Below are positions 1-64,000 of a stretch of DNA of 64,000 nt, piece after piece. Location: assembly GCA_018417955.1 (NCBI GenBank), contig JACTVC010000013.1, forward strand, positions 1,262,633 through 1,326,632, written 5' to 3'. The stretch is from Laccaria trichodermophora (taxonomy: Eukaryota; Basidiomycota; Agaricomycetes; Agaricales; Hydnangiaceae). The position numbers and the translations under genes are program-made. The notes under the pieces were generated by a model, which ran no database searches, had not been told where the DNA came from, and saw nothing but the letters and a program-made list of their open reading frames with translations. How positions within the stretch are numbered: the first letter of the stretch is position 1; the number at the start of each line of letters is the position of its first letter.

Positions 1-1139
1 CCTTCTGCAAATTTTACACATTACAGGGGTCATACCGTATACGTGACGTTGGTGAAGATTTCGCCTGCAAACGTGAACTGCATCTTGCACACGTGATCAA
101 AGTAGTGCATAACCAATTCTTCATGAAGGGCAGTTTGCCCGACTGGGGGGGCGAAGGGAGAGATAGCAGAGGGAGGCTCTAAGAACCCCAAGTGGTCGTT
201 CCCAATGGACTGGGAAGGGAAGAGTGGGAATTGATCAGCGAGTGGGTCTGGTCCCACGGGGAAGGTCGAAACTGATGACGACATGGAGGGGGAATATGGG
301 TCAAACCCATTGAGGTTCACATCAACGTACGGTGCTGTGGTAAGTGTATCGAGCGTTGAATTAGATGCTCCTGCAATATCTAAACTTAAGTTCGATCGCA
401 CAGCCAGCACTGCATCATCACCTACCGGACAATCCGGGCATCAGCTGCGAATGATGGTTCTGGCCATACGGTGCGTCCCCGTACTGGTGAAATGTATATT
501 CAGTTTGATTGTTTGAGGTAGAAGTTATTTCTGTGGCCGGTACATGACGCGACCGCGGCCTCTGTGATGAGGCTTGAATTGGGTTATGACGGGGTTGTCC
601 ACGAATTAAGCCTGCACGGGACAACTGGGCTTTGATACTGGCTTTGTAATCGTCGACGTTTTTCTTATCCTGCGGCGGCGCGTTGATGATGATCAATGTG
701 GGAAAGGGTCATCTCAGCTCACCCTCATCCAGTCTGGTCGTCTTGGTCCCCAACCCAAACACTTGATCGTTAGGCGTCGACAGGTTTTACATGAGTCGCC
801 TTCGCGTTGCTCGTCACATTTCTGTGGGTCGGATCAGTAACGCGTTCCAATGAAATTGCCAGTCCACTAACTTTTCGTCGGACGCGACATGTCCTAGTGG
901 TGTGTTAGCCCCGGCTAAGACGGACATATTGAACGAACTCACCAACAACCTCCTTTTCCTGAATTATGTGACCGTGTTCGGCTAGGCGTTCCTTGGGCAC
1001 TTTGCCCGCTTGCATCGTTCTCTTCGGTGGCGGGAGTCATCTCGTCGAGGGAGGTTGGCTGTGTTTCAGGGGAGACGTTGGTAGAGGATGAAGGAGACTG
1101 GCTTCCACTAGTCGAAGAAGTATGGCTTCTGTATGCCAT
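1..1139 (-). CDS. Zn2Cys6 fungal transcription factor (partial, 3' end outside window)
   Basis: A nuclear DNA-binding regulator of the Gal4-type binuclear zinc cluster class. The ATG is at 1139, and a Ser/Thr-rich leader precedes the cluster. The zinc cluster is built from three exons: the first ends in GGCW (split codon, donor GTGAGT near 938), the next encodes TCRVRRK, and a third begins KCDEQ. Together they give C-x2-C-x6-C-x8-C-x2-C-x6-C, followed by GWGPRRPDWMR. Two more introns (about 665-714 and 360-415) lead into a stretch rich in Ser/Pro and then HEELVMHYFDHV, which resembles the start of the fungal TF middle homology region. The reading frame reaches the window edge near an intron donor, so the rest of the protein lies to the left. 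The cluster sequence is clearly related to that of the next gene. Target genes cannot be inferred. Confidence 0.85.
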
Positions 1140-2171
1140 TCAATAAGTTGAAGGTGAGTGAGACTAGTTCAAGTATTTTTGATAGGGCACTGAGGCAAGT
1201 TAAGAGAAAAGGCTTGAGGTGGTCGGCGCAATTTGTTATACGTGATTAAGAGTAAAGGGTCCGTAGGAAAATCGGGCAAATCACTGGTCAGATACCGACA
1301 AAGAAGGAGGAGGAGGAATGGACCATATAAGGTTCCACGGATGAGACAGGTGATGGGGTGTTTCCAAGGAGCTTACACAGATACGTCGAGGCAGGAGTAT
1401 GAGAGCACCGACATGGCTGGGGCGATTCCTTTATTTCGGTAGAGGTACTTGAAGACTGGCTATTGGTGGGCATTACCCTGTTCGTTTCCAACTCTGGAAG
1501 TCGATCGGCAGATTCACGACCGGACACTCTCCAGGGCTGTCTACATTTGTTCTGCGATATCTTCAATCCTCCCTCTTCATCGGACATACCACGCAAGCGA
1601 TCCGGCAGACGGTTGGCTCCGGGAAAAACTCTTCCGTATGATATTCTGGGATTCTTCCACCATCTTCAGCTTCTTTTGAAAGAACAATGTTATAGCACCG
1701 CACCGAATGCGAATGAAATTCGGAGGGGGACCACGGAGGAAAGCTTACATAAACAGCGAAACCTTCGCAACAGGGAATCTGAAAGGAAGACTCTGCTTCC
1801 ATGTGCCTCACGATCATTATTGCGGCTGTACCGTCGTGCCTCAGATAAACAATAAAAAACAACCGTGGGCTCACGGAAGCATTTTTGGTTAAATCTCTTA
1901 CGTACCGAGAGGCTATCTCGTTTCATTGTGATCCTGCTGATCGGCTAGGGTGGGACGGGGTTCAATGTCTATTTTGACGTTAAATGCACGGTGGGGAATG
2001 AAATGATGTGTATGTGGTAACATGTTGTACCAATGTTGTACAACCTTGACGGCATAAAAATGGAGAGGAGGGAGTCAGAGATATGCGTATGTAGTAGAAA
2101 TCAAGACACGAAACCATCACAGTCGAAGAAGTAAAGAGAGAGTCCGTTTGAAAAGACGAAAACAAAAAAAA
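1140..2171. other. Intergenic, no gene recognised
   Basis: This is the spacer between two same-strand Zn2Cys6 genes and presumably holds the promoter and leader of the left one. Short open frames on both strands show no domain, no convincing codon pattern and no splice structure. Confidence 0.5.
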
Positions 2172-4386
2172 TCAAACAAGAAGAATGTCCGCTTTCGCTA
2201 ACGGACCAAGCCAGTCCACAGGACTTGTGCTTTTGGGATTTCGTGAGCTCCAGATTTCCTCGAGAAGCTGGAGGATGGTGATACAATTGCCAACACCCTT
2301 GCTCATCGATCCAGTGCTGAGGTAAGTGCGAAGAGTGCTACGGTGCTCGGGCCTTTCTGTGAGGGCACCACAAATGTATAAACCGAAGACTGTGCTCCGT
2401 ACTACCGAAGGATAAACGGTGAAATCAAGACCAAGTGCTTTGATGCTGTTGAATGTATCCTCAACGCCCTGTCGAACATCTTTGACATGGGGATAGTCGC
2501 CATTGACGATAGTCCGGAGGAAAAGTCGCGTTGAGGTGCGGAAAATTTCTGCGGCGAACGTACGAGAGGTTTCGCGGTCATCCGAGGAGTTGAGGGGAGG
2601 AGGATAGGGTTGGTTAGGATCTCTCTCGAGATGCGAATCAATTTCCATCGCTTTTCTATACAGCTCGGGGACGCTGAGAGTGCCCCTTCTCAACTGCTCC
2701 CTCTTCCAGCAGGAAAGGGCGGAGGTTTTCGCGAGCGCCCAGACAACTTTGTTCTCACAGCCCATGGGCGAGATCATGGAATATTGTGGGTTAAAGGTCT
2801 CGTCGATTCCAGATCGCATTGGGTTAAACATCTCGTCAATGACTGTGAGAGTTGTGGGGGGTCGCTGCAGTGTTACAGACGCAAGGACGTCGAACCACAC
2901 GACAGTCTTGATTATAAAAGCGTCTTTGGCGTTACAGTTGAGCAACGCGTCCCGAGACCCTCTGTAACGGGGAAGGCGTAGAATATTGCCAACATATCGT
3001 GAAGCGAGGGCGAGAAACTCGTTCCACGCCCCTTTGCCGCCATCGAATAGGAATATCGACACAGCATGGAGAGCAGCCATGGCGTCGTCAGCATCGAAAT
3101 TTTCCTTGCGCAGCTCCCCTTGCAGCTGTGCAAGAAGCGTTTTATTCATGTGGTCCGTCAGAGCAATTTGTTGTGGTTGTTGCTGGCGTCCATAATACAC
3201 TCTGGCCAGCAACGTTACTGCTTGTCGTGCAACATCATGCTGATTCACGGCCTCCCAGATCATATTGGGCAGGACATTTTGGTCGCCGAGTAGGTATTGA
3301 ATATTGATAACGTTGTGGACATATGACTGCACTAAGTCATCGACAAGCTGGTTGGGAAGGAGGTACGTCCCACTGGGTTGGTAGGCAAATTGTGGCACCA
3401 AACCAGTGTCGTTCAAAGCGTCGAATAGGCCATTCAGCGGTTCGTCCTCGGCAAAAAGAATAGGGTCATGATAGAGGGGTGAGTATGAGCTTTTGCGGCA
3501 CGGAATGAGAGCTGACGCTGTTGACGGCAAAGAAAGAAATTCGTTAAGTGCTACATTTATTACAACATTTAATAGTACAGGGTCTCACATTCAACTAAGC
3601 TATGGGACTGATTAGGCATTCCGTGATATGTGGGGTGATAGTCGTCGAGAGAGGAGCTCGAGTAGGGCGAAGAAGATCTTGCGTGATTCATGGTCGAGTG
3701 CAAGCCTGAAAAAGATGAGCATGAATTGGACAGATCACAGAAGAGGCTCCACCGACCAGAATGCGGGTATGGCTCCATGGCTGGAGCATAGAAAGCGGGC
3801 TCGCGCTGCTCACGCATGGCGGAGGTGTGATGATGTCGACGATGGAGATCATCATGATCAGGAGACAAAGAAAGAGTCTGAGACTGAGGGCTCTCAGACG
3901 ACGAACTGTGGTAGGGATCTTCTGTGAGTCTCAAGAATGGCTGGTCTTGATCAGCATTGCGAGGCCCAGATCCAGAGTGCCCCTTAATCATCCCTTGAGA
4001 GGCGAGGAAAGATTTGATCTTTTCTCGTAGGTCGACAACATTGCGGCTCTCCTGAAAAAGACGTCAAATTTCTGAATTATACCTCCAAAGTACCCCTTAC
4101 CCTGAGCCAGTCGGGGCGTTTTGCACCAAAGCCAAGGCATTGAAGCCTCAGGCGTTCGCATGTTCGACAATGACCTTGTTCATTGGGGCTCTCATCACAC
4201 TTCTGTGACCACGCCACACCAGCAAAGTCAGCGATACTGTACGGGCGCTTGGGCGTCGATCATAAAATTGAAACTAACCTTGCGACGGATCCTGCACGTG
4301 TAACATCCCGACTTAGCGCGCACCGCGCCTTTGGTCTTGGATGTTCCGGCTTTCTTGGACTGCGAGACTTTGGCTGCAGCAGGCAT
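2172..4386 (-). CDS. Zn2Cys6 fungal transcription factor
   Basis: A complete binuclear zinc cluster regulator. The start is an ATG at 4386 (MPAAAKVSQSKK), which lies in an exon too short to stand out. The cluster is split by an intron after GCYTCRIRRK (donor GTTAGT, acceptor GTCACAG) and reads C-x2-C-x6-C-x9-C-x2-C-x6-C, ending LGFGAKRPDWLR. A second intron near 4050-4100 leads to ESRNVVDLREKIKSFLASQG, a likely coiled linker. A third lies at about 3538-3590, with donor GTGAGA and acceptor CAACAG. The last exon is 450 codons and looks like the helical fungal-specific TF domain (Fungal_trans_2 type). The layout and cluster match the neighbour to the left, so the two are probably paralogues from tandem duplication. 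The regulated pathway is unknown. Confidence 0.85.
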
Positions 4387-5355
4387 TATTGAAGTAGGAT
4401 CGTGAAAAACGTAGCAGCGATGTGGGGTATCGGGACCAGCGTAGAAAGCAATGCGACTAGATGTACAAGGGGGAAATTAGACAGGGAAGGTGAGGGATAG
4501 CGAAATGGAGGCCATGAAGATATAAGTACGGAGAAGAGATGTTTTGTTTTGGGCAACCCTAAAAATAATGCTGTTATTGGACAACCCGGTCTCTGGGGTC
4601 CCTCCTTCGGCAATCCCCTCATCCCGAATTGTCTAAACCAGAACTCTTACCAGAACACTCACAGGCCGTAATGGGCAGTGGCCAACCCTTCGTTCTTAGT
4701 CCGCCGAGCTTGAAGCCCACAGAATCATCTCGTAACATGTCTAGGGGATTTGTTCCGAATTCACAGAGACAAAAACAAAACAAGACGGTGAACGAGTTGC
4801 TAGACGGTGAATGAAAACTATCCATGCGTCCACATACTCCACAACGAAGAACAAAAGCTATCGTTCCAAACGTAGTCTTGGGTAAAGTTCACCTTTTATA
4901 GATCAACTGTAGTTGTGCAAGTCAAAATGACTCGAAAGGGGCGATGTCCACCGCCTGAATTGGCAACATTATCACTCACGATTTATCCGCCCTTGACGGC
5001 AGAGATAAGTAGTGGAACTTGACATGGGATCTGAATCGGTGCCCTTTCCACGAAAGCTTGTTTGATAGTCGCCGAGATTCCAATATGACGATAAACAATA
5101 GGTGGGAATGCGAATGCGAGTGCCTGTGAAAAATAACTACCAGTCGTTAAAGAAAGAAATATTACTACAAGGCAGGAATAAAAAATTGTCCGAGAGCAAC
5201 CTTGTCGAGACACCAAAAAACAGAAGTGTGAACAAAATCCGTTGTGGAGATTTGTCCAGATAGGCCTCGGTAAACAAAATAATTAGACCGTTGGTGATAT
5301 AGGGTGCGATAGAGGTGGAGGAAAGTTGTGAGACGGAACATGTCATTGATCCTTT
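4387..5355. other. Intergenic; one uncertain small hydrophobic frame
   Basis: Upstream region of the Zn2Cys6 gene. On the minus strand an ATG at 5346 opens a hydrophobic stretch of about 50 residues (ITNGLIILFTEAYLDKS, then RILFTLLFFG). It could be the first exon of a small membrane protein, but I could not join it in frame to the next open stretch (4983-5216) with a good donor. It is left as unsupported. Confidence 0.3.
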
Positions 5356-6964
5356 TTATGATTTTACTTTGGCGCCTTCTTCAGTAATTGAAACCCCTCC
5401 AAGACCAATTGATCCCCCCGCGCTTAGACGACGATGCTTAGGTTTGATGCCAACATTCGCCCCGGAAGCGGGAGGTGGACCAGCATCAGATGAATGAACC
5501 AGAGGTACTGATTTCGATGTTGAGCCAGGGACAACGCCAGAGCCTGATCTTCTTGCAATAAGGGCACGTATTGCGCCTAGCCACTTGATCTCATCCTCCT
5601 CGCTGGGTGCACACAGCAACAAAGTTCGCTTGGTGGTTACAATCTTGAAAGTGTGCGACCCGTGAGCCTCATCTATATCTGGGAATGCCAACTGAGTCGG
5701 TGGCGAGGACACAGCGGGCGCAATGATGGCAGGGTTTTGTCGGTGTGATGGAAGATCGTATTCCAGAGCATCAAGGATCTCCCCAAACGGAAATAGTCGA
5801 TGAGGTTTAGTGTCCTATGTTGGTATTAGCTATGAGGCGAAGAAACAGAGCTCGAAACGTACCATATGACTCCCCGAATAGATTAGTCTCTCTTCCGTAA
5901 GAACAAACCACCGTTTCCGCCAATTCCGTCGTTTAGAACCACACTTCATGAGATAGCCAGATAGAATGACTTTGGCGGCATCTTTTTGTGAGACAGCAGC
6001 CGATTTCGAGGGGGACATTGCAAATGCTGTGCGAGTCGGAGATGATGCAATCGCGCCACGTTGAATATTCGACGTAGCATCCTCAGAGTCCGACGACGTG
6101 ATAGCGTGTGCATATGGTGGGTATGGGGGAGACACAGACGCAGGAAATGATCCTCGTGCATGAGGTTGCTCCTGCGACTTTGGAATAGGGATAGGTGTCG
6201 AAACGGACGTCTGCGTAGACGTAGCCAGCAGGGTTAGTCGGGCTTCCTCGATAGCTGAGACCCATTGTTGCACTTCTTCAGGCGAGCTAGCTCGCAAGTA
6301 AAAAGTTCGGACGGGGGAAATAAGGCCAAAGGTATTGTCGTGGCGCTTCAGGTTGACTTGAGTGCACGAATGCACATCAGAAAGCTCCAACAGCCGGAGA
6401 AGTTGATACTCGGCTGAGCTTTTATAATATGCCAAATGTGCTGGTCGCAGAACGAACCAGCGTTTCTTCCATGTCTTAATACCGTAAAAGCAAGATCGGT
6501 TAGAAAGAAAGGTCATCGAACGCCTGGCCATACCTTTCGCCTTTCGCCTTTCTTCCAAAGGTAACCTGATTTGATGACACTTTCGTCCACAGAATTGCGC
6601 GGTTTAGTTCTGATGTCGGCGGTCTTCCAGCCACCTTCAATAACATCTTCGTCGTCAGAATCTTCCCCGCTGCCCGACCGTCGCTCCGCGATGGAGGACA
6701 GAGGAGGAAGGGACGATGGTGCGCCTGTCTGAATACCACTGCCGATATGAGCCATTGGTTGCAACACATCGGACATGTTGAGCGCGTCTTCGTCTGACTC
6801 TGTCCCCGACACAGGTCCCGCAGACTGGTTGGATGACTGGGTCGCGGTGAACGGTCTGAAATTAATTAGATCTACAAGCGCCCACTCACCTTGGCCCTCG
6901 TCACCGAATGAACAGAAAGTTTCCTCTGGATCTCCTGGGGTGATGGCGGTGGTACAGCAGGCAT
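5356..6964 (-). CDS. Tandem pleckstrin-homology domain protein
   Basis: A cytoplasmic adaptor likely to bind phosphoinositides or membranes. I place the start at the ATG at 6964 (MPAVPPPSPQEIQRKLSVHS), because a 53-nt intron (6837-6889, GTGAGT to CCCAG) joins this exon in frame to SSNQSAGPVSG. An acidic Ser-rich stretch precedes PH domain 1, which starts at SGYLWKKGERRK, is split by an intron near 6475-6537, and continues TWKKRWFVLRP through QQWVSAIEEARL. A disordered linker follows, then PH domain 2, starting LSGYLMKCGSKRRNWRKRWFVL and ending EDEIKWLGAIRALI. It is split by an intron near 5815-5865. Both domains keep the conserved C-terminal helix Trp. The double-PH design recalls fungal and animal PH adaptors, but no other catalytic domain is seen. 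The precise ligand is unknown. Confidence 0.85.
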
Positions 6965-7544
6965 AGCTGAGAATACTGGTCACAATCGATGCAGCGAAAA
7001 CACGTCCACTTTAGCGGCGATTGGCACTTAGAATGCTCAAAGGGCAATTTGGGCTCAACCAGTGCCACAGCTATGGATCCTCACGTGACAGAGTAACACT
7101 ACGTTACCGTAACGCAGCGTGACCTTCAAGTTCAATGCGTTGGATATCAATGCGTCGGATAGCGCGCACTCTCCTCTTGCCCCAGCCTTTCCTTCGCGCA
7201 GAATATTTTCAGGTGGAGTTGTGAAACTTCCCACTTTTTAGAAAAAATAAAATTACCACGCAGACCAGCTACTGCGCATCCAAAAATGATGTTGTACTCA
7301 AATCTCAACTTATTTTTAGTCACCCATGGTCCCATGCCATGAAAAAAGCTTTTGAGCACCATTACTCTTTCAAGGTTTATTTACATGAATGCTAGGTGCA
7401 TCCATAAGTATTCGAATGGTGGTTGAAGTGCAGGAGATCTATAAGAATTTCACTGAGACGTATATTCCGTTGTAAACCCAAAAAAGGTAACCTATCACGC
7501 AAATCACAAGCTTGACGATATCCATCCATCTATCTCTGACCGCC
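6965..7544. other. Divergent intergenic region
   Basis: Lies between the PH-domain gene (minus) and the acyl-CoA-binding protein gene (plus), so it should carry both promoters. A short stretch near 7100-7160 repeats TACGTTACCGTAACG-like palindromic sequence. No coding signal was seen. Confidence 0.5.
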
Positions 7545-8071
7545 ATGTCTGAAGCAAAGTTCGACAAAGCTGTCGCTATCATCGGTGCTCTTCCCAAGGA
7601 GGGTGCCATAAAGCCTACGCAAGAGGATCAACTTTACGTCGGTCTTTTTCTTCACGCTTTCTTGATCTTCAGGGGGTACTTACAGCACCCTTAGTTCTAT
7701 AAGTACTTCAAGCAAGGTTCGCTATTTGATCTGAATCTGTGAACCATATAGCTTATGATGCCCAGCGAAAATTGGCGATAATACCACTGTGCGGCCCAGT
7801 GGATTCCTTGACTTCGCTGGAAAGGCGAAATGGTGCGTTCCTCTTAATTCTGAAATATGCGTCCACCTGATTATTTGAGAAGGGACGCATGGTCCGAGGT
7901 CAAAGGAACTTCGAAGGAAACCGCATGGAAACTATACGTTGACAAGCTGTTGGAGGTGAGGACTCAAAACTATACCTACATTCAGCATACAATAACGTCA
8001 ACCCCTAGATCCTCAAAAAGGTCGATGACGAAGAATCCAAGAAATATATTGCGGAACTTGAAGCAGCTTAA
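7545..8071 (+). CDS. ACB1: Acyl-CoA-binding protein
   Basis: A small cytosolic carrier of long-chain acyl-CoA esters, used in lipid synthesis and vesicle formation. The ATG at 7545 opens MSEAKFDKAVAIIGALPKEG. Five exons join in frame: the first ends EDQLY; a tiny exon carries FYKYFKQ; the next carries IGDNTTVRPSGFLDFAGKAKW; then DAWSEVKGTSKETAWKLYVDKLLE; and last ILKKVDDEESKKYIAELEAA with stop TAA at 8069-8071. The total is about 105 residues, normal for the family. The family signature is visible: the YKYFKQ helix, the RP.GFLDF loop, KWDAW and the YVDKL helix with the acyl-CoA-contacting Tyr and Lys. The first donor (GTCGGT) is unusual, so that boundary is the least certain. Confidence 0.93.
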
Positions 8072-10495
8072 TCGAGCCCTGGGCCTGCAAGCATAAATAA
8101 ACCTCTCATCGTGCACTCGTACTCCTGTAATTCAAATACCCAATGAATTGACAGTTATGTTTTCTAGACAAAGGCGGTGAAGCCCCAACCTTGAGATTGT
8201 CGCAAACCAATGTGACCATGTATTTACCGAGGGCCATGAGAGAGATACCTTCCATTTATCACATCTGCGCAACGTGCTTTATAAAGGCCATCAGTGTGGC
8301 GCTTATGGGGTTTGTCACACAGCGCCAGATGACGTTGGCAAGACCTCGGTCACCTCCAAACTGTATAGATTCGGACAAACACAACTCGACACAAAAATAT
8401 CCTGCCGTCAAGCTTTAACAGGGTAACCTCTATTGGCGGCTAAACCCTGGACGGACGAGATTCTATCTCAACTACTTCGCCTTGTCGACGTCAAAACACA
8501 AAGCCATAGAGGGGTCTGTTGATACGTTTCGACATACCCCGCTGATCATGATACACGATCCACACCCAACTGTCGCAACTTTTATGGTTTATGTATCTGG
8601 GTCACCATAATTAACGGTTTGTCGTGGCACCGATCCCGAGGCGAGATCTATCTCCTCTGATCTTTGATGCTCTCGGGAGAAGCATTATTGAGAAGTTGTA
8701 CTGACCCCAAAACGTTTGACGATGAACCGAAGATTGCAAACTCCACAGCGAAAGCTATGAGCAAGGCAACGAAGACTGAGAAATTTCGTATGAATTGAAG
8801 CAAAGGGTACTCGTTTGCCTCGAAGTTCTTTTCAAGCGGAGCCACAGAGGATTAAAGCGTAGCGGACTGTGCAGGTAAGAAGTTTGGTTGTAAATCAGCC
8901 AACAACTTCGTTCTGAATTCGAACCCCGCGATAGCTGGTGACCACGAATTCGGAAATTGGCGTCTATTCAACAACATAAAGGCTAATTTCATCTTTTTTT
9001 CTGACCTCTCCTCCGCTTACTTTTATCAGCCGTTCTACGTATCTCCTGGTACTATCCCACCCCTTCATGCCTTGCGAGTCTCCTGATCAAACCACGCTTC
9101 CGTTCCTGTGTCAAAGGTAGTCATAGACGGCGAAAACCTCAGAGACAAACAGTTACAGCTTTCATTGGCAGCACCCCATAATCTTCAATCCGGCGCTTTG
9201 ACGGCGCTAGCTCGGTTTTCCGGTAATGACCTTATCTTCTCTTTGACTTTGAGGGAATGGTTTCGATCATCTTGTCATAACAGATGGAATCAAATTTCAT
9301 CGCATGTGGGCATTCTTCAACACCAATTCACAGCCTCCACTTCACAGCAGCGTTGATGAGTTGGGATGCCTTGGCTTGCCAGCCTTGAAACACAATCTGT
9401 CATCGCGTCCAGGCAATGCTCATGATGATTGTAGGTATGTCTATTATTTGTTCACAATTGCGTTTGCATTCCAGCCGCAATCGGCTAGTCTTGCAGTTTA
9501 CGAAGATCTTTTGTTCAGTGCCGGCTGCGAAGAAGCCCTCTTCAAGAACAAGAGACTCGGAGATCAGCAAAACGTGCCCTCCCGTCGTCCCTTCATCTCT
9601 ATATAAGGGCGTTATAGGTCCGTGTTTGTGCCCTTGTAAATGTAGGTGCATCTTTCAAGAGTTTGATTGATGTTTCTGTTGACGACTAACAGAGGTCTGG
9701 ATTTGAGTGTGCCCCTAGATTCACAACCCGTCTCCCATAATCCAGGTCTTAGGACTTGGGATCTGTCAAGCTTGACTTGACTTGATGTCGTACGTATCCA
9801 TATAATTCCCCTGACACCTCACCTCGCGTACGAGTCCATTTTCAGTCCACTGGATGTTGATTGGGTAGAAGGAAATTTCCGGAGGCTCTGCATATTTTTG
9901 AAGGTACATATGGAGAGAGAAGAACTTCCTTATGTGCCGTAACCACCCTTGCTAATACTTTTTAGCAATAATGGGCCTCTGTAGGTCAAATTCCATGCTG
10001 CTCGCCCTCTCTTCCCTGCAGGAATGGAAGAGGTCTTCTCCAGAGGCAGGTACATTGTGGAATTAAAAACTCTGTATAGTTCCCCTGAACCTGGCTTGTT
10101 GATAACAGAACTCCGTGGCGCTTCCGCATTTCCGAGTTGGTACGGTACTTTTTTCCTTCCAAGCGCTGTTTCGCGGGAGTGGCAGCCGAATACGTCGTAT
10201 TCACAAAGAGACTTCATTCACACATCCATTATGGTTACATCACCTGAACATGGGAAATGTGCCCCGTGGGCTTGTTTCCCCTTGCACACCGCCCGTGCCC
10301 GCTTGTACGTTTAGATTCATCGCGGCAGAAGATCTCGCTTCATTGAGCAAACACTCGGACCGGTGGTTCCACGAATTGTTGGAATGCATAAATGCTAGCA
10401 GGAGAAGCTATTACTGAAGTGCTGGGGTGATGGTATGTATCATTTGATGCCATTGATTCCTGAAAAATATCGGCTTTTATATTGCTTGAAAGGGT
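8072..10495. other. Gene-poor region, no gene recognised
   Basis: About 2.4 kb with only short frames. A minus-strand frame at 8648-8845 encodes a hydrophobic segment (FSVFVALLIAFAVEFAIF) but has no ATG and no partner exon. A plus-strand stretch at 9304-9670 has one plausible splice (GTATGT near 9434 to CCAG near 9475) but no recognisable protein. It may hold decayed or lineage-specific sequence. Confidence 0.4.
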
Positions 10496-10545
10496 ATATT
10501 TGATACATTGACAGAAGTACAAACTTCAAGATATCTACGTAGCTT
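10496..10545 (+). repeat. 50-bp perfect direct repeat, copy 1
   Basis: Identical over 50 bases to 11050-11099. The sequence starts ATATTTGATACATTGACAG and ends CTACGTAGCTT. Flanking bases differ on both sides. Confidence 0.95.
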
Positions 10546-10660
10546 GAGGCTCGAGTTGGAGAGCGAGCTTGCGAGCTCGAAACAACTCAAGCAGGGGCTT
10601 TGTAAGCGCGATGCGGTGATGCCCGCTTCACCACGTTCCGTGGTGTTGACAGCCTTCTGA
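10496..10660 (+). pseudogene. Truncated coding fragment sharing an exon with the next gene
   Basis: Opens without a start in the frame IFDTLTEVQTSRYLRSL, whose first 50 bases are identical to 11050-11099 in the gene just downstream. After the repeat the frame continues for about 37 codons as a Leu/Glu-rich helix (RLELESELASSKQLKQG) to a stop at about 10658-10660. The downstream gene instead diverges and stops soon after. The fragment therefore looks like the 3' part of a paralogous gene whose 5' part is missing, left by a partial tandem duplication. Confidence 0.5.
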
Positions 10661-10800
10661 GGTCTGTGCGCTCCGAGGATAAAGTCCTCGTGAAGCAATA
10701 AAAAAATCCTGTCTTCTTCGCTTTCATTCCCATTTCCCCCGCGAACTTTAGCCTTCACAGAATTTTTTTTCGATTTCATTTTAATCCATTGAAACTCAAA

Positions 10801-11133
10801 ATGACTGATCTTGACACTTCACGTCCCCCTGCTGGTGCCGCTAATAAAGAAGTGCCTTCTGACATGTCCAGCGTCGTAATCGATCCAGTCATTGCCGACA
10901 ACCCCACCGTCGAAACTCGTATTACATCAGAGGAAGACCCAAATCGCCCAAAAACTCCTCCCTCTGCGCTGGCTGCTCCCAAGATGTCCCAGATATATGC
11001 GGCTCTACAAGCTATTTCACCTGCTTCACAAAAACTCGTCCGTGACAAGATATTTGATACATTGACAGAAGTACAAACTTCAAGATATCTACGTAGCTTA
11101 TATATATCGAGTGAGCTACAACAGTGTGATTAA
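10801..11133 (+). CDS. Small protein of unknown function
   Basis: An ATG at 10801 opens 110 codons to TAA at 11131-11133. The N-terminal half is Pro/Ser/Thr-rich and acidic (likely disordered). The second half starts MSQIYAALQAISPASQKLVRDKIFDTLTEV and is predicted helical. The C-terminal codons follow the 50-bp repeat shared with 10496-10545. In that upstream copy the helix continues, so this gene may have lost its original 3' end, or an intron beginning at GTGAGC near 11110 may lead elsewhere. No family was recognised. It converges on the Kelch gene, whose stop lies about 100 bases away. Confidence 0.5.
   Translation: MTDLDTSRPPAGAANKEVPSDMSSVVIDPVIADNPTVETRITSEEDPNRPKTPPSALAAPKMSQIYAALQAISPASQKLVRDKIFDTLTEVQTSRYLRSLYISSELQQCD
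11050..11099 (+). repeat. 50-bp perfect direct repeat, copy 2
   Basis: Second copy of the sequence at 10496-10545, lying inside the 3' part of the small gene at 10801. The two copies are 554 bases apart and are read in the same protein frame. Confidence 0.95.
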
Positions 11134-11234
11134 GGTCTACATGTGTCCACAACGGATACAAAACAATGCGTCTGGAAGCAATACAACAGGGACCCAGGAA
11201 TATCCACGAAACAAGACTGACACGGAGAACCACC

Positions 11235-14200
11235 TCAACTCTCCCCAGAAGACGATAACTTGTGATCAGGATTTGCAATGAATAAACTGGGTCTAGGAGC
11301 GAGACCATAATTGACTGTGATCGGTTTCCTCGTCCTTTCTTCTCTTTGTCTGGTGTTCGTAGGACTTGGCAACTGGTTTGGGGACATCCGCTGCTCATAA
11401 CCCTGAACCCGAGACGCGATCCCACTCGCGGGAGGAGAGCGCGGACGATTTGGGCCACTAGGAGACACAAAGACGCCCATCGAACCTGGTGATGGTGTTT
11501 TAGGAGGAATGATTGCCGAAGGAGGCGCTTTGCTGTTAGAGTTCAGCGGTAGCATCCGCGAAGGTTCTGTGGGCGTCATCTCCATTGGTGATGAAAACAT
11601 ACCCAGGGCTCCGAAGGCGCTTGGTTCATCGAGACTGTGCGTATCAATGCTTAAATTGCCAACAGAGCTGCCGCTTTCTCTGGAATAGTTACTTCCCGTC
11701 TTGACCCTCTGAACTACGTCCATCGCCCCCGCTATCCGCTCGATGGCCTCTGAGTCGGCCGTGCGCAGCGACGACAGAGACTTGCCATGACCCCCGCCAT
11801 ACATTCGAGTATTTGAATCCTTCCTGAAGAGCACTTCACCTTGTCCAGAATAACTTGGCTGTGGCGAAATACGATTATGAGAGGGGGGATTGACGCTCTC
11901 CTCGATAGGATGCAGTCTCAGAGGGGGTATCGGATCGAGAAACTCTGACTGGCCGACGGATTGCTTGGATGATACACTGGACTTCCGATCAATCAAATTC
12001 GACCGAGCAAACCGAGACCACCACGAATCGCTTCGACGCATTACTTGGCTGGGAGGAGAGTGCGCCGGCACAATGGTGGTAGTCAAAGGAAGGGGGTTGG
12101 ATGGGTCGAAAGAAGTCATTGATGTCACGCGGGATGTCGAACCTCCGGATGAGCTGTTTTCGAGCGAGGAGCCTTGATTGTCAAGATCTTGGAACGGAAG
12201 TGTATTCTGGGAGCTCTGTTCAGAAAGTGGACTGAGTGCGTGCCCTTGAGCCATGGGAAGCGAGGTTTCGATCGCTGGAGGCTGCTGGAATGAATGAGGT
12301 ACCAGCCGAATTTGATGTGACAATTGGAGGTCTTTATCTGTAGGTTCTCGCCCTTCTTGAATAGGATCAGCGAAAGGATCCATATAGCTTACGCTACTTC
12401 GCATGCTGGTATAGCTCATGTCTCGACGTCCCCTGGGTCGTCCGTCAGTTGATGCGGATCCAATGAAACCGGTCTCTTCATTCTGAACGAAAGAGTCATC
12501 ATCAGCAAAGGGATCAGTTCCTTCCCGTGAGGCAACGCGGCGGCTGTTTGAGCTCGGGAAACGACTCTTTCCGAAAGCACTCTTCAAGGACCAAGAACTT
12601 CCCCCAGTACCGTCCCACTTCCTAGCATTATACCACTCTCCTAGGTCCTTGGTATCCTCGTCCGCGAGCATATCCCGTCTCTCTTGAGCATTTCCCATGT
12701 TCCCCGGCTTCCGCATCATGCCGATCGAATTTAAAATATTCAGGTTGCGCCCAAACCCACTGCGCCTTTTCTCTTCATGATAATGGGCGGCAGGAACAAT
12801 CCCTGCATTTCCGAGGTCGTCACTTCCCCCATAGTCGTCTCCGTCAATTCCCAAGAAATGTTTCCGATCCCTGTTTTCGAAGTGTTTTCGTCTAACGTAA
12901 TAGACAACGAAACTGGCGGCAACAAGGGCCAACAAACCAAACGTAGTTCCCAGAGCAATCGAGGTCGCTTTCTTGCTATGCGAATCAGAATGGTCGGGTT
13001 CCATAGTGGACGTGGGCTGCGCTACTCCTGTCGTTGATGAATGTGGATTATTGGTTGGAGAGGGGGGGCGAGTTTGTGTCGATGTCGCCACTGGTCGAGG
13101 CGTGAACGAGGAGGCAAAAGCTCCACTCGATACATCATAAATTAGTAAGGGAGTGGGTGCTGGGCCATTATCCTGATAACCTTATTTCACCCACATGAAT
13201 ATTTAATGCGCTGAATGTAAGGAAGATACTCACCAAAGCCAAAAATGACTTGGTCCCCAGATGAGATGGCAAAGTGATCACGACGTGAGCCTATCTGCGA
13301 TAAGACGTCGACTTGAGCCCACTTCATGGGATTTTGTGTCATGTCCAAAATCCACCCATCGCCAAAGTTATTTTGAAGGTTTGCATCGCACCCTCCATGA
13401 ATAATGATCTTCCCGTTTGAAAGTAAAGTTGACGCAAATCCTCTGCGTGGTGGGGGAAGAATGTCACCAGAGACCTGGGCAGTAGACCACCTTGATTGAT
13501 TTTTGTCAAGGATCCAAACGATAGATAGAGGGATGAGAGCATTGAGCGATTGGCTGTACCCGCCCAATACTAACACACGCCCATCTGGAAGTAAAACTGA
13601 GGCATGGCCATACAGATCCGGAGGGGCACTGGGTATTGGGAGCGGCTTGAATGTCGGTCCAGCGGAGTCAAACACGCTATGGTCAGAAAGCGCGTTGTTT
13701 GAACCATCCGCCTTCTCTCCCCCAATTATAACGATTTTACCAGAAGATGTGGAGACTGCTGAGTGGTATATACGACGCATGGGCTGATTTGCCCATGAGA
13801 CGGGTTGCGTTATCCATGTGGGCGATGAAATATTAGACACATCGAGAAGGGATGCCGAATTAGCGCCGTCAAAAGTAGTTGTTGGTGAGTTCAAGTCAGG
13901 TTGGCCACCAAAGGAGAGCATTCGGGTTGAATCAATGGTAGACAAGGTATGCCATGCCAGAGCAGGACCCCATGAAGCCGAGGAGCTTATGAGCTCCCAT
14001 GGAGGCGCTGAGGCAGAAAATGGGGAAGAAAGAGATAAAAGCAAAAGGTCGTTATTGTTGGGTGCGGCTGTGTACGAGAAAGAGTTGAATTGGTCGGTCT
14101 TGCCTCCGTGCACGAACAGAGCATCATTAATCAATGCGGTTGCTTGACCCCACCTAGCATTTAGGCTCACGTAAAACTAGCTGTACTATGAAACACCATC

Positions 14201-14293
14201 CAATACTCACCTAGGAAGCGCATTATAAGCCAAAACGCGGTTGATCAAGCATTCGGGCACCAGAAGACTCCACAACACAGTTCGAAAGCGCAT
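11235..14293 (-). CDS. Kelch-repeat single-pass membrane protein
   Basis: A predicted surface protein: an extracellular beta-propeller, one membrane span and a long cytoplasmic tail. The ATG at 14293 starts a short exon (MRFRTVLWSLLVPECLINR) that works as a signal peptide. It splices from CCTAG/GTGAGT to AG/GTGGGGTCAAG, giving LPRWGQATAL. The propeller exon (about 13205-14160) carries Kelch-like blades with ALFVHGGKTD, RMLSFGGQ, KIVIIGGEKADG, RVLVLGGY and KIIIHGGCD. An intron near 13145-13200 leads to a Ser/Thr/Pro-rich stalk, then the span TSIALGTTFGLLALVAASF followed by YYVRRKHF. About 560 residues of Ser-rich, disordered tail end at TGA 11235-11237. Total is about 985 residues. The fold is inferred from the repeated hhhhGG motifs; the ligand is unknown. 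Confidence 0.85.
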
Positions 14294-16602
14294 AAGTAAC
14301 TGCGGATGCGATATCAATGAAGCAAGGTAAATAGTAAAGGGTATTAGATAGCTTGGAGGGTACACTCGCAGGCCAAAGACATGTACAATCGTCAGAGAAT
14401 CGTTAAAGTCGTGAGTATGGAAGGAATGGATACAGCGGCCGCAAGAAGTGCCAACCGCAGCACCGCCACTCAACAACCTCAACTTGGACTGAACAACGAT
14501 CAACATTATTATTCACATTCACCTCGAGCCCTTGGTTCAGCCAAAGACCGCCGTGCGTTCTCCGTGGAATCGGTTTTGTAACGTCTGCCGTACAGGTTCT
14601 AGTGGAATAAAACCACCGCTTTTCATCAGTGGTATTTTTAGCAAAGGGCAACAGAAATCTTAACTCTCAAGGCACGTCCAGGACACTTGGCAATTCAATG
14701 AGGATGGAATGACCGACCCCCTTCCAGAACGAGGCGGTTTGGGAGAACGTTTATTTGTTACATGGAGGAGATATCTGTTCATGCCTTTCAACAAACAAAA
14801 AGATCAGGTTCTCTTCTTCGAACGATCAAAAAGGCCTCACCTGCGGACTCGGACAACGGGCGAATTATTGATCGTGAAACATTGTAGTTTCAAAGAGGTG
14901 AAGTTCAACTCTTAATTATCTACAAAGTGTGATAAGTAATTGCAATCTGGACATATGAATATGTCTCTGGCATTTGTCGTTCAAAATACACAGCAAATAG
15001 CAGGCTATACCAAGAAAGGTCGATCCCACACCTAACGAGCGTTTTTCCAGTCACCCAGCACAATGTGACATTGGCGTAGTATAGGTGCTGCAAACTAACA
15101 GCAGATACTATATAATGCCCTAGTCAAGGTTCACCGTACTTGGCAAAGAAAAAAGGTAACCTGGACATCAACGTCTGCCAAGTGGCAGCTTCATTCATAT
15201 TTATTCAGTACTGTCGACATTGCGAATTGGTCAGTCGGCAACCTGCTTTTCCACCTTGCATAAATTGACAATGAGTCTCGTGATCTTGTAGGCAAAACAC
15301 ACTCGGATGAGTTATCAGTGGGATTTATTCTGCATGTGAGCTTGATATGTAATAAGCCAGCCCTTTGCGTAGCTGAGCGAGCTTTCTTCTGCTTTCTGCC
15401 AGCAGCGAGATACTGCGATTCTTATGAGATTGTGAAAATCGATGATACGCCGGCAAAGCTTCAAGTATTGTTTTGGACGTAACCCATATCTAACATCTAT
15501 TAAGAACGGTGTCCTGTCATCACACCTTACAAACACCATAGGCGTCGATCGCAAAGGTGGGCAGGGAGAGCCCCAGTCTCATTCGCTTCATTTATACTTG
15601 ATTGAACGTCACAGAAGACAATTTCGTACTTGGGTTCAGCGACAAGACGGCATTCCAACACCAGCAAGCTACGGTTACTTAGACTCCTGATCGTTCGATA
15701 CCAACCGACGTGCTAAACTCAGCTAACACCTTATACGATGTCCCATTCTTTGCTACTTAGCCGCAGGTCACGAGCAAACACGCGCCTCCGCAGTAACAAC
15801 GACTATGCAAGGCTTCAAATGAATGTAACTTGGACGCCCCCTCTATTCGGCCTTTATTGACACCCAGAAAGAGGCAGCTGCGGGTTGTGTTACTCAACGG
15901 GCGCTCTAGCCTCTCAGGCTGCGAACGGCTGTGATGATAAGAACGATGACTTCTTTTACGAACACCGCCCATATCTTTGCATGTTGAACAGAAAAGGAAG
16001 AACTTAACTTTTAGGATGTTCACTCTGGTTTCTTCTTGCAGAGGTTCTTTTGTAGATATTTGTTATCGATAAGGAGTGCGGCAGTAGTAGGGCTTACCGT
16101 TTCTGGAATGGCTCCCCCGCCTAAACTTGCATCGAACCAACTTGAACCAACCTTGAACCATGAACAACAACGGCCCAACTACCCGACTTTCACTTTCAAG
16201 TCTTCTCTTTTTATTCCATTTTTCCAGTATGGGTATGGGTCTTGAAAGCATGCTTGGAAAATCGATGGATCTGTTGGCCGGAATCCTGCAGGTTTTCATT
16301 TGAAGAGCTATCAGGCCTAATTCGACGGTGCTATCTCGCGTTTGAACATTGGACTGCTTCATTACCGACAAATCCGTCAAACATCACCTTCAGGCGGGAT
16401 CACTGCATGCACACACAACGACTCAGCTTAGACACAGGTTCATTCAGCCTACTTAGTTCGACTTTGCCCTGATCTCCGATCACAAGCACCACTGGATGGC
16501 CGCAAATCCCTTGCGATGATATCTATCTCAGATCGGGGTTCTGGATATATAACGAACGCACTCGCAAATCGCTCAAAGGATTTCTTGCTGCGCTTTGTTT
16601 GA
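14294..16602. other. Long intergenic region, no gene recognised
   Basis: About 2.3 kb between the Kelch gene (minus) and the DnaJ gene (plus), both reading away from it. Open frames on either strand are short and without domains. It should contain both promoters; I saw no convincing hidden multi-exon gene. Confidence 0.4.
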
Positions 16603-18134
16603 ATGAATGCTCCCTTCAATACCCAAATGCCTCTGACCCGCCCGCCCAGAAAGATACTTGGTGTATCGGACGCGGCTACTGCAGATGAAATCAGGCATGC
16701 TTATAGGACAATGGTTGGCATCCTCCGGTAGTAGGCATGAAGAGGATCCTGATCGCCCTCTAGGCTTTGAAATGGCACCCAGATCGCCACAACGAGGACA
16801 AGGAGAGAGCTACAAGGCGTTTTGTTGAGGTAGAGAGGTCAGATTCTGACTTGACTTGCATGTTTGACAGCATTTCACAGGTCAATAACGCTTATAGGAC
16901 ATTGGCGCAGGATGAACCATTGGAAACACAGGTCCCAGATCTTTCTGTTGACCGCCAACGCAGCGCAACTCACTCATCGCTTTCTCGGGCAATGAGTTCA
17001 TCTTCCAGCGAAGAGTCTTCTCGCTTCTCGAGTTCGGTCATCCATATCGCTGCTTCAAGCGTGGAATCGCTTATCACGCCGCCATCTAGTCACGCAGAGA
17101 GTGTTCGCCCTTTCCGGAAACACGGCCAGCGTCAAGGTCCCATGGACCAATTCCAAAGACCTGCAGAGCCTCTCAACCGATCACGGATGCCAGCTCCGAG
17201 CGCAGACTTCCGTCGACAACCTCCATTTATTCCCGCGAATCAATCTCACGACTCGGCAAGTGCGACCTCAGATGGGCAAGAACGGACGGTCCCAGTAGCG
17301 CGTAAACCTCAAAATCTGCGCAACGTCACTGGACCACGCAGAAGGTAGCTCAGCGTGTTGCTATGCTTTCAATTTAATGTTGCTGAGTCCGTTTGCAGCA
17401 TGCCCTTCTCTATCTTGCCGCCCAGTACGACTGTGCCGCAGACCCCATTGGATTTTTCGTTAGGACCACCGAGGACCAAGAAAGTTCAAGCGTCACCATA
17501 CAATCTGCCATTACCATCGCTGGGCGTTGGTTCATCGGGAGAATCTATTTATTCCCTCTCCCTATCTCTCGAAGACCTCATGAGGGGTAAACATTTCCAA
17601 TTTAGCATCACACGCCGCCTCCTTTCTGGCAGGTCGAAGAGTATCGTTCTAGACGTCGACATCCCGCCTGGGTGCCGCATTGGCACTAAAATTCTCTGCC
17701 GCGGCGTTGGTAATGAGGCACGGAACGGCACTCAGCAAGATATTGTTTTCGTCATCGACGAAGCCTATCATCAGAAGTTCAAGCGGGTCTTGGACGATCT
17801 TATCATGGATATACGTCTGCCTTGGTCTGACACGTTACCTCTCCAAGGGGGTTATATTGACTTTGCGGGGCTTGAGGGTCGGAACCTTTCTATCTATATC
17901 GACTACCCCCGAAGTAGATCCATGAAGGGCGTAAACGTCGTCACTGGTGCAGGTATGCCAATCAGAGAGGGAGGCTCGGTGGTAGGGAGAGGGAATCTGA
18001 CTGTCCGGTGGGTCTTTTTAATCCTTTATAAGTTCAACTGTTTGACCGTGAAGCCTTTTCGAAGGTGGGAGATCTTTCCCCCACCGCCTAAAATTATGCA
18101 ATATGTTAGAAAGGTGTGGCATCATAGACAGTAA
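16603..18134 (+). CDS. Class II (Sis1/DNAJB-type) DnaJ co-chaperone
   Basis: An Hsp40 that delivers clients to Hsp70. The ATG at 16603 (a second in-frame Met follows at residue 9) begins the J domain: RKILGVSDAATADEIRHAYR, then, after an intron, ALKWHPDRHNEDKERATRRF, with the catalytic HPD loop, and after another intron VNNAYRTL. The middle of about 150 residues is Ser/Pro-rich with no zinc-finger cysteines, which excludes class I. An intron ending TTTGCAG before 17400 leads to the C-terminal substrate-binding region, with SLEDLMRGKHFQFSITRRL, VDIPPGCRIGTKILCRGVGN and QDIVFVIDEAYHQKFKR. The last intron ends near 18065 and the protein ends WHHRQ. The middle Gly/Phe region is replaced by Ser-rich sequence, so it is a diverged member rather than strict Sis1. 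Confidence 0.88.
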
Positions 18135-18467
18135 GCGGTTATTAGTATTATGAATGATGTTGGTGGTCCGTTACCTCTTATTTTTATTGTACTTACATCT
18201 CTTGGATGCTGACGTTCGTTTACTGTGTCCTGAATAATGAACAAATGTGCGTAGAAGCATTTCCCATGACTGAATCTCTATTCAACTAATTGCAAATGCT
18301 GAACATATAATGTACGTATTTCACAGTGCATTTGCGTCCGCTTGAGTGGCCTTCATGCCATAGACACTATTGTTGTCGTTGTTATCGGGTTTGAAATTCG
18401 AAGTATTATGATCTAACTCATAAATTTCTCCGTCGTTCGCGGCGGTCGAAGATCCCTCCATCACCTT
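18135..18467. other. Convergent intergenic region
   Basis: 3' flanks of the DnaJ gene (plus) and the DUF6534 gene (minus). AT-rich; no coding signal seen. Confidence 0.5.
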
Positions 18468-20366
18468 TCATAAAAGAGGTAAGTAAAATTTGACGAAGAT
18501 ACGACGGACAAGGGACCAATCGCGCACACTACGATTGTATCGTGGCAGAACGGCAAAGGTAGGGTTTGGTTCTCTTCGCAACGTCGTCGATGTAGATGTA
18601 GTTGGATCGAGTTTTTCACGGAGATATTCGCGTGAGTTTAACCTGAAAAAATATTAGATCGGCTGGTGACTCTTGTGGTTACGAGGAAAACGCACAGAGC
18701 AAGGAAAGAGTTCAAATATGCTGGAGAAACAAGATCCGTGAGTACTATCCGTGCAGTCTGAGCAATAGTTGTACCCTCACTTTTGGTCAACAAGAAGCCG
18801 ATACCTCCATACACCGTGGCTTGAGGTAAAGCTAGGAACTATTTTTATAGTCATTTTACCATGAACAGTAGAATATAGCAAGGACAGGCCAACCCACCGT
18901 TACTAGTTCACTGATTGAAAGACATCTATAGAGTACTACCATCAGTTTCCACAACGTCGAAGAAAGAGTCTATGACCGACGTCGTCATGAGGTTTGTGTT
19001 GACAGTGAAGAGGATCAAAATTCTAATAACGTGGTCTGTGCTGGGGCTCCTTTGACAGACGTGAGCTCTTCCATGTTACCATCGATGGTAGTTTCTTACG
19101 GGCCCACAACTTCTGACCGAGCGCGACGGAGAGTTATGGCTTTAGGCATGATCAGATGGAATCCAGGCAAAGAGCGCAGTGAATTACTCATCGCAAGGGT
19201 AATCATTACGTCCAAAACTACTCTGCTTGATGTCGAGAGTTTGTAGGCCAGCTTCTCATCACGGTTAGATATGCATGACGTTGGAAAAGTCAATGTTTAC
19301 AATGAATTTTCGGGTGTTCGCCGTCAAAAGACGGTGATAAAACCCTGTAACAGCCAGATCTATGTAGAAAATCAGTCAGAGATGGTGCAGTGTTTAGTTA
19401 CGCACCCATGGATGAGGCTGTAATGCACATCTGTCCGTCAAAAATGTAAGTGTAGCAAAGTTTGAGTAATTACCGAAACTCAACAGGGCAAGCGTTGTCT
19501 GTTTGCCAAGGGAATTATGTACCAAACCTACGGAAGGACTTGGGGACGAATAACTCACCGTCAGCCCAGTAAACAATAATCTGTAGACGAGTTTCAACGA
19601 AGGTGTACTAAATATCCAAATTCGCCAGCAAAAGAAACTGTAAGATCATGTTACTTCATCATCTGGTGCTTGTGAGACGGAAAAGTTGTCCCACAGCTGG
19701 ATAAAGAGGACTAAAATCGCCTGCAAAATTGTCAGTTCGAATACGATTGTGCGAGGCACGATAGTTACTCCAATGCATGATTGCGCCTGTTGCAATAAAT
19801 TGGGATAAATCCGGCCGAAACTTGTTCACAAAAAAACGGCCTACGAAAATAAAGCTTGTAAGATAAGTTTTAGTAGACGAAGACTGAAGAAAGCGAAGTA
19901 ATATGCATACACTTCACCACTCCGAGGTCCCCCAGTGGGAAGTAATGCAGGATTCAAATAGTCGGACACTAAGAATTTGTAAATTCCCGCAGTCATTGCA
20001 AGCTGCTGCGCAGAATCCAACGCCTTCCAGGGCCATCAATATGTTGTAGAACTAGAAAGGCCGAGGAAAATCATTACGCTGCAGTTACCTGTTGAGTAGG
20101 CAGCCTATACTGAAATGAAATTGGTAACTCACAAAAGCAAGTAAACCAATGTTTTGAGCCACAATTTGTCACTTTGGCTTCGAGGAGTTGTAATATAAAT
20201 GAAGGTCTGGAGACAGATGACACCGTATAAACTGTGATTCGGATAAGGTGAAGACATGATATGGGCTGAAAACTTACATTGTCGCGATATTCGAGCCGAT
20301 GAACAACGCTCCCAGCGTTTTGTCAAATGTTGGGATCTTAACGCCAACTGGCGAAGGGCCAGACAT
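18468..20366 (-). CDS. DUF6534-type multi-pass membrane protein, about 10 exons
   Basis: A multi-span membrane protein of a large Agaricomycete family of unknown function. No exon exceeds about 130 bases. ATG 20366 gives MSGPSPVGVKIPTFDKTLGA, then FIGSNIAT; GTAAGT at about 20278 splices to ILYGVICLQTFIYITTPRSQ and SDKLWLKTL. Later exons give LAMTAGIYKFLVSDYLNPAL; AILVLFIQLW; FFCWRIWIFSTPSLKLVYRL; SRVVLDVMITLAM; HVIRILILFTVNTNLMTTSV; then AYLNSFLALLNSREYLREKL and the tail to TGA at 18468-18470. The order and motifs (WRIWIFS, VVLDVMIT, the final LNSRE) match the family layout. The join before LAMTAGIYKF is uncertain: a good 21-nt microexon there puts the next exon out of phase, while a 16-nt alternative restores it. 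A weakened copy cannot be excluded. Confidence 0.75.
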
Positions 20367-21401
20367 GACTTGAAGCTTGAGGTCGAGAATGGAACTGTTA
20401 AGCGTCGATGGACATAAGTATTATATATCAAGTGACGTGGGATTAAACGGGGCAGTCGGACTGTAACGGCGTCATGGGGCAACCGGAGAAGCAAGACTAA
20501 CCGTTCATAGTGTCTTTACGAGAGATTTGACCTGCGAAGGCGCCCTTTCCCACCAGTTCCCTGGCTATAAATTTCAATGGTTCTTTTCCCCAGTGGAGAG
20601 CTGTGGAGAGGCTCCGGAGTCCTAGCTTATCAAGTGGCTGGACATACTTACCAGGAAGATAGGTATAAAAATTTGAAGGAAGTGTGAGAGTCGTGCATCT
20701 GGTAAGAGAAACCGCCAGCGCTGAGAAACAAGTAAGGGTGCCAGTGGCCGAGAGCGCCGAACGCAGTTCAAGTCAGTTTAACGCCGCCCATGGATCTAAG
20801 TACTGGTTTACCCGTTGCACGTAAATCTCTAGAACCCAAAAAGAAAGAAAAAAGTCAGTTAAACAAAACCATGCTGACCCTTGATGAACGGTATTAAAAT
20901 GAGGCTCAGTCAAGGCTCAGTCACATTTAACCCGAAGTAGCGACACTGCCGCAGTTGCAGAATCGCACTTGCGGGCGTAGGGTGTGTACAACACCTGGTG
21001 GGCGATCATCATAGAATTTGATCACGCTCAGCGTTGAACGCTGATTGTCGGTCGAAATCGAGAATCTGCTTCGGTGCTCCACACTTCCGCGCCGAGACAT
21101 ATGGTACTTCAAGTTGTCAATGATTCACAAAAGTAGTTGTACTTGTGGCTGATTGGAGCACAGATTTGCCGTTTCAGAGAAGATCACTTTGTGCGAGCGT
21201 GTTCAGTTCGAAAATGTGTCAGTCTTGCAGCATCAATTGGGACCAGTCGTGGCTGATTGGAGCACAGATTTTTCGTGTCGTCGTGTCAGAGAAGATCACT
21301 TTGTGCGGAGCGTGATCAAATTGAAATTGAAAACCTGTGTCAGCCTTGCAACATAACATCAATTGGAACCACAACTCATACAGTCGAAACGTTTTTCCAA
21401 G
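20367..21401. other. Intergenic region with a local tandem duplication
   Basis: Upstream of the DUF6534 gene and downstream of the dehydrogenase gene. No coding exon was recognised. The part from 21145 carries two imperfect copies of a unit of about 105-125 bases, listed separately. Confidence 0.5.
21145..21375 (+). repeat. Imperfect tandem repeat, two copies
   Basis: Copy 1 (about 21145-21248) and copy 2 (about 21249-21375) both begin GTGGCTGATTGGAGCACAGA. They share CAGAGAAGATCACTTTGTGC and a CATCAATTGG end. Small insertions separate them. It lies just beyond the stop codon of the dehydrogenase gene. Confidence 0.85.
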
Positions 21402-22788
21402 CTACACATCGATGCTCTTCAACAACGCCTCCGTAAAGTCATACAACTGACGTTGCCTCTCCTCATCCAAGGCACCCGGGGCCTGTGCCACCGGAACATT
21501 TGGCGGACAAATGTATGAACCGCTGACGATATGCGGGTCGTCGCGCGGCGAACATGCAGCGTACACCGTGGTGAAGGCCCCTTGTTCCTGAGGATGCATT
21601 ATTGTTCCGAGAAGTCGTATCCAAAGCGATGGGAAGGGCAGCGTATTCAGAGAATGGATGGCGCCATCCTGGGTGAAGGTGAGACGAGGGGCGTGAGTCA
21701 AACAAAAGAGACATACGCTAAGGATGGCACCGGGATGTACAAGCAGCACCATCACCTTGGAGTTTTCTGCTGCAAGGCGTTTGGCGAGATAATTTGTCCA
21801 CAGGTGAACAGCGAGTTTGGAATATTCTGCTATCATTAAGCATGTGTAGCAAGTATTTCACGCGGGTCGACTCACTGTATCGCGACATTGTTGGGAGTAG
21901 GGACCATTTGAATGTATGGTTCCAAGCTTCCTTAGAACCGTAATCGAGATGTGTGACATCTTTATGGCCAGATGATCCGACCTTCATACACGAGGAATTA
22001 GAAAGTTGGAGAGGCAAAGAAGGAGACTCACGTTGATGATGCGCACATCGTCTCCATTAGCTGCGGTAGATTCGAGCAGAGGTAAAAGTGTACGCGTGAA
22101 CACGAACGGTCCCAGGTAGCTTAATGCGAAGGAAATGAGAAGCGAAGGGTCGCGAAACACAATCATTACATACTTGACCGCCATGTTATCTTGGACGTCG
22201 TCCTGGTTCTTTTGCGGATTTCCAAGGTCGGCGATTCTAAATAAAATCCACCGTCAAGAGTGGTAGAGTTGCGAAAGATAATACGCAATACATGGCGGCA
22301 TTATTGACTGAAAAAACTGTATGAGCACTTGAGCTGCCATGTAGCAAATATAACCAACTCAAGATATCCAGTCTGCTCTCCTTCTCCATGAACTTTTGCG
22401 CAGAGGCTTTGGCAGTACGAGGATCCTTCAAGTCGAGTTCGTGCCAGACGACCTCACCAAAACCAGGCTCGCGGCCTTCCTTTTCTACGCGTTCCAGAGC
22501 CTCTTTTGCTCGGTCTTCGTTTGGAGAAGCCATATAGACCTTATCGTAGCATTTTAGGACACAATAATGTTGACCGTCCTGAAAAACACGAACTTTCGCG
22601 CCCAATCTTAACAAATGTTGCAGACTTGCGAAGCCAATGCCACTGCTACTCAATCCCATCAGTGTGCTGCACCTGCATAACATGCAGAATTGGCTTCCAG
22701 ACCTTGACCCTGTGACGATAACAACTTTTCCTTTCATACTGGGGAGGTCCTGGACTGGATCGAAGGTCTTGGAGGGAGCAGCACCCAT
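21402..22788 (-). CDS. Short-chain dehydrogenase/reductase
   Basis: An NAD(P)-dependent oxidoreductase of the SDR superfamily. The ATG at 22788 opens MGAAPSKTFDPVQDLPSMKG, and KVVIVTG leads into the cofactor loop. An intron with donor GTCTGG and acceptor GATTGAG gives VTGSSSGIGF, the TG-x3-G-x-G Rossmann motif. Further exons carry the first strands (AKVYMASPNEDRAKEALERV), DLKDPRTAKA, DILVNNAA, FVFTRTLLPLLEST and the catalytic region. The join from SRY to the next exon at an AGCAG acceptor gives RYKYSKLAVHLW, restoring Y-x3-K. The C-terminal exon ends KSIDV at TAG 21402. Total is about 330 residues. Similar SDRs include retinol-dehydrogenase-like and secondary-metabolism enzymes; the substrate cannot be told. 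Confidence 0.88.
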
Positions 22789-22904
22789 TGTGGCGGCCGA
22801 ATGAGAAAGTGAGAGTGGAACGACATCACTCGAAAGTCACTTGAATAAAGCGTCAGAGGACTCTGGGGAGCTCGGCGCCGAGTCTGCCGAACTTGATACA
22901 GGTC

Positions 22905-23695
22905 ATGCCTTCACCTTCAATCACATCCCACTTACACCCCACCCATGGCTTCCACCCATCCTCAATAACCACCCTAACTCCTCTACACCACCACCAAAAT
23001 TGCACTATCCATTTATATTACACACTCCCACCCCAAATATTCGTCGATACCCATGAACTCGCCCTCCGACGTGCTTCGTATGCTTATAGGCATTGGGGAA
23101 GTACAGAGCTTGAGAAGCCGGCACATGCGTTGGATATAGGAGAGGCGGACACGGAGGTGCTTATCAGCTTAGACGACACGAAGTTCTCAGTTGGCGTTGA
23201 CGATATGGACACAGTAGCGCAAAGGGAGGTGAAGGTTGACGTTCCTATGCATCTGCGCTATGGACGTCCGAGCGCGAGTGGAGGGTACGAGGAGGTTCAG
23301 CTGAGGTGGCCTACTGCGTTCCTTCTCTGTCCAAGCGACTTGTCCTCGTCAGGCAAGTATCTCTCCCTAAATTAACCCAAACCTAACTAAAATTATATCC
23401 AATAGACTATTTACCCTCACATTTGTGTCCAGGTCTCAGCCTTCCAACTCACGTTCTCAACTCCTTGCCCCCCAAAAGGAGTTGCTTCCCTATTCACCCC
23501 CTTCCAAGTTCTGGTCCCAATAGCGACTCTATTCTACTACCACTAGGAAACACGGCCCACCTCGTAGCTGTCGAGATAGGCACGGCGGCCGTCATACTCG
23601 CGTGCTTTTCCTGGCTTGTGAAAGTAGCTTGGAACACGGCGGGAAGGTTGGACGCGAAGAGGAGGAGGGGGAAGGGGAATGTAAAGCGAGAGTAG
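22905..23695 (+). CDS. PIG-X/Pbn1-like subunit of GPI mannosyltransferase I
   Basis: An ER membrane protein that stabilises the first GPI mannosyltransferase (PIG-M/Gpi14). The best start is the ATG at 22905 (MPSPSITSHLHPTHGFHPSS). The lumenal domain shows the family core TIHLYYTLPPQIFVDTHELA, then VPMHLRYGRPS and VQLRWPTAFLLCPSD. The next exon is joined by an intron with a GC donor (GCAAGT at 23353 to ATAG at 23405), which keeps the frame through SILLPLGNTAHLVAVEIGTA to the membrane span (GTAAVILACFSWLVKVAW) and a basic tail ending NVKRE. A GT donor four bases on would put the span out of frame. The length of about 245 residues fits PIG-X. The gene stands head-to-head with the dehydrogenase, whose start is 117 bases away. 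Confidence 0.72.
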
Positions 23696-24605
23696 GGTTT
23701 GGCATCGGTGCCACAGGGTTACGCGCTCTGTGCGATTAGAGAACTCAAAGCCGGCGCAAGGAGGCTTATTCCCTTCGCCACTCCCCTCTCTCCCGGTTCC
23801 TTGACTGAACACACGATATCATCTTACCTCTGCCAGCATCTCGTTTGGGTCATTTGACCCCTCGCCTATACCTTTTTTGACGTTTCTCAGGCTGTCTTTC
23901 CTTTGTGTCGACCGATTTTCTCGTGTTAATCGACATCCGGTCCCCTTTTGCATCTTTTTGAATCCTGCCACCCCTCTGCTCTATCCGATCCCGGAAACCG
24001 CTCTTCCATCTCTCATCACACCAGAGCCTATCGTGGCCTCGCCAACTGAAGATGTAATAAAGGTGCGTTTGCGCGACTGTCTATATGTGCCCATGGATAT
24101 TGAAGTGAGTTTAACACAGTGGCTTTGAAAATTGAGGTTTTCACGAGGGTAAAAAAAGGAGATGGATGGCTTCAAACTGCTCCGGGTTACAATTCTACTT
24201 TGTCGATTGCGCTCGCTACGATCTAATGAAGGCCTTTTGATCATTCCACATTTTTTTCGATTGTACTTTTCTCCGTCGTCTTTGTATCATTCGGGGTTTA
24301 GCAAGAATGACCTCATGTCCATTCAACAAAAGCGCAGGTGGTTGCGTGTATACCCGGCAATGCTGGTGCATCCTTGACCCCTGAGCTGACGTAGCGGCAA
24401 ATTAACACGTTATATCCTCAAAATAAGCAACTGATTGTGCAAGGCGAGCCTGCCAAGTCCCTGTCAGTGCAAGAAGCTAGTCAGGTTGTCTGTCTTGCGT
24501 TGCGTCCTCCAGTCTTAACCTGTAAGCTTCAAGTTTTGCCTTTGAGCCTTTTCACAATAAAATGTCCAAGATGTCCATGTCTCTTCAAGGTCAATTTCCT
24601 CCATT
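23696..24605. other. Intergenic region, no gene recognised
   Basis: A plus-strand stretch near 23955-24105 reads ALPSLITPEPIVASPTEDVI and then KVRLRDCLYVPMDIE before GTGAGT. This looks protein-like and may be an orphan exon, but no start or partner exon was found. Confidence 0.3.
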
Positions 24606-24712
24606 GGCCTAATGGTCTAGTAGTATGATACGCGCTTCGGGAGATTCAATCCCGCTTCTCTTGCAGGAGCTCTGATTGTGCGTGGTCCCGGGTTCAATTC
24701 CCGGTTGGGCCC
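24606..24712 (+). tRNA. tRNA-Pro(CGG) with an intron
   Basis: Acceptor GGCCTAA pairs with TTGGGCC (one G-U). The A box is TGGTCTAGTAGTATG and the B box is GGTTCAATTCC. The T arm is CCGGG/CCCGG. The anticodon stem CGCGC pairs with GCGTG (one G-U), and the loop starts TT, then CGG, then G. An intron of about 37 bases interrupts after position 37, the standard site for nuclear tRNA introns. A short T run follows the gene. The anticodon CGG reads the proline codon CCG. Confidence 0.88.
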
Positions 24713-24887
24713 TTATTTTGAACGCATATATTTTTTGGTGATGTCCCCAGAGCAGTGTAAGTACTATAAGAATACCTCAACACGCGCAAATAACGCAGGC
24801 GAGTCAATCACTGAATCAGAAGAGCAATCCGCGCGACGTTCAGCAACGCATAAACCTCTTGGTTCTTCCGTTCAGTAAGTACATAAG

Positions 24888-24958
24888 GCATTGATGGTGT
24901 AGCGGTAACATTGGGTCTTCCCATGGCCTAGCTCCGGGTTCGACTCCCGGTCAATGCA
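24888..24958 (+). tRNA. tRNA-Gly(CCC)
   Basis: A 71-nt cloverleaf without intron. The acceptor GCATTGA pairs perfectly with TCAATGC, discriminator A. The D stem is GTGT/ACAT. The anticodon stem GGGTC pairs with GGCCT (two G-U pairs) and encloses the loop TTCCCAT, giving anticodon CCC after the invariant T33. The T arm is CCGGG-TTCGACT-CCCGG, matching the B box consensus. It reads the glycine codon GGG. Confidence 0.9.
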
Positions 24959-25321
24959 TGTGTTCAAGTCATCTGCGATACATTTATGTTTTGCCATAGT
25001 CAGTCACCCACGGAGGTGCAGCACTTTTGCCGCGAAACAAAGAAAAAAAGATTCCACGGTGACGAAGTGTGTAATTGTAAGTATATACAATACAGCGAAC
25101 CAACGGTAGGATGCGTATGAAGTAGGCTGTACCTGCGAGCTACCTTGGTCCGATAATGGAATCTTTGTCCAAGTATGAATAGAATAATCCAAGTAAGTCC
25201 AAATCTGTCGTGATATCGTAACAGAATACTCGAAGGAACGGAGGGTAGTGTGTTATAACTGTCAGTGTCGGAATAGATGTGGTGGGGTAAACAAAGATCG
25301 GCGGCGGCGGTGTTCACGTTT
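24959..25321. other. Intergenic region
   Basis: Lies between tRNA-Gly and the 3' end of the glucanase gene. No coding exon was seen; it may include the 3' UTR of the minus-strand gene. Confidence 0.5.
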
Positions 25322-27658
25322 TTATGGGGATTGGCAGTTGGGTATCTCAATGTTTTTGAGGGTGCGGCTAGATGAAAAAGGTGAGAAGCTGGAAGTGAAA
25401 AAATGAAACGAGGAAGACTTACTTTGCGGTGAATAGTCCCCACCAGCCCTGCAAAAAATAAAGCGGAATTAGAATGACGGGCAATGAGTTAATCAACGGG
25501 CGTCGCACCTCGACACCACCAAAGGTTATGTCCTTTATAAGAAGTCAACGTCAGGATAATATGATATCGAGGTGGAAGGAGTTTAACGAACCTTCCATGT
25601 CTCATCATAGAACTATTCAATGTTTCGTCAACGACAATTTGTTTACCCATGAAAGAAGAAGAGCGACGCACCTCAAAGTAGAAATATCCAGTTCCATTGC
25701 TATTGGCTTGGCACACAAAGGTATCAAGGAAGATCTGACCGAAAAAGTCAGCTGCGAGCTACTATTGTGCGTGAAGACAACGCTCGTACTTGGAGATTGG
25801 CCTCTGAAGCGAGGGAAGGTCCATCTGATGCACTCGCAGTATTGGAGGATTTCTAAATGCCACACGGTCAATTACTCTTCGTCAACAGATACTTCACAAC
25901 ACATACCGTTGGCCACCCTACGCAAGAGCAACTGACATGAACAAATGATCAAAATGACGAAAGGAAGAAGTCGCACCTGTTTCAGCGATGTACATCTTTG
26001 GTTTGTTAGAGAGCGCTTGAGCTTGAGCTATATCATTCTGTTGGAAAAAGTCTGACGTCCAGCCCGCTGCATCATCTATGCTGACATTCCCGAACCATGG
26101 ATGCACATTTGCCATCTAAATCGTGAGAGTCAGCCAAGCGACGGCGAGACAAAACTTTGCAAGACGAACCCCGTAATCCACAACCTGTAATACCTCATTG
26201 TTGAAATAGCTACCAGCGTCCGCCGTACCAACCGGCATACTACCCAAGTTCATAGCCGCAAGCATGCTCCTCGTGTCGTTGATAAACGGGATAAGAATCG
26301 CTGCGCCCTGGTTTCCTACAGCGCTGTTGGGATCGTTCACGCCATTCTCAGTCACCCAACTATATATAAATTATTGTTGAGCTTTAGATTCTGGGGATGA
26401 AGATGGAAACACACTTAAGCATGAACTCGTTGCCGACGGTGACGCCTGCAATATGTTGCGTTCCATAAGTCTGGATCGCGGACTGAATGAGGTCGCGTTG
26501 ACGCTCGTACGCGGTGCCATTGTCCGTTGCGACGGGGTAGTTTCCTAGATAAACAGACATGTTCACTTTGGTTTGCTTGATTGCTTCGAGCTGCAACGAT
26601 TGGTCTTTAGTATGAAAAGTCTTTAAGTGACGTAGATGTCAGAAAACGTACGACGAGTGCCGATTGGTTACAATCAGCTCCATAAAGGCGAATGCGCTGA
26701 GTATCTGTCAGTTGAAGTTACGGGTTGGCACCATTCGACTCACAGGGGTCAATTGCGACAAGAGCTACGTCATAGTAACTGGTAAGAAAGCCCTTCAAGT
26801 AAAGAGCACGCAAAAAAGTAAACACCTGGATATCCGTTATCACCTCAGCTAAACAAACGCAAAATATCAACTTTCCGCTCTAAACCCACAGGTCAATAAA
26901 CTTACAAAGAGAGTTTCCACAATCCGGTAATAGCGATCCAGCAGGGGTATAGGCCATGCCCCAAAAAGACTGATGCAACTTTGGGTTCTTTACAAACGTA
27001 CTAGGATCATTCGGATTCGTCTGCGTCACCGACGAATTCGAATTCGACGAGGAACCCCCGCTGCTGCTGCCACCCGAGGTCGACAAGGTCTTGGAGTTCT
27101 TGCTGTTATTCTTGGACACCACAACGCCCACGACCACAGCGATAATGATGACACCAATCAACGCGAGTCCGCCGCCAATCATCTTTTCGAACCCGGCGTC
27201 AAAATTGAATCACTGAGAAAGTCTCATGAGCGGGAAACGAACCATCATCTTAGATCTTTTCGTGCGCCTCGCAGCATCAGCGGTCCACAGGGCGCCACTT
27301 CCAACAGTAGCAGTACCCGAATTCGAGAACCCATACTTCCTCCCTTCAGCATCCAGTTCCGGACTGGAATCGTGGTACCCTTGGTTCGCACTCATATTGT
27401 GAGAACTACTAAAGTCGATAGTCGAGTCTGTAGCGGTCGGGCGATATGCTTGAAATGCGCCTGCTGAGGCCGAGGGAGGGGTCGAAAGAAGAGGAATGTC
27501 GTTGTTGTGGAGATGTCCTGTGGGGCCATGTGCTAGCTGTTTATACAAACCAGTTCCATCATCAATGTCAAATGATATGTGTATTTATAGAGCACACTCA
27601 CGGGAACGGTATCGTAGTAGCTGTCCTGGGCGGCCGGATCGTCTCTGTAGGCTGGCAT
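25322..27658 (-). CDS. GH17 glucan 1,3-beta-glucosidase with N-terminal membrane anchor
   Basis: A cell-wall glucanase/glucanosyltransferase (Bgl2/Scw type) built as a type II membrane protein. ATG 27658 opens MPAYRDDPAAQDSYYDTVP; an intron (GTGAGT to AACAG) leads to a cytoplasmic Ser-rich domain ending ARRTKRSKMM. The next exon has the span LALIGVIIIAVVVGVVVS and a Ser/Gly/Asn linker. The catalytic domain starts FWGMAYTP. The acid/base Glu is in GVTVGNEF; the nucleophile Glu is in YIAETGWPT, rebuilt across two introns. Later small exons give QANSNGTGYFYFE, FYDETWK, DITFGGVE, GWWGLFTAN and RTLKNIEIPNCQSP, ending at TAA 25322-25324. At least ten exons are needed. Both catalytic Glu are kept, so it should be active. 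Secreted GH17 enzymes lack the anchor, which suggests action at the plasma membrane or within the secretory route. Confidence 0.9.
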
Positions 27659-28013
27659 TGTAGGAAGGGGAAGGGAGGGAAAGGTAAGGGTGCAAAAGGA
27701 AGGGAACGGATACAGTTACAAATGCAGGTCAAATGTGTCGGAAACAACGCCCGCTCCCAGGTGTCGTTTCGCCTTTTTGCTGCGTAAAGCTATTTTTATC
27801 ATCTCTAAAAATAGATCACTGGCAATTAGCGGTATATTATACGGTTAAAACAACAAGGGTGGGCGTAAAAAAAAGAGAGAAAGTCTTAAAAAAACATATA
27901 CACGGACAGAAAATCGTCTCTTCGTCCAAGCAGAAAAACGCTGTACAGTCCATCCCAAAAGCAAACAAAAAAGCGGACGCACGACGAACGACTGACGACT
28001 GCCTAAGGCACCT
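27659..28013. other. Intergenic region between same-strand genes
   Basis: Promoter and leader of the GH17 gene and 3' flank of the RhoGAP gene. Pyrimidine- and purine-rich tracts occur near 27660-27710 and 27830-27990. No coding signal. Confidence 0.5.
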
Positions 28014-30532
28014 TCACGAAGTCCAATTGCCCTGTTGCCCCTGACCTCCCAAAGCTGCTGACACTCTCCGCTGTTTTTTCAATACGCGCGCCTTTTCCTT
28101 TTCTTTTTGTTCCTTCTCTTCGCCTTCACCACCGCCCTTCCTTCGAGATGGTAACGTCCGACTTCTTGTAACACTTACGGGACCAACGCTACCACCATGA
28201 CCATGTTCTGGCACTGTAGAGCTCTCCAGTGACGGCGAGTCGTCCATGTCGCCCTCTGCCAGAGCGCCAAACGCCATCCGATCTGGCGGATCATCTGTAA
28301 TCAACCCATCAGCGCCTTAAAAACTAGACTTAAAACCAAGAGAAAGCGTACCATGCTTGTCTATCGTCGTCCGTCTCCTCATCGCCTTGATCCTTTCCTT
28401 ATCGCCAGCAAGAGCTCTCGGCACCAACTTCCACCCTCCTCCACCAACCTGCGAATACTCTTCGTCCGAACTTGGAATCACCATGATATCATCGACATCT
28501 GATGCTCCACTGCCTGCCGCCCAAGGCTCCCCCATAACCGGTCTGGGCATCATTCCGCCAATACCGGTTGTTGGTGTTGTGTCCGACCGGACATAGCCAG
28601 CTGGCACTGAACTTTCAGTAGGCTGCCGATGGCCTAACGATGACGAGCTACCCCCGACCTGCTGCCCATGAGATGGTTGCGTACTTGGCCCACTTTGACT
28701 TTGACCGGTGTCCCTACGTCCCAATGGTCCTTCCCTTCTAACTGTACTATTAGGTGGCGGTGGTATGTCTAACATAAACCAGTCTTGTTGGGCAATAAGG
28801 AATTCTAACACGCGTTGGCTGAGTGCATGTTCTTGTGGCGACAGCTCGTGATTTGGATGCGAGATCAGGCCGGGTCGGAAGATGACTGCTAGATCTGTGA
28901 GTAGAAAGGCGCATCAGACGGTAAGAATACGTATAATGGGGGCAGATGGACGAACTGGTAGCCGTCATAAGATTCTTCTCGCTCTTCCTTGCAAACACAG
29001 ATAGTAGGTCGAGGACATAGAGAAGGAGGTATTGATTTGCTCTTGGCATCTTGCGAATGAGGGACTTGTATGTAGAGATCACCTCTTCTTGATTAAATGG
29101 TTCTTTTGCTGAACAGAGAAAGCATATTAGACAATGCAGGGAAGAGACACAAATGGTAGTTTACCTAGCGCGTCTCGAAACTACAATCAATGCGTTAGCA
29201 AATTGGGGCATTCACGAAAGAAAAAAACGAACAAGATGGTACATATCATGGGGTATTACAGGTTCCTGAAAGATGATATTCATTACAAAACGAGAACAAG
29301 ACAAATGAAGGAAAACCTACGGGCATTTGCGTGAGGTATCTTCGAAAGACGCTCGCTACATCATGAGTCGTGTAATGTTCTTGTTTCCAATCGAGGTTTT
29401 TGCCATACTGAAGGACAAAAGGTCAATGGATGATAAGGGATGAAGGTGGATCAAGACGCAACACGTGGGGGGGTTTCAAATGCAGCTTGAAGATCGCGCA
29501 TTCGCCGACTTGAGCCGTTGACGCGAAACGTGCCCGGAACTTCCGTCGCTATGTATAGACGTTAGAAAAGTAGGCGCGAGGAAGTAACTATAAGCTACCA
29601 TTCTCTTTAAGATACAACCCACTTGGGAATGATATCGATTAGCTCAAATGTAGAAAAAGGGAAAAAACACGGGTGCACCATTTGGCCACCACGACGGGGA
29701 TGTAACCCCAAACGTACAACTCTCCATTTGAGTTTGCGGTGGAGATCTGCACGCTTGCGTGGCTTAAGCTTTCCTTCAATGGTTGGCCAAAAACGGGATG
29801 TGGGGCGTTGTCCGGACCTGAGTAGTACGGCAGAGGACGGCAGGTCAGCGGGGAGTGAAAACCAAACGTGAAAGACGCGAAAAGCGCACTTCGATAGGCG
29901 GAAAGGGCCTCGCCCTCCCTTTTCGCCTTCTCCTTCTGGGCAAAAGTAAAATGGTTCCACCACGCCTTGAGGCTTGCTTTAGTCGGTGGATTCGGATCTG
30001 GACGTGAACGTGTGTATGGGGGATGCGATTCTGAAGTCATCGTGTCTGAGGGGGGGACGAGAGGGTCGTTGGTCGTTGGTGGAGTCGTTGGCGGGGTGGA
30101 GTTTAAGGGTGCTGTGTGAATGGGTTTGGGTTGGTTATTGTTCGAAGTCGGGTCCGGATCCTCTACCATGCCCACACCTCCCGCGGGGAACCCGACTGCT
30201 TGTCTTGTTAGTCCGGAGTGTGTTGGCGCTGTATGTCTGCGCACGGGACGCTTTAAAGAGAACAAGGCGGAAAGCTTTGCTCCGAGGGAGTGTTTCTGAG
30301 GAGACGGAGGAAGAATAGGTGATTTTGGAGACGCTGTATGTGAATCAGGCAGCGCCAGGACGGGAGATGTAGTGAAGAGAGAAGGTATGGTTAGGATTGC
30401 CGATGGAGTCGCTGTATACTGGAGAGCTTGTGAAGTACAGTGCGCATGACGTTGTGCGGACACAGCCACATAACCACACCGTTGACAACTCTTTCTGATG
30501 ATGGACGAGAGTGCATGTGAATATCCACACAT
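28014..30532 (-). CDS. Sac7-like Rho GTPase-activating protein
   Basis: A RhoGAP that should switch off Rho1-type GTPases in cell-wall integrity and actin signalling. The long first exon opens at ATG 30532; other in-frame Met codons at 30169 and 30040 are possible starts. It ends with VFGQPLKESLSHASVQISTA and GELYVWGYIPVVVAK. Small exons follow: CGLYLKEN; ATEVPGTFRVNGSSRRMRDL, with the catalytic Arg finger in TFRVNG; YGKNLDWKQEHYTTHDVASV, RRYLTQMP; EPVIPHDMYHL; FRDAL; then PFNQEEVISTYKSLIRKMPR and LLLYVLDLLSVFARKSEKNL. The block ends FLIAQQDWFMLDIP. A disordered Ser/Pro tail and a basic Lys/Glu region close the protein at 28014. The domain matches the Sac7/Bag7 group closely. It stands head-to-head with the GMC gene, with only 81 bases between the outermost ATGs. 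Confidence 0.9.
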
Positions 30533-30613
30533 GATGGCACATAGCCAAATAACCTATCACGCGCAGTCTACTACTTACACTCTACTCGCCAAGTCGCGTA
30601 GTCGACCGCAGTC

Positions 30614-33339
30614 ATGGCTAATGCTATACAGGACTTCCTCCAAATTATCCGTATCGCTTTTGAACGCGGTCACCTCACTCCGCGATCCCTCCTGGTTTCC
30701 GGAGCTGCGCTTGCTCTCCTGATCCGTCTCGTCTTCAAGCGACCGAGATCCCGTTACATATCCAACCTCGAACAGGTGGGTAGACGCGTCGGTTTGAATA
30801 CGACTGCGAGGGATGGAAATTGGGAGTATGATATCATCATCGTTGGCGGAGGTATGCTTTGCAACCGAGAGGGTAGAACCCCTAATTATAGTCTATCGCA
30901 GGTACTTCGGGATGTGCACTGGCTGCCCGTCTTTCCGAAGACCCAAACATCCGAGTATTACTGCTTGAAGCTGGAGGAAGGTATGTCGCGGTTTCTATCC
31001 ATCTGTTCTACTGAACGTGACATTTCATTGATTCAGTGGACGCGCATTAAGTGACAGCCGAACCCCAATTGGCTACGGAGGGCTCTTCTTCACTAAACAT
31101 GTCTACCCTTTCCGAACCGAGCCTCAAGCAGCAGCAAATGGGAAGGAGAAATTTTGGCCCAGAGGTAAGCCCCGCTATTGCCCCAAGCACTTAGGAGCTA
31201 ATCCTTGACTATCGCAGCCAAGATGCTAGGGGGTTGTTCCTCCATCAACGCCCAGATGTGATTGATCCCCTTCACCCTATCTTACGCCGCTGACACGTTG
31301 AGTTAGGGCTCAATATGGCGCCCCTGGGGACTTTGACCAGTGGGCATCCTACGCTGGTGACAAGTCATGGGCCTGGAGCAACTTTTCTCGGTAAGCAGCG
31401 CGCATAATCGAGTCTGTTGAAACGGCTGATTTGCCACAGGTACTTCACGAAGTTTGAGAAATTCAACCCACATCCAGACTACCCTCTCGTGAATGCAACA
31501 GTCAGGGGTAATTCTGGTCCAGTAAATGTGGGATATTTCAATACCGTTACGAACGCCTCCAAAGCATTCGTCAAGGCTTGCGTTGGAGTCAACATTCCTT
31601 TCACACCCGACTTTAATGGCCCAAATGGAACTTTGGGTGCTAGCCGGGTACGTTATTCATCTTTTTCATTTCGGAGTTTGTTCTGAACTTTTCTAGATCA
31701 GTAGGTGGAATTCTAACAAACCACTGATACCTAAATTAACCCCGCAGATAGTGACATACGTGGACAAGAAGTATCGACGAGTCTCGAGCGAGACAGCGTA
31801 CCTGACACCTGAAGTCCTCGCACGGAAGAACTTGACGGTTGCCGTCAACGCTACAGTCACCCGCGTGCTTTTTGAAACATCTGAAGCTGGCGTACCTCGT
31901 GCTGTAGGTGTCGAGTTCGCCAACTCCGATGCAAGCCCCCGGTATCAAGCCAGAGCCAAAAAGGAGGTGATCCTTTCGTGAGTCTGCGTTTTTTCACCGA
32001 AATATCACCGTCTTCATACAAATCTAATTAGTGGTGGTGCTATTCACTCTCCCCATGTTCGTCTTTCTTGCTTGGCTTGTTTGTTTTTGGATATGTAACA
32101 ATCGCCCCGCTAGATCCTCTTAATCTCTGGCATTGGTCCTGCTGCCCAACTCGAGAGGCGTGGCATCCAAGTCATCAAAGACCTTCCAGGTGTCGGCCAG
32201 AACCTCGTGGACCACCCCGTCGTGGATATGTACTTTAAAGACAAACTCAATAACTCTGCCAAGTACTTGAGGCCGAAATCTTTCTGGGACGTGGTGAAAT
32301 TGACATCTGCGATCGTGCAGTATCATATTTTGGGCACTGGGGGACCATTGGCGATGAATGTATGCAGTTTTTTTTCTTTTCTTTCTTTTGAGGTCCTTTG
32401 GTATTGATTTCTGTTGTAATATAGTTTGGCGAATCGGCTGCTTTCATCCGCTCAGATGATCCTGATGTCTTTCCTACTCAGGACTTCCCAGAGAAGCTCC
32501 TGGATAGTACATCAGCGAAGGATAGCCCTGATCTAGAGCTTTTCTCTACACCTTTTGCATACAAAGTGGGTCATTCCTTTGTTCAGCATCCATGCATGAG
32601 ATTCTTATGAGCGTCACTTGTAGGAGCACGGTCGTGTCTTCTTTGACGTCCATACATTCGCGCTCCATGTCTACTTACTGAGGTATGGTGTCTTTCAAGT
32701 GTCTACAGGCGTGAAACCTTTTATGCGCTCCTTAGACCAACAAGCACCGGTGCCGTACTTCTCAAATCTTCAAATCCATGGGAACTACCAAGCGTCAATC
32801 CAAAGCAAGTTCACCACTTCTCCCCTTCCTTCCCTCCCTCCACCCTACTTACCCTCTCCTCTCCCCTCCTCCAGCTACCTATCCACAGAAGAAGACATAA
32901 AAAAACTCATCCGCGGCGTCCGGCTCTGCCTCCAAATCGCGCAAACGCAACCCCTCGCTGAGCTCCTCGACCACGAATTCACGCGGGCCGACCTCGACCA
33001 CGAGCTCCACCTTAAATCCGACGAGGAGCTGGAAGCCGTCATCCGCGAGCGCGTGGAGACGGTGTATCACCCTACGACGACCTGTCGGATGGGGCCGGAT
33101 CCGGAGAAGGGGGATGTGGTTGATGCGGGGCTGAGGGTTTATGGTGTGGAGGGTTTGAGAGTGTGTGATGCGTCGATTTTTCCGTTCATTGTTTCGGGTC
33201 ATACGGTTTGTGACTTTTTTTTTTTTTTTGTGGCATGGGTTAGTGTTGATTTTTTCATTTTTTCGGAAAGGCTGGAGCTTGTTATGCTATTGCGGAGAAA
33301 CTTGCTGATGATAGCAAGGCTGAGTATGGGTCGGCTTGA
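30614..33339 (+). CDS. GMC family FAD-dependent oxidoreductase
   Basis: A flavoenzyme of the glucose-methanol-choline family that oxidises alcohols or sugars. ATG 30614 starts a leader with a hydrophobic segment ([17 protein letters not shown]), a likely membrane anchor. The FAD motif [20 protein letters not shown] is split by an intron in the glycine loop. Next come VLLLEAGG, then [18 protein letters not shown] (PS00623-like region) and, downstream, [18 protein letters not shown] (second GMC signature). The C-terminal domain has [11 protein letters not shown] with the catalytic His, then a block ending [20 protein letters not shown]. About twelve exons join in frame. The intron at 32815-32874 uses a GC donor (GCAAGT), joining WELPSVNPN to [10 protein letters not shown]. 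The stop is TGA 33337-33339. The length and motifs resemble aryl-alcohol oxidase/choline dehydrogenase-like members; the substrate is unknown. Confidence 0.9.
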
Positions 33340-33962
33340 GGGCAGCTTGTGTGCTACAGCAGCAATATGGTTTGGCTTGGGAACTGAATACGTCTTTTTC
33401 TGTACAGTACTTGTAACTTGTCAACTTCTGGGTGGATCCGTTTCATTTGAGTCCAGGACTATACGCATTGAAACGCTCAGACTCCAACGAATGTTTATGT
33501 GTTTTCGAAATTTGCATTTCATTGCCTCTGTCTAACTCCTCCACAAAACACAAGTATGTAATAGAACGAAGTCAAAAGTATGTTGTCTACGTATTTAGTG
33601 TCCCCCTAAATGTAAAAGGAAGCACTGCAGCAGAAAAAAGTGTTCTGATGAATGTGAATGCCAGTTGTCAAATGATGATAATGGTGCGGTTGAATGATAA
33701 TGATATTGTCGTCATTAATGGAGGAGGACAGTATACTGAAGGGTGGAAATGTGGTGCTGAGTGGTGGAAATGGTTTGGTGAATGGCGATCGCGAGAAGGG
33801 AGACGACCGCGAGGTTGAGGTGTCGCAAGATTCTCATAAAAATGCATGCTCTAGAGGGGATAGTCAATGAGTATCAGAGAAGAAAGGAGCAGCAGAAGGA
33901 GACTCACGATGTTCTAGTGTACAGATGTAGTCGTCAATGCTGGATGAGAGATGAAAAGCGTC
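33340..33962. other. Convergent intergenic region
   Basis: 3' flanks of the GMC gene (plus) and the pheromone precursor gene (minus). It is rich in ATG/TGATAATG-like simple sequence near 33640-33740. No gene was recognised. Confidence 0.5.
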
Positions 33963-34082
33963 TCATGCGATGACGCAATAGGCATTGTTGCCTGAGCCGC
34001 TGGATTCCTCGTCGACGGGTGCTTGTGATGAGATGTCCTCAGCCTTAGCCGCGAGCGAGAAGTAAGTGGTGAACGAGTCCAT
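33963..34082 (-). CDS. Farnesylated mating-pheromone precursor (CaaX type)
   Basis: An uninterrupted 39-codon gene: ATG at 34082, TGA at 33963-33965. The product starts MDSFTTYFSL, the MDxFTT opening common in mushroom pheromone precursors, and ends with the CaaX box CVIA. Such precursors are farnesylated and carboxymethylated on the Cys and cut inside the N-terminal part to release a lipopeptide of about 9-15 residues. Here an acidic site (VDEES) precedes SGSGNNAYC, the probable mature peptide. A TATAAAT box lies 95 bases upstream. The size (39 aa) is typical of the family. No STE3-type receptor gene lies in this window, so this could be the edge of a B mating-type locus or one of the orphan pheromone genes found outside it. 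It was judged from start motif, length and CaaX end together. Confidence 0.88.
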   Translation of the reverse strand: MDSFTTYFSLAAKAEDISSQAPVDEESSGSGNNAYCVIA

Positions 34083-34176
34083 GTCTTTGGGAGGATGTTG
34101 CGAGGGTTGCAAAAAGGCGGATGAATTCAAGCAGAGGGCTTTACTGGCTTGAAAATCCGAACGCTTTTCCCTCTGA

Positions 34177-34183
34177 ATTTATA
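34177..34183 (-). promoter_or_regulatory. TATA box of the pheromone precursor gene
   Basis: TATAAAT on the minus strand, 95 bases upstream of the pheromone ATG, a usual distance for a TATA element with a short leader. Confidence 0.55.
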
Positions 34184-34830
34184 CATTCCCAAGCGGAAGA
34201 TGCGGCTCGCGCGAAGCCCATGGAGGGGTTCGCTCCAATTGTTCTGTGCACTGTCACCGATTTGGATCAAAAAACCCGGGTCGGACATAAAACAATAGAC
34301 GCGGATGTCCAGCATGATGCATGAGAGCCCAGAGCCGCTTGAAGTCAAGAATATGCAATGGCGCCGTGATAGCACAATAGCGACGGCTTGATGGGGAAGG
34401 CGGGGTGATTTATTGGCTTTGCAGCATGTGTCACGGCGGAGGTGGAGAACAAAAAGCACCGTCCATATACGGACGCGGCGTGAGAGATTGCCCCGTATCG
34501 ACATTGCCAAGGGCGACAATCATATCATGAATGCAAGCAACGACGGTGTCGATCGGATTATTATTATGCAAGTGTTATCGAGTGGTAACCGCCTAGAGAT
34601 GGGGTATAATCGACGTTATTGTTCGTATACCAGGCGACCATGAGGGACGGCGGAGGACAGGAGTCGACCGATAACCATGGGGAAGGCGATACCAAAAGTT
34701 GCGAATTGAACAGCGGACAGAACAGCGAGCAAGGAAAACGGAAGAGAGCTTGTTGGTGCGGGCGACGTGACACTGTTGGTCACTTTATATCACGTCGTCC
34801 GCGACAAAGGAACCTCCTTTCTTGGATTGC

Positions 34831-34975
34831 GTGACGGTGACATGTGACGATGCATTCATAACGATCACGTGATCCGAAATTGGAACGCGTTGCAAGATTT
34901 GTGCAGTCCAACTTCTTCAGAATCTTCACATCGTCATGTTCAAAGGCATCCTTCCTTCGGAGAACCAACGGGTCC
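34831..34975 (+). pseudogene. Truncated duplicate of the promoter and first codons of the GBD/FH3 gene
   Basis: Strongly similar to 36001-36150, the promoter and start of the gene at 36120. Shared blocks include GTGACGGTGAC, ATGCATTCATAAC, ACGCGTTGCAAGATTTG, AACTTCTTC and TCGTCATGTTCAAAGGCATC. The copied ATG (about 34936) reads MFKGILPSENQ and then runs to a stop soon after, so only about 8 codons of the original gene remain recognisable. The copy is about 1.17 kb upstream of the intact gene. Confidence 0.8.
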
Positions 34976-36119
34976 TTCGTTTACGGTGAGCAGGCTGGGT
35001 TTGGGGCCGCCTTGGGAACCAGTTGCAGCACGCTCTGAGACCAGTAGTACTTACCGATGGAAGCGTTTGCTCTCGAAGTCAAGTTGACATTGTAAGATGT
35101 GAAGTCCTGGAATTGGCTTAACACACCGCGCCTCCAATAGAGTGGCGACGCAGTCCACAAGTTTAAAGCTCTAGCTCCAGATTTTCTCACTTAGCTGATC
35201 AAAGAGTCTCAGGCCCTCGGTGGTACAGTTCTAGATCAGTTTTGGGAAACAGTTAGGGCCTATTCGGTAACCGATTTATCCCTAACCAAAACCAGGTTTG
35301 ATGAGGGTCAGTTTGGCTTGCAAGGTACAATTCAACGTGACTGAGTTGGAGAGGCTTGTCACATCTTGTCACGTACTCCGGAATTATCCGGTCTTCTGCC
35401 ACGTCGCAGGACACGTCGCCAAAACACCTTCGGCATCGTTCAACGTTGTCGGGCTCAAAGTGGCGGGGCATATTTACCTCAATTATTAAGTATCTACCAG
35501 TGAAAAAAATTGAGAACACAAGATACCCGAGTGCTAGCTATGAGTTATTAGAGAGTGCGCCAAATTGGGGCCACAAATGAAATATTTAGTCGAGCTCATT
35601 GTTTGAAACGGCGAGCAGCAAACAGCGAGCACGAAGCTTTGATGTATTGTGTGACAAGCCCAAACCAACCCTAACCTACCCTAACCAGTGGTTACCGAAC
35701 GAAAAATTGGCTTGGTTTTGGGGTTTACCATCGATTTCCTTTTTTGGGGTCTAAACCTGACCAAACCTGGTTTTGGTTAGGGATAACTCGGTTACCGAAT
35801 AGGCCCTTAGAAAATGCGATAACAAGTGTGTCACATTCAGAACGTCAAGGTCTGATTCCTAGATGCAGTCAACAGCACTTTATGTATCCTTAGTTATGCA
35901 TTCATGCCATTTTGTGGAGCAGTAGAAATATAGAATCTCATCACATTCTCTGATTCTCTGATTCCTCTCAAGATTCAATTGAGTCGAAGAACTAGATGGT
36001 GTGACGGTGACTACACAACCATGTGACAAATGCATTCATAACGGTCACGTGACCTGAGGTTCGAACGCGTTGCAAGATTTGAACCATGGCCTTGGACAGT
36101 TCAACTTCTTCACCTCGTC
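34976..36119. other. Intergenic region hosting the MITE
   Basis: Apart from the MITE and the promoter of the GBD/FH3 gene, no gene was recognised. The segment 34976-35250 has no identifiable content; its relation to the duplicated promoter fragment ends at about 34975. Confidence 0.45.
35256..35806. mobile_element. Non-autonomous DNA transposon (MITE), PIF/Harbinger-like
   Basis: A 551-bp element with terminal inverted repeats of about 45 bases, with one or two mismatches. Each starts GGGCCTATTCGGTAACC and continues with TTATCCCTAACCAAAACC. It is flanked on both sides by the trinucleotide TTA (35253-35255 and 35807-35809), a target-site duplication of the TWA type used by PIF/Harbinger transposons. 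Subterminal copies of the CCCTAACC/GGTTACCGAAC motif occur near 35665-35715. There is no transposase frame, so it would depend on an enzyme encoded elsewhere. Confidence 0.85.
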
Positions 36120-38303
36120 ATGTTCAAAGGCATCCTCCCTTCGAAGAGAGTCGTTTCTTCAGACTTTACTTTTCTAACAAGCCTTGCCGTAGATGTTCCG
36201 GAAGGCAAAGAAAACCAGCCGACATTTGGTGTGCAGCAACCCCAGATCCCTGCCACAAAAGCTGGGAAAGTGGGTGCTGCAATGAGCAAGAAGAAACGAG
36301 GGGACGCGAAGAAATCGAAAGATATACCGTTGGAGGCCCCAGAAACAAACCAGGCGTTTGATAAACTTCTGGTGAGACCCATACTCATCACAGCATGCTC
36401 AGTCGTTCACGACATGTTCAGGATGATCTCCAGATTCCTGTGACACTGCGGCCCAAGCTAGTTGGGATGGACTCAACAGTAAAAGCAGCTATGCTCAAAT
36501 CTTCTCAAACCATGGCTATTGCTCCTGCGCCAGAACCGTCTCCACCTCATACACCTCACACCAGGGGCTTGCGAAGGGCGCACAGCATAGAGTCGTTCAA
36601 TTCACCCCAACACTTTGTTGCTCCCATAGACTATCTTGAACCCCCTCACACAGCCGGGCTCGCGGGAAGCTACGTCTCCGCCCTGCACTCTCCGTATAGT
36701 GGCGGAACGGGGATAAGTCGGCAAGGAAGCAGTCACACCCGTGGCCTTTCTTTCGATGCCCCTCGGTTGTTTTCTAAGAGTCAGGTTCACCTTCCATCAT
36801 CGACGTCGACCGTGGACGTTAGTGCCGGTGGTAGACATGCAAAGGAAAAGGCCCCAGCCCTCAAGAACCTTTCTCCTACCAAGTTCTGTAGCATTCTTCA
36901 GAGCCAATCTAGCACGGAGCTGGATGTCGAAGACATCAAGAAGCTGAGGTTGCTTTTGAGGAATGAGTCAGCCAGGTATTTGTTCAAATTCCACGTCGCT
37001 AGGGATATTCTGATCACTTCCACTCAGTTGGTCGCAAGAATTCCTGAAACTCGGCGGATACTCGGCTTTGCTCACACGGCTTAACGAGATCCTCGAGGTT
37101 GAATGGCGGTAAATCGCTAACGTAACATTTTGGTTCTCGTACTCAATGACGCTTTAGGGAAGAACAACACGATGATCAAGTCCTACACGAACTTCTGCGA
37201 TGCTTCAAAGCGTTGTCCACATCTTCAATTGGGTGCTTTGCTTTGCGCAGCTCATGCCCCACTCCGTTCGTTCAACTCGTGTCACTTTTATACTCTGACA
37301 AGAAACCTGGCGAAGTTGCTACCAGACAACTCATCGCCGACCTCCTTTTAATCCTATTTGAGCTCTACCCACCCTCGTCCCTTCCATCTACCGGCACGAA
37401 AGGTGGTGCCTTGCTGTCCGGCCGCTCTCGTCCCCATCGAGAGGCTTGGGAGAGCGAAAGTAACCTCGTTACCTCTAACCTCATCAGTCTTCCCGCACCC
37501 CACAAATCATTCTTTTCTCTTATTCGTGCCCTTCTCCTCACGCCTGCCCCACCTCCCTCTGAACGTCCAGGAGTTCCTATCTCTCCCCACGCGTTTATCG
37601 AATCACTTCATCAACCTAGGATTTATAAGACATACTTGCAAGAACTCTCGGACGTCTGCCGTGACTACTTCTGGGTCTTTTGTCACCCGACGAACACTAT
37701 CTGGATTGTAGCTGAGACCGACGAAGGAAGGGTGGAGAAGCCAAGAGCGCCAGGTGGTATGACGGGTGGAGTGGAATTTGAAGCCATGGGTTACTTTGTA
37801 CGGGCATCATTCCAAGGCCGTCTCTCCTCAACTGATTGTGCATTAATCATAGACCACTCACCTGAGGCTCATAAATTCAATTGCCAAATGCGTGGCTGAT
37901 CTCAACATGCCCAAGGAACACGACCATTCGGCCCATCGTTTCCACACTGACCTCTTCCTCTCTGGCTTTGAGCGTATCATTCTGGTAAGTTCATGAACAA
38001 GTCTATCCTATCAACGTCACGCATTATTCTTGATAGATCTCACGAAAAGCTTCGACGACGTACTACCCAACGCTGCACCTCGAACTAGCGAGGTATATCT
38101 CATATGCCTGCCGTGCGGGGTATGAGCTTCCATATACCGTCTCGCGGCTTATCGGCATGCCACCGTCGGGACTTTCGAAGAACCCAGAATTACGATCGGG
38201 TCGAAACACCCCCGCACGCCCACCTGGTACACCGACGAAACGACACTCAGGCGCGCCAGCGTTGCCTTCGCCAATTAAAGTTGAGCCAATCCATTTTGAT
38301 TAG
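36120..38303 (+). CDS. GBD/FH3 (formin-type Rho-binding) domain protein
   Basis: A cytoskeletal regulator with the GTPase-binding/FH3 armadillo region of diaphanous formins but without FH1-FH2. ATG 36120 opens MFKGILPSKR; the first exon runs to FDKLL, and an intron (GTGAGA to TTCAG) joins DDLQIPVTLRPKLVGMDSTV, the GBD core. A Ser/Pro insert follows, then KFCSILQSQSSTELDVEDIK and LRLLLRNESA. Further exons give SWSQEFLKLGGYSALLTRLN, EVEWREEQHDDQVLHELLRC, THLRLINSIAKCVADLNMPK and ISRKASTTYYPTLHLELARY. The protein ends PIKVEPIHFD at TAG 38301-38303. Because the actin-assembly FH2 domain is absent and a stop follows a normal C-terminus, it is probably a stand-alone Rho-binding scaffold, a form known from basidiomycetes. 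The 5' end has a truncated copy at 34831-34975. Confidence 0.85.
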
Positions 38304-38681
38304 ACGACAATTGGACAATGATTGCTTTGAATGAGCTATACGATTTATTTACGAATCCAAGGAAATGTATTGAGACGAGTTTTGCTGTCGTCGTTTTATT
38401 GCTTTTATCTGTGTAGAAAACTGGTTTTTCTGAACCAATAGATCTGTGAAGAGGTTTCAAATTGAAATTTGAGTGTGGATCTGTGCGTCACGTGATATCG
38501 GTGACTTGAATCTAAAAAAGCCACCACTCACTGCTGCGGCCTGCCAAAGGCGCGAAACGGGAACGGCGAGCTATATATCCGCAACCAATAAGATTGTCCA
38601 TTCGTGTATGTTGTGGAATTTTTCTTTGTTTGACCGCTAATAAAAACTTTGTCATAGTTGTGAAAGCCAACTTCTATAATA
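38304..38681. other. Intergenic region between same-strand genes
   Basis: 3' flank of the GBD/FH3 gene and promoter of the Sgd1/NOM1 gene. A CACGTGATATCGGTGAC stretch near 38490 may be an E-box-like site. No coding signal. Confidence 0.45.
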
Positions 38682-41600
38682 ATGGCGATTAGGAAGAAGA
38701 CTTCGACGACGCGCCTGCCCCAAAGTATTCTTCAAGAACTCGAAGGATCTTCTGGTTTGCCATGATTTTCGAGTCCTTAGCTCAATAAATCTCATCTTTC
38801 GATCAGGAAATAGCAATAGCAGGTCTTCGGTAGCGGGTGGACGATCTCGATCTCATGTGCCTCGAAAGGATGCACGTAAGCAAGAGCGTGAAGCCAGGAA
38901 ACAGAAGAAGGCTGCTTATTTCTCTGTCAATAATAAGAAACGATTAGCTGAGGAGGAACACCATGAGTCGCCCCAACGCAAGAAATCTCGCCAGGCGTCC
39001 TCAGCGGAACCTCGAATAGCGGTCTTTTCAAACGAAACTCCACCTACCAAGCCGAAGGAATCTCTTGTAGCACACAAACCTGCCGCTCCGGTCGTTAAGA
39101 CCAACAAACTCACTAAGTCCAAGGTCATTCATGTTGTAGAACGGAGTTCCTACCCAACGACAACGAGTCGGGTCGATGACGGGGAAGACGCGTATATTTC
39201 CTATCTGGAATCGCAGTTGGGGTATTCAAAAAGCGGGAAAAAGAAAAAGATTGCGGATGACGATGGTCTAGATGGTATGAACAACGATACTCTCACTTTG
39301 TCTTGTTCATGTCAATCTTCCCTTAGACTTGTTGGATTGGGCTGACGGATTTACCGCGTCAATATCCAAGGTGTGCCCAGTTAATCTGTTGTCGCTAAAT
39401 TGAACTAACGATCGTCGTAGGCAAAACCAGATGATGTTGAAGTAGACGCATCCGATGTGTCGATCGAATCTAATGACAGTGACTCTACCGAAGACGGTGA
39501 CTATCCTGACGAAGAATGGAATGGTATTGAAGACTCAGAAGGGGATGAGGAGCCACCAGCAGGACTGGTTGCGGAGATCGAGATCAATCCGAAACCAGCC
39601 ACAGGTAAATTCGTTCGCATCTCCACTTTGCCCAACCACTCAATATAAAAAAGCGTATGTACCCCCCCATTTAAGGAAGGGGAACGACGAAGGTTCAGAG
39701 GCTATGATCAAGCTTACGAGACAGCTCAAAGGTCTTCTTAATCGGTAAGGACATTTATGCCAGCCACCCGCGAGATTTTTCACAGGAAACAGAATGTCAG
39801 AACAAAATATTGGAGCCATTGTTGAGAGTCTTGAAGGGGTTTTTAGAAGCCAAAGGAGGAATGGTGTGTCATCCTATCTCTCTCCGTCGGAACAATTCAA
39901 CTTACGTGGCTTCGTCAAGACGTCACTTCGATTTTGACCACTCTGATTATTGATGGAATTTCTTCCCATTCATCCCATCTCGACTCTTACGTCGTTCTCT
40001 ACACTGCTCTCGTGTCCAGTTTGCATAAACTGATCGGGGTCGAGTTTGGTGTGCATCATCATAGATCTTGATGACATATGTTCTTACGCACCTTATAGCT
40101 GCCCACTTTGTGCAAACTGCAGTGACTTTTTACGAGCGATACTATGCTGCACTGCCAAAGAACACAGAATCCACAACTTCAGAACAAGAGGTCGACACGC
40201 AAGGAAAAGAATGTTCGAACTTAATCGTCTTGATTTCCGAGCTCTACAACCTACAGGTGGTTTCCTGTGTGCTTGTTTTTGACATCATCAAATCTTTGTT
40301 AAATGATACCTTGTCGGAGTTTAATATTGAGCTTCTGCTCAAGGTCGTTCGGAGTAAGTAGCTACTGATTTGACCATTTTATATTTACCTATTTCACCTC
40401 TGAAGATTCTGGGCAACAACTTAGGCAGGACGATCCATCTGCCTTGAAGGATATCATCCAAATTGTGCAAAACAAGGTCTCTGGGACGAGTGATGGTCTT
40501 AGGTGCCTCTCTCTCTCTCTCTCTCTCTCTCTCCTGGATCGTTGCTCCAAGGAGTCTGATGTCCTTTGTAGCTCTCGCACTCGGTTCATGATCGAGACTT
40601 TGACAAACCTGAAGAATAACAAATTGAAGAGGAATGTTACGCAGAATCAAGGTGGTGCAGCCGTGGATCGGATGAAGAAGTTTCTCTCCGGTCTTGGAAA
40701 GAACCGACAAGGTGTGTTTTGCGTGAGAGTATCCACATCGTTACTCAGGCAAGAAAGCAGTGCTTGCACACGAACCTTTGAGGGTAACCCTCGAGGACCT
40801 TCACTCCGCGGAAAGCAAGGGAAAATGGTGGCTTGTTGGCGCTGCATGGGGTGGTGATCCCTTGGTAGACAGGCAAATGAACGCAGCCGAAACTGCTGCA
40901 ACCGCATGGAAGGAGGAAAATCAGGAAAGCGAGCTGCTCAAACTTGCTCGCTCGCAAGGGATGAATTCTGACATTCGGAGGAGTATCTTTGTTGTCCTTA
41001 TGAGCAGCGACGTAGGTCATCTGGTGCTTCACTCTTCAGTGATTGATCTATCTTTGAAATATCAGGATTACGTCGACGCTTGCGAGAGACTGGGTCAACT
41101 GAACTTGACCGATGTTCAACAACGAGAGATCATTCGCGTTGTTCTTCATTGCTGTGGACAGGTACGTTATTCCGGCTCAACCAAGTCCAGCTCCTCAAGG
41201 CTGTGTAGGAGAAATCATACAATCCTTACTACAGCCTCGTTTGCCAACAATTGTGTCGTTCGTCGCACTCTTACAAGATCACGATACAGTTCTGCTTGTG
41301 GGACTTTCTTCGAGAATTGGGCGAAACATCTGTCGGTGGTGCTGAAGTGATCAAAAATATCACAGAAGACGACGGTTTTGATCTCAAGAGCGTTTCAAAA
41401 GCCCGCCTCAGGAACGTAGCTCGAGCCTATGCATGGTGGATCGCAAAGGATTGTGTGACACTTGCCATCTTAAAGGTCGGGTTTTCTGTCCCCACACACT
41501 AATGAAACTGACCTCAACTCAGCCGGTCGACTTTACACAACTGAAACCGCAAACACGCGAATTCCTCAAGGAACTATTGATTCAACTGTTCATCGCTAGT

Positions 41601-41852
41601 CAAAGATCAGCGCCGCTTGTTGTCTCCAACTTCAATGAGGTGGTTCTTACCCGAAATCGAAGTGTCGTCGAGGAGATATTCATTAAAGCGGCGCGGATTG
41701 AAAATCTGGCGATGGGCTTGGTGTATTTCATGATAGAGGCCTTTCGTGATCTCTCAACGAAAGACGACGGGTTGAGTAAATTTCTGGAATGGGCGGTTGC
41801 GTTGGCAAGGGAAACCTTACAATCCAAGATGAACGGTATTCTCACTCAATGA
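38682..41852 (+). CDS. SGD1: Sgd1/NOM1 nucleolar MIF4G-MA3 protein
   Basis: A nucleolar factor for 18S rRNA processing that works with the Fal1/eIF4A3 helicase. ATG 38682 begins MAIRKKTSTTRLPQSILQEL; an intron leads to a basic region (RKDARKQEREARKQKKAAYF). An acidic segment (DDVEVDASDVSIESNDSDST) follows, then KKAYVPPHLRK and the MIF4G domain: LTRQLKGLLNR, MSEQNIGAIVESLEGVF, VTSILTTLIIDGISS, AAHFVQTAVTFYERYYAALP. It continues through TRFMIETLTNLKNNKLKR to the MA3 domain: NSDIRRSIFVVLMSSDDYVD, then ERLGQLNLTDVQQREIIRVV and ITIQFCLWDFLRELGE. The protein ends MNGILTQ at TGA 41850-41852. At least twelve introns are needed; one (about 40500-40570) contains a CT microsatellite. The full-length order of domains is intact. 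Confidence 0.9.
40507..40533 (+). repeat. (CT)n microsatellite in an intron
   Basis: About 13 CT units lying inside an intron of the Sgd1/NOM1 gene, between the GTGCC donor and the TTTGTAG acceptor. It does not affect the reading frame. Confidence 0.95.
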
Positions 41853-41994
41853 GTACTTTTCACAAAAAACACCATTCTGTTATGGAAGACGTTTTCGGAA
41901 AGCTACACTCGAGCAAATACTGCCGCTTTTGCCGCCGAATGTATAAGTTTTATGTTGTATCCGTGAGCTATAGGGAGCGAGTTGAGTAAGCGTA

Positions 41995-42805
41995 TCAACC
42001 ATTCAGAAAAATGCACACCCACTGGTATAGAAGGTTCGTCTCTTCTGTCGCAAAGCTGGCCTTTAACTCGTCCTCTGTGAAGTTGCATGCTGGAAATAGG
42101 ATATTATCAGCGTCAATTGAAACCTCAAGAAAAGCCGCTTACAAGTTATCAAGAAGTATCCTCCTGGCTTCAACAATCTCGTCACCCGTCCTGGATATTT
42201 TTCTACGGGAGACTTCCCATTCTCGTCTTTTTGACCTAAAGCAATAGCGTCGTGGGTGCCTTTGTCCATCAAGACGTCCCAAACACCAGGTTCGCCCGCT
42301 CCCTGTGTAAAATCCAAAGCTTTAGGTTCATCCTTCAGAAAATCGCATTCGCTGAACGAGATGTTTGAGGCGCCTGCTCCCCGTTTGTTGGCAATTTCCT
42401 TCGCAAGGGAAACTGCGCCTCGGCTGTAGTCTATACCCGAGAGCGTAATAGCGTCGTAGCCAGCATCGAGGAGGCCGAACAACAGCGTTCCATTTCCACT
42501 ACCCACTTCCAAGATTGAGGCGTTGGACGAAGAAGGAACGTGTTCAAGGGCCCATTCGACCATCTTTTCTACACTCTCTGTGCCAAACCTACAACTTTTC
42601 TTAGTCCTGTTATCCTTCTCTATGACACGATCGGATAACATGCCAGATTTCACCTTCATCTCCGATCTCCTCGAAATTCGCGAGCTCTTCTTCGTAAACA
42701 CTGTCCCAACTACCAGCGATGCCGATTGGCAGGTGCGAATGCTCGGACGACTGACGAGACGTACTGTTCCTTGGTTCCGAGCTTTGAGGGCTGTAAATCA
42801 CTCAT
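41995..42805 (-). CDS. Efm4/METTL10-like eEF1A lysine methyltransferase
   Basis: A cytosolic SAM-dependent methyltransferase of the family that modifies a lysine of translation elongation factor 1A. ATG 42805 starts a short exon MSDLQPSKLGTKEH; an intron (GTACGT to GGTAG) gives WDSVYEEELANFEEIGDEGE and IW. The next intron (42589-42643) has a GC donor and yields the family motif EIWFG, then TESVEKMVEWAL. The SAM loop is ILEVGSGNGTLLFGLL, and the acidic SAM-ribose contact is SGIDYS. WDVLMDKGTHDAIAL matches the family D-K-G-T-x-D motif. An intron near the end joins YFLIT to SCNFTEDELKASF, and the stop is TGA 41995-41997. Length is about 240 residues, normal for Efm4. It is convergent with Sgd1/NOM1. 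Confidence 0.88.
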
Positions 42806-43049
42806 ACTGGGACGTGTGTAGGAGAAAAATGCTTAGTCAGCAGAATAATTTCCCCAAGACCGAGCGAGCGAGCACACTGGTGAGGCGTCTTCTCGTTCCC
42901 TTTGCTTCTCCGAAAGAAGAGTTGAGGGAGTATTATCATTATAAGTGTGAAAGCCAGTATGGTAATGATACAAGAACGCTACGAGACGACAAGTCAATCG
43001 GTGACCAGATAGAAAATACATCGTCATCATACGGACATGTTAATGGGTG

Positions 43050-43464
43050 TCAGCGACCACGTCCCTCTGTTTTATCCAAAAGATCCTTTGCCTCGTTGAT
43101 TTTACTTGCGAGGTATGGCGAACCTCCACGATCTGGGTGGTTGGCAAGCATGATATGTCGGTGAGCGTCCTTTAGTTTGTTGCGTAGTAGAGGTCCGTCC
43201 CTAATTAAAAACGTGAGCGCAAGTTATTAAAAAATATGCTAAAGCCACGCACTTGAGTCCCAGAATCTCGATGGCCTCCTTGCGGTCCATCTTAGCTTTG
43301 AACCCTCCCTTAACCCACTGGTCCGCTGCAGCCTTACCACCCAGAATGCCACGTCGCATCATTGACCGCCCTAATATTGCCGCTGCTACAACGCTGACAC
43401 CGAGAATGACTGGGGTGGCCATGGAAGTTGAGAGCGAGGAAGAGTCCGAGTTGTCCTCTGACAT
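43050..43464 (-). CDS. PAM18: Pam18/Tim14 mitochondrial import motor J-protein
   Basis: A J-protein of the mitochondrial inner membrane that stimulates mtHsp70 in the TIM23 import motor. ATG 43464 ([12 protein letters not shown]) leads to one membrane span ([20 protein letters not shown]). The linker [20 protein letters not shown] and the J domain follow: [10 protein letters not shown], then, after an intron ending TTAG at about 43206, [20 protein letters not shown] and [20 protein letters not shown]. The catalytic HPD is present. The protein ends EGRGR at TGA 43050-43052; its length of about 118 residues is usual for the family. Bacterial-type presequence features are absent, as in other Tim14 proteins. 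Confidence 0.93.
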
Positions 43465-43842
43465 AATATGCGCAAGAGCGATCGAATTATGTGTTCCCAC
43501 GCTTTTTGACGCTTAACCTCAAGTTCAAGATGCCAATTCTCGCCCAATTTTGATTGGAGAGAAATCTCTACCCACCGTAAAGTCACTAACACTTGTTGGA
43601 CCCTCAAATTTGGTGCGCGGCTGAAATGATAGCCCTTGGAATATCTGAATTGGTATGTGCTCCTCCAACACTCATTGACGCTCAAGATTCAAATGAACGC
43701 GGGAAGGTGGTGGTTGTAGAGACCAACTTCTCCAGGTGATCCGCAGGAAAGCCTTTCGACGGCACGACGATGCCGCATGTCAGCATGGGTTATTTAAACG
43801 CGTCCCATTCTCGGCGCTATCTCTCACTACATTCCCTAAATC
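43465..43842. other. Divergent promoter region
   Basis: Lies between Pam18 (minus) and helicase 1 (plus), so it carries both promoters. No coding exon was recognised. Confidence 0.5.
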
Positions 43843-46572
43843 ATGGCTGGAGGCAGTAAAACCTCCACGATCGAGCAAGAAATCTACAAGGAGGCTCACC
43901 CGCCTATACGTGTGACTGAAATCCAGGAAAGCCGCATTTCCTCATCTACAATCGACGACTTTATTCGTAGTGTCAACGGTGGTCCTGTTGGCTTGGCGCC
44001 AGCATACGGTTCCAAAGGCGTGTTACACACCCTCGCCATAGCTTCGTTATCGGAGGTTATAATCGTGAAGATTTGTGCGCTAAAGCCTTCCTCGCGAACA
44101 AGAAACTCCAAAAAACCAAGCTCCCCATCCACAAGTCAGAATCCTTTGCGTGACAAGATTCTGTGTCGCCCCGGCACCTCAACGTATGCATTCAGAATGG
44201 ATAGGCTTGTTGGAGCTCTATTTCTCGATGCTGGAATTCGATTGAACTCAGCAGTGGACCTGTTGTCTGTGTCCAATGACGATCGTAACGCCCTGGAGTC
44301 CCTTATGGCGTCCCTTGGTGGTATTATGGTGTTGAACAAAACCAATGTTATACGCCTATTCCGCGATAATGAATCGATGAAGACCCCCAGCACATCGACC
44401 GCACTCCAGGCATGGGCCGCATGTAGAGCAGCTACACTGCCATCGATGATAGAAGACGTTTTTCAGATTCCAAGAATCAATACCGGCTTGTTCCCTAAAA
44501 AGGTGTGTAGGAACATGCACGTTGTAGGCATTTTTTCATCGAGATCATAGCACCTTCAAGTAATTTCTAAAACCAACCGCGACGCAAGCCGTCTTGTCGC
44601 ATTGAAGCCTGACGTTGTGAAGAATGATGTTAGCAAGGAGGTCATAATCAGGAAAGGCGAACTCAATGTCGTTTCGGTCCGCTTCAAGAGCAAGGTGAGG
44701 AGGACTGCAACTCATCAGGTACGCTTGCCCAGATCTACGACTCGTTGCGTATTAAAAATGGGGTGCCACAGTATCTAAAGATAAAAACGAGAGAAAACGG
44801 AAAAGTCTCGAATATTCGGGGGCAGACCAATGGAACCCAAGGCAGAACATCAACCGTCAGCGTTAATGCGCCTATGAAAGGCTCTATTGTCTCCATATAT
44901 ACGGTTGGTAAAGAGGCACCAACGACCTGCGAGACCTTGCGTAGCAACATCCTTTTGCGGATTTTGCAAGGAACCGACGATATCATGTCTCATCCATTTG
45001 TCCAGAGCATTTGGCTGCCTTCAGAAAAGATATCCTGGCCCTCAGTCCCGTCTTTGGCGCCCCTTACTTTGTACTTTCCTTCCGAACGCACCCTAAACGT
45101 TTCTCAAGAAAGGGCCGTGAATTTAGTTCTGTCACGCAAGCATAAGGACCGCATCGCTCTCATTCACGGACCTCCTGGGACGGGCAAAACCACTGTCATT
45201 GCTGCCAGTGTGACTAGCGTTATGGCTTCAGCTAGTGATAAAACAACCATATGGCTGGTGGCACAATCGAATGTCGCTGTCAAGAATATCGCCGAAAAAC
45301 TTGTGGAACTCAAATTTACAAAGTTCAGGATACTTGTTTCAAAAGATTTCCATTTCGAATGGTAAGTACTTCGATTTACATTGTACTTTAATTTGATTCC
45401 TGAGTTTCACGATATCCACCATATTCAGGCATGAGCATCTGTACGGCAAAATCAACCAGAATCTCATCCGATCAGACGACTTTGGCACTGATTTGACCAC
45501 AGCTAGTCGACAGTTATCAGACTCTAGAGTTGTCCTCTGTACGCTTAGCATGATGTCTCATGAGAGACTCACAGAGATTGCACAAATCGTCCCTCCAAAA
45601 CTAATTATATTTGATGAAGCCAGTCAAATCGAGGTCGGCGACTACTTCCCTCTGATCTCTCGGTTTAGAAATTCGATCAACAAACTTGTTTTCATTGGAG
45701 ACGACAAACAATGTAAGTCCATTAAACGTTATTTGGTTTTCCTGCTGATCAGCTTCAGTGCCACCATACGGACACGCCGATATCAGTGAACTTCAGAGCA
45801 TCTTCGAGGCATCGCATCTTCGTGGGCCTGCAGTCCTTCTTGATACACAGTGTATGTTTTCCTTCTTGCAGGAATCAAAACAACTGTGACGCGTTGAATG
45901 TAGACCGAATGCCCATCCCGATCGGCAATTTCATTTCAACTCACGTTTACAAAGGTCGACTCAAAAGCGAGCATCACTTACGATCACCACTCAAGACCTG
46001 CCGTTTCGCTGATATTCACAGGGGGGTCGAATTATCGAAAGGTCGCAGCTGGGTCGTAAGTGCTTGAAACCGTTCATATCTCTTTTTTTTAATGGCCAAC
46101 AGAATGATCTTGAAGTTGAAGCCGTCATAGCGATCGCAAGGAAGTTGGACAAGCATCACATGTCTTATAGGATAATCACTCCCTACGACCCTCAACGTTC
46201 AAACTTAGAGAAAGCTCTGAAGAACGCAAACCTCCCATGGGAAGATAAATGCTTCAACATTGATGCGTTTCAAGGTATCGTCGCATATATCTTCTGGAGA
46301 ACATAGCTGACCACCTACTGTCAGGAAACGAGGCTGATTATATCATTATTTCCTTGGTTCGTTCTGAGAAGTTAGGCTTTTTGAGGGAGGACCGGCGGGT
46401 GAACGTCATGTTGACGCGCTGTAAGAAGGGCATGATCATTTGCACGAGTCGCAAATTCATCGAGTCAAAAGCTCAAAAGTCTTTGGTTGGGAAGTTGGCT
46501 AGCGCGCTCGGTGACGAGACTTGGGTCGAAAGCCGTGAAGTCTTGCATGGGACATTTGTACCCTTCATCTAA
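43843..46572 (+). CDS. Upf1/NAM7-type superfamily 1 helicase (copy 1 of tandem pair)
   Basis: An SF1B RNA/DNA helicase of the Upf1-like group. ATG 43843; about 220 residues of an N-terminal region (ILCRPGTSTYAFRMDRLVGA, NSAVDLLSVS, ALQAWAACRAATL) come before the motor. Exons join in frame to the motor: motif I HGPPGTGKTTVIAAS, Ia WLVAQSNVAVKNIAEKL, motif II FDEASQIEVGDYFPL, III IGDDKQLPPYGHAD, IV DTQYRMPIPIGNF, V IDAFQGNEADYIIISLVRSE and VI RRVNVMLTRCKKGMI. The protein ends GTFVPFI at TAA 46570-46572, with about 860 residues. All catalytic motifs are intact. The N-terminal region is shared with the next gene and is discussed in the findings. The DEAS form of motif II and the LPP after GDDKQ fit Upf1/SEN1/ZNFX1-like helicases, but the exact pathway is unknown. 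Confidence 0.9.
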
Positions 46573-46792
46573 CACAACGAGGCAATTATGGCTGTACCTT
46601 GAACCTTTTTCTCTACCTAGTTGATGTCGATTGAGCTTTATGAGAGCATTTCAAATTGTCCGATTGCAATAATGTCCGAAAGCGGAACCAGCTTAACGTT
46701 CCGCCAATAATTATAGACTTTGACTGCTTGCTGCCTTGAGGCAGCTAGGCGCCGCGTATGGCCCGCGATTGGTTCTTTCTCTTACATCCATC

Positions 46793-49597
46793 ATGGCCTC
46801 CCGCAGGCCCCAGGTGATGCTGCAGAATATCCTGGACGGTCCCGAACCGGCTCTCAACCAACATATCCCGATCCACACAATCCGCGAACTCGATATTCCT
46901 ACATCAGATCTTTTCGAAACTTTTGACCACGCTCGCCCGCTTGGCATCTCGCCTGGGTTCTCTGAGAAAGGCCGTCTCAACGCGCTCGCTGTCGCTGATG
47001 ACAAAAACTGTCGGATTATTGAATTTACGCAGCCAAAGTCGCCCAAGTCGCAGAGAGGTGGAAACAACAGGCCGCCGCCTGGCCTACCTCAGGCTCCGCG
47101 CGACGTTAAAGGAAGAACGCTCCTTGAAGATAAGATTCTTTGTCGTCCTGTGAGCGACCTACTTGCCTTTGACATCGGCCCACTGTCCATGTCGCTCTAC
47201 TGTGATACGAATCTACGGATTACCAACGCCGTTGACGTTCAATCAGCCTTTTCTGCGGTCGACCGAAAGCCGTTAACTGCGATCAAGCAGTCTGTCGGGG
47301 AGGACATCCAAGTGAAGAAGGAGAACATTGTAACCCTCTTCAGCAACCCGGTCTACAGCGCAGAGGATCGAAAAAGTACCACGGATTTGGCTATGAGAGC
47401 TTGGGTCGCTCAATTTCTGGCAGGGTATGGGAATGGGGTCGAGACGTTCGAGAAAGTCCCGAGGATTGACACAAAGAAGCTTAGTTCTCTGGTAAGCCTT
47501 GTCTTCATCTTCATCTTCAGCGGCATTATCTACATTTTTTACAGGTTCTCGATATGATTGGCAAGATCGCCAACGATGCACAGCGGCTTGACCACTTGAA
47601 ACCCCATCAGCAAACCCATCGCATTCAAGGCATCCACGTAGGCTCTCAAGTCAATTCCCTAAGCTATGGTGATAAATTTCGGTCAGGAAAGGTATCGTAT
47701 CTCAATTATCTACCATCCACGTGCTCTAATAAAACTTCGTCATGTATAGAATGTTCGTGTAGAGCTCCAGAATGAACGTGGGATCTTCGTTACCCCCGGC
47801 ATCACAGCGGAAGTTGAGGGTAGATCTGCAAACCTAAACACCAGACAGACAATAGGCGAGAATGCAATTCTGAAGGTCATTACCATTGGTCGTGATGACC
47901 CCACCACTGCTGAGGCTCAACGAGCTGCAACTGTTCTTCGCATTCTTCAAGGCTCTGGAGAGCTCCTCAATGACAGTCCCTGGATCCAGAACATTTGGTT
48001 TCCACCTGCTGATGGGCTTCCTCTTGTGTGGCCCAAGGAGTGGAAGTCAACCACAAAGCCATTGAGTTTACCCCCCAAGCCTCCTTCCCCTTCCTCTGAA
48101 TCAAAGCCACCTCTTAGTCTCAATGGTTCCCAACAGAAAGCTGTCAATGCAATGATGTCACCCAAGGACGATCATCGAATTGTACTTGTTCAAGGTCCAC
48201 CTGGTACTGGAAAGACATCAGTCATTGCAGCTTATGTTCGCTATGCTGTTGAGAAGGGTCAAGGGGGTATTTGGCTGGTGGCACAATCTAATGTAGCAGT
48301 GAAGAACATTGCTGAGAAGCTGATCTCCACTGGGTTTTCCAACTGGAGGCTCTTAGTCTCCAAAGATTTCCATTGTGTCTGGTCAGTCATCTTTAAGAAT
48401 ATATAATATTTTGACCCTTATATATCTATCTTTTCTAGGCATGAACACCTCTATCACAAAGTTCAGGCAAACATGATTCGCTCAGATGAGTTCAGTTTTG
48501 TTGGGGCCTCCCGCTTCAAAAACTGTCAGGTCATGTTATGCACTTTAAGCATGCTCTCAAACCAACTCATCCCCAAATTCACTCATCATATACCAATGAA
48601 AAGTTTGATTGTGGATGAAGCAAGTCAGATTGAGGTGGGAAACTACATTTCTGTATTTACAACCTTCCAAAGCCTGCGGAAGGCATGTTTTATTGGAGAT
48701 GATAAGCAATGTGAGTGTTTATCTCCATTCTTCTACCTGCCCACTAATATAGCTCTTCATATTGACAGTACCACCATATGGCCAAGAAGATCTTCAAGAT
48801 CTCCAAAGTATCTTTGAGATATCTCACTTGAACAAGCATGTTGTATTTCTTGATACTCAGTGTAAGTTTTCTTTTGAATATTATCCTGTATACTAATGAA
48901 CCTGACCTCTCTAGATCGTATGCCACCTCAAATTGGAGATATCATCTCTGAGGCAGTCTATGATGCCAAATTGAAATCAAACCCTTTGCATCCAATTACT
49001 GAAAAAACAACTGCCTGCTACTTTATTGATGTACAGGCTGGCAAGGAAACAAAAGTGAACAATTCATTCAAGGTATGGTCTTATCCTTTTTTTTTTTTTC
49101 CCTTCTGCTCTCTGATCAAGCTTTCTACCCAGAATGAAGCAGAGATGGAAGCAGTTATCAAACTTGCCCAAAAGCTTCAAGACCAAGAGAAGAATTACCG
49201 CATCATTACTCCATACCTTCTCCAGAGAAGCACTATCGAAAACTACATGATGAGTGTTGATGGCCTGGATTGGAAAGATAAGTGTTTTGCTGTTGATTCC
49301 TTCCAAGGCTTGTTCTTTTCCTTTTTCTTTTGTTCAACATATCATCTGATTTAATTTATAGGGAATGAAGAAGACTATATCATTATCTCCCTTGTCCGTT
49401 CTCGTGAACTGGGCTTCTTGAACAATTTACGCCGCACAAATGTCATGCTTACACGCTGCAAGCTTGGCATGTTCATCGTCACCAGCAAGCAATTTCTGGA
49501 TGGCCCTGGATCCAAGTGTTTGGTTGGAACATTGAAGGATAAGTTTGGGCCAGAGGCTTGGTTGACCATGGAGGATATTGAGGAGGAGAGGTTCTGA
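46793..49597 (+). CDS. Upf1/NAM7-type superfamily 1 helicase (copy 2 of tandem pair)
   Basis: A tandem paralogue of the preceding gene, 220 bases downstream on the same strand. ATG 46793 (MASRRPQVMLQNILDGPEPA). The N-terminal region again holds KILCRPVSDLLAFDIGPLSM, NAVDVQSAFSAVDRKPL and AMRAWVAQFL. The motor carries QGPPGTGKTSVIAAY, WLVAQSNVAVKNIAEKL, VDEASQIEVGNYISVF, IGDDKQLPPYGQED, DTQYRMPPQIGDI, VDSFQGNEEDYIIISLVRSR and RRTNVMLTRCKLGM. The stop is TGA 49595-49597; length is about 840 residues. Introns sit at matching places in both copies (after FHFEW/FHCVW, after GDDKQ, after DTQ, after FQG), supporting duplication. The 3' half from about 47940 is strikingly poor in CpG, whereas the 5' half is normal. 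Confidence 0.9.
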
Positions 49598-50080
49598 GAG
49601 CAAGGATGGAGAGCTGGATTTGAGAGCTATTTTCCTTTGGTTTTAGGTTTCAAGGGTGCTTCTAGATAACTCTGGATCTTGGGAAGGCTTTGAAAATATC
49701 TCAAGAGGGTTTTCAAAGCTTTCTCATGACCCAGATGTATCTGAAAGCTCCCAATTATGTCAAATTGGACTTCAGATAGGCATTATAACAGAGCCATTTT
49801 TTTTTTTCAAACAACCTAAGATCTGTGCAAGAAGTCTTGAAGTCTATGATTAATCTAGTTGTGATGAAAACATCTATAGATGACTTGTGATAACATCTGC
49901 CACATTTTCCTCAAGACACACAGAGTGCATTTCATTAAGCACCTCCACAATGACCTCCTTGAACCTCTGTGTTGATGTTACTTCACTTGAAAACTTGGAC
50001 TCAATCCCAAACTTGATCATAGCAGGGGCTGCCAAATCTGTAGAGCCTTAGAGCATGACCTGATCGAGAGTGGAAATACA
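47941..50080. other. CpG-depleted block
   Basis: By eye count, about 15 CpG dinucleotides occur in 2.1 kb, with over 500 bases (49502-50060) holding none. Lines just left of 47940 hold several CpG each. The block covers the motor half of helicase 2, the intergenic stretch and the last exon of carnitine acetyltransferase. Coding remains intact in both genes. Confidence 0.8.
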
Positions 50081-52294
50081 TACAGTTGATGCCATACCCA
50101 TCGTCATAAACAGCCCCAAACCCAGTGCCTTTGAATAGATGTCCAGCACTCAATCCGCTTGTGCTTAGCTTCCATCGCGCGCTGCGCTCGAAGAGTTCGT
50201 CCTCGAAGAACGGCGAGTGTTCACCATTGATTGGTCGCATGAGAAGCCGCAGACCGAGAAGGTGTCGGTCGATCCCGCGGCCAGTCGCTGCTTCCCGAGT
50301 TAGCTTGGCGTGTGTTGTTATAGCAGCTTGAAGGCACTTGTAGCGCTGTGTTCTCTAGTGGCGTGAATGAAGGATCAGAGAAGGGACAGACAAACACAGG
50401 AAAGCAACGCACCGATGCTCGAGGATCAAGCATGCTCAAGACCCAGTCTCTGCTCTCGCGCGTGAACGTTCGCAGTGTCTCTGTTCGCCCGTGCTTGAAC
50501 ATTCGGGTCAGAACCGTCTCGTAGGTGGCTGTGAACTCGCCCCGGGTTTTGTACCACGCGAGCTGGAGGGCCATTTGGATGTACGCGTCTGGAGATAGTT
50601 TGGCTTGAGAAAGCCGTCAGGAAAGATGAGCGTCGAGTGAGAGCAGAAAAAAGAAAAAGCACACCAATGTCCTTGATCCAATCTGTTCCGTACCCTTCGA
50701 ACCAAAGCACACTGTCGTCCGACTCATCCAGTATCTTCTGCGCACGTTGCTCAGCTGCTCTCGCCTGCTCCCACATGTGCTCGTCAGCCACCCAGTCAAG
50801 CCGCTCCCATGGTGCCTCATCTCCGGTTCCAATGGCAACTGGGGCACCCTGGAACGCATCCGAGTCCACACCTTCGACGATACCGTACTCGGCAACGATG
50901 CTGGGTACAAGCGCATCACATGGAGAGTGCTCTCCCGTTGCGCCAGCGCGCGTGGACGGGTCGACGATGAGCGTGAGCGCCTTGTCGAAAAAGCGATTGG
51001 ATACGTTGAGGTAGGTTGACCGGATTGTGTGGAGGTGGGCATCGAGTTGGCTTTGGGCTGCTGTTCGAGTATGTGTTGCATGTGTCGGTAAAGAGGAACC
51101 GTCTGGTGAGGATGGTTTGAATGTGTAGGTCGTGTGGTCAAGGCTGAGGCCCATGACGGAGTGAACCATTGCATCGTACGACCTCTCATTCGTTGGAGAT
51201 TTGTTAAGAAGGTACTCGAGGTTCTGGTGATATAAAATGAGTATGAGAAACAGCAGCTTCGTGCAAAAGGTGGAACGTACATCAGCCCAACAATCCCGAT
51301 TATCGGCGCTCAATACACCTATTGGGAAGGCCCGTTCCCCGTGTGCTAGTCGCTCTTCGACGTCGAGCATTACAGCGCGTATTCGTGCTTCTATTTCTTT
51401 TGGGGACATTAAAACAGGAGACGACGACGGCGTTGGCGGATGGTAGACGGTAACCCTGTAGCACCAATCGTGCACCATAAGGAGAAGAGAGCGAGCTTCA
51501 AGTGTTGGAGATCCTGGGGGTGTGGAGAGGGTATCACCTAAACGTTTGGGCCTCCGTGCGATATTGAATAACTTGGAAGTACTCTCCCTCAGCCAAATTC
51601 CTATTATAGACATCGGTTTCTTTTCCAAGAAAGAACATATAGAGAGAAAACGAACCTGTCCGGGTTGTTTCTGGGTGCAACTCTTGGCTACCCATTAAAA
51701 TAAGACGTTAGATTCAGCAAAAAGGAATAGAGCCCACACACACGCATCGAGTTTTTCCTTGAAGTCGAGCATGCGATGTATAAGCCAAGCGGCTCTTCGG
51801 ACCTGCCAGAACGTCGTCCCCGCCCTATTATTGTTAGTCTCCCCCTTGAGAGCGCTCTGTGGTATCATGTTGTCTTCGTGGAATGCCAACCACCAGTTGG
51901 AGTTGACCAGCAAGGGTGCTCTCCACTCTAAATAAGCCTTGTCCATCCAAAAATTGTCATTGAGCCAGTTGTTTGGTGAGAACCTATCAAGCGCTGTTAC
52001 ATTCTTAGTAGACGACATGGATTCACTATATGAGGACGAACCGACCAAACGTTCCTGAAGAATTGCGCCAATCCCCATTTCGAACTCGTCCGCCCACTTC
52101 TTGCGAAGAGCATACGCAGAATTAAATGACATGCCCCCTCGGAGTTCATCCTCGAGAAGAAATGGTTCGAGAGATGTCAGGTATTTGTTGAGTGATTTTC
52201 GTAAATCCGGTACTGGAAGACGAGGTAGTTTCGGGGTTGAGGACATTGACCGAGAGAACATTTTGAGAGGCTTTTGAATACGACGCCTGAGCAT
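49874..52294 (-). CDS. Carnitine O-acetyltransferase
   Basis: Transfers acetyl groups between CoA and carnitine for shuttling between peroxisome, cytosol and mitochondria. ATG 52294 starts a basic leader (MLRRRIQKPLKMFSRSMSS), a likely mitochondrial presequence. LPRLPVPDLRKSLNKYLTSL and NNWLNDNFWMDKAYLEWRAP are family hallmarks. The catalytic His is in GEHSPCDALVPSIV. Later exons carry LQLAWYKTRGEFTATYETVL, TRMFKHGRTETLRTF and TRES, followed by FERSARWKLSTSGLSAGHLF with the STS carnitine-binding motif and GFGAVYDDGYGINY. A last exon, joined at TGTATG/CTACAG, gives SKFSSEVTSTQRFKEVIVEV and ends ITSHL at TAG 49874-49876. The final exon lies within the CpG-depleted block. About 650 residues, normal length. 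Confidence 0.92.
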
Positions 52295-52412
52295 GTCACT
52301 GGGAAAAACAGAGTAAGTGGTGTAGCTAACACGTGATCGCTCAGTTCTAATCTAATCGCGCGTTCAACCTACGCGTTTCTTGTTTCTTGTTTCTTTGTCC
52401 TTTCTTCAACTC

Positions 52413-54259
52413 ATGCCACCACCGCGCCAAATCACAGATTGGCTCAACACAAACTACCCAAGGCCGGTCGTAGACCCAGTACGCGAGAAACCATAATGAT
52501 ACTTTCACCATTCATTCACGATATATAGGAATGGCTTGAAGGATGCTGCAACTGGATAACAAACGAACGCAACCTCGACCTAGTGCGCGACTTTCCTGCG
52601 TATATCGAGGCACTCGAGCACCAGTTGCTTCAATCCTCACTCCAAGATTCTATGCTCCCGCATACCGGGCTCCCAGCCAACATAGGCGACGTGAATACGA
52701 GTACCACCCTCACGGGGCCACCTGTGCTCGTGGAGGTTATTCATATGGACGACGTATCCACCAGTGCCTTTCAGCTTGATCAGATTAGACAAGCACGCGA
52801 GGAGCGCATGCGGGCAGGTGTTGGAAATGAAGAAGGCGAAGAGGACGGGGATGTGGATGTGGAAGGCGAGGGCCCAATGCCTCAATACCCTAGGGGCAAG
52901 TTACGCCTTCAGTTGTCTGACGGTCACACTGTTTTGGAGGCCCTAGAATATCGTCGGATTAATGAGTTGAAGCTTACAACGCCACATGGGTTCAAAGTAC
53001 GTCATATCCAGCACTTTCGACGAGCTGACCTTAACAGATTTTTGTCAGATGCAATTGAAGAACGTCCGCATTCAACGCGGCATGGCCTTTCTTGAACCAA
53101 CCACAGTCATTTTGAAAGGAGGTCAAGTGGAGGACCTTGTGCAAAATCAAGAATTCAACTTTGCCAACGGCTTGAGGTTTCGCATGGGGCAAGTATATTT
53201 CTTGAGACTATTACGTCCGACAAAATATAATCGTAACATAGGCTACCTCTAAACGAGCCACCCGAACCTCAGCCAGAAGAAGATCCACCACAACCTCTAC
53301 AAGAGGCGGCGGCCATCATGCGATCCCCACTCCGCGAGATCTCTCCACCACCGTCTCCTCCCTTATTTCCTCAGCGCAATGACGACGAAGACCTCGAGCC
53401 TCGTCGCCGGAAAGTGCCCAAGAACAACTCCCCATCGTCGTCCATCCCTACGTCACGGCCAATAGCTGGTCTACCATTATCATTCACATCTCTTGGTGGC
53501 GTATCAACCGCTCGCTCCGCAACCCTGGTAGGGAGTAACGGCACTTCATCACATTTCCCTTTCTCTGGTCCACAAATTAACGTCGTTTCCGTCGAAAATG
53601 CGCGTTTGACGAAGGGGAGAGGCATGGGTCTTAACTTGCCACCTACAATCCGACAGACAGCACCCAACCTCCCTTCCGCCCCAACACAAGAACCTGAGGA
53701 GGCTAGTTTCGACTTCGAGTTGCTTGATGAACTAGATGAGAACCAACCGCCCTCCAAGCCAATTGCAAATAGCAATAAAGGCAAAGGACGAGCTGCAGAT
53801 GCGACGACAACGAAAACCAAAGCTGAATTATCGGACGAATTTCCGAGTTCTGATGATTACGGTATTGACAACATGAACGATGACTTCTGGCGTGAGCTCG
53901 ACGAAGCAGAGGCCTCTGCAGATAGAAGCAGCCTTTGTGCGCCTACTACTACCTCTTCTTCCTCTTCAGGCCTTGGATCATCATGGTCCGCAGTCGAGAG
54001 GAAGACAGGAGGGGCCGCGACAAGAGACACGCTTGCGTTATCTGCACCCCTTGAAGTGATCAGCATTGATTCTGACGACGATCTGATGAGTACTGAAGAC
54101 AAGGAAAACGTCCCTATTCCGACTAGGCACGTGAGAAGACGGACTGAAGATGATTGGGAAGGATTTGGTGGTGGTGGACTAAGTCAAAGGAGGGACAGGA
54201 GGCCCGTCATACTGGCCACGAATCCAGATGATATCCTTGATTTGACTGATTCAGAATAG
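52413..54259 (+). CDS. RMI1: RMI1 (RecQ-mediated genome instability protein 1)
   Basis: OB-fold partner of the BLM/Sgs1 helicase and topoisomerase III, which dissolves double Holliday junctions. ATG 52413 opens MPPPRQITDWLNTNYPRPVV; an intron leads to EWLEGCCNWITNERNLDLV, matching the RMI1 N-terminal helical region. The OB fold follows: PVLVEVIHMDDVSTSAFQLD, then GKLRLQLSDGHTVLEALEYR and, after an intron, MQLKNVRIQRGMAFLEPTTV and LKGGQVEDLV. The intron at 53189-53241 has a GC donor (GCAAGT) and gives RFRMGLPLNEPPEP. The remaining 330 residues are disordered and Ser/acidic-rich, ending ILDLTDSE at TAG 54257-54259. It is divergent from carnitine acetyltransferase, whose start lies 118 bases away. 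Length and order fit fungal RMI1 with a long tail. Confidence 0.87.
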
Positions 54260-54586
54260 GCTATTCCCTTGGATTTAATTGGGAGATGTTGATGAAATGG
54301 AACTTGGTATGACTGGGACTAAAGGGGGGTTATCCTTACTGAATCTCGTTGGCTTTGAGGACGTCTTGTATACCCTCTGAATCGCGAATCAGCTCAGACC
54401 GCAGGTAATGAGACACACTTAGCATTTAGGTTGTTGGAGTCGAAGAGAAGTTAGGACGAAGAAATATCATTTGTCGTGGCCATGGTCGTCAAAACGAAGG
54501 GCGCAACAGGGAACTGGTGGTCTACATACACGATGAATTACAAAGTTGGGAAAAGAGATCAACAACTGTGAGGAGAGAAAAGGAAC
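54260..54586. other. Convergent intergenic region
   Basis: 3' flanks of RMI1 (plus) and the Spf31 gene (minus). No coding signal seen. Confidence 0.5.
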
Positions 54587-55595
54587 TCATCCAAGAATAG
54601 CCACTTTAGCTTTCTTCTTTTTCTTGGTGTTGGTGTTGGAGAATGAGCGCCAACTGTCGACACGCTGATCTCGATTCTCTGCAAAGGAGAGTGGTGAACG
54701 GGTAAAAAGAGGAAGAAGCTATGAAGCTTACCTTCCCAATTCTTGTCTTCTTCCGCCTTTCGTTTTTTCGTGGCCACCTCTTCGTCCTTCTTTCTCGCCT
54801 CTAGACCTTCATTCGCCAAATTCATCTTAATAGCCCTGCAATGCTCCATCAATCAATCGGAACTAGCAAACTGGAAGAGCCATACGAACTTTCTCCTCCG
54901 AACCTCCTCTTCAATCAGCAATTCTTTCGACTGCGCCCTGACACGAAACTTGTAAGGGGGCTCTATGCCTACGAGTCTCGAATCTGAGTCGGAGATTGAC
55001 GTTGGCAGGCTGAGAGCCTTGAGAACCATGTTACGCGCTTGAGTGATTACTGCATCGAATTCTTCCCGCTTGGCTTTATCGGACAAGTCGGACTCAGCCT
55101 GAAGAGAGAGATAGGTGAACAGGCGGACAAAATTCGAAGACTCTAAACGGACCTTCTTCAGGATATCAAAAGCCTCTGGGGCACGAGCATGAGGGCACTT
55201 GTCAGGGTGAATGACTGAAAATAGCGGGTTGAGTTAGTCACTTGACGCTGACGTTGGATTGATAACGCACATAATGATATCTGCCTGTATTTCCGCTTGA
55301 TATCTTCAGGAGTAGCCAGTTCGTCTAGATCTAGGATATCATAAGGACTACGAGGAAAAACGTCAAGTGAGGTCTATTGATGAGGGAGGAAAAGGACTTA
55401 CTTGAACTTGAACGCTTTGAGGATGCGCTCAACTTCTAGCTCGCGCTGGAAAGCAGAAGCCTCACGGCTCAGGAGCTTTTCAACATCTAAGTCAGCTGAA
55501 GTGGAAGTAGAAGTTTGCTTTGAAGAAGAGGCTGTAGACATTCCAGGTGGTAGTAATTGAGAGAAAGCAGTTGTGGCACGTGCATCACTGTCCAT
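54587..55595 (-). CDS. Spf31/DNAJC8-like splicing-associated J-protein
   Basis: A nuclear J-protein linked to the spliceosome. ATG 55595 starts MDSDARATTAFSQLLPPG; a second in-frame Met (MSTASSSKQ) near 55541 is also possible. DLDVEKLLSREASAFQRELE precedes the J domain: NPYDILDLDELATPEDIKRK, then YRQISL, intron, FIHPDKCPHARAPEAFDILK. The catalytic HPD is present in IHPDK. An intron leads to AESDLSDKAKREEFDAVITQ and further helical regions, then AIKMNLANEGLEARKKDEEV and the basic end ENRDQRVDSWRSF, TKKKKKAKVAILG, stop TGA 54587-54589. The order (acidic N-term, J domain, Lys-rich C-term with WR.F) is that of DNAJC8. Five exons. Confidence 0.88.
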
Positions 55596-56684
55596 GTCTT
55601 TCCTCCGCCCAATTTCACGGTCGTTCCTTCAGCCGTCCGTAGGCCATTGGTATTCAATGCAAGCTTCCTGTTGCTAATGGTTTCTAGTTTAGGCCGACGT
55701 TACTGGTGCCATGTCGCTCATTATCCCCTAGATCGCTCTTCAGCGAGTCAGCCCAACGCTCATGGCGGCCCATGTCAACTCAAACATCCCCTCTTCCAAT
55801 GCGACCGCCAAATACTGGGCAGAGAAAGACGCGCAGTGAAGTGCACGCTGCTAAAAACAGAGCTTTACTCATGTACTCTTCCGCTGTGGTGCGTCCCACC
55901 ATTCCCATTCTCGAGCCATCGTTTACGTTCATTCCACCAGATAATCATGGCCGTCGGTGCGAGCTACGCCGCGGTCCCCCTCTACCGCATGTTTTGTGCC
56001 GCAACTGGTTTTGCAGGGACACCCAAAGTCGGCACAGGCCGGTTCGAAGCTGAGCGATTGGTTCCCGTCGAGGGAGCACGCCGAATCAAAGTACATTTTA
56101 ATGCGGACAAGTCGGAACAGTTGCCTTGGACGTTCACTCCTCAGCAGAAGTTTGTCAGCGTTCTCCCTGGGGAGACAAGTCTGGCTTTCTATAAAGCAAA
56201 AAATACTTCGGATCGGGATATCATTGGCATCGCGACGTACAATGTTACACCAGATAGGGTGGGTTTCACCCATTTCTTCCGAGGCACAACATTGATGTAT
56301 AAACTACATAGATTGCGCCTTATTTCTCCAAAGTGGAATGTTTCTGCTTCGAAGAACAGCGTTTGCTGGCAGGAGAAGAAGTGGACATGCCTCTACTTTT
56401 CTTCTTGGACAAAGACATGCTTGATGATCCTGCATGTAGAAACGTCGACAGTGTCGTCCTTTCATACACTTTCTTCAAGTAAGTGATTTAACTATTTTTC
56501 CCTTCGAAGACACCACTGACACTGCTGCAGAGCACGGAGGAATGAACATGGACAACTAGAACCGGATGCACCGGAAGATGTTGTACAAGACTCGCTAGGT
56601 TTTGGTGGGTACGAACTCGCGCCCAAGGTTAAACTTCGCAATTCGGAAGCGTCTCCAATGTCTGAGAGAAGTCAAGGGTCGTAG
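55594..56684 (+). CDS. COX11: Cox11 cytochrome c oxidase copper chaperone
   Basis: Delivers copper to the CuB site of Cox1 from the mitochondrial inner membrane. ATG 55594 opens MSFLRPISRSFLQ, a good presequence; an intron (GTCCGT to GTTTAG) gives PTLLVPCRSLSPRSLF, then MSTQTSPLPMRPPNTGQRKT. KNRALLMYSSAV is joined by an intron to IIMAVGASYAAVPLYRMFCA, completing the membrane span and the conserved YRMFC. The copper domain has FNADKSEQLPWTFTPQQKFV, PGETSLAFYKAKN, then after an intron APYFSKVECFCFEEQRLLAG with the CFCF copper motif, and VDMPLLFFLDKDM. The last exon reads ARRNEHGQLEPDAPEDVVQD and ends at TAG 56682-56684. Its start codon overlaps that of the Spf31 gene on the other strand (see findings). 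Complete and typical. Confidence 0.92.
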
Positions 56685-56741
56685 CAGTCAACGTTTTTCA
56701 AAACAAATATATAATACAGTAGGATAAATATATTCCCAACC

Positions 56742-59700
56742 TCACACCTCCCCCTCAGACCCCTCAGGAGAGGGCTCATTTGTTTTCGCCAACTTGCGTA
56801 TTGGCCGAGGTTTCGGCCGTGGACGCAGTTTAATAGCCAAAGGCACCTCAATATCCACAACGTCAGGATCACCTCCAGATCCAACAAAGGTATCCTCGTC
56901 GCTTGAAGCATCCTCCTTTCCCTTCGATCGCTTCTTGCCTTTTGATGAGCTCCCTGTACGCTTCTGTCCTGCGACTTTCCCGCTTCGCCTCGCTGTTCCC
57001 TTTGCAGAGCTAGTTGCAGCGGATGCCGTCTTCCTCCGTTTCTTTTCAGGGCCTGAATCTTGTTCGCTCTCAGATCCAGATCTCGAACGCGACTTTTCGG
57101 AACTGGCCGTCGACCCAGCCTTTTGGCTTTTGCGGAAATCTGTGATGACTTTCTGGAGTCGTTTACTTGCATATGCTTGACGTTGCCGTGGTGCGCGTGT
57201 ACCACTACCAGCGGCCACGTCCAGGAACGCATTAAGATTGCCTTGTTTGTTTAGAGCCATCGCCTAGGCATGAGTGTGTCAGCTAAGCTCCAGCTCTCCA
57301 GGATATGGCGGAAACTCACTTGGCTACGCTTGTTCATCTTTTGTATGATTGGCAGCAAATTCTCGTCGACCTTTGCCTTTCCCCAGCCTAATTCCTGGTT
57401 CAAGAAGCTAACAGGTAGTTGGTTAGTACCTCGCAATCAAACAGATGCAAGAAGCTTACTCTCGAAGCGCATCAAGGTCAGGTAACCCCCATTTGAACGG
57501 CTCTTCCGAACTATCCACAATCGGGTGGTAATATGCATCTTGCTGAAGATTGTCGTGAGTGTCAAATTCTCTGCTGATATATAATGCCAACCTACGACTG
57601 CAGAATTTGGCCAGTCGCTTGGTAAATACAAATCTTTGAATTTCTTTTTCTGGAAGGAAATTTGGGTCAATTTCAGGTTGCAAATTTGGAGTACTCACAA
57701 ATGATTTACGAAATGTTGACTTATTGTCTTCACCTTTGTCCTTCCCCGCTTGAACTTTCGTCCACCAATCCTTGAACTTGTAAAGTCCGTCTTTGCCAGG
57801 AAACTCTTGAAGGAGTTCCATAGCGACGACTGGGCCAACCCCCGGAAGACCTTCCACGTAATCACTTCCTAGTAGATAGGCCAAGCGAATTAAGGCGTCC
57901 TGGTCCAGTCCTAGGTCTCTTGTGAGATCGGCGAGTGCGAAACCTTCAACAGTCTTCGATTGGTTAAACATGTTCTTATACACACGCTGGCCGCCAAAGA
58001 GGAAAACGTCAGAATCATCCGTGATTATTCCATCCACTAATTTCAGGGTGACAAGCTCAGCGCACTGTGCCTCCGCCTCCATTGGGGCAGTGATATACGG
58101 TATACCGAAAAGACGCAACATTGTCTATTTCCAAGTCAGCCAGAAAACGAGACCTCCAAAATAAAGACACACCATAATCTGCGTTATCATCTGTTGCGTG
58201 ATGTCCTCTGAATCGCGCATAGCAGCTTTCCGTTGCTGATGGAGAGTCTCGATTTCGACATCGATCTCACGTCGGACATCGTCCAAATCTTTACCTTTGA
58301 CCTGGGACATGAATTTTGCGAATTCACCCTCCTCGGCATGGGGATCCATTTCCTGGGCAGCATCCCAACTTTCAATTTTTGATTCTTCTGGGATGTCCTC
58401 GGATGGTGACGGTGAACGAGAGGGCGCGAAGAAAGCTTCTGCCTCCTCAAACCCATCGTAATGAGGTGGAGGTGATGGTGTATGTGGCCTTGTGAGCTGT
58501 TGATTGCTAACGGTGAATGTCAAGACGGTGTCGGTGTCGACGGAATCGGTTACTATGGCTGGTGTTTTCTGCAACTCGTTTACATCCTCGGGGGATCGGG
58601 TGGGTAATTTCGCCCCATCAGCATCGACCTCTTCATCCGAGTCTATTTTTTCTTCGCTCATGGCCATGGTTAGCTTCTGAAATGTTGTAGATTCTGAGAC
58701 CTCTGTTACGGCAATGTCAAAATCATTCGATGCTGATATAGTTTCAATTTCAACAGTCGAGGATCTGACTAAAGCTGCGGCCACCTTGTGTTGTGGTACG
58801 ACCTCCTCCCAATCGTCATCAGAGTCTGAGATATCTAGCGCAGAGGTAGGAGCTAGCAGTGTTGGTTTCCCAAAAGCAGTGGGAACAGAATTCCTCTTTT
58901 GTGACGGTGATGCCTGAATGCGAGAGGGACCAGCATTAGCGATAGATAGCACGGTGTCTAGCCGCCGGGGTGAGGCATAGATATCATCGTCGTCGGGCGA
59001 AATTTCTCGAGGCTTAGCGATTGGTGCCATTTTGGAAGGCTGAACGGTTGTTGACCTCCCATCCATTGAAGCCTGAATCGCGAAGGCCAGTTCCTCGTTG
59101 TCCTCGTCGATTTCAGATAATGAAGAATGCGGTAGTGATTCATCCTCTTCTGGCTCAAAGAGAGGTAATGACTTGGTTTTGCGGTTCATGGAAGATTTCG
59201 TAGAAAGCGGTGCCAAACCTGTCGAGGTTTGTCGATTGGCAAGCCCAGATAAGGCCATCTCACGTTGATAACTGCGTAGGTCTGGATCGGCATGAGGGGG
59301 AGCTGGGCTGATTGTATTGTGGACCAAGTTACAAGTGAGAAGAGACAAAACTTACATTTCTACCTCCTCCATTTCAGCATCGCTGTCATCATCTTTGTCG
59401 TTACCCTTATCATCCTCGTGATCAATTTCAATTGGTTTTTCTCGTGTACCGGAATCCCTGATACCCAAAATCCAGCCTCCCGAATGACCTTCATTCTTTA
59501 TCAAGACGTATTCCTTGTTCCGCTCGCTTGCGATACGGACTGGGATGGATATATGTGCACTCCCAATACTGTCCGTTGTCATAAGAAGTTGTTGCGTTAA
59601 AGCATTGCGCTGCCGAAGATTTTTAATTTGCTGTTTGGAAAAATCAAGAGGGGTGGGTGCACTCCTGAGCATCTTCTGCAGTCGCGCGTAAGAAGTTTGA

Positions 59701-60611
59701 CGGGACTTGAGCCGCAAATCTCCAACAATTTCATATTGGACTTCAGTGGGTAGTTCGCGAAAGGCCGGAGAGTTCACGTCAAAGTCTTCGGGTCGCATGT
59801 CTTCGATAAAAGCGCGGAGTTCGTCCTCTGTTGCGAGACGTGGGTCAGGGACTGCTGTCCGTGTTGCTTTTGCGACAGCTTCTTCCAAGTCAACCTCTGG
59901 GAGGTAATAGCGGTCGAGTTCGTGAGCCCTGTCCTTTTTCTTCGTAGAGCTGGACGATGGGGTTGGAGCTATTCTTCGAGAAGGTGTTTTAGGAACTGAG
60001 CCGTCGATATCTTCAAGGTAGACGGTATCATCATCTAGCCCAGCGGATGACTTTTCACCCTTCCCTTTGGTGCTCGCTCTAATGAAATCAGATGGTCATT
60101 CCAGCTTGAACATGCTGATCGTTGTACATACTCACTGAGCTCCTGCGTGTTTCAACGCCTCCCGCCTCATTTGAGCAGCGAGAAGCTTTTCTGCTATCCT
60201 CGCATGACTGGCAGCAGCCCCCGCCTTTTTCTTCTTGCGCTCATTCTACCTGAAATGAGTATTTGAACACTGCTTGGCAGGCCAAAACTCACCAAAGTGG
60301 ACCTTTTCAGCGTAGGGGCCCCTCCGTCGAAGACGAAGACTGGCTTGATTCCGTAAAACAGAAGCTTGGAGATACGTCTCAAAAACCCCAAGACATGGGC
60401 GTTGATCAAAGCATGACCGTCCTTGTCGCGCATTGTAGCTTGGAACTGGTAAATCCAAATGCTTGAATCAATGGCCAGGCTCTTTCCCTCCATTGCCTCC
60501 AACCTGATTGAAGACATCAGCTCCAAAGCCCATGAAAAGTAAGAGCACGCATCGCAACATTATGGGTCGGCCAACTGGAGACAAAAGACTCCAAAGGGAC
60601 TTGACACCCAT
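56742..60611 (-). CDS. RAD2: RAD2/XPG nucleotide excision repair endonuclease
   Basis: A structure-specific nuclease that makes the 3' incision in nucleotide excision repair. ATG 60611 starts MGVKSLWSLLSPVGRPIM; an intron ending AATCAG adds LEAMEGKSLAIDSSIWIYQF. The N nuclease block continues GHALINAHVLGFLRRISKLL and KPVFVFDGGAPTLKRSTL. A spacer of about 700 residues, Ser/Glu-rich, follows with EDMRPEDFDVNSPAF. The I block gives MLRLFGIPYITAPMEAEAQC, DGIITDDSDVFLFGG and the helix-hairpin-helix region YLLGSDYVEGLPGVGPVVAM, then LPSDWP and WGLPDLDALREFLNQELGWG. A basic C-terminal tail with Lys/Arg clusters (nuclear localisation) ends SEGEV at TGA 56742-56744. All catalytic acidic residues of the family that I can place are present. 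About 1,230 residues. Confidence 0.9.
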
Positions 60612-61025
60612 TCTTCATCCACTTTGGCACTGCGGAACCAAAATCTTCCAGGACGAACTACCAGTCACACGGTTGTAGAAATTTGACTTAGAGCCCAGCA
60701 ATCCAAGGACGTGATATGTGCATTGGTCGAGTCAAAGTGTGCGTGTTGTAATAGAGACAGTCCGGGCCGTTCGAGTACTTTATGAACATCGAAGGATATT
60801 TTCATGATCAGTTCATGACTATATATTCCAAATTTCCAATCCCGGGGTATGTTAGAAAACCACCACACTAGACACAAAAAATAAAAAGGGAGTGTGTAAG
60901 GCTGCAAGATGCATAATTAGGTGATACGACTGGTAAGATCTAAGCGGCAGGTTCAAAACAAAAACAAAAAAAGATAGACATAGTCCGGTGTCGTAGCTGT
61001 ATTGAAAACCAGGAGTCAAGGAATT
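60612..61025. other. Intergenic region between same-strand genes
   Basis: Upstream of RAD2 and 3' flank of the last gene. Short open frames have no domain or splice structure; nothing else seen. Confidence 0.5.
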
Positions 61026-64000
61026 TTAGTGTTTTGGGGTAGCAGGACGTGCAGGGCGGACAGTGTCAAATTGCCCATCACCTCGAACCAGTGGTGATCC
61101 CCGACCAGCTGGTGAACTCGTGCGAGAAGACAATTGGCCTTGATTTTGATTAGGCGGAAGAAGATTGGATTCGTTCAGATTTGGAGCTTGGTTGGTCTGA
61201 CCTGGCGAGAACCGCGCGTCGAAGCCAGACATACCTGTCATTTGCATCCCCAGCGGCGCGGAATTACCCATTTGTGGAGCACCCATCATCGGCGCGCCCA
61301 TTTGCGGCGCACCCATCATCTGCATACCCATCATCGACATTCGAGGGTCAAACCCAGCCATGCTCATCCCGCCACCCGTCATGTTGGGGTTGAGCATTTG
61401 TTGTTGGCCTTCTGCACCGCCATCTCCACCAACTTGAGAGCCAGCAACAGAGAAAGCCATCATAGCTTGCTGGTATGCCTGCGCCGCCTGTTGTGCCGCA
61501 AACATGTGTTGAGGGTTGAAACCAGGCATCATCCCAGGGAATCCCATTTGACCAGTCATCATCGGATTCATCTGGCCCATCGCTCCACCTGTCATCATAG
61601 GATTTAACCCACCCCCGCCCGTCATCATAGGATTTAACCCACCCGCTCCCGTCATCATGGGTGCCATAGGGTTCATGCCACCCGTCATCATCGGATTCAT
61701 ACCCATCATCGGGTTCATTCCCATCATCATCGGATTCGCCATCATGGGATTGTAACCGAATTGACCTCCATACATCGACCCACCCTGCGCCATTTGATCC
61801 AAAGCCTGGCGCTGCTGTTCATCAAACCGCCTCTGCCGCTCCTCCGCTACTCGTTTTTCTCGCTCACGTTCCGTGAGTGCGGCACCCACGCCTCCTTCAC
61901 GTTTACGTTCGCGTTCGTGAGCAGTAATTGCGCCAAGTAACCCAGTTTGAGGTGGAGGTGGTTTGTTGGGAACGTTTATGAGGGAAGCACCAGTCTCGCG
62001 AGCGAGTTCCTCCTGTCTTTTCGCCGACCTATCTTGTTTGTCCTGGATACCAGCAGAGAGCAAGCCCTGAGGCGTGAAGGCTTTTGTCATAGTTTCAGAG
62101 GGCTCGAGCTGCACGAAAGTATCGCGCGGTTCATTTTGATTGACATGCTGACGTCCGGAAGGCTCCAATACCTGACTCCACATTGACTGACGAGCAGCGC
62201 CAGGTTGAGGATATTCCGCTTGGGACCTAATTTGCGGATTCTCTTCATAGTATGTGCGCCGGCCAGACTCTATATATGGATCAGTTCCTGCACGTCGAGG
62301 TTGAGGTTGGTGATGATGGTAGTCGTCAGCTGGAAAAAAACCACCACTGAATAAGAAGACCGCACAAATAAACAAAAAAATTCAACTTACGAGGAGGTCG
62401 ACCGCCAGGTATCTGTGGCAGTGTTCTTGGAGGTCTCAGATGTGAATACGTCTGCGGTGCTTCAAGTTGACCATAGTCACCGTGGCCGCCTTGGTTTTGA
62501 GGCGGTTTGATGGAGGGCGCAGAAGAAGAAGAGGGTGTACTTTGCCCTCGCGTCATAACTGGTTCCCCATCCGAATCTGCATCATCCTCCTCCTCCTCTT
62601 CTTCCTCCTCCTCGTCCGTACTCTCATTCCATGCCCCTGCGTATTTCGATTTTCGCTTCCCATTTCTCCCCGGTTTGTGTTTAGCAGCTTGGTGAGCAGC
62701 CTGTTGAGCTTGTACCTTGGCCTTCCTTTCAGCAGCTTGTTTTGAAGGGGCGAACGACGACTTGAAGGGTGGCCCTGAGTCCGTCGATGCCGTTGGGGGT
62801 GGGGCTGAAACAGGTGGAGGCGACGTTCCAGTCCGGTCACGAACTCTGAGAGGTTCGACTTTTTGGAGGGAAGTGGAGGCTGACGGAGCGTCGTCGACGT
62901 CAAGGTAGGACAGCACAGCAAGGACCTCTGCATTTTGGTCCTCGAAAGACCCTGCACTTTGCACGTTAGAGGGAGCTTCATTGCGTGAATCCATGTTTTC
63001 TTCGTGTTCTGACTCTTCTTCGTTGACGCGTAGAGAGGAAGAAACGGAATCACCGGCGTACATACGCATTGCTGGTGGAGCACGTGCACCTGATGGTTTA
63101 CGTCCAAGGACTGACCGTGCTGAGCTAATTCGATCGGTGCCAAGTGTGCCAGCTAGATTGTTGGCGGAGGACTCGTTGGCAAAAGACATCGGAGCGTTCC
63201 GTCGGGCCGGCGGTTGTTGGTTATTAATAGAACTACTGCCGGCCGGGGTACCGGATCCGTGGTCCGAAGACGAATAGTCGTCATCTTCTTTGGCTGGTTT
63301 CGTGGCCTGCATTTTGCTGCTTGATGCGCTATCAGTTTGCTGCATGTAGTAAAGGGCACCAGCCTCAGTAGTAAAATCGTTTTCGGGTGGTGATGAAGGC
63401 TGCTGCCATGATGCTTCTGGGCTTTCACGCTGAGGTGCAGCGTTTGGCTGCGTCTCCAGCCTGGAATCTGACGAATATGCCGAAATACTATCGCTTCCAA
63501 AGCTATCTTGAGTCTTGGCACGGGTTTGTTCTGCGATAAAACGAGGAGGGATCGCGCTGGGGCTAGTCGCCACGCGTGGCTGTGGCGCCGCGAAGGGATT
63601 TGTCTGCCCCAGTCGGTTGGGAGAGAGTGGCGTCGTCGGGGCAATGTTGGAAACACTGGCCACACTGCCTACTGACATTTTTTCCAAAGGCTTATTATAA
63701 CCCTGAGGCAGCGATGGTAGCCCTGGTTTGTCTAGGCTATTCGAAGATTGCATGCTTGGTCGACCACTGCTCGTACTGGCGAGTGTAGTTCCGGAAAGCG
63801 GAGGAAGCCCGGTTTTAGGAGAAGGTAAAGATAGCGCAGAGTCCATTGACTGAGGACTATTCGACATTGGCTGGTCGAAGGTGGGTGATTGGGGACTTGC
63901 TGGTTTCTCCGGCACTGCAGGAGCTACGTTGTTTTGCGTCTGACTGGAAGGTTGCTCGCTCTGGTGTTGTTCAGGTGCATTATTTGGAGATTGCGCGGAT
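61026..64000 (-). CDS. Large disordered protein, possibly Skg3/Caf120-like C-terminal part (partial)
   Basis: An open frame enters from the right edge and continues, through one intron at about 62330-62395 (GTAAGT to TTCCAG), to TAA 61026-61028, after ARPATPKH. It encodes about 970 residues here. The N-terminal part is Ser/Pro/Gln-rich, with an acidic run (DEEEEEEEEEDD). The C-terminal part has TPQGLLSAGIQDKQDRSAKR, QEELARETGASLINVPNKPP and PPQTGLLGAITAHERERK, then a Met/Asn/Pro/Gly-rich repeat region. The middle motif and architecture recall the C-terminal half of Skg3/Caf120-like PH-domain proteins, whose PH domain would lie beyond the window. I recognise this from the motif alone, so the name is tentative and the frame itself is certain. 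Confidence 0.65.
61551..61740 (-). repeat. Met-Asn-Pro-Met-Met coding repeat
   Basis: Several copies of a DNA unit starting CCCGTCATCATAGGATTTAA on the plus strand, encoding NPMMTGG or GMNPMM units in the minus-strand protein. Some copies are nearly identical, so length may vary between strains. Confidence 0.85.

What the first reader, a model, noticed from the sequence alone, without database searches (positions are those of the whole stretch)
33963..34082. Unreported-length mating-pheromone precursor gene ending in CVIA
A 39-codon minus-strand frame combines three independent marks of mushroom pheromone precursors: it opens MDSFTT, is 39 residues long, and ends in the CaaX box CVIA. A TATA box lies 95 bases upstream. 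At 39 codons it falls under usual ORF-length cut-offs, so automatic annotation would miss it. Established knowledge: CaaX precursors of this type are farnesylated and act on STE3 receptors. Inferred: the mature peptide is SGSGNNAYC after cleavage at an acidic site.
Basis: partly seen in the sequence, partly recalled or inferred. Interest (0 to 1): 0.85.

Follow-up and report, generated by a model that had tools for sequence, protein, structure and literature searches.

The report
Laccaria non-mating pheromone-like peptide gene
This is a real, tiny mushroom gene for a probably lipid-tagged signal peptide, but it belongs to a known group of pheromone-like genes that lie away from the mating-type genes, and this genome carries more than two dozen of them spelling the same peptide core.

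Summary
The frame is real: window 33963-34082 (-), 39 codons, MDSFTT...CVIA, Pfam Pheromone above cut-off, not expected by chance. The genome is Laccaria, by its contig statistics L. trichodermophora EF-36. The interpretation needs three corrections. (1) The length is not unreported: precursors of 39-65 aa are in print, and a 39-aa relative is 85% identical. (2) It does not look like a mating-type gene: no STE3 match lies on its contig; the STE3 cluster is on C9. Its core fits the non-mating-type pheromone-like consensus reported for L. bicolor, GGGSGNNAYC. (3) It is one of 28 intact copies (27 if two identical loci are one) on 11 contigs, all coding GNNAYC, in 18 DNA spellings: the peptide is under selection. 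The window copy is an isolated member; only its core codons align with other copies. TATA box, leader motif and a predicted 57-nt 3'UTR intron fit a working gene; expression was not testable. Most likely a farnesylated self-signal for a non-mating STE3-like receptor; receptor and role are inferred. New member of a known kind. Side find: many relatives in other Agaricales carry two peptide units.

The parts
33963..34082 (-). 39-codon precursor ORF MDSFTTYFSLAAKAEDISSQAPVDEESSGSGNNAYCVIA, stop included
   Evidence: Pfam PF08015 27.5 bits, cut-off 22; 85% identical 39-aa relative P0016
33975..34004 (-). likely mature peptide SSGSGNNAYC (residues 27-36); N-terminal cut inferred
   Evidence: lines up with published consensus GGGSGNNAYC; GNNAYC invariant in 27 genes
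34005..34013 (-). acidic run DEE (residues 24-26), presumed N-terminal processing site
   Evidence: sequence; acidic or charged pairs 10-15 residues before the end are described for the class; cut not tested
33966..33977 (-). CaaX box CVIA, presumed farnesylation signal
   Evidence: sequence; lipidation not tested
34176..34183 (-). TATA box TATAAATT
   Evidence: TATA[AT]A within 130 bases upstream in 20 of 27 family genes against 2 of 27 in a stretch further up
34089..34097 (-). leader motif CATCCTCCC
   Evidence: within 1 mismatch in 14 of 27 genes, shuffled mean 0.76; absent from all genes of the 31-aa and 32-aa groups
33851..33907 (-). predicted 57-base 3'UTR intron GTGAGT...CTAG
   Evidence: strict scan hits 14 of 27 genes, controls 0, 2 and 1 of 27; no transcript seen

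Best explanation
The frame is a gene of the non-mating-type pheromone-like precursor class of Agaricales. The 39-residue precursor would be farnesylated on Cys36, trimmed of VIA, carboxymethylated and cut near the DEE run, giving about SSGSGNNAYC(farnesyl)-OMe, then exported and sensed by a STE3-like receptor outside mating-type control. Since every nucleus of this genome holds the same core many times over, the peptide can hardly tell mates apart; the likeliest role is a self-signal between hyphae of the species. Shown here: the gene, its family, its copies, selection on the peptide core, distance from the STE3 genes. Inferred: expression, processing, receptor and role.
For: Pfam hit; chance expectation 0.01; 28 exact-motif loci, each with an intact frame, on 11 contigs; GNNAYC constant in 27 genes with 18 DNA forms, and pN/pS lower in the last 12 codons than in the pro-region in 5 of 5 same-length groups; match to the published L. 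bicolor non-mating consensus; no STE3 on C5; TATA, leader and 3'UTR intron above controls, the intron being a trait of A. bisporus genes of this class; 39-aa relative P0016; ICMT and prenyltransferase matches in the genome. S. commune Brl3/Brl4 overexpression causes avoidance of same-clone colonies, and its authors name self-pheromones as possible ligands (passages).
Against: No transcript, peptide or receptor data. The window copy has SS where other copies mostly have GG, and no flank similarity to any other copy. Weak in the six-frame Pfam scan (20.8 bits). Intron scan misses 13 of 27 genes and the leader motif 13 of 27. The 44-aa group holds two unlike proteins aligned without gaps, so its figures mean little.
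Confidence: 0.75

Rival explanations
1. A mating pheromone in the strict sense: it acts on a B-locus STE3 receptor and helps set mating type.
For: Same precursor architecture and Pfam family as B-locus pheromones.
Against: No STE3 match on C5; three precursors within C9:580001-608000, beside the STE3 cluster, have quite different cores; the same GNNAYC core is coded at 27 other loci.
Confidence: 0.07
2. A relic: an intact-looking copy that is no longer expressed or used.
For: Isolated copy without flank similarity; relatives on the same contig at C5:912-967k are broken by TGA; no expression data.
Against: Intact frame, TATA box and predicted intron; a 39-aa relative elsewhere keeps length and core.
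Confidence: 0.12
3. A CaaX peptide that acts inside the cell, or on other organisms, rather than as a signal to its own species.
For: The role of the class is unknown in the passages read.
Against: Architecture is that of exported pheromone precursors (established knowledge); no direct test.
Confidence: 0.05
4. A chance open frame.
For: Short frames with a bare CaaX-like end are common: mean 3.5 per shuffled window.
Against: With MDxF the mean is 0.01; Pfam hit, paralogues and a close homologue.
Confidence: 0.01

Closest known systems
[quoted passage not shown] bicolor consensus GGGSGNNAYC, C. cinerea GGGSGNGAYC, four A. bisporus genes; PMC8305134, passages)
   Same: Core GSGNNAYC identical over 8 of 10 consensus residues; MDxF start, CaaX end, place away from MAT-B, 3'UTR intron (predicted here)
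   Different: SS instead of GG at the start of the core; 28 loci here against four genes in A. bisporus; the L. bicolor copy number could not be read
MAT-B lipopeptide pheromones of Agaricomycetes (receptor cassettes, e.g. Rhizopogon, PMC5473757, passages)
   Same: Precursor architecture and expected chemistry
   Different: Those lie beside STE3 genes and have diverse cores; this one has neither feature
P. cinnabarinus precursors (PMC4101180, passages)
   Same: 39-65 aa, MDA/DF start and CaaX end; four of seven resemble non-mating-type precursors
   Different: Sequences not seen
P0016, 39-aa protein of an unnamed source
   Same: Same length, 85% identical
   Different: NGGSGNNAYC core; source organism and gene neighbours unknown

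Membership tests
Fungal lipopeptide pheromone precursors (PF08015) | Pfam score over the curated cut-off | tested here: met
   27.5 bits, cut-off 22
Fungal lipopeptide pheromone precursors (PF08015) | short precursor with MDxF start and C-terminal CaaX | tested here: met
Fungal lipopeptide pheromone precursors (PF08015) | farnesylated, methylated, secreted mature peptide | not testable with these tools
   needs mass spectrometry; ICMT and prenyltransferase matches exist
[quoted passage not shown]
   8 of 10 residues identical
[quoted passage not shown]
   STE3 matches on C9, C1, C36, C22, C17, none on C5 (C5 is 1,423,104 bases)
[quoted passage not shown] bisporus transcripts) | tested here: inconclusive
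   57-base GT-AG intron predicted; no transcript
[quoted passage not shown]
   no RNA data at hand
MAT-B mating pheromone | gene beside a STE3 receptor gene | tested here: not met
MAT-B mating pheromone | core differs between genes or alleles | tested here: not met
   GNNAYC the same in 27 genes; alleles of other strains not seen
MAT-B mating pheromone | activates a receptor of another mating type | not testable with these tools
   needs a receptor assay

The most novel reading that the evidence does not exclude
Laccaria broadcasts one farnesylated peptide (x-x-GSGNNAYC, in one copy x-x-GTGNNAYC) from at least 27 scattered genes as a mating-type-blind 'own kind' signal read by orphan STE3-like receptors, with copy number acting as dosage; the window gene is an old, separately regulated source with a slightly different ligand end (SS).
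Probability: 0.35. Interest if true: 0.65.

Novelty: new member of a known kind. Interest (0 to 1): 0.36.

Why it matters
Non-mating STE3-like receptors are found in many mushrooms and are still orphans; the Schizophyllum authors suggest self-pheromones as ligands (PMC8161036, passages). A peptide core kept constant in 27 genes while its DNA drifts is a strong candidate ligand, short enough to synthesise and test. It also gives a concrete list of small genes of a kind that annotation often misses (PMC5473757, passages).

Tried and rejected
Organism: narrowed to Laccaria by the EFM4-like protein at 42063-42797 (93% to L. amethystina over 61% of the query), then to L. trichodermophora EF-36 by contig statistics in PMC10995626 (77 contigs, 59.06 Mb, largest 5316.68 kb, N50 1464.17 kb; G000 has 77 contigs, 59,027,671 bases, C1 = 5,316,676, C4 = 1,464,168). 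This is inferred from numbers, not read from a record name.

C4 rows with 3 mismatches (GGTCACATCTCC..., 8 of them, plus one variant each with GGTTAC and with GTAGC): one place (C4:565000-565600) was read and has no M[DE]-starting CaaX frame; taken as an unrelated repeat, the others unread. C12:727967 (GNNAYC, then a changed end) was left out of the count, unresolved. C8:1198840 (1 mismatch, a TAG in place of Tyr) and the C5 copies with GNHAYC or GDHAYC were not counted as intact. C21:775850 (a 36-aa frame ending GAGQYAYCVIA) looks like a further gene without the exact motif and is not among the 28. Counts are lower bounds; the genome search scores only its best candidates.

A loose 3'UTR intron scan hit 25 of 28 but had no control and chose another donor at the window gene; it is replaced by the strict scan (14 of 27). 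L057 was dropped (identical to L052 over 3026 bases). One search compared the 28 intact copies only; one search compared the window region with all 71 loci held, the broken C5 copies included.

Papers: PMC8305134, PMC5473757, PMC4101180, PMC12387193, PMC5755439, PMC8970355, PMC3140503, PMC8161036 and PMC10995626 were seen as found passages (PMC10995626 section 16 whole); others only as listings. Two papers likely to list the L. bicolor genes or review the class are not held. Searches and the passages read showed no Laccaria copy number; that is no proof that none is in print.

Full report
What is there. The minus-strand frame at 33963-34082 reads MDSFTTYFSLAAKAEDISSQAPVDEESSGSGNNAYCVIA and stops. 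Pfam calls it a fungal pheromone precursor at 27.5 bits, cut-off 22. Among frames of 25-80 aa in the window it is the only one with both MDxF and a CaaX-like end; 200 dinucleotide-preserving shuffles give a mean of 0.01 such frames. TATAAATT starts 101 bases before the ATG, the motif CATCCTCCC 15 bases before it, and a 57-base GTGAGT...CTAG intron is predicted from 55 bases after the stop codon.

Where it is. The window is G000:C5:1262633-1326632 of a 59.03 Mb, 77-contig genome. An EFM4-like protein of the window is 93% identical to Laccaria amethystina over 61% of the query, and the contig numbers fit L. trichodermophora EF-36, a homokaryotic strain obtained from a fruit body (PMC10995626, passages and section 16). 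A GMC oxidoreductase gene lies next to it on the other strand; its Pfam match covers about 32858-33208.

It is one of many. A pattern for GNNAYC plus a CaaX-like end gave 55 matches at up to 3 mismatches against 11 for the backwards control; 28 are exact. All 28 have an intact MD-starting frame of 31-44 aa, on 11 contigs. Two of them (C12:1717581, C27:7288) are identical over 3026 bases and may be one gene assembled twice, so I count 27 genes with 22 distinct proteins. In the 27 the hexapeptide GNNAYC does not vary but is written in 18 DNA forms. In five of five same-length groups pN/pS is lower in the last 12 codons (0.00, 0.07, 0.00, 0.18, 0.00) than in the pro-region (0.17, 0.12, 0.26, 0.64, 0.41). 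Members of a group share ancestry, and the fourth group holds two unlike proteins aligned without gaps, so these are not clean independent tests. TATA[AT]A occurs within 130 bases upstream in 20 of 27 against 2 of 27 in a stretch further up; the strict 3'UTR intron scan finds 14 of 27 against 0, 2 and 1 of 27 in three place controls and a shuffled mean of 0.9 (maximum 6); the leader motif is found in 14 of 27, shuffled mean 0.76, maximum 4. The other 13 lack each mark at these settings.

The window copy stands apart. It alone is 39 aa. Searched against all 71 loci held, only its last codons (33959-34001) align with other copies, apart from one 19-base chance-level match. One other intact copy (L059, C33:395839) also has no partner of 60 bases or more, while 24 of 28 have one of 300 or more. 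Its best-scoring paralogue is a copy at C5:947643 broken by TGA; the best intact one is C33:403599, E 2.9e-5. A 39-aa protein of an unnamed source (P0016, contig of 165,859 bases) is 85% identical. So it is a diverged member with a likely orthologue, not a fresh duplicate.

Not a mating-type gene, as far as sequence tells. STE3 (PF02076) has 32 exon-level matches, which I group into six genes at C9:582204-605268 and five places on C1 (two), C36, C22 and C17; none on C5. The C9 stretch also holds three precursors with quite different cores, as expected of MAT-B, and a fourth match with stops inside. [quoted passage not shown] bicolor and GGGSGNGAYC in C. cinerea; A. bisporus has four such genes of 44-54 aa, at least three expressed, those with an intron in the 3'UTR (PMC8305134, passages). 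P. cinnabarinus has seven precursors of 39-65 aa, four resembling this class (PMC4101180, passages). That removes the claim of an unreported length.

How it most likely works. From established knowledge of CaaX pheromones: farnesylation of Cys36, removal of VIA, methylation, an N-terminal cut near DEE, export, and sensing by a STE3-type receptor. Pfam ICMT and prenyltransferase matches are present; their genes were not built. Since every nucleus carries the same core many times, the signal can hardly sort mates. In Schizophyllum, overexpressed non-mating receptors Brl3 and Brl4 cause avoidance between colonies of the same clone, and the authors propose self-pheromones as possible ligands (PMC8161036, passages). 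I take a mating-type-blind self-signal as the best reading; receptor and role are inference.

Relatives with two units. Of the 143 homologues listed (the second search was started from two-unit proteins and lists 120 of 151), 82 carry two CaaX-like boxes with the last at the end; in the first search, started from one-unit proteins, 11 of 44 do. The inner box is VVA in 57 and VVS in 15 of 82, followed by H (32), R (21) or Q (21), and 25 residues before the last in 45. The nine residues before the two cysteines are identical in 30 of 63 distinct pairs; 2000 permutations give a mean of 1.0 and a maximum of 5. Relatedness of the proteins is not controlled there, and recent duplication within a gene could also make the units alike. 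Named sources include Hebeloma cylindrosporum, Hypholoma sublateritium and Pholiota. If both units are used, a cut after the inner box is needed. Tandem precursors of red yeasts are a precedent that I recall and did not read here. None of the 28 Laccaria copies is of this kind.

Verdict. A real gene, correctly spotted; class known, function open. The copy number and the constancy of the core are the interesting part.

Noticed in passing
other Agaricales, P0004-P0040 and P0166-P0251: Precursors with two peptide units and an inner CaaX-like box (82 of 143 listed homologues, sampling biased by a two-unit query); the two units tend to be alike within a protein. Suggests that both are used.
   Followed up: partly
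G000:C9:582204-605268 (L001-L011, L067-L069): A six-gene STE3 cluster with three precursor frames, evidently MAT-B. The paper on the matching assembly reports no STE3-like match in L. trichodermophora (PMC10995626 section 16); the Pfam profile finds it.
   Followed up: partly
G000:C5:894214, 912474, 947643, 967368, 986528 (L018, L020, L026): Five related copies about 18-35 kb apart; the three fetched share an in-frame TGA before a GNHAYC or GDHAYC core, so the break seems older than the duplications.
   Followed up: partly
G000:C12:1717581 and C27:7288 (L052, L057): Identical over 3026 bases: assembly duplicate or very recent duplication.
   Followed up: no
G000:C8:1196133-1198865 (L039, L040): Three copies within 2.8 kb in both orientations, one with a stop in the core.
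   Followed up: no
window 43840-49354 (+): Two neighbouring series of similar frames with GPPGTGKT motifs (by eye), perhaps a tandem pair of helicase-like genes.
   Followed up: no
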